Source: Acidobacteriota bacterium
GTDB lineage: Bacteria; Acidobacteriota; Terriglobia; UBA7540; JAPUME01
Assembly (NCBI GenBank): GCA_027294185.1
Contig: JAPUME010000062.1
Coordinates: forward strand, 1-10,345
Reading direction: 5' to 3'
DNA: 10,345 nucleotides
This document shows, in pieces, positions 1 through 10,345 of this stretch (its first letter is position 1; each line of letters starts with the position of its first letter). The notes under the pieces are model-generated. The model saw only the letters and a list, made by a program, of their open reading frames with translations. It made no database searches and had not been told where the DNA came from. The position numbers were made by a program, and so were the translations under genes.

Positions 1-122
1 ACAGTGACCGCCGCCTGAGCCCAACCGCCAGCTCTACGACTCGATGACCCGATGACTCGATGACCGCGGGAATCCCCGAACTCGACTTGAATGGGAATCA
101 AAAAGGGGAGAAGAGAACGGCC
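1..122. other. Intergenic region downstream of ispG, cut by window edge
   Basis: This stretch follows the ispG stop codon on the minus strand. I see no convincing coding sequence and no hairpin followed by a T-run, so no terminator can be supported. A short tandem repeat (42-65) is the only structure. The word GGGAATC also occurs twice as a direct repeat, near positions 68 and 94. Confidence 0.5.
42..65. repeat. Tandem 8-bp repeat, three copies of CGATGACY
   Basis: Three head-to-tail copies are visible: CGATGACC (42-49), CGATGACT (50-57) and CGATGACC (58-65). A degenerate fourth copy, TACGACT, precedes them. The 8-bp unit is not a multiple of three and lies outside any credible gene, so it looks like a non-coding microsatellite-like array. 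I cannot tell whether it is part of a genome-wide family. Confidence 0.75.
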
Positions 123-1265
123 TCAGCCCGAAGATGGGGGAGAAGCCAGCTCGACCGCCGGGGCAGATGTAGGTTCATTCTTTTCAGCCACATACCGCTC
201 AATTTCTTTCACCAGTTCGGGCACGATATCGGCTTCCGAAACCCGCCGGACGACTTTCCCCTCGCGGTAGATGACGCCGTTGCCGCGCCCGCAAGCCACA
301 CCTAAATCAGCCTCGCGCGCCTCGCCGGGTCCGTTAACCGCGCAGCCCATCACGGCCAGCGATACCGGGTAGCGGATGTGCGCCGTCGCCTGCTCGATTT
401 CACCGGCGATCTTGAACAGGTCCACTTCCAGCCTTCCGCAGGTGGGACAGGCGATCACCACCGGGCCGCGGCTGCGCAACTCGAGCGCCTTCAGAATCTC
501 GTAGCCCACTCGCACTTCCTCCGCCGGGTCTGTGGCCAGCGAGACGCGAATCGTATCGCCGATGCCTTCCGCCAGCAGCATCCCCAATCCAATGGACGAC
601 TTGATCGTTCCCACATATTGCGTACCGGCTTCGGTGATGCCTAGGTGAAAGGGATAGTCGCACCTCGTCGCCAGCAGACGGTACGCCGCGACGGTCAGCT
701 TCACGTTCGAGGACTTGAGGGAAATAATGATGTCGCGGAAATCCAGCTCTTCCAGAATGCCGATGTGGTACTGGGCGCTCTCGGCCATCGCCTCCGGCGT
801 CGGGTAGCCGTATTTCTCAAGCAGCCGCCGCTCGAGCGACCCGGCATTGACGCCGATGCGAATCGGGACTTTGCATTCCTGCGCCTTTCGCACCACCTGG
901 CGGACCTTTTCCGCGTCGCCGATATTTCCGGGGTTGATGCGAAGCTTGTCGATGCCCGCATCGAGAACCATCAGGGCCAGTTTGTATTGAAAATGAATGT
1001 CGGCGACCAGAACGGCATCGGACCGTTTGCGAATCTCGACCAGAGCCCTGGCCGCTTCAACGTCCGGCACGGCGAGGCGGACGATTTCGCATCCCGCCTC
1101 CTCCATCTGCCGAATCTGCTCGAGTGTGGCCTCAACATCACGCGTGTCGGTTTTTGTCATCGACTGCACGGTGATGGCCGCATCTCCGCCCACCGTCAGT
1201 CGTCCGATCCGGACTTTGCGCGTCTTGCGGCGAGGGTTGAAATGTTCTGTGTCGCTAAAGTTCAA
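123..1265 (-). CDS. ispG: (E)-4-hydroxy-3-methylbut-2-enyl-diphosphate synthase IspG (GcpE)
   Basis: IspG converts MEcPP to HMBPP, the penultimate step of the MEP isoprenoid pathway, using a [4Fe-4S] cluster in the cytosol. The 380-residue product has the short two-domain bacterial form. The N-terminal TIM barrel carries [13 protein letters not shown] (31-43), [11 protein letters not shown] (106-116) and [11 protein letters not shown] (135-145). The C-terminal domain supplies the cluster ligands: CPTC (C273, C276), then GCAVNGPGE (C308, and E315 as the expected fourth ligand). The start is TTG at 1265: an in-frame TAG lies four codons upstream, no ATG precedes the conserved barrel, and AGGA sits about 8 nt before it. 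The last ~17 residues are a Pro/Ser/Ala-rich tail that probably has no catalytic role. It is the last gene of the uppS-cdsA-dxr-rseP-ispG run, 72 bp after rseP. Identification is firm; only the start is less certain. Confidence 0.97.
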
Positions 1266-1337
1266 AACGTTGTCCTATTACTCGAAGCCGGATCAAGCCT
1301 CCTCCGGCATGCTCACCGGAGTTCTCAACTCCGCCTT
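1266..1337 (-). other. rseP-ispG spacer with two potential hairpins
   Basis: This 72-bp spacer is the longest gap within the left cluster. Read on the minus strand it holds a 7-bp stem with a 3-nt loop (CGGAGTT/AACTCCG, 1317-1333). A 6-bp pair, GCCGGA and TCCGGC, follows. Neither is followed by a T-run, so neither looks like an intrinsic terminator. They could be mRNA processing or stabilising elements that uncouple ispG from rseP, but that is inference. The ispG ribosome binding site (AGGA) lies at the end of the spacer. Confidence 0.4.
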
Positions 1338-2663
1338 CTATCCCGGCGTGAAGATTTTTGCGATATCGTTGTACATCACAAAAACGGCAAACATGATCAG
1401 AACCATCATGCCTGCCATGGTGAATCGCTCCTTGAGTTTCATGCTCATGTCCCGCCGCATCAACGATTCGATGGCCAGGAAAAGGATCACTCCCCCATCG
1501 AGGACCGGAATCGGCAAAAGGTTGAGAATCCCCAGTTGCAGGCTGATAAACGCCATGATCTCTATCAGTTGCGGCAGGCCAGCTTCGTAAGCCCGGCCCG
1601 AAATCTGAGCGATTCCGATCGGACCGGACAACGCCCGCGCCGAGAGATTTCCCGTGATCAGTTTCCCGATGATTTGGAAGGTACGCACCGTGTTGCGGGA
1701 GAGATCCTCCACGGACCGCTCCCAAGCCTGAAGCCAGGGAAGCTGCTTAACCACAGTGTCATTTCGGAAGGTGACACCGATGCGCCACTTGGTCACTTCG
1801 CCCAATTCCGAATAGATCGGTTTAAGACGGGTCTCGATTTTCTCTCCCCCGCGCAGAACCGTCATTGCGACCTCAGCCCCTTCCAGCGTCTGGAGGAGCG
1901 GTGACAGGCACACCCAGCAGAATAATTCCCTGCCGTTTATGGCTACAATCTCGTCGCCCTGCTGCAATCCCGCAAGGCCGGCAGGCAACTCGGGATCGAT
2001 CAGGTCCAGTACGGCGGGCATGTAAGGAAACCAACCGACGCTCCCCACCTGATTCGGACCTTTCGCTTGCGGAGTAACGCTCACCCGGAAGGTCTCTTCG
2101 CCCCTCAGTATCGTCAGGGCGATCGGTTCATTCACAGTCGTCAGGACCTCAAACTGCAGTTCCTCCCAGGTGGGATTCGCAAGCTTCCCGGCCGCCACAA
2201 TACGGTCACCCGCCTTGATGCCTGCCTCCTCGGCAGGGGCCCCTTCGTCAACGTCTCCCACTCGCGCGGGTTGTTCCAGAAAGGCCGGTCTCTCATAGTG
2301 ATAATGGAAAAGTCCCGCCATAAGCGTGACCGCGAGAAAGCCGTTCATCAGGGGGCCCATGGCTACTACGATAAAGCGCTGCCAGCGCGGTTTTGAGTAG
2401 AAATCCGCCGGGTCGCCCGTATGCTCATCGGTGGGTTGCTCGCCGGCCATCTTGACGTAGCCACCCAGCGGCAGCATGGCGATGCGATAGTCGGTGCCCC
2501 CCTTCTTGAACCCGACCAGACGAGGGCCGAATCCCAGGGAAAAAGTCAGCACCCGGATGCCGAAAAACTTCGCGGCCAGGAAGTGCCCCAGCTCGTGAAT
2601 GAAAATCATCACGCCCAGCACGACAATGACCGAGCCGGCGTTGGTGAGAAATGCAGATAACAT
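1338..2663 (-). CDS. rseP: RIP metalloprotease RseP (site-2 protease, M50 family)
   Basis: RseP is an inner-membrane zinc protease that cuts transmembrane helices. In proteobacteria it releases sigma-E from its anti-sigma factor and clears signal-peptide remnants. The 441-residue product shows the zinc motif HELGH in the first membrane segment (H23, E24, H27). Further on are the FSLGFGPRL loop (41-49), GPLMN at the second core segment (103-107), and the third zinc ligand in NLLPIPVLDGG (D389). Between the core segments are two PDZ domains (about 130-200 and 213-285, each with a GDxIV strand), as in E. coli RseP. A final hydrophobic segment lies at about 415-431. The start is ATG at 2663, with GGAG 11 nt upstream overlapping the dxr stop codon. 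Its place after uppS-cdsA-dxr is a widely conserved order. The actual substrate here is unknown; no sigma or anti-sigma gene is in view. Confidence 0.97.
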   Translation of the reverse strand: MLSAFLTNAGSVIVVLGVMIFIHELGHFLAAKFFGIRVLTFSLGFGPRLVGFKKGGTDYRIAMLPLGGYVKMAGEQPTDEHTGDPADFYSKPRWQRFIVVAMGPLMNGFLAVTLMAGLFHYHYERPAFLEQPARVGDVDEGAPAEEAGIKAGDRIVAAGKLANPTWEELQFEVLTTVNEPIALTILRGEETFRVSVTPQAKGPNQVGSVGWFPYMPAVLDLIDPELPAGLAGLQQGDEIVAINGRELFCWVCLSPLLQTLEGAEVAMTVLRGGEKIETRLKPIYSELGEVTKWRIGVTFRNDTVVKQLPWLQAWERSVEDLSRNTVRTFQIIGKLITGNLSARALSGPIGIAQISGRAYEAGLPQLIEIMAFISLQLGILNLLPIPVLDGGVILFLAIESLMRRDMSMKLKERFTMAGMMVLIMFAVFVMYNDIAKIFTPG

Positions 2664-2674
2664 CCTGCTGGTTA

Positions 2675-2681
2675 CTCCTTA
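2675..2681 (-). promoter_or_regulatory. rseP ribosome binding site overlapping the dxr stop codon
   Basis: On the minus strand the dxr stop TAA is the first part of TAAGGAG, whose GGAG is the best ribosome binding site for rseP (spacing 11 nt). A ribosome finishing dxr would sit on the rseP start region, which suggests translational coupling. The geometry is seen in the sequence; the coupling is inferred. Confidence 0.6.
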
Positions 2682-3875
2682 GGTGAAATCGTTGAGGAGG
2701 CTTTCGCGGGCATAAGCCCTCGCCTCACGGTCACAATCCCAGACGTCCGCCAGCGATCTGAGCCGAGCCACTGAGGTCCGCCGCAGCACCCGCTGGATGA
2801 GGCGGGGAATATCGGTAAACTTGACCCGCCGCTTCAGGAAAGCCTCGACGGCAACCTCATCGGCAGCGTTCAAGGCGCAAGGCATCGACCCTCCCGACTC
2901 GAGCGCCTCTCGCGCCAGCCCCAGGCACGGAAACCGCCGCAGGTCGGGCAGCTCAAAATCGAGCCGCTTCATCTGCTCCCACGAGAGCAACTGCGAAGCC
3001 CCCTTCGCCGCCACCCCGTTTATGGATAAACGGTCGGGATAGTTCAGCGCGTAGCGGATGGGCAGCTTCATGTCCGCCACGCCCATCTGGGCGATCAGGG
3101 ACCCATCCTTAAATTCTACCATGGAGTGGACGATAGATTGCGGGTGGATCAGCACCTGAATGGCTTCCGAGGGCATACGAAAGAGCCAGTGGGCCTCGAT
3201 GACCTCGAATCCCTTGTTCATCAGCGTCGCCGAATCGAGAGTAATGCGGCCGCCCATCTTCCAGGTAGGATGCCGCAGCGCCTGTTCGGGTCTGATTCTT
3301 TCCAGCGCCCTGCGGGAAGTTTTCAGGAACGGCCCCCCCGAGGCGGTCAAAATGAGGTTTCGGACTTCCTCTCGCCGTCCGGCCCTTAAACATTGGTGGA
3401 TGGCGTTATGTTCGCTATCGACGGGAAGAATGTCGCTTTTCGTTTTCCGTGCCAGGCGGGTGATCAACTCCCCGGCTACTACCAGCGTTTCTTTGTTTGC
3501 CAGGGCCACGGACTTCCCCGACTCGACGGCCCGGTAGGTGGCTTCCAGTCCTGTGACTCCGTGCGAGGCCGAAACGACGGTATCGACCTGTGGATGCGTA
3601 GCCGCCTCCGACATTCCGCCGCTTCCGAAAACAATCTTCACACGCGGCCGATAGCCTTCCATCCGAAGCCTCTCCCGAAGACTCCGGGCCAGCTTTAGGT
3701 CCCGCACGGATACTATTTTGGGTTGAAGTTGATGGATTTGTCGATTGAGGACTCGAAGGTTTCCCCCGGCTGTGAGACCGATGACGCGAAAGCGGTCCGC
3801 CAGGGACTGGATCACTCGACAGGTGTTTCGGCCTACCGAGCCCGTGGAACCGAGAATACAAACGCCCTTTACCAT
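2679..3875 (-). CDS. dxr: 1-deoxy-D-xylulose 5-phosphate reductoisomerase Dxr (IspC)
   Basis: Dxr rearranges and reduces DXP to MEP with NADPH and a divalent metal, the first committed step of the MEP pathway and the target of fosmidomycin. The 398-residue protein opens with the NADPH loop LGSTGSVG (8-15). It then shows ALANKET (124-130), PVDSEHNAIHQ (151-161, metal ligands D153 and E155), LTASGGPF (176-183), HPTWKMG (202-208), ATLMNKGFEVIEA (216-228, third ligand E224), HPQSIVHSMVE (244-254) and NAADE (336-340). All catalytic motifs are intact. The segment usually written GxPDM reads GVADM (265-269), a Pro-to-Ala change. I chose ATG at 3875 because it places the NADPH motif at the usual distance from the N-terminus. 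An in-frame GTG at 3908 would add 11 residues with no family support. The start overlaps the cdsA stop by 7 bp (ATGGTAA), and rseP follows after 15 bp. Confidence 0.97.
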   Translation of the reverse strand: MVKGVCILGSTGSVGRNTCRVIQSLADRFRVIGLTAGGNLRVLNRQIHQLQPKIVSVRDLKLARSLRERLRMEGYRPRVKIVFGSGGMSEAATHPQVDTVVSASHGVTGLEATYRAVESGKSVALANKETLVVAGELITRLARKTKSDILPVDSEHNAIHQCLRAGRREEVRNLILTASGGPFLKTSRRALERIRPEQALRHPTWKMGGRITLDSATLMNKGFEVIEAHWLFRMPSEAIQVLIHPQSIVHSMVEFKDGSLIAQMGVADMKLPIRYALNYPDRLSINGVAAKGASQLLSWEQMKRLDFELPDLRRFPCLGLAREALESGGSMPCALNAADEVAVEAFLKRRVKFTDIPRLIQRVLRRTSVARLRSLADVWDCDREARAYARESLLNDFT

Positions 3876-4768
3876 CCCGCCAATCTCTCCACCACGCCGG
3901 CAAGCCACAGAACCGGCGCCGCCGTCAACAAGCTATCCAGCCGGTCAAGAAGACCCCCATGCCCGGGAAGAATCGTGGAGGAATCCTTCACGCCCGCCGA
4001 GCGCTTTAGGGCCGACTCCGCCAGGTCGCCCACTTGCCCGGCCACGGCCACCACCGCGGCCAGTATGAGAACTCCCGCCATCGACCGCGACTCCAAAATA
4101 AAGACGGCGAACAGCGCTCCCACCCCGAGGCTTCCCGCCAGCCCCCCAACGGCTCCCTCCACGGTTTTCTTGGGGCTTATCGCAGGGGCAAACCGGACCC
4201 GTCCCAATCCTCGGCCCACAAAGTAAGCGGCAACGTCCCCCACCCAGACCACGGCGAACAGGAAGAGGACCAGCATCCCGCCACTCTCGGGATCATCAAA
4301 GCGCAGCCTCGCCAGCCAGCTAAGCCCCAGACCGATAAAGATAACGCCGAAAAGCGTCGCTGCCACAGCGGGTAAGTATGCCTTTACATCCTGCCGGCCG
4401 CCGAGTGCCAACAGAGGGAACACCGTCACAAAGCCAACCAGCACCGGAACAAGGCCGAAACCGAGACCCATATCATTGACTTCAAGAATCTGTGCGACGG
4501 GGAGCACCAAGCCTCCCAGATATCCTAAGACGGGAAACGTTCCCAGCCCGGCATGCTCGACCATCCGGAAGTACTCGTACAGGCAAAGCTCAATGGTCAG
4601 CACCAATGCGGGCAGGAAAAGCCACAAGGGCGCGAACCCGGCCAGGTAAACGGTGGGAATCAGCAGAAGTATGGCTGTGAGGATGCGTTGATGAAGATTG
4701 GACCGCCGGGCGAAAGAATCCGGGGCCTTTTCCGCCGCCCGAGGCAGGCTCGATTCACCCGTCGTCAC
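3869..4768 (-). CDS. cdsA: Phosphatidate cytidylyltransferase CdsA
   Basis: CdsA is an integral membrane enzyme that makes CDP-diacylglycerol from phosphatidic acid and CTP, the branch point for bacterial phospholipids. The 299-residue product is rich in hydrophobic segments, starting after a ~25-residue polar N-terminus. It carries the family motif SPKKTVEG (198-205). Near the C-terminus is the CDS signature (252-278), with SALKR, VKDSS and LPGHGGLLDRLD containing the conserved Lys, Asp, His and Asp residues that bind metal and substrate. The start is GTG at 4768, overlapping the uppS stop as GTGA, and dxr begins inside the cdsA stop region. This uppS-cdsA-dxr order is common in bacteria and suggests coordinated synthesis of lipid carriers and membrane lipid. 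The length is typical of the family. The only doubt is the exact start. Confidence 0.96.
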   Translation of the reverse strand: MTTGESSLPRAAEKAPDSFARRSNLHQRILTAILLLIPTVYLAGFAPLWLFLPALVLTIELCLYEYFRMVEHAGLGTFPVLGYLGGLVLPVAQILEVNDMGLGFGLVPVLVGFVTVFPLLALGGRQDVKAYLPAVAATLFGVIFIGLGLSWLARLRFDDPESGGMLVLFLFAVVWVGDVAAYFVGRGLGRVRFAPAISPKKTVEGAVGGLAGSLGVGALFAVFILESRSMAGVLILAAVVAVAGQVGDLAESALKRSAGVKDSSTILPGHGGLLDRLDSLLTAAPVLWLAGVVERLAGW

Positions 4769-5532
4769 TGGCCCAGCCCCCCATAGCGCCGCTCCCGCTT
4801 CTGGAAGTCAACCACGGCTTGAAGCAAATCGAGCTGCGTGAAGTCGGGCCAATACTTGCTCGTCACCCAGATTTCAGAGTAGGCCACCTGCCAGAGCAGG
4901 AAGTTGCTCAAGCGCAGCTCGCCGCTGGTGCGAATCAGAAGGTCCGGGTCGGGAAGATCCCGCGTGTAGAGAGCCTGGCTGATCGTCTCCTCATCGATGC
5001 GCAACTGGCCGGTGCGGGAGCCGCGTTTGACCAGCTCCCTGGTCGCGTCCACAATTTCCGCCCGCGAGCCGTAATTGAGGGCCAGGGTCAGCCGCATCCC
5101 CTTGTTGTTCCGAGTCCGCTCGACGGCGCGCTCCAGGTCTTTCTGCACGGCTTTCGACAACTCACCGATGCGCCCGATACTCTCCAGGCGAATGTTGTTT
5201 TCGTTCAAATCATCCACGGCATCCTTCAGGTATTCCCGCAGCAACGACATGAGAAACCGTACCTCGGCGGGGGGCCGTTTCCAATTCTCGAGCGAGAAAG
5301 CATAGAGAGTGAGAAAAGATATACCCAGGCGGGTGCAGCCTTTCACCGCTTCCCGAACCGCTCCAATGCCCGCCCGGTGGCCCGCAAAGCGCGGCAGATG
5401 TTTCCCTTTGGCCCAGCGCCCGTTTCCGTCCATGATGATGGCGATGTGGGCGGGAAGGCGGTCGAGATCGATCGCCGCCAGCAGTTCGGCTTCTCGTTTT
5501 GAGCTTTTCTGAGATGATCGAACGGGGGTCAA
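4765..5532 (-). CDS. uppS: Isoprenyl transferase / undecaprenyl diphosphate synthase UppS (cis-prenyltransferase)
   Basis: UppS adds cis-isoprene units to farnesyl diphosphate to form undecaprenyl diphosphate, the lipid carrier for peptidoglycan and O-antigen. Diagnostic motifs are HIAIIMDGNGRWA with the catalytic Asp, GHRAG, LTLYAFSLENWKRP, LALNYGSRAEIVDA, and the C-terminal DPDLLIRTSGELRLSNFLLW followed by YSEIW. The cis-prenyltransferase regions are all present. I prefer TTG at 5532 (255 residues, the usual family length), because GGGAG lies about 9 nt upstream. A longer form from TTG at 5583 (272 residues) would add a basic, unconserved leader with a poor ribosome binding site. The stop overlaps the cdsA start. 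It is the first gene of the left cluster, 93 bp downstream of the NRAMP gene, so it could be co-transcribed with it or use its own promoter. Exact chain length cannot be read from sequence. Confidence 0.95.
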   Translation of the reverse strand: MTPVRSSQKSSKREAELLAAIDLDRLPAHIAIIMDGNGRWAKGKHLPRFAGHRAGIGAVREAVKGCTRLGISFLTLYAFSLENWKRPPAEVRFLMSLLREYLKDAVDDLNENNIRLESIGRIGELSKAVQKDLERAVERTRNNKGMRLTLALNYGSRAEIVDATRELVKRGSRTGQLRIDEETISQALYTRDLPDPDLLIRTSGELRLSNFLLWQVAYSEIWVTSKYWPDFTQLDLLQAVVDFQKRERRYGGLGQ

Positions 5533-5554
5533 ACGCTTCTTCTCCCGAGAATCA

Positions 5555-5583
5555 AAGTTAGCACACCGACCTATCCCCCGCAA
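5555..5583 (-). promoter_or_regulatory. Possible sigma70-type promoter for the uppS cluster
   Basis: In the gap between the NRAMP gene and uppS the minus strand reads TTGCGG (5583-5578), a 17-bp spacer, then TAACTT (5560-5555). Only the strongest -35 bases (TTG) and three of six -10 bases match consensus, so this is weak. If real, transcription would begin just before the GGGAG ribosome binding site, which fits the uppS start at 5532 and not the one at 5583. Confidence 0.22.
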
Positions 5584-5625
5584 GCGAGTGCGGTCCCGCA
5601 GCTTTCCGCCGTGGAAACACGGGTC

Positions 5626-6888
5626 TCAACCGATGGTGGCTTCCGGGAAAACTCCACTCAGGGCAAGCGTCAGGGTGAGAACCACCATCACGACAACCGT
5701 CATCCAGGCGACGACATTGAGGGCCGGGTGATTCCGGTATTTACCCATCAGGTCTTTACGACTGCTGAGGCGAACGATGAAAATCAGCACCACCGGCAGC
5801 AGAAAACCGTTGACCACCTGCGAGAGTAGAATCACGGGAATCAGAGGGATGCCGGGGATCAGAACGATGCCGGCTCCTCCAAAAACCAGCACGGTATAGA
5901 GCCAGTAAAAGACCGGCGCTTCGTGGAACTTGCGGTTGACTCCGGCCTCCAAACCCAGTCCCTCGCAGACGTAGTAGGCCGTTGCCAGAGGAAGAACCGA
6001 GGCGGCCAGAAGAGATGCGTTACACAGCCCGACCGCGAAGAGGGTGGAGGCCCAGCGCCCCGCCAGCGGCTCCAAGGCCAGCGCAGCCTGCGCGGCATCT
6101 TTGATTTCGTGCTGGCCCGATTGATGGAGGGTGACGGCACAGCCGACGACGATGAAAAATACCAGCGCAGCCGAAAATACGCCGCCCAGGATTACATCCC
6201 AGCGCGCCTGTCGAATATGTTGGACTTTGATTCCCTTTTCGACCACTGAGGACTGCTGGTAGAACTGCATCCAGGGCGCGATGACGGCCCCGGCCATACC
6301 GATGACCATCATCAAATAAGCGGGTTCATAATGGATGCGAGGAGTCACGGTGCTGGTGAGCGCCTCGGACCAGTCCGGCCCGGCCAGAAACGCCGAGGCA
6401 AAGTAGGCCAAATAGAAAAGGCAGGCCACCAGGAAAACCTTTTCCACCGACCGGTAGGTTCCCTTGACCACCAACCCCCAGACCAGCAGGGCTCCCAGAG
6501 GCACACTCAGGTATCGGCTGGCGCCGAATATCTCAAGACTCGTAGCCACCCCGGCGAATTCGGCGACGATGTTGCTTAAATTCGCCGCCACCAGCGCCAG
6601 CATCAGGAGGAAGGTGGCGCGAAATCCGTACTCCTCGCGAATCAGGTCGGCCAGGCCTTTCCCGGTCACCACACCCATCCGCGCGCACATCTCCTGGATT
6701 ACGATCAGCGCCACCAGGATGGGAATGAGCGTCCAGAGCAGATCGAATCCGTAACGCGCCCCCGCCGCGGAGGCGATGTAGATGCCCCCGGCGTCGTTAT
6801 CTACCGTGGCCGTAATCAGACCCGGGCCTACGACGGCCAGGAAAACGACCATGGTTTTGCGGTACCGTTTGAGCCGCCTCCAGATCAC
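5626..6888 (-). CDS. NRAMP-family divalent metal transporter, NRMT-like (probable Mg2+)
   Basis: This is a 420-residue polytopic membrane protein with about eleven hydrophobic segments and the NRAMP/SLC11 fold (LeuT-like). Helix 1 holds GPGLITATVDNDAGG (21-35) and helix 6 holds GMAGAVIAPWMQFY (197-210). These align with the family motifs DPGN and MPHN, but the metal-site Asn becomes A33, the Met becomes A204 and the His becomes W206; D30 is kept. Classical Mn/Fe NRAMPs need the Asn and Met. Their loss is the pattern I associate with the NRAMP-related Mg2+ transporters characterised in Clostridium and Eggerthella. Mg2+ (or hydrated Mg2+/Mn2+) is therefore more likely than Fe. The start is GTG at 6888 with a strong GGGGAG 5 nt upstream. 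It lies 27 bp after a gene encoding a soluble MgtE-type Mg2+ sensor, which supports the substrate guess. Family assignment is firm; substrate is inferred. Confidence 0.9.
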   Translation of the reverse strand: MIWRRLKRYRKTMVVFLAVVGPGLITATVDNDAGGIYIASAAGARYGFDLLWTLIPILVALIVIQEMCARMGVVTGKGLADLIREEYGFRATFLLMLALVAANLSNIVAEFAGVATSLEIFGASRYLSVPLGALLVWGLVVKGTYRSVEKVFLVACLFYLAYFASAFLAGPDWSEALTSTVTPRIHYEPAYLMMVIGMAGAVIAPWMQFYQQSSVVEKGIKVQHIRQARWDVILGGVFSAALVFFIVVGCAVTLHQSGQHEIKDAAQAALALEPLAGRWASTLFAVGLCNASLLAASVLPLATAYYVCEGLGLEAGVNRKFHEAPVFYWLYTVLVFGGAGIVLIPGIPLIPVILLSQVVNGFLLPVVLIFIVRLSSRKDLMGKYRNHPALNVVAWMTVVVMVVLTLTLALSGVFPEATIG

Positions 6889-6915
6889 CCCATCTCCCCC
6901 CGTCGATTTCGCCCT

Positions 6916-8157
6916 TTAACGCTCTCGGACTACCAAGTCTATAACGTCATCCGAGGTCACTTCACCGATCAATTTTCCCTGTTCATCAACGACCGGCAAG
7001 GAAACCAGATTGTATTTTTGGAAAAGTTCGATCACATGATCGTGCGGTTGCTCGGCGGCAGTGGAAATCAGCGGCTCCTCAAACAGCTCGCGCAGGGGCT
7101 TCGATGCCGGGCTCGCGACCACCTGAGCCAGGGGAATCGCTCCCACCAGTTTTTCATCAGCGTCGATCAAATAGAGCACATGCAGGCTTTCGAGCGACCC
7201 CTCGAACGCGCCGACCGCGGTCACTGCATCCTCGGCGGTGGCGTTTTCGGGCAGGGCGATGAAGTCGGTGGTCATCAACGCTCCGGCCACGTCTTCCTCG
7301 AACTGCAAGAGCTCCTGAACGTCCTCGGCTTCTTCGGGTTCCATGCCGGCCAGAAGCTCCGTGCTGGTTTCCGGCGGCAACTCCTGCAGCAGGTCGGCGG
7401 CCTCGTCGGGCGGCATCTCTTCGATCAGATCGGCTGCCTTGTGAGGTTCCATCCCCTTGACGATGCTCGCCTGCATCGAAGTGGGTATTTCGGAAAGCGC
7501 CTCGGCTGCGGTCTCCTCATCGATGGAGGTAAGGACGGCCGTCTGGTCCTGCGCGCTCAGGTGCTCCAGAATGTCCCCCAAATCCGCCGGATGCATACGC
7601 GCCAGCCGGTCGTAGGAAATCCTCAGCTTCAGGCGGCGAGAGGGATCGGCCTCAATCAGGTTTACGAAATCCCAGGGGATGACCTGCTGGGGAAGGAAAT
7701 TTTCCACGCGGCGGATCAGGTGCTTCGAGAGCAATCCCTTCAGCAGCCGGCGGGCGGCGGCCGCCAATCCCACGTTGACCGCGACGACCAGTAGCTGCGT
7801 ATGTCCGTCAACGGGTTGAATATCGAAATCCACATCATTGACGCGCACCACCTTTCGGTCCGTCACGTCGATGATCTGCTGATCCAGCAAATCCTTCTTG
7901 ACGCGAATCCAGTCCTCGTTCGGCGTGTAGGCGGGGATTTCTGCGACGGGAGTGTTGGTGTGGATCGACTGGACCGATAGCGACTGGATTTGAACATACG
8001 GGATCGAGACCAGCCGGCCGTCAATGCTGCGGGCAATGTAGAGGGAAACGCGGTGGCGAACGTCTTCGGGATCGATGCAGATCTCCACCACCTTGCCGAC
8101 GTATTCGCCGAAAGCGTCGAAAACCGGCACTCCCTCGATTTCGGTAAAGTAGATCAT
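6916..8157 (-). CDS. Soluble PRC-barrel / MgtE_N / tandem CBS domain protein (Mg2+ sensor without channel)
   Basis: This 413-residue protein has no membrane segment. It begins with two PRC-barrel-like units (about 5-62 and 88-128, the second with RKVVRVNDVDFDI). A linker follows (130-183), then an MgtE_N superhelical domain (about 184-285) with acidic repeats such as DLIEEMPPDEAADLLQELP. A CBS pair completes it (about 291-350 and 358-410, opening with AGALMTTDFI and closing with TSDDVIDLVV). In MgtE the same MgtE_N-CBS unit binds Mg2+ and closes the channel. Here the protein ends where MgtE would enter its plug helix and transmembrane domain, so it cannot be a channel itself. A gene for an NRAMP-type transporter follows after 27 bp. 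I infer that it senses Mg2+ (or nucleotide through CBS) and regulates that transporter. The start is ATG at 8157 behind GAGGGAAAAGGGA. Database labels of 'magnesium transporter' would be misleading. Confidence 0.9.
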   Translation of the reverse strand: MIYFTEIEGVPVFDAFGEYVGKVVEICIDPEDVRHRVSLYIARSIDGRLVSIPYVQIQSLSVQSIHTNTPVAEIPAYTPNEDWIRVKKDLLDQQIIDVTDRKVVRVNDVDFDIQPVDGHTQLLVVAVNVGLAAAARRLLKGLLSKHLIRRVENFLPQQVIPWDFVNLIEADPSRRLKLRISYDRLARMHPADLGDILEHLSAQDQTAVLTSIDEETAAEALSEIPTSMQASIVKGMEPHKAADLIEEMPPDEAADLLQELPPETSTELLAGMEPEEAEDVQELLQFEEDVAGALMTTDFIALPENATAEDAVTAVGAFEGSLESLHVLYLIDADEKLVGAIPLAQVVASPASKPLRELFEEPLISTAAEQPHDHVIELFQKYNLVSLPVVDEQGKLIGEVTSDDVIDLVVRER

Positions 8158-8293
8158 TCCCTTTTCCCTCTTTGCGGATTTTTCAGGACGGCAGCCCGGA
8201 TTGCGGAGAATCGGCGTTAAACCGGAACCCGAGCCTCACCCTCTGAAGAGCGAAACCGGCGATCCGATGAAGGGCCCTACCTCTATTCGCTGG

Positions 8294-8321
8294 ACGTGGC
8301 AGGCGGAGACGCCTGCAACGT
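8294..8321. repeat. Near-perfect palindrome with a GAGA loop (REP-like)
   Basis: A 7-bp perfect stem GCAGGCG/CGCCTGC (8299-8305 with 8310-8316) encloses the loop GAGA. After one G.A mismatch it extends by four more pairs (ACGT with ACGT, 8294-8297 and 8318-8321). Read on the plus strand the loop is a GNRA-type tetraloop. There is no T-run on either side, so it is a poor terminator. The compact GC-rich form resembles dispersed REP-type palindromes; whether it recurs in this genome cannot be seen here. Confidence 0.6.
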
Positions 8322-8342
8322 AAGGAAGTGATTTTGAGTACC

Positions 8343-8377
8343 AAAAGCCCGCCTTCAAACTGCGGACAAACGGGCTT
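8343..8377 (-). terminator. Putative intrinsic terminator downstream of tatA
   Basis: On the minus strand AAGCCCG (8377-8371) pairs with CGGGCTT (8351-8345), and the 3' arm runs into TTTT. The stem is 7 bp with a rather long 19-nt loop, and the T-run is short and partly inside the stem, so termination may be inefficient. It lies about 80 bp after the tatA stop and is a natural boundary between the tatA unit and the metal-transport unit. Confidence 0.45.
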
Positions 8378-8458
8378 ACTGATGCGGGGCCGTTAAGAGA
8401 GGAGATAACAGGAAACTTGCTCTTTCAACCCACTTTACAACCGAGGAAGGCAGGCGCG

Positions 8459-8680
8459 CTAGGCTTGTTTCTTTTCTTCCGTCTTTACTTCTGCCTTCTT
8501 TTCATCTTCCGCCTCGGATGCATCGGAGGAGGACACCACTCCTCTCATCGCGTCTTTGAATTCGCGAATACCTTTACCCAGTCCTTTACCCAACTCCGGG
8601 AGTTTCCCCGGGCCGAAAAGGATCAAAACAATCACCAGGATAAAGAAGATGTGCGACGGCTGAAACAAACCCTCTAGCAT
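8459..8680 (-). CDS. tatA: Sec-independent (twin-arginine) translocase subunit TatA
   Basis: TatA oligomerises in the inner membrane to form the passage through which the Tat system exports folded proteins. The 73-residue product has the standard layout. A short N-terminus and one hydrophobic helix (about 10-24) lead into the hinge LFGPGKLPELG (21-31), followed by an amphipathic helix GKGLGKGIREFKDAM (31-45). The tail is charged and rich in Glu/Lys/Ala (50-73). The short tail and FGPGKLPELG hinge favour TatA/TatE over TatB. The start is ATG at 8680 with a strong GGGGGAGG ending 9 nt upstream. No tatC or tatB is in the window, so the partners lie elsewhere. It follows the CYTH gene by 95 bp, with a candidate promoter in the gap, and is followed by a possible terminator, so it may be its own transcription unit. 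Confidence 0.95.
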   Translation of the reverse strand: MLEGLFQPSHIFFILVIVLILFGPGKLPELGKGLGKGIREFKDAMRGVVSSSDASEAEDEKKAEVKTEEKKQA

Positions 8681-8742
8681 ATTGGCGAACCTCCCCCTTG
8701 CCGGTTAGGAGCCGTCAAGGGCATCATGGGAATCCAAGCTTC

Positions 8743-8748
8743 ATTATA
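8743..8748 (-). promoter_or_regulatory. Candidate -10 element for tatA
   Basis: The minus strand reads an exact TATAAT in the 95-bp gap upstream of tatA, about 60 bp before its ATG. No good -35 hexamer is found at 16-19 bp spacing (the region is CT-rich), so support rests on the -10 match and its position in a gap in otherwise GC-rich DNA. Confidence 0.35.
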
Positions 8749-8775
8749 ACGCAGAACTCTGTGTGGAAGGGAGAA

Positions 8776-9372
8776 TTACCGCCCCTTAAATACCTTGCGA
8801 CCCGCTTTTCCGCCCTGGCGTCGGAAATGGCGGGAATAGAGAGTCGGATAGGTCTCGGTAAGGTAATCTTCGCGGGAAAAGCCCAGTCTTCGTGCGGTTC
8901 GATCAATCCAGAGAGGCGAGCCTTCAAGTTCAAGAAAGGTTCCAACAGGGGTCTCATCCAGGGCGATCACCCCCGAGCTGCGTCGGCGCTTTCTTACCTG
9001 GGAGGCATAGAGCGTCCTGTATTTCTCGTAGCGCAATACAGACATAAGTCCTGCCATTTCAAGGATTTGTCTTAGACTTCGCCCCTCTTTGGTCTCCACT
9101 TCGATTTCGCGGCGAACCTTGTGGGGCCTCAAGCCTAAGGGTCTTCCTTTGAATGTAAGCAGGCAGCTCCCAGCCGTGAACCGTAGGCGCAAAACGCATC
9201 CCTTTTTCCTGAGCCGCCCATCAACAAAGTCGAAAAGCTCGTTCCTCTCCAAATGCCGACGGCGTATGACCCTGAAATCCAGCTTCCTCAGCAGACGCCG
9301 GGCCGGGCCGGGTCCCTGCATGGGCAATTTGATCTCGGTTTCCAGGGGATGGGACTTCTTTCCGGTGGACAA
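8776..9372 (-). CDS. CYTH domain protein (class IV adenylate cyclase / triphosphatase fold)
   Basis: This is a 198-residue protein of the CYTH (CyaB-thiamine triphosphatase) tunnel fold, which binds triphosphate groups with two metals. The signature ExExK is present as ETEIK (E11, E13, K15). The expected basic and acidic tunnel residues follow: RLR (62-64), LTFKG (K75), REIEVE (E89, E91), YEKYR (K117, R119), ALDE (D139) and FLELEG (E148, E150). The active site therefore looks complete. The fold includes cAMP-making cyclases, thiamine triphosphatases and inorganic triphosphatases, and sequence alone does not separate them. The start is TTG at 9372: an in-frame stop lies nine codons upstream, and the first ATG would remove ETEIK. 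The C-terminus is strongly basic (after about 180). It starts 28 bp after the polyprenyl synthase stop, so the two are probably co-transcribed. Whether they are functionally linked is unknown. Confidence 0.85.
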   Translation of the reverse strand: MSTGKKSHPLETEIKLPMQGPGPARRLLRKLDFRVIRRRHLERNELFDFVDGRLRKKGCVLRLRFTAGSCLLTFKGRPLGLRPHKVRREIEVETKEGRSLRQILEMAGLMSVLRYEKYRTLYASQVRKRRRSSGVIALDETPVGTFLELEGSPLWIDRTARRLGFSREDYLTETYPTLYSRHFRRQGGKAGRKVFKGR

Positions 9373-9400
9373 AGCGTACCGTTGCCTAAAGGTTCTTTAC

Positions 9401-10345
9401 TTAGGCTTCCCGCTCCAGAATGTAATCGGGGAGAGAAAGGAGGGCTTGCTTGTAAACGGAATCCGGGAAGGAGTCAAGGCTCGCCTTGGCGCGCTCGGCA
9501 TAACCGCGCGCTCTTTCGCGGGTGGCATCCAGAGTGCCGTAATGGGCCACCAAATCCTGAATCTCGCTCAACGGGACATTTTCAAATCCGCCGTCCCGGA
9601 GCACCTGGGAGACGCGACGGGCCTCTTCAGGCCGGCAAGATTCAAGAAGCAGAATCATCGGCAGCGTCAGTTTCCCCTCGCGCAGATCATTGCCGACCGG
9701 TTTTCCCAGCTTCTCGGGCGAGGAAGAAAAATCCAGCAGGTCGTCGATCATCTGGAAAGCCAAACCCAGATGCGTGCCGTAATCTCCCATCCGCTCCTCG
9801 GTGGTCGAATTGCACCCGGCCAGCACAGCTCCCAGCCGCATGGAACTCGAAAACAGGCACGCCGTCTTTCGGTAGATCAGGTCCAGATGCTGTTCTTCTG
9901 TGACCTTCTCATCCCGGATAAGGGTTAGCTGCTTCATTTCTCCTTCTACCATGCTCTGGGTCAGGTTGATCAGCAGATCGAGGACTTTGAAGTTTCGCTC
10001 CCCCAGCGCAATCCGAAACGACTGCATGTATAGCCAGTCGCCGGCCAGCACGCTCATCGAATTCCCCCAGCGCAAGTTGGTGGAGGGCCGCCCCCGCCGC
10101 AGGTCGGCTCCGTCAATGATGTCATCGTGAACCAGCGTGGCCGTATGAATCAACTCCACTACGGCTGCAAGCTGGTGGACCGAAGAACCCTGGTAGCCAC
10201 AGAGCTTCGCAGCCAGCAAGAGCACCGCCGGGCGCACCCGCTTGCCGCCGCTCGCTCTCAAATAGTTGCCGATTTCGGTTATGGGCTTGACCGAGGAGAC
10301 ACTCTGCTGCTCGAAGATCTTCTCAACCTGAACGAGATCCTTTCG
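9401..10345 (-). CDS. Long-chain all-trans polyprenyl diphosphate synthase (5' end outside window)
   Basis: This enzyme condenses isopentenyl diphosphate onto allylic diphosphates, most likely to make the side chain of respiratory quinones. Visible motifs are GGKRVRPAVLLL, the first Asp-rich motif in TATLVHDDIIDGADLRRGRP, GNSMSVLAGDWLYMQSF, and the second Asp-rich motif in FQMIDDLLDF. Small residues (Ala, Thr) at positions -5 and -4 before the first DDxxD fit a long-chain enzyme of the IspB/heptaprenyl/solanesyl type and not farnesyl or geranylgeranyl synthase. The frame remains open to 10345, with a typical N-terminal stretch (EKIFEQQSV, EIGNYL), so the true start lies beyond the window; the TTG at 10261 is internal. 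314 codons plus the stop are seen, close to full length. Its substrates come from the MEP pathway, of which dxr and ispG lie at the other end of the window. The exact chain length is not determinable. Confidence 0.94.
   Translation of the reverse strand, partial: RKDLVQVEKIFEQQSVSSVKPITEIGNYLRASGGKRVRPAVLLLAAKLCGYQGSSVHQLAAVVELIHTATLVHDDIIDGADLRRGRPSTNLRWGNSMSVLAGDWLYMQSFRIALGERNFKVLDLLINLTQSMVEGEMKQLTLIRDEKVTEEQHLDLIYRKTACLFSSSMRLGAVLAGCNSTTEERMGDYGTHLGLAFQMIDDLLDFSSSPEKLGKPVGNDLREGKLTLPMILLLESCRPEEARRVSQVLRDGGFENVPLSEIQDLVAHYGTLDATRERARGYAERAKASLDSFPDSVYKQALLSLPDYILEREA

What the first reader, a model, noticed from the sequence alone, without database searches (positions are those of the whole stretch)
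5626..8157. Split Mg2+ module: MgtE-type sensor protein without a channel, paired with an NRAMP-type transporter
The first gene encodes PRC-barrel + MgtE_N + CBS-CBS and stops exactly where MgtE would enter its membrane domain. The next gene, 27 bp downstream with a strong ribosome binding site, encodes an NRAMP-fold transporter with Mg2+-type motif changes. In MgtE the MgtE_N-CBS unit gates an unrelated five-helix channel. Here it appears to have been moved onto a LeuT-fold carrier as a separate subunit, which would be an unusual way to gate an NRAMP. Seen directly: domain content, absence of membrane segments and gene spacing. Inferred: physical interaction and Mg2+ gating.
Basis: partly seen in the sequence, partly recalled or inferred. 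Interest (0 to 1): 0.7.

Follow-up and report, generated by a model that had tools for sequence, protein, structure and literature searches.

The report
NRAMP magnesium carrier with detached sensor
Two neighbouring genes encode a metal carrier of the NRAMP-related magnesium type and a loose copy of the sensor half of the MgtE magnesium channel; the pairing was first reported in 2014, recurs widely here, and most likely lets the cell throttle metal uptake, but the sensor's job has not been shown.

Summary
On the minus strand, 6916-8157 encodes a soluble PRC + MgtE_N + CBS-CBS protein (413 aa). 27 bp downstream, 5626-6888 encodes an NRAMP-fold protein closest to the solved magnesium carrier EleNRMT.

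The idea is not new. Shin et al. 2014 (PMC4072509) reported that most NrmT genes have a neighbour homologous to the MgtE cytoplasmic domain and proposed feedback regulation. The one pair they tested (Acidobacterium capsulatum) behaved as a manganese importer, and adding the fragment did not improve magnesium rescue.

My survey strengthens the link. 68 of 75 related loci carry the carrier just downstream; five misses are contig ends and two are full MgtE channels. In 149 genomes of the phylum, all 31 with this carrier type have an MgtE_N protein and 3 have an MgtE channel. The pair also occurs in reverse order and on plasmids, four times behind an M-box magnesium riboswitch.

The window's sensor keeps the Mg4, Mg6 and Mg7 magnesium residues of MgtE but lost one Mg5 residue and the ATP pocket. 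30 of 73 sensors read in one related family lost Mg4; a genome that may be A. capsulatum is among them.

Physical contact, gating and substrate remain unproven. Co-folding gave pTM 0.71-0.72, only suggestive.

The parts
6916..8157 (-). Stand-alone sensor gene, 413 aa: PRC + MgtE_N + CBS-CBS, no membrane domain
7990..8157 (-). PRC-barrel domain (residues 1-56)
   Evidence: Pfam PF05239, 47.3 bits
7780..7893 (-). Possible second PRC-like segment (residues 89-126); below cut-off in the window
   Evidence: PF05239 14.8 bits against cut-off 21.2, E 0.029; in relative L139 the PRC match falls on residues 86-148 at 35.6 bits, over cut-off; folded as strands in the model
7291..7596 (-). MgtE_N domain (residues 188-289) with E219, D251 and D255, which match MgtE Mg7, Mg4 and Mg6 residues E59, D91 and D95
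   Evidence: residue numbers of the MgtE sites from PMC5882242 passages
7108..7284 (-). First CBS domain (approximate bounds, from the ungapped match to T. thermophilus MgtE)
   Evidence: alignment; two CBS stretches
6931..7089 (-). Second CBS domain (residues 357-409); D404 matches Mg4 residue D247; Mg5 residue D226 is N383, D250 is D407
6889..6915 (-). 27-bp gap with G-rich ribosome-binding-site-like stretch; the two genes are in the same frame
5626..6888 (-). NRAMP-fold carrier of the NRMT type, 420 aa, GTG start
   Evidence: Pfam 338 bits; 375 bits to EleNRMT 7qia, next best 97 bits
6778..6807 (-). Helix-1 metal-site motif TVDNDAGGIY (DxxG in place of DPGN)
6256..6291 (-). Helix-6 metal-site motif GAVIAPWMQFYQ (Ala204 in place of Met; Ala201 where NRMTs usually have Thr)
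8158..8458 (-). Upstream non-coding stretch between tatA and the sensor; no M-box or other Rfam match up to E 1, no sigma-70-like promoter match

Best explanation
This is a two-gene divalent-metal uptake module. The 5626-6888 protein is an NRAMP-related carrier of the NRMT type, which by analogy with EleNRMT takes up Mg2+ (and Mn2+) without proton coupling. The 6916-8157 protein is the soluble sensor half of a PRC-type MgtE without its channel. It most likely sits on the cytoplasmic face of the carrier and, when cytosolic Mg2+ is high, binds Mg2+ between its MgtE_N and CBS domains and damps uptake, as the same domains do for the MgtE channel. Shown here: domain content, tight genetic linkage in both gene orders, rarity of the MgtE channel where this carrier type is found, and retention of the Mg4, Mg6 and Mg7 residues in this sensor. 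Inferred: physical contact, damping of transport, and Mg2+ as the main substrate and signal.
For: 68 of 75 loci with a related sensor have the NRMT downstream on the same strand, and 44 of these 68 have a possible start codon overlapping the sensor stop by 4 bases; five misses are contig ends and two are full MgtE proteins with the channel domain. Phylum sample: 31 of 31 genomes with this NRMT type have MgtE_N (92 of 118 others), 3 of 31 have the MgtE channel (83 of 118 others). One family, 80 genomes: both genes in 76, sensor only in 2, NRMT only in 0, neither in 2. Ten plasmid records that cover at least 80% of the sensor all carry an NRAMP within about 0.5 kb, in either order. M-box magnesium riboswitches lie upstream of the pair in L179, L181, L182 and L184 and of a sensor at a contig end in L012 (5 of the 18 loci). 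Window residues D251, D404, D255 and E219 match MgtE Mg4, Mg6 and Mg7; in 82 of 93 stand-alone group A sensors D91, D95 and D247 are all acidic. EleNRMT transport is not proton-coupled (PMC8806188 passages), so a shut-off like that of MgtE would make sense. Co-folds of two pairs gave pTM 0.71 and 0.72.
Against: Shin et al. found that the A. capsulatum pair mainly imports Mn2+, that adding the fragment did not improve Mg2+ rescue, and that the C. acetobutylicum carriers work without their fragment. In the 149-genome sample the pair is adjacent in 15 of 31 genomes, 0.7-5.6 kb apart in 8, and far apart or on other contigs in 8. No M-box in the window, in the 18 loci or in the 18 loci. The window's helix-6 motif has Ala where 100 of 102 group A carriers have Thr. 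A binding-site swap of NRMT type did not give Mg2+ transport in EcoDMT (PMC8806188). The sensor lost one Mg5 residue, and group B sensors lack D91 altogether. The co-fold pTM is intermediate; I could see neither inter-protein error nor coordinates, and no control fold was run.
Confidence: 0.58

Rival explanations
1. The carrier is mainly a Mn2+ (or broad transition-metal) importer and the sensor reads Mn2+ or another signal instead of Mg2+.
For: Shin et al. concluded this for the A. capsulatum pair. EleNRMT also carries Mn2+. The window lacks an M-box. Two plasmid pairs lie beside an ArsR-type regulator and a heavy-metal P-type ATPase.
Against: The window sensor keeps the Mg4 pair, whereas G181, a genome that may be A. 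capsulatum, and in all 30 of 73 sensors read from that family lost it. The window genome, 75% complete, shows no MgtE channel or CorA, so it needs some Mg2+ importer; MgtA-type pumps were not searched. M-boxes precede the pair in other lineages.
Confidence: 0.22
2. The sensor is a metal buffer or chaperone, or acts on another target such as a protease, and does not gate the carrier.
For: Shin et al. named a chaperone role as an alternative. The genes are not adjacent in 16 of the 31 sampled genomes and in 41 of 76 of one family.
Against: Co-occurrence with NRMT is near complete even where the genes are apart (76 both, 2 sensor only, 0 NRMT only of 80). The domains are those that gate MgtE.
Confidence: 0.12
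3. The sensor works in trans on an ordinary MgtE channel encoded elsewhere, and the NRMT neighbour is coincidental.
For: A full-length PRC-MgtE_N-CBS-channel protein exists (L060), so the two halves are compatible.
Against: 28 of 31 NRMT genomes have no MgtE channel match; in the 80-genome family 8 have a match, 7 over cut-off.
Confidence: 0.03
4. Neighbouring genes without functional link.
For: Other genes of envelope and isoprenoid functions lie in the same strand run.
Against: Linkage in records named Nitrospirota, Acidobacteriota, Bacillota, Actinomycetota and Pseudomonadota, in both gene orders and on plasmids.
Confidence: 0.02

Closest known systems
NrmT plus MgtE-like fragment (Shin et al. 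2014, PMC4072509)
   Same: NRAMP-related carrier with a neighbouring gene homologous to the MgtE cytoplasmic domain; A. capsulatum has the same order, fragment then carrier.
   Different: No M-box here (A. capsulatum lacks one too). A PRC domain is not mentioned in that paper's main text (term search). The window sensor keeps the Mg4 residues, unlike the sensor of a genome that may be A. capsulatum.
EleNRMT (PDB 7qia, 7qji; PMC8806188)
   Different: First helix-6 site residue is Ala201 in the window; EleNRMT has Thr in the alignment. Whether EleNRMT has a sensor partner was not determined here.
MgtE Mg2+ channel (TIGR00400; PDB 2yvx)
   Same: MgtE_N and CBS pair, including Mg4, Mg6 and Mg7 residues.
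   Different: No channel domain, N-terminal PRC-barrel added, ATP-pocket residues not kept, one of the two Mg5 residues lost.
Classical NRAMP/MntH (DraNramp, ScaDMT)
   Different: The window lacks the DPGN/MPH metal-site residues.

Membership tests
NrmT with MgtE-like fragment (Shin et al. 2014) | NRAMP-related carrier outside the MntH groups, nearer to NRMT | tested here: met
   375 bits to EleNRMT against 97 to the best MntH; no named NrmT reference was put in my tree
NrmT with MgtE-like fragment (Shin et al. 2014) | Neighbour gene homologous to the MgtE N-terminal cytoplasmic domain | tested here: met
NrmT with MgtE-like fragment (Shin et al. 2014) | M-box riboswitch upstream (present in a subset only) | tested here: not met
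   No Rfam match up to E 1 in the window; not a required feature, A. capsulatum also lacks it
NrmT with MgtE-like fragment (Shin et al. 2014) | Mg2+ transport | not testable with these tools
   Needs a transport assay
NRMT clade (Ramanadane et al. 2022) | Helix 1 DxxG in place of DxxN | tested here: met
   D32-A-G-G35
NRMT clade (Ramanadane et al. 2022) | Helix 6 Met replaced by Ala or Thr | tested here: met
   Ala204
NRMT clade (Ramanadane et al. 2022) | Helix 6 Thr at the first motif position (consensus TxxA/T) | tested here: not met
   Ala201 in the window; 100 of 102 group A sequences have Thr, the window and one other have Ala. I treat this as a residue variant and call the protein NRMT-like.
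MgtE channel | MgtE channel domain PF01769 and full-length TIGR00400 match | tested here: not met
   No PF01769 in the protein or the 75% complete genome; 151.6 bits against cut-off 232.75
[quoted passage not shown]
   D251/D404, D255, E219
MgtE-type Mg2+ sensor domain | Mg5 pair D226/D250 | tested here: not met
   N383/D407; N at D226 in 84 of 93 stand-alone sensors, Asp in 8 of 11 full-length proteins
MgtE-type Mg2+ sensor domain | Mg2 and Mg3 sites | not tested
   The search for their residues failed on a malformed word and was not repeated
MgtE-type Mg2+ sensor domain | ATP pocket Y170, R187, D188, N203, F227 | tested here: not met
   V327, A344, Q345, E360, L384

The most novel reading that the evidence does not exclude
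A LeuT-fold metal carrier is gated in trans by a detached MgtE-type Mg2+ sensor: the channel half of PRC-type MgtE was replaced by a proton-uncoupled NRAMP relative, the sensor accompanies both main branches of these carriers in my tree, in either gene order, and in one Acidobacteriota family the Mg4 site was often lost. If the tested A. capsulatum sensor belongs to that Mg4-less group, this would explain why the only experimental test of the sensor saw no effect.
Probability: 0.42. Interest if true: 0.66.

Novelty: new member of a known kind. Interest (0 to 1): 0.4.

Why it matters
A fourth class of bacterial Mg2+ importers (NrmT) was named in 2014, and the role of its accompanying MgtE-like fragment was left open there. 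The comparison here makes the question testable: it names which residues of the sensor should bind Mg2+, shows that many sensors in the family of the tested species have lost one of those sites, and points to loci (M-box-controlled pairs of Alicyclobacillus, Arthrobacter, Leifsonia and Mycolicibacterium, and the window's own pair) that may be better test cases. If gating is shown, a sensor domain would be seen working on two unrelated transport folds.

Tried and rejected
Trans-acting on an MgtE channel: rejected, most genomes with this carrier type have no channel match.

Natural fusions as proof of contact: a search with the read-through pair gave 193 proteins from 7991 scored candidates; of the best 120 listed, two carry both NRAMP and MgtE_N domains. 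P0002 (605 aa) and P0003 (544 aa) both start inside MgtE_N, and P0003 has garbled stretches that look like indel errors. Each is a single sequence. With a 4-base overlap in many pairs, one indel can fuse the frames, so I do not use them as evidence. A long open frame over the NRAMP of L158 (1115 aa) lies in another frame than the sensor and is not a fusion.

Group B (NRAMP first, sensor second) was picked by me because an MgtE_N lay next to the NRAMP, so its 10 of 10 adjacency is by construction; only the order, domain content and tree position are results. The Fisher test that joins A and B (p 1e-26) is circular for B and is not used.

Tree of 86 NRAMPs (midpoint-rooted): group A on one side, and on the other group B with most plasmid pairs and four carriers without an adjacent MgtE_N (L159, L160, L164, L166); the two sides join with support 0.97, group A itself (with one plasmid carrier, L179) has 0.76. 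A single origin of the pairing with later rearrangement is as possible as several origins. Before the tree I kept about one in four Nitrospirota rows and left out L110-L138 and L150-L157; no named reference sequence was in it.

Mg4 loss against adjacency in the f2 family (25 of 43 adjacent with Mg4, 7 of 30 without, Fisher p 0.004) is not corrected for descent, and 5 of 78 sensors were not read.

The identity of G181 with A. capsulatum is a guess from genome size (4.1 Mb, one contig; the size of A. capsulatum is recalled) and gene order. Family f2 proteins are named Edaphobacter and Acidobacteriaceae by sources, the family of A. capsulatum in NCBI taxonomy, but the species itself was not among the names in the 120 rows listed.

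Second PRC domain: below cut-off in the window, though a relative matches there. sigma-70 promoter scan: nothing. A control co-fold of NRAMP with the next gene (UppS) was prepared but its alignment was wrong, so it was not run; the expected no-contact pTM of about 0.55-0.62 is my own estimate. A first alignment for the co-fold (A1) misplaced the ends of most sensor rows and was replaced by A2. The VIA-align rows lie almost wholly on the carrier half of the model.
Full report
What is there. The two genes lie on the minus strand: the sensor at 6916-8157 (413 aa) and, 27 bp downstream and in the same frame, the carrier at 5626-6888 (420 aa, GTG start). Pfam finds PRC, MgtE_N and CBS in the first and Nramp in the second, all over cut-off. 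The NCBI mgtE model matches the sensor over its positions 26-254 of 450, below its cut-off. The sensor has no predicted hydrophobic segment; by the same crude measure 38 of 110 stand-alone relatives score one such segment, which I take to be buried structure. The carrier's best solved relative is EleNRMT at 375 bits; the next is DraNramp at 97 bits. Upstream lies tatA with 301 bp of non-coding DNA between, without any Rfam match up to E 1 or promoter match.

The link has been published. Shin et al. 2014 (PMC4072509; I read the phylogeny section and the Discussion in full, and passages) found that most NrmT genes have a neighbour homologous to the MgtE N-terminal cytoplasmic domain, many behind M-box riboswitches, and speculated that it gives cytoplasmic feedback or acts as a chaperone. 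Their A. capsulatum NrmT, which lies downstream of such a gene, rescued a manganese importer mutant fully and a magnesium importer mutant only at low millimolar Mg2+; adding the fragment did not improve the magnesium rescue. Ramanadane et al. 2022 (PMC8806188; passages) solved EleNRMT, which carries Mg2+ and Mn2+ without protons. I found no later work on the fragment in the library searched. Searches; others (PRC-barrel, MgtE, magnesium; NRMT, CBS domain) gave no paper. Of the eight papers, the six besides these two were checked by term search (PMC9606685; PMC10115441, PMC10606218, PMC12873925, PMC10185341, PMC11742427): none mentions MgtE. A 2026 review (PMC13209247) does not name NrmT, and a 2026 preprint (PMC13060092) mentions MgtE only as an assay source and in a reference. 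Most other listed papers were not opened, and the library lacks most subscription journals.

How strong is the linkage? One scan with the sensor returned 75 loci, mostly Nitrospirota. In 68 of 75 an NRMT follows on the same strand, and in 44 of these 68 a possible start codon overlaps the sensor stop by four bases. Of the seven others, five are cut by a contig end (L012, L040, L062, L065, L071). L060 is a 607-aa PRC-MgtE_N-CBS-MgtE channel protein and L077 a 466-aa MgtE with the channel domain.

In 149 genomes of the window's phylum, 31 have an NRMT of at least 45% identity (group A). The phylum is Acidobacteriota: the sensor of G036, a genome of the same class, is named so by its sources. All 31 have MgtE_N (92 of 118 others) and 3 have the MgtE channel (83 of 118 others; Fisher p 7e-10, not corrected for descent). 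The three with a channel have a second MgtE_N match. From the coordinates I count the pair adjacent in 15, 0.7-5.6 kb apart on the same strand in 8, and far apart or on other contigs in 8. MgtE_N without any channel match occurs in 38 genomes; 28 have group A, 8 have group B, 2 have neither (G012, G080).

Group B is ten genomes in which an NRAMP of 32-36% identity is followed, not preceded, by a sensor protein. I chose these because MgtE_N was adjacent. All ten sensors have PRC, MgtE_N and CBS over cut-off. In PLSDB, 92 records match the sensor and 10 cover at least 80% of it; all 10 have an NRAMP within about 0.5 kb on the same strand. Alicyclobacillus, Mycolicibacterium and Streptomyces clavuligerus (three records) have sensor first; Arthrobacter, Leifsonia, Cellulomonas, Citrobacter and Serratia have NRAMP first. 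Seven regions were opened (the S. clavuligerus record carries no annotation there); the positions in S. clavuligerus and the other three records were read from the tables. M-box riboswitches lie upstream in L012, L179, L181, L182 and L184, that is 5 of the 18 loci; in L012 the contig ends before a carrier could be seen, and in L184 a small annotated ORF lies between M-box and sensor. There were 0 of 18 and 0 of 18. Many loci hold little upstream DNA.

Carrier motifs. In 102 group A proteins the helix-1 motif has Gly at its fourth position in all 102 (DNDA(S/G)G in 78), and helix 6 reads GTTI(T/A)PW in 87, with Thr first in 100; group B has both motifs in 10 of 10; of 21 other NRAMPs 5 have DPGN with MPH and none has the helix-1 motif DNDA(S/G)G. 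The published NRMT signature is DxxG-TxxA/T. The window reads DxxG-AxxA. Binding-site residues alone did not give Mg2+ transport in EcoDMT, so the motif does not settle the substrate.

Sensor sites. MgtE site residues come from passages of PMC5882242 (Mg4 D91/D247, Mg5 D226/D250, Mg6 D95, Mg7 E59) and PMC5529423 (ATP pocket). The window has D251/D404, D255 and E219 for Mg4, Mg6 and Mg7, but N383 for D226 and none of the five checked ATP side chains. Among 93 stand-alone group A sensors, 82 keep D91, D95 and D247 as acids and 84 have Asn at D226; among 11 proteins with membrane segments, 8 keep the three and 8 keep both Mg5 acids; of 10 group B sensors none keeps the three, D91 being replaced in all; of 7 plasmid sensors 6 keep the three. 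All 11 group A exceptions come from family f2.

Family f2 in more depth (80 genomes, at least 95% complete): sensor in 78, NRMT in 76, both in 76, sensor only in 2, NRMT only in 0, neither in 2; channel matches in 8, 7 over cut-off. Of the 78 sensors, 35 are adjacent to an NRMT, 18 within 7 kb upstream of it, 23 apart, 2 without NRMT. Of 73 sensors read, 30 lost the Mg4 pair. Sources name f2 proteins Edaphobacter and Acidobacteriaceae, which is the family of A. capsulatum. G181, one contig of 4.1 Mb with the pair 117 bp apart by match coordinates, has Ser and His at the Mg4 positions. It may be A. capsulatum (size recalled, not confirmed). If so, the one sensor tested so far lacks a site that the window's sensor keeps.

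Mechanism. An uncoupled carrier driven by membrane potential would keep filling the cell, as an open channel would. MgtE solves this by closing when Mg2+ binds its cytoplasmic domains (abstracts of PMC8104411 and PMC5882242 as listed). The same sensor, made as a separate subunit, is the simplest reading of the pair. The earlier test looked for better rescue at low Mg2+, which a damping subunit is not expected to give, so that null result does not count strongly against gating.

Verdict. The idea is good but was published in 2014, and the proof of gating is still missing. The parts I did not see in the papers checked are the size and breadth of the linkage, the reversed order, the rarity of the MgtE channel beside it, and the site pattern.

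Noticed in passing
L060:3983-5806: A full-length PRC-MgtE_N-CBS-CBS-MgtE channel protein (607 aa) in a Nitrospirae MAG: a possible type of ancestor of the stand-alone sensors.
   Followed up: partly
Family f2 genomes, e.g. L112, L118, L119, L121, L124, L126-L128, L130, L135, L194: Sensors in one Acidobacteriota family lost the Mg4 pair (D91 mostly to Gly or Ser, D247 mostly to Gln or His) in 30 of 73 read, often with the genes no longer adjacent.
   Followed up: partly
L139-L148: A second NRAMP group has the sensor gene after the carrier instead of before it, and all ten of these sensors lack D91 of the Mg4 pair.
   Followed up: partly
L139:1916-3115: The Pfam PRC match falls on residues 86-148, the place of the weak second PRC-like segment in the window's sensor, so these sensors may carry two PRC-barrels.
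   Followed up: partly
L182, L184: On Leifsonia and Mycolicibacterium plasmids a MgtC/SapB family gene lies next to or near the sensor and NRAMP pair, behind an M-box.
   Followed up: no
L180, L183: On the Citrobacter and Cellulomonas plasmids the pair lies beside an ArsR-type regulator and a heavy-metal P-type ATPase, which hints at a different metal setting for some pairs.
   Followed up: no
window 123-10345, minus strand: The pair sits between ispG-rseP-dxr-cdsA-uppS and tatA-CYTH-polyprenyl synthase, all on one strand (gene names given by me from the Pfam hits).
   Followed up: no
G000 (whole assembly): No MgtE channel and no CorA match in the 75% complete genome, so this carrier may be its main Mg2+ importer; MgtA-type pumps were not searched.
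   Followed up: partly
L159, L160, L164, L166: NRMT-like carriers with DNDAGA or ENDGPS helix-1 motifs and no MgtE_N next to them, grouped in the tree with group B.
   Followed up: no
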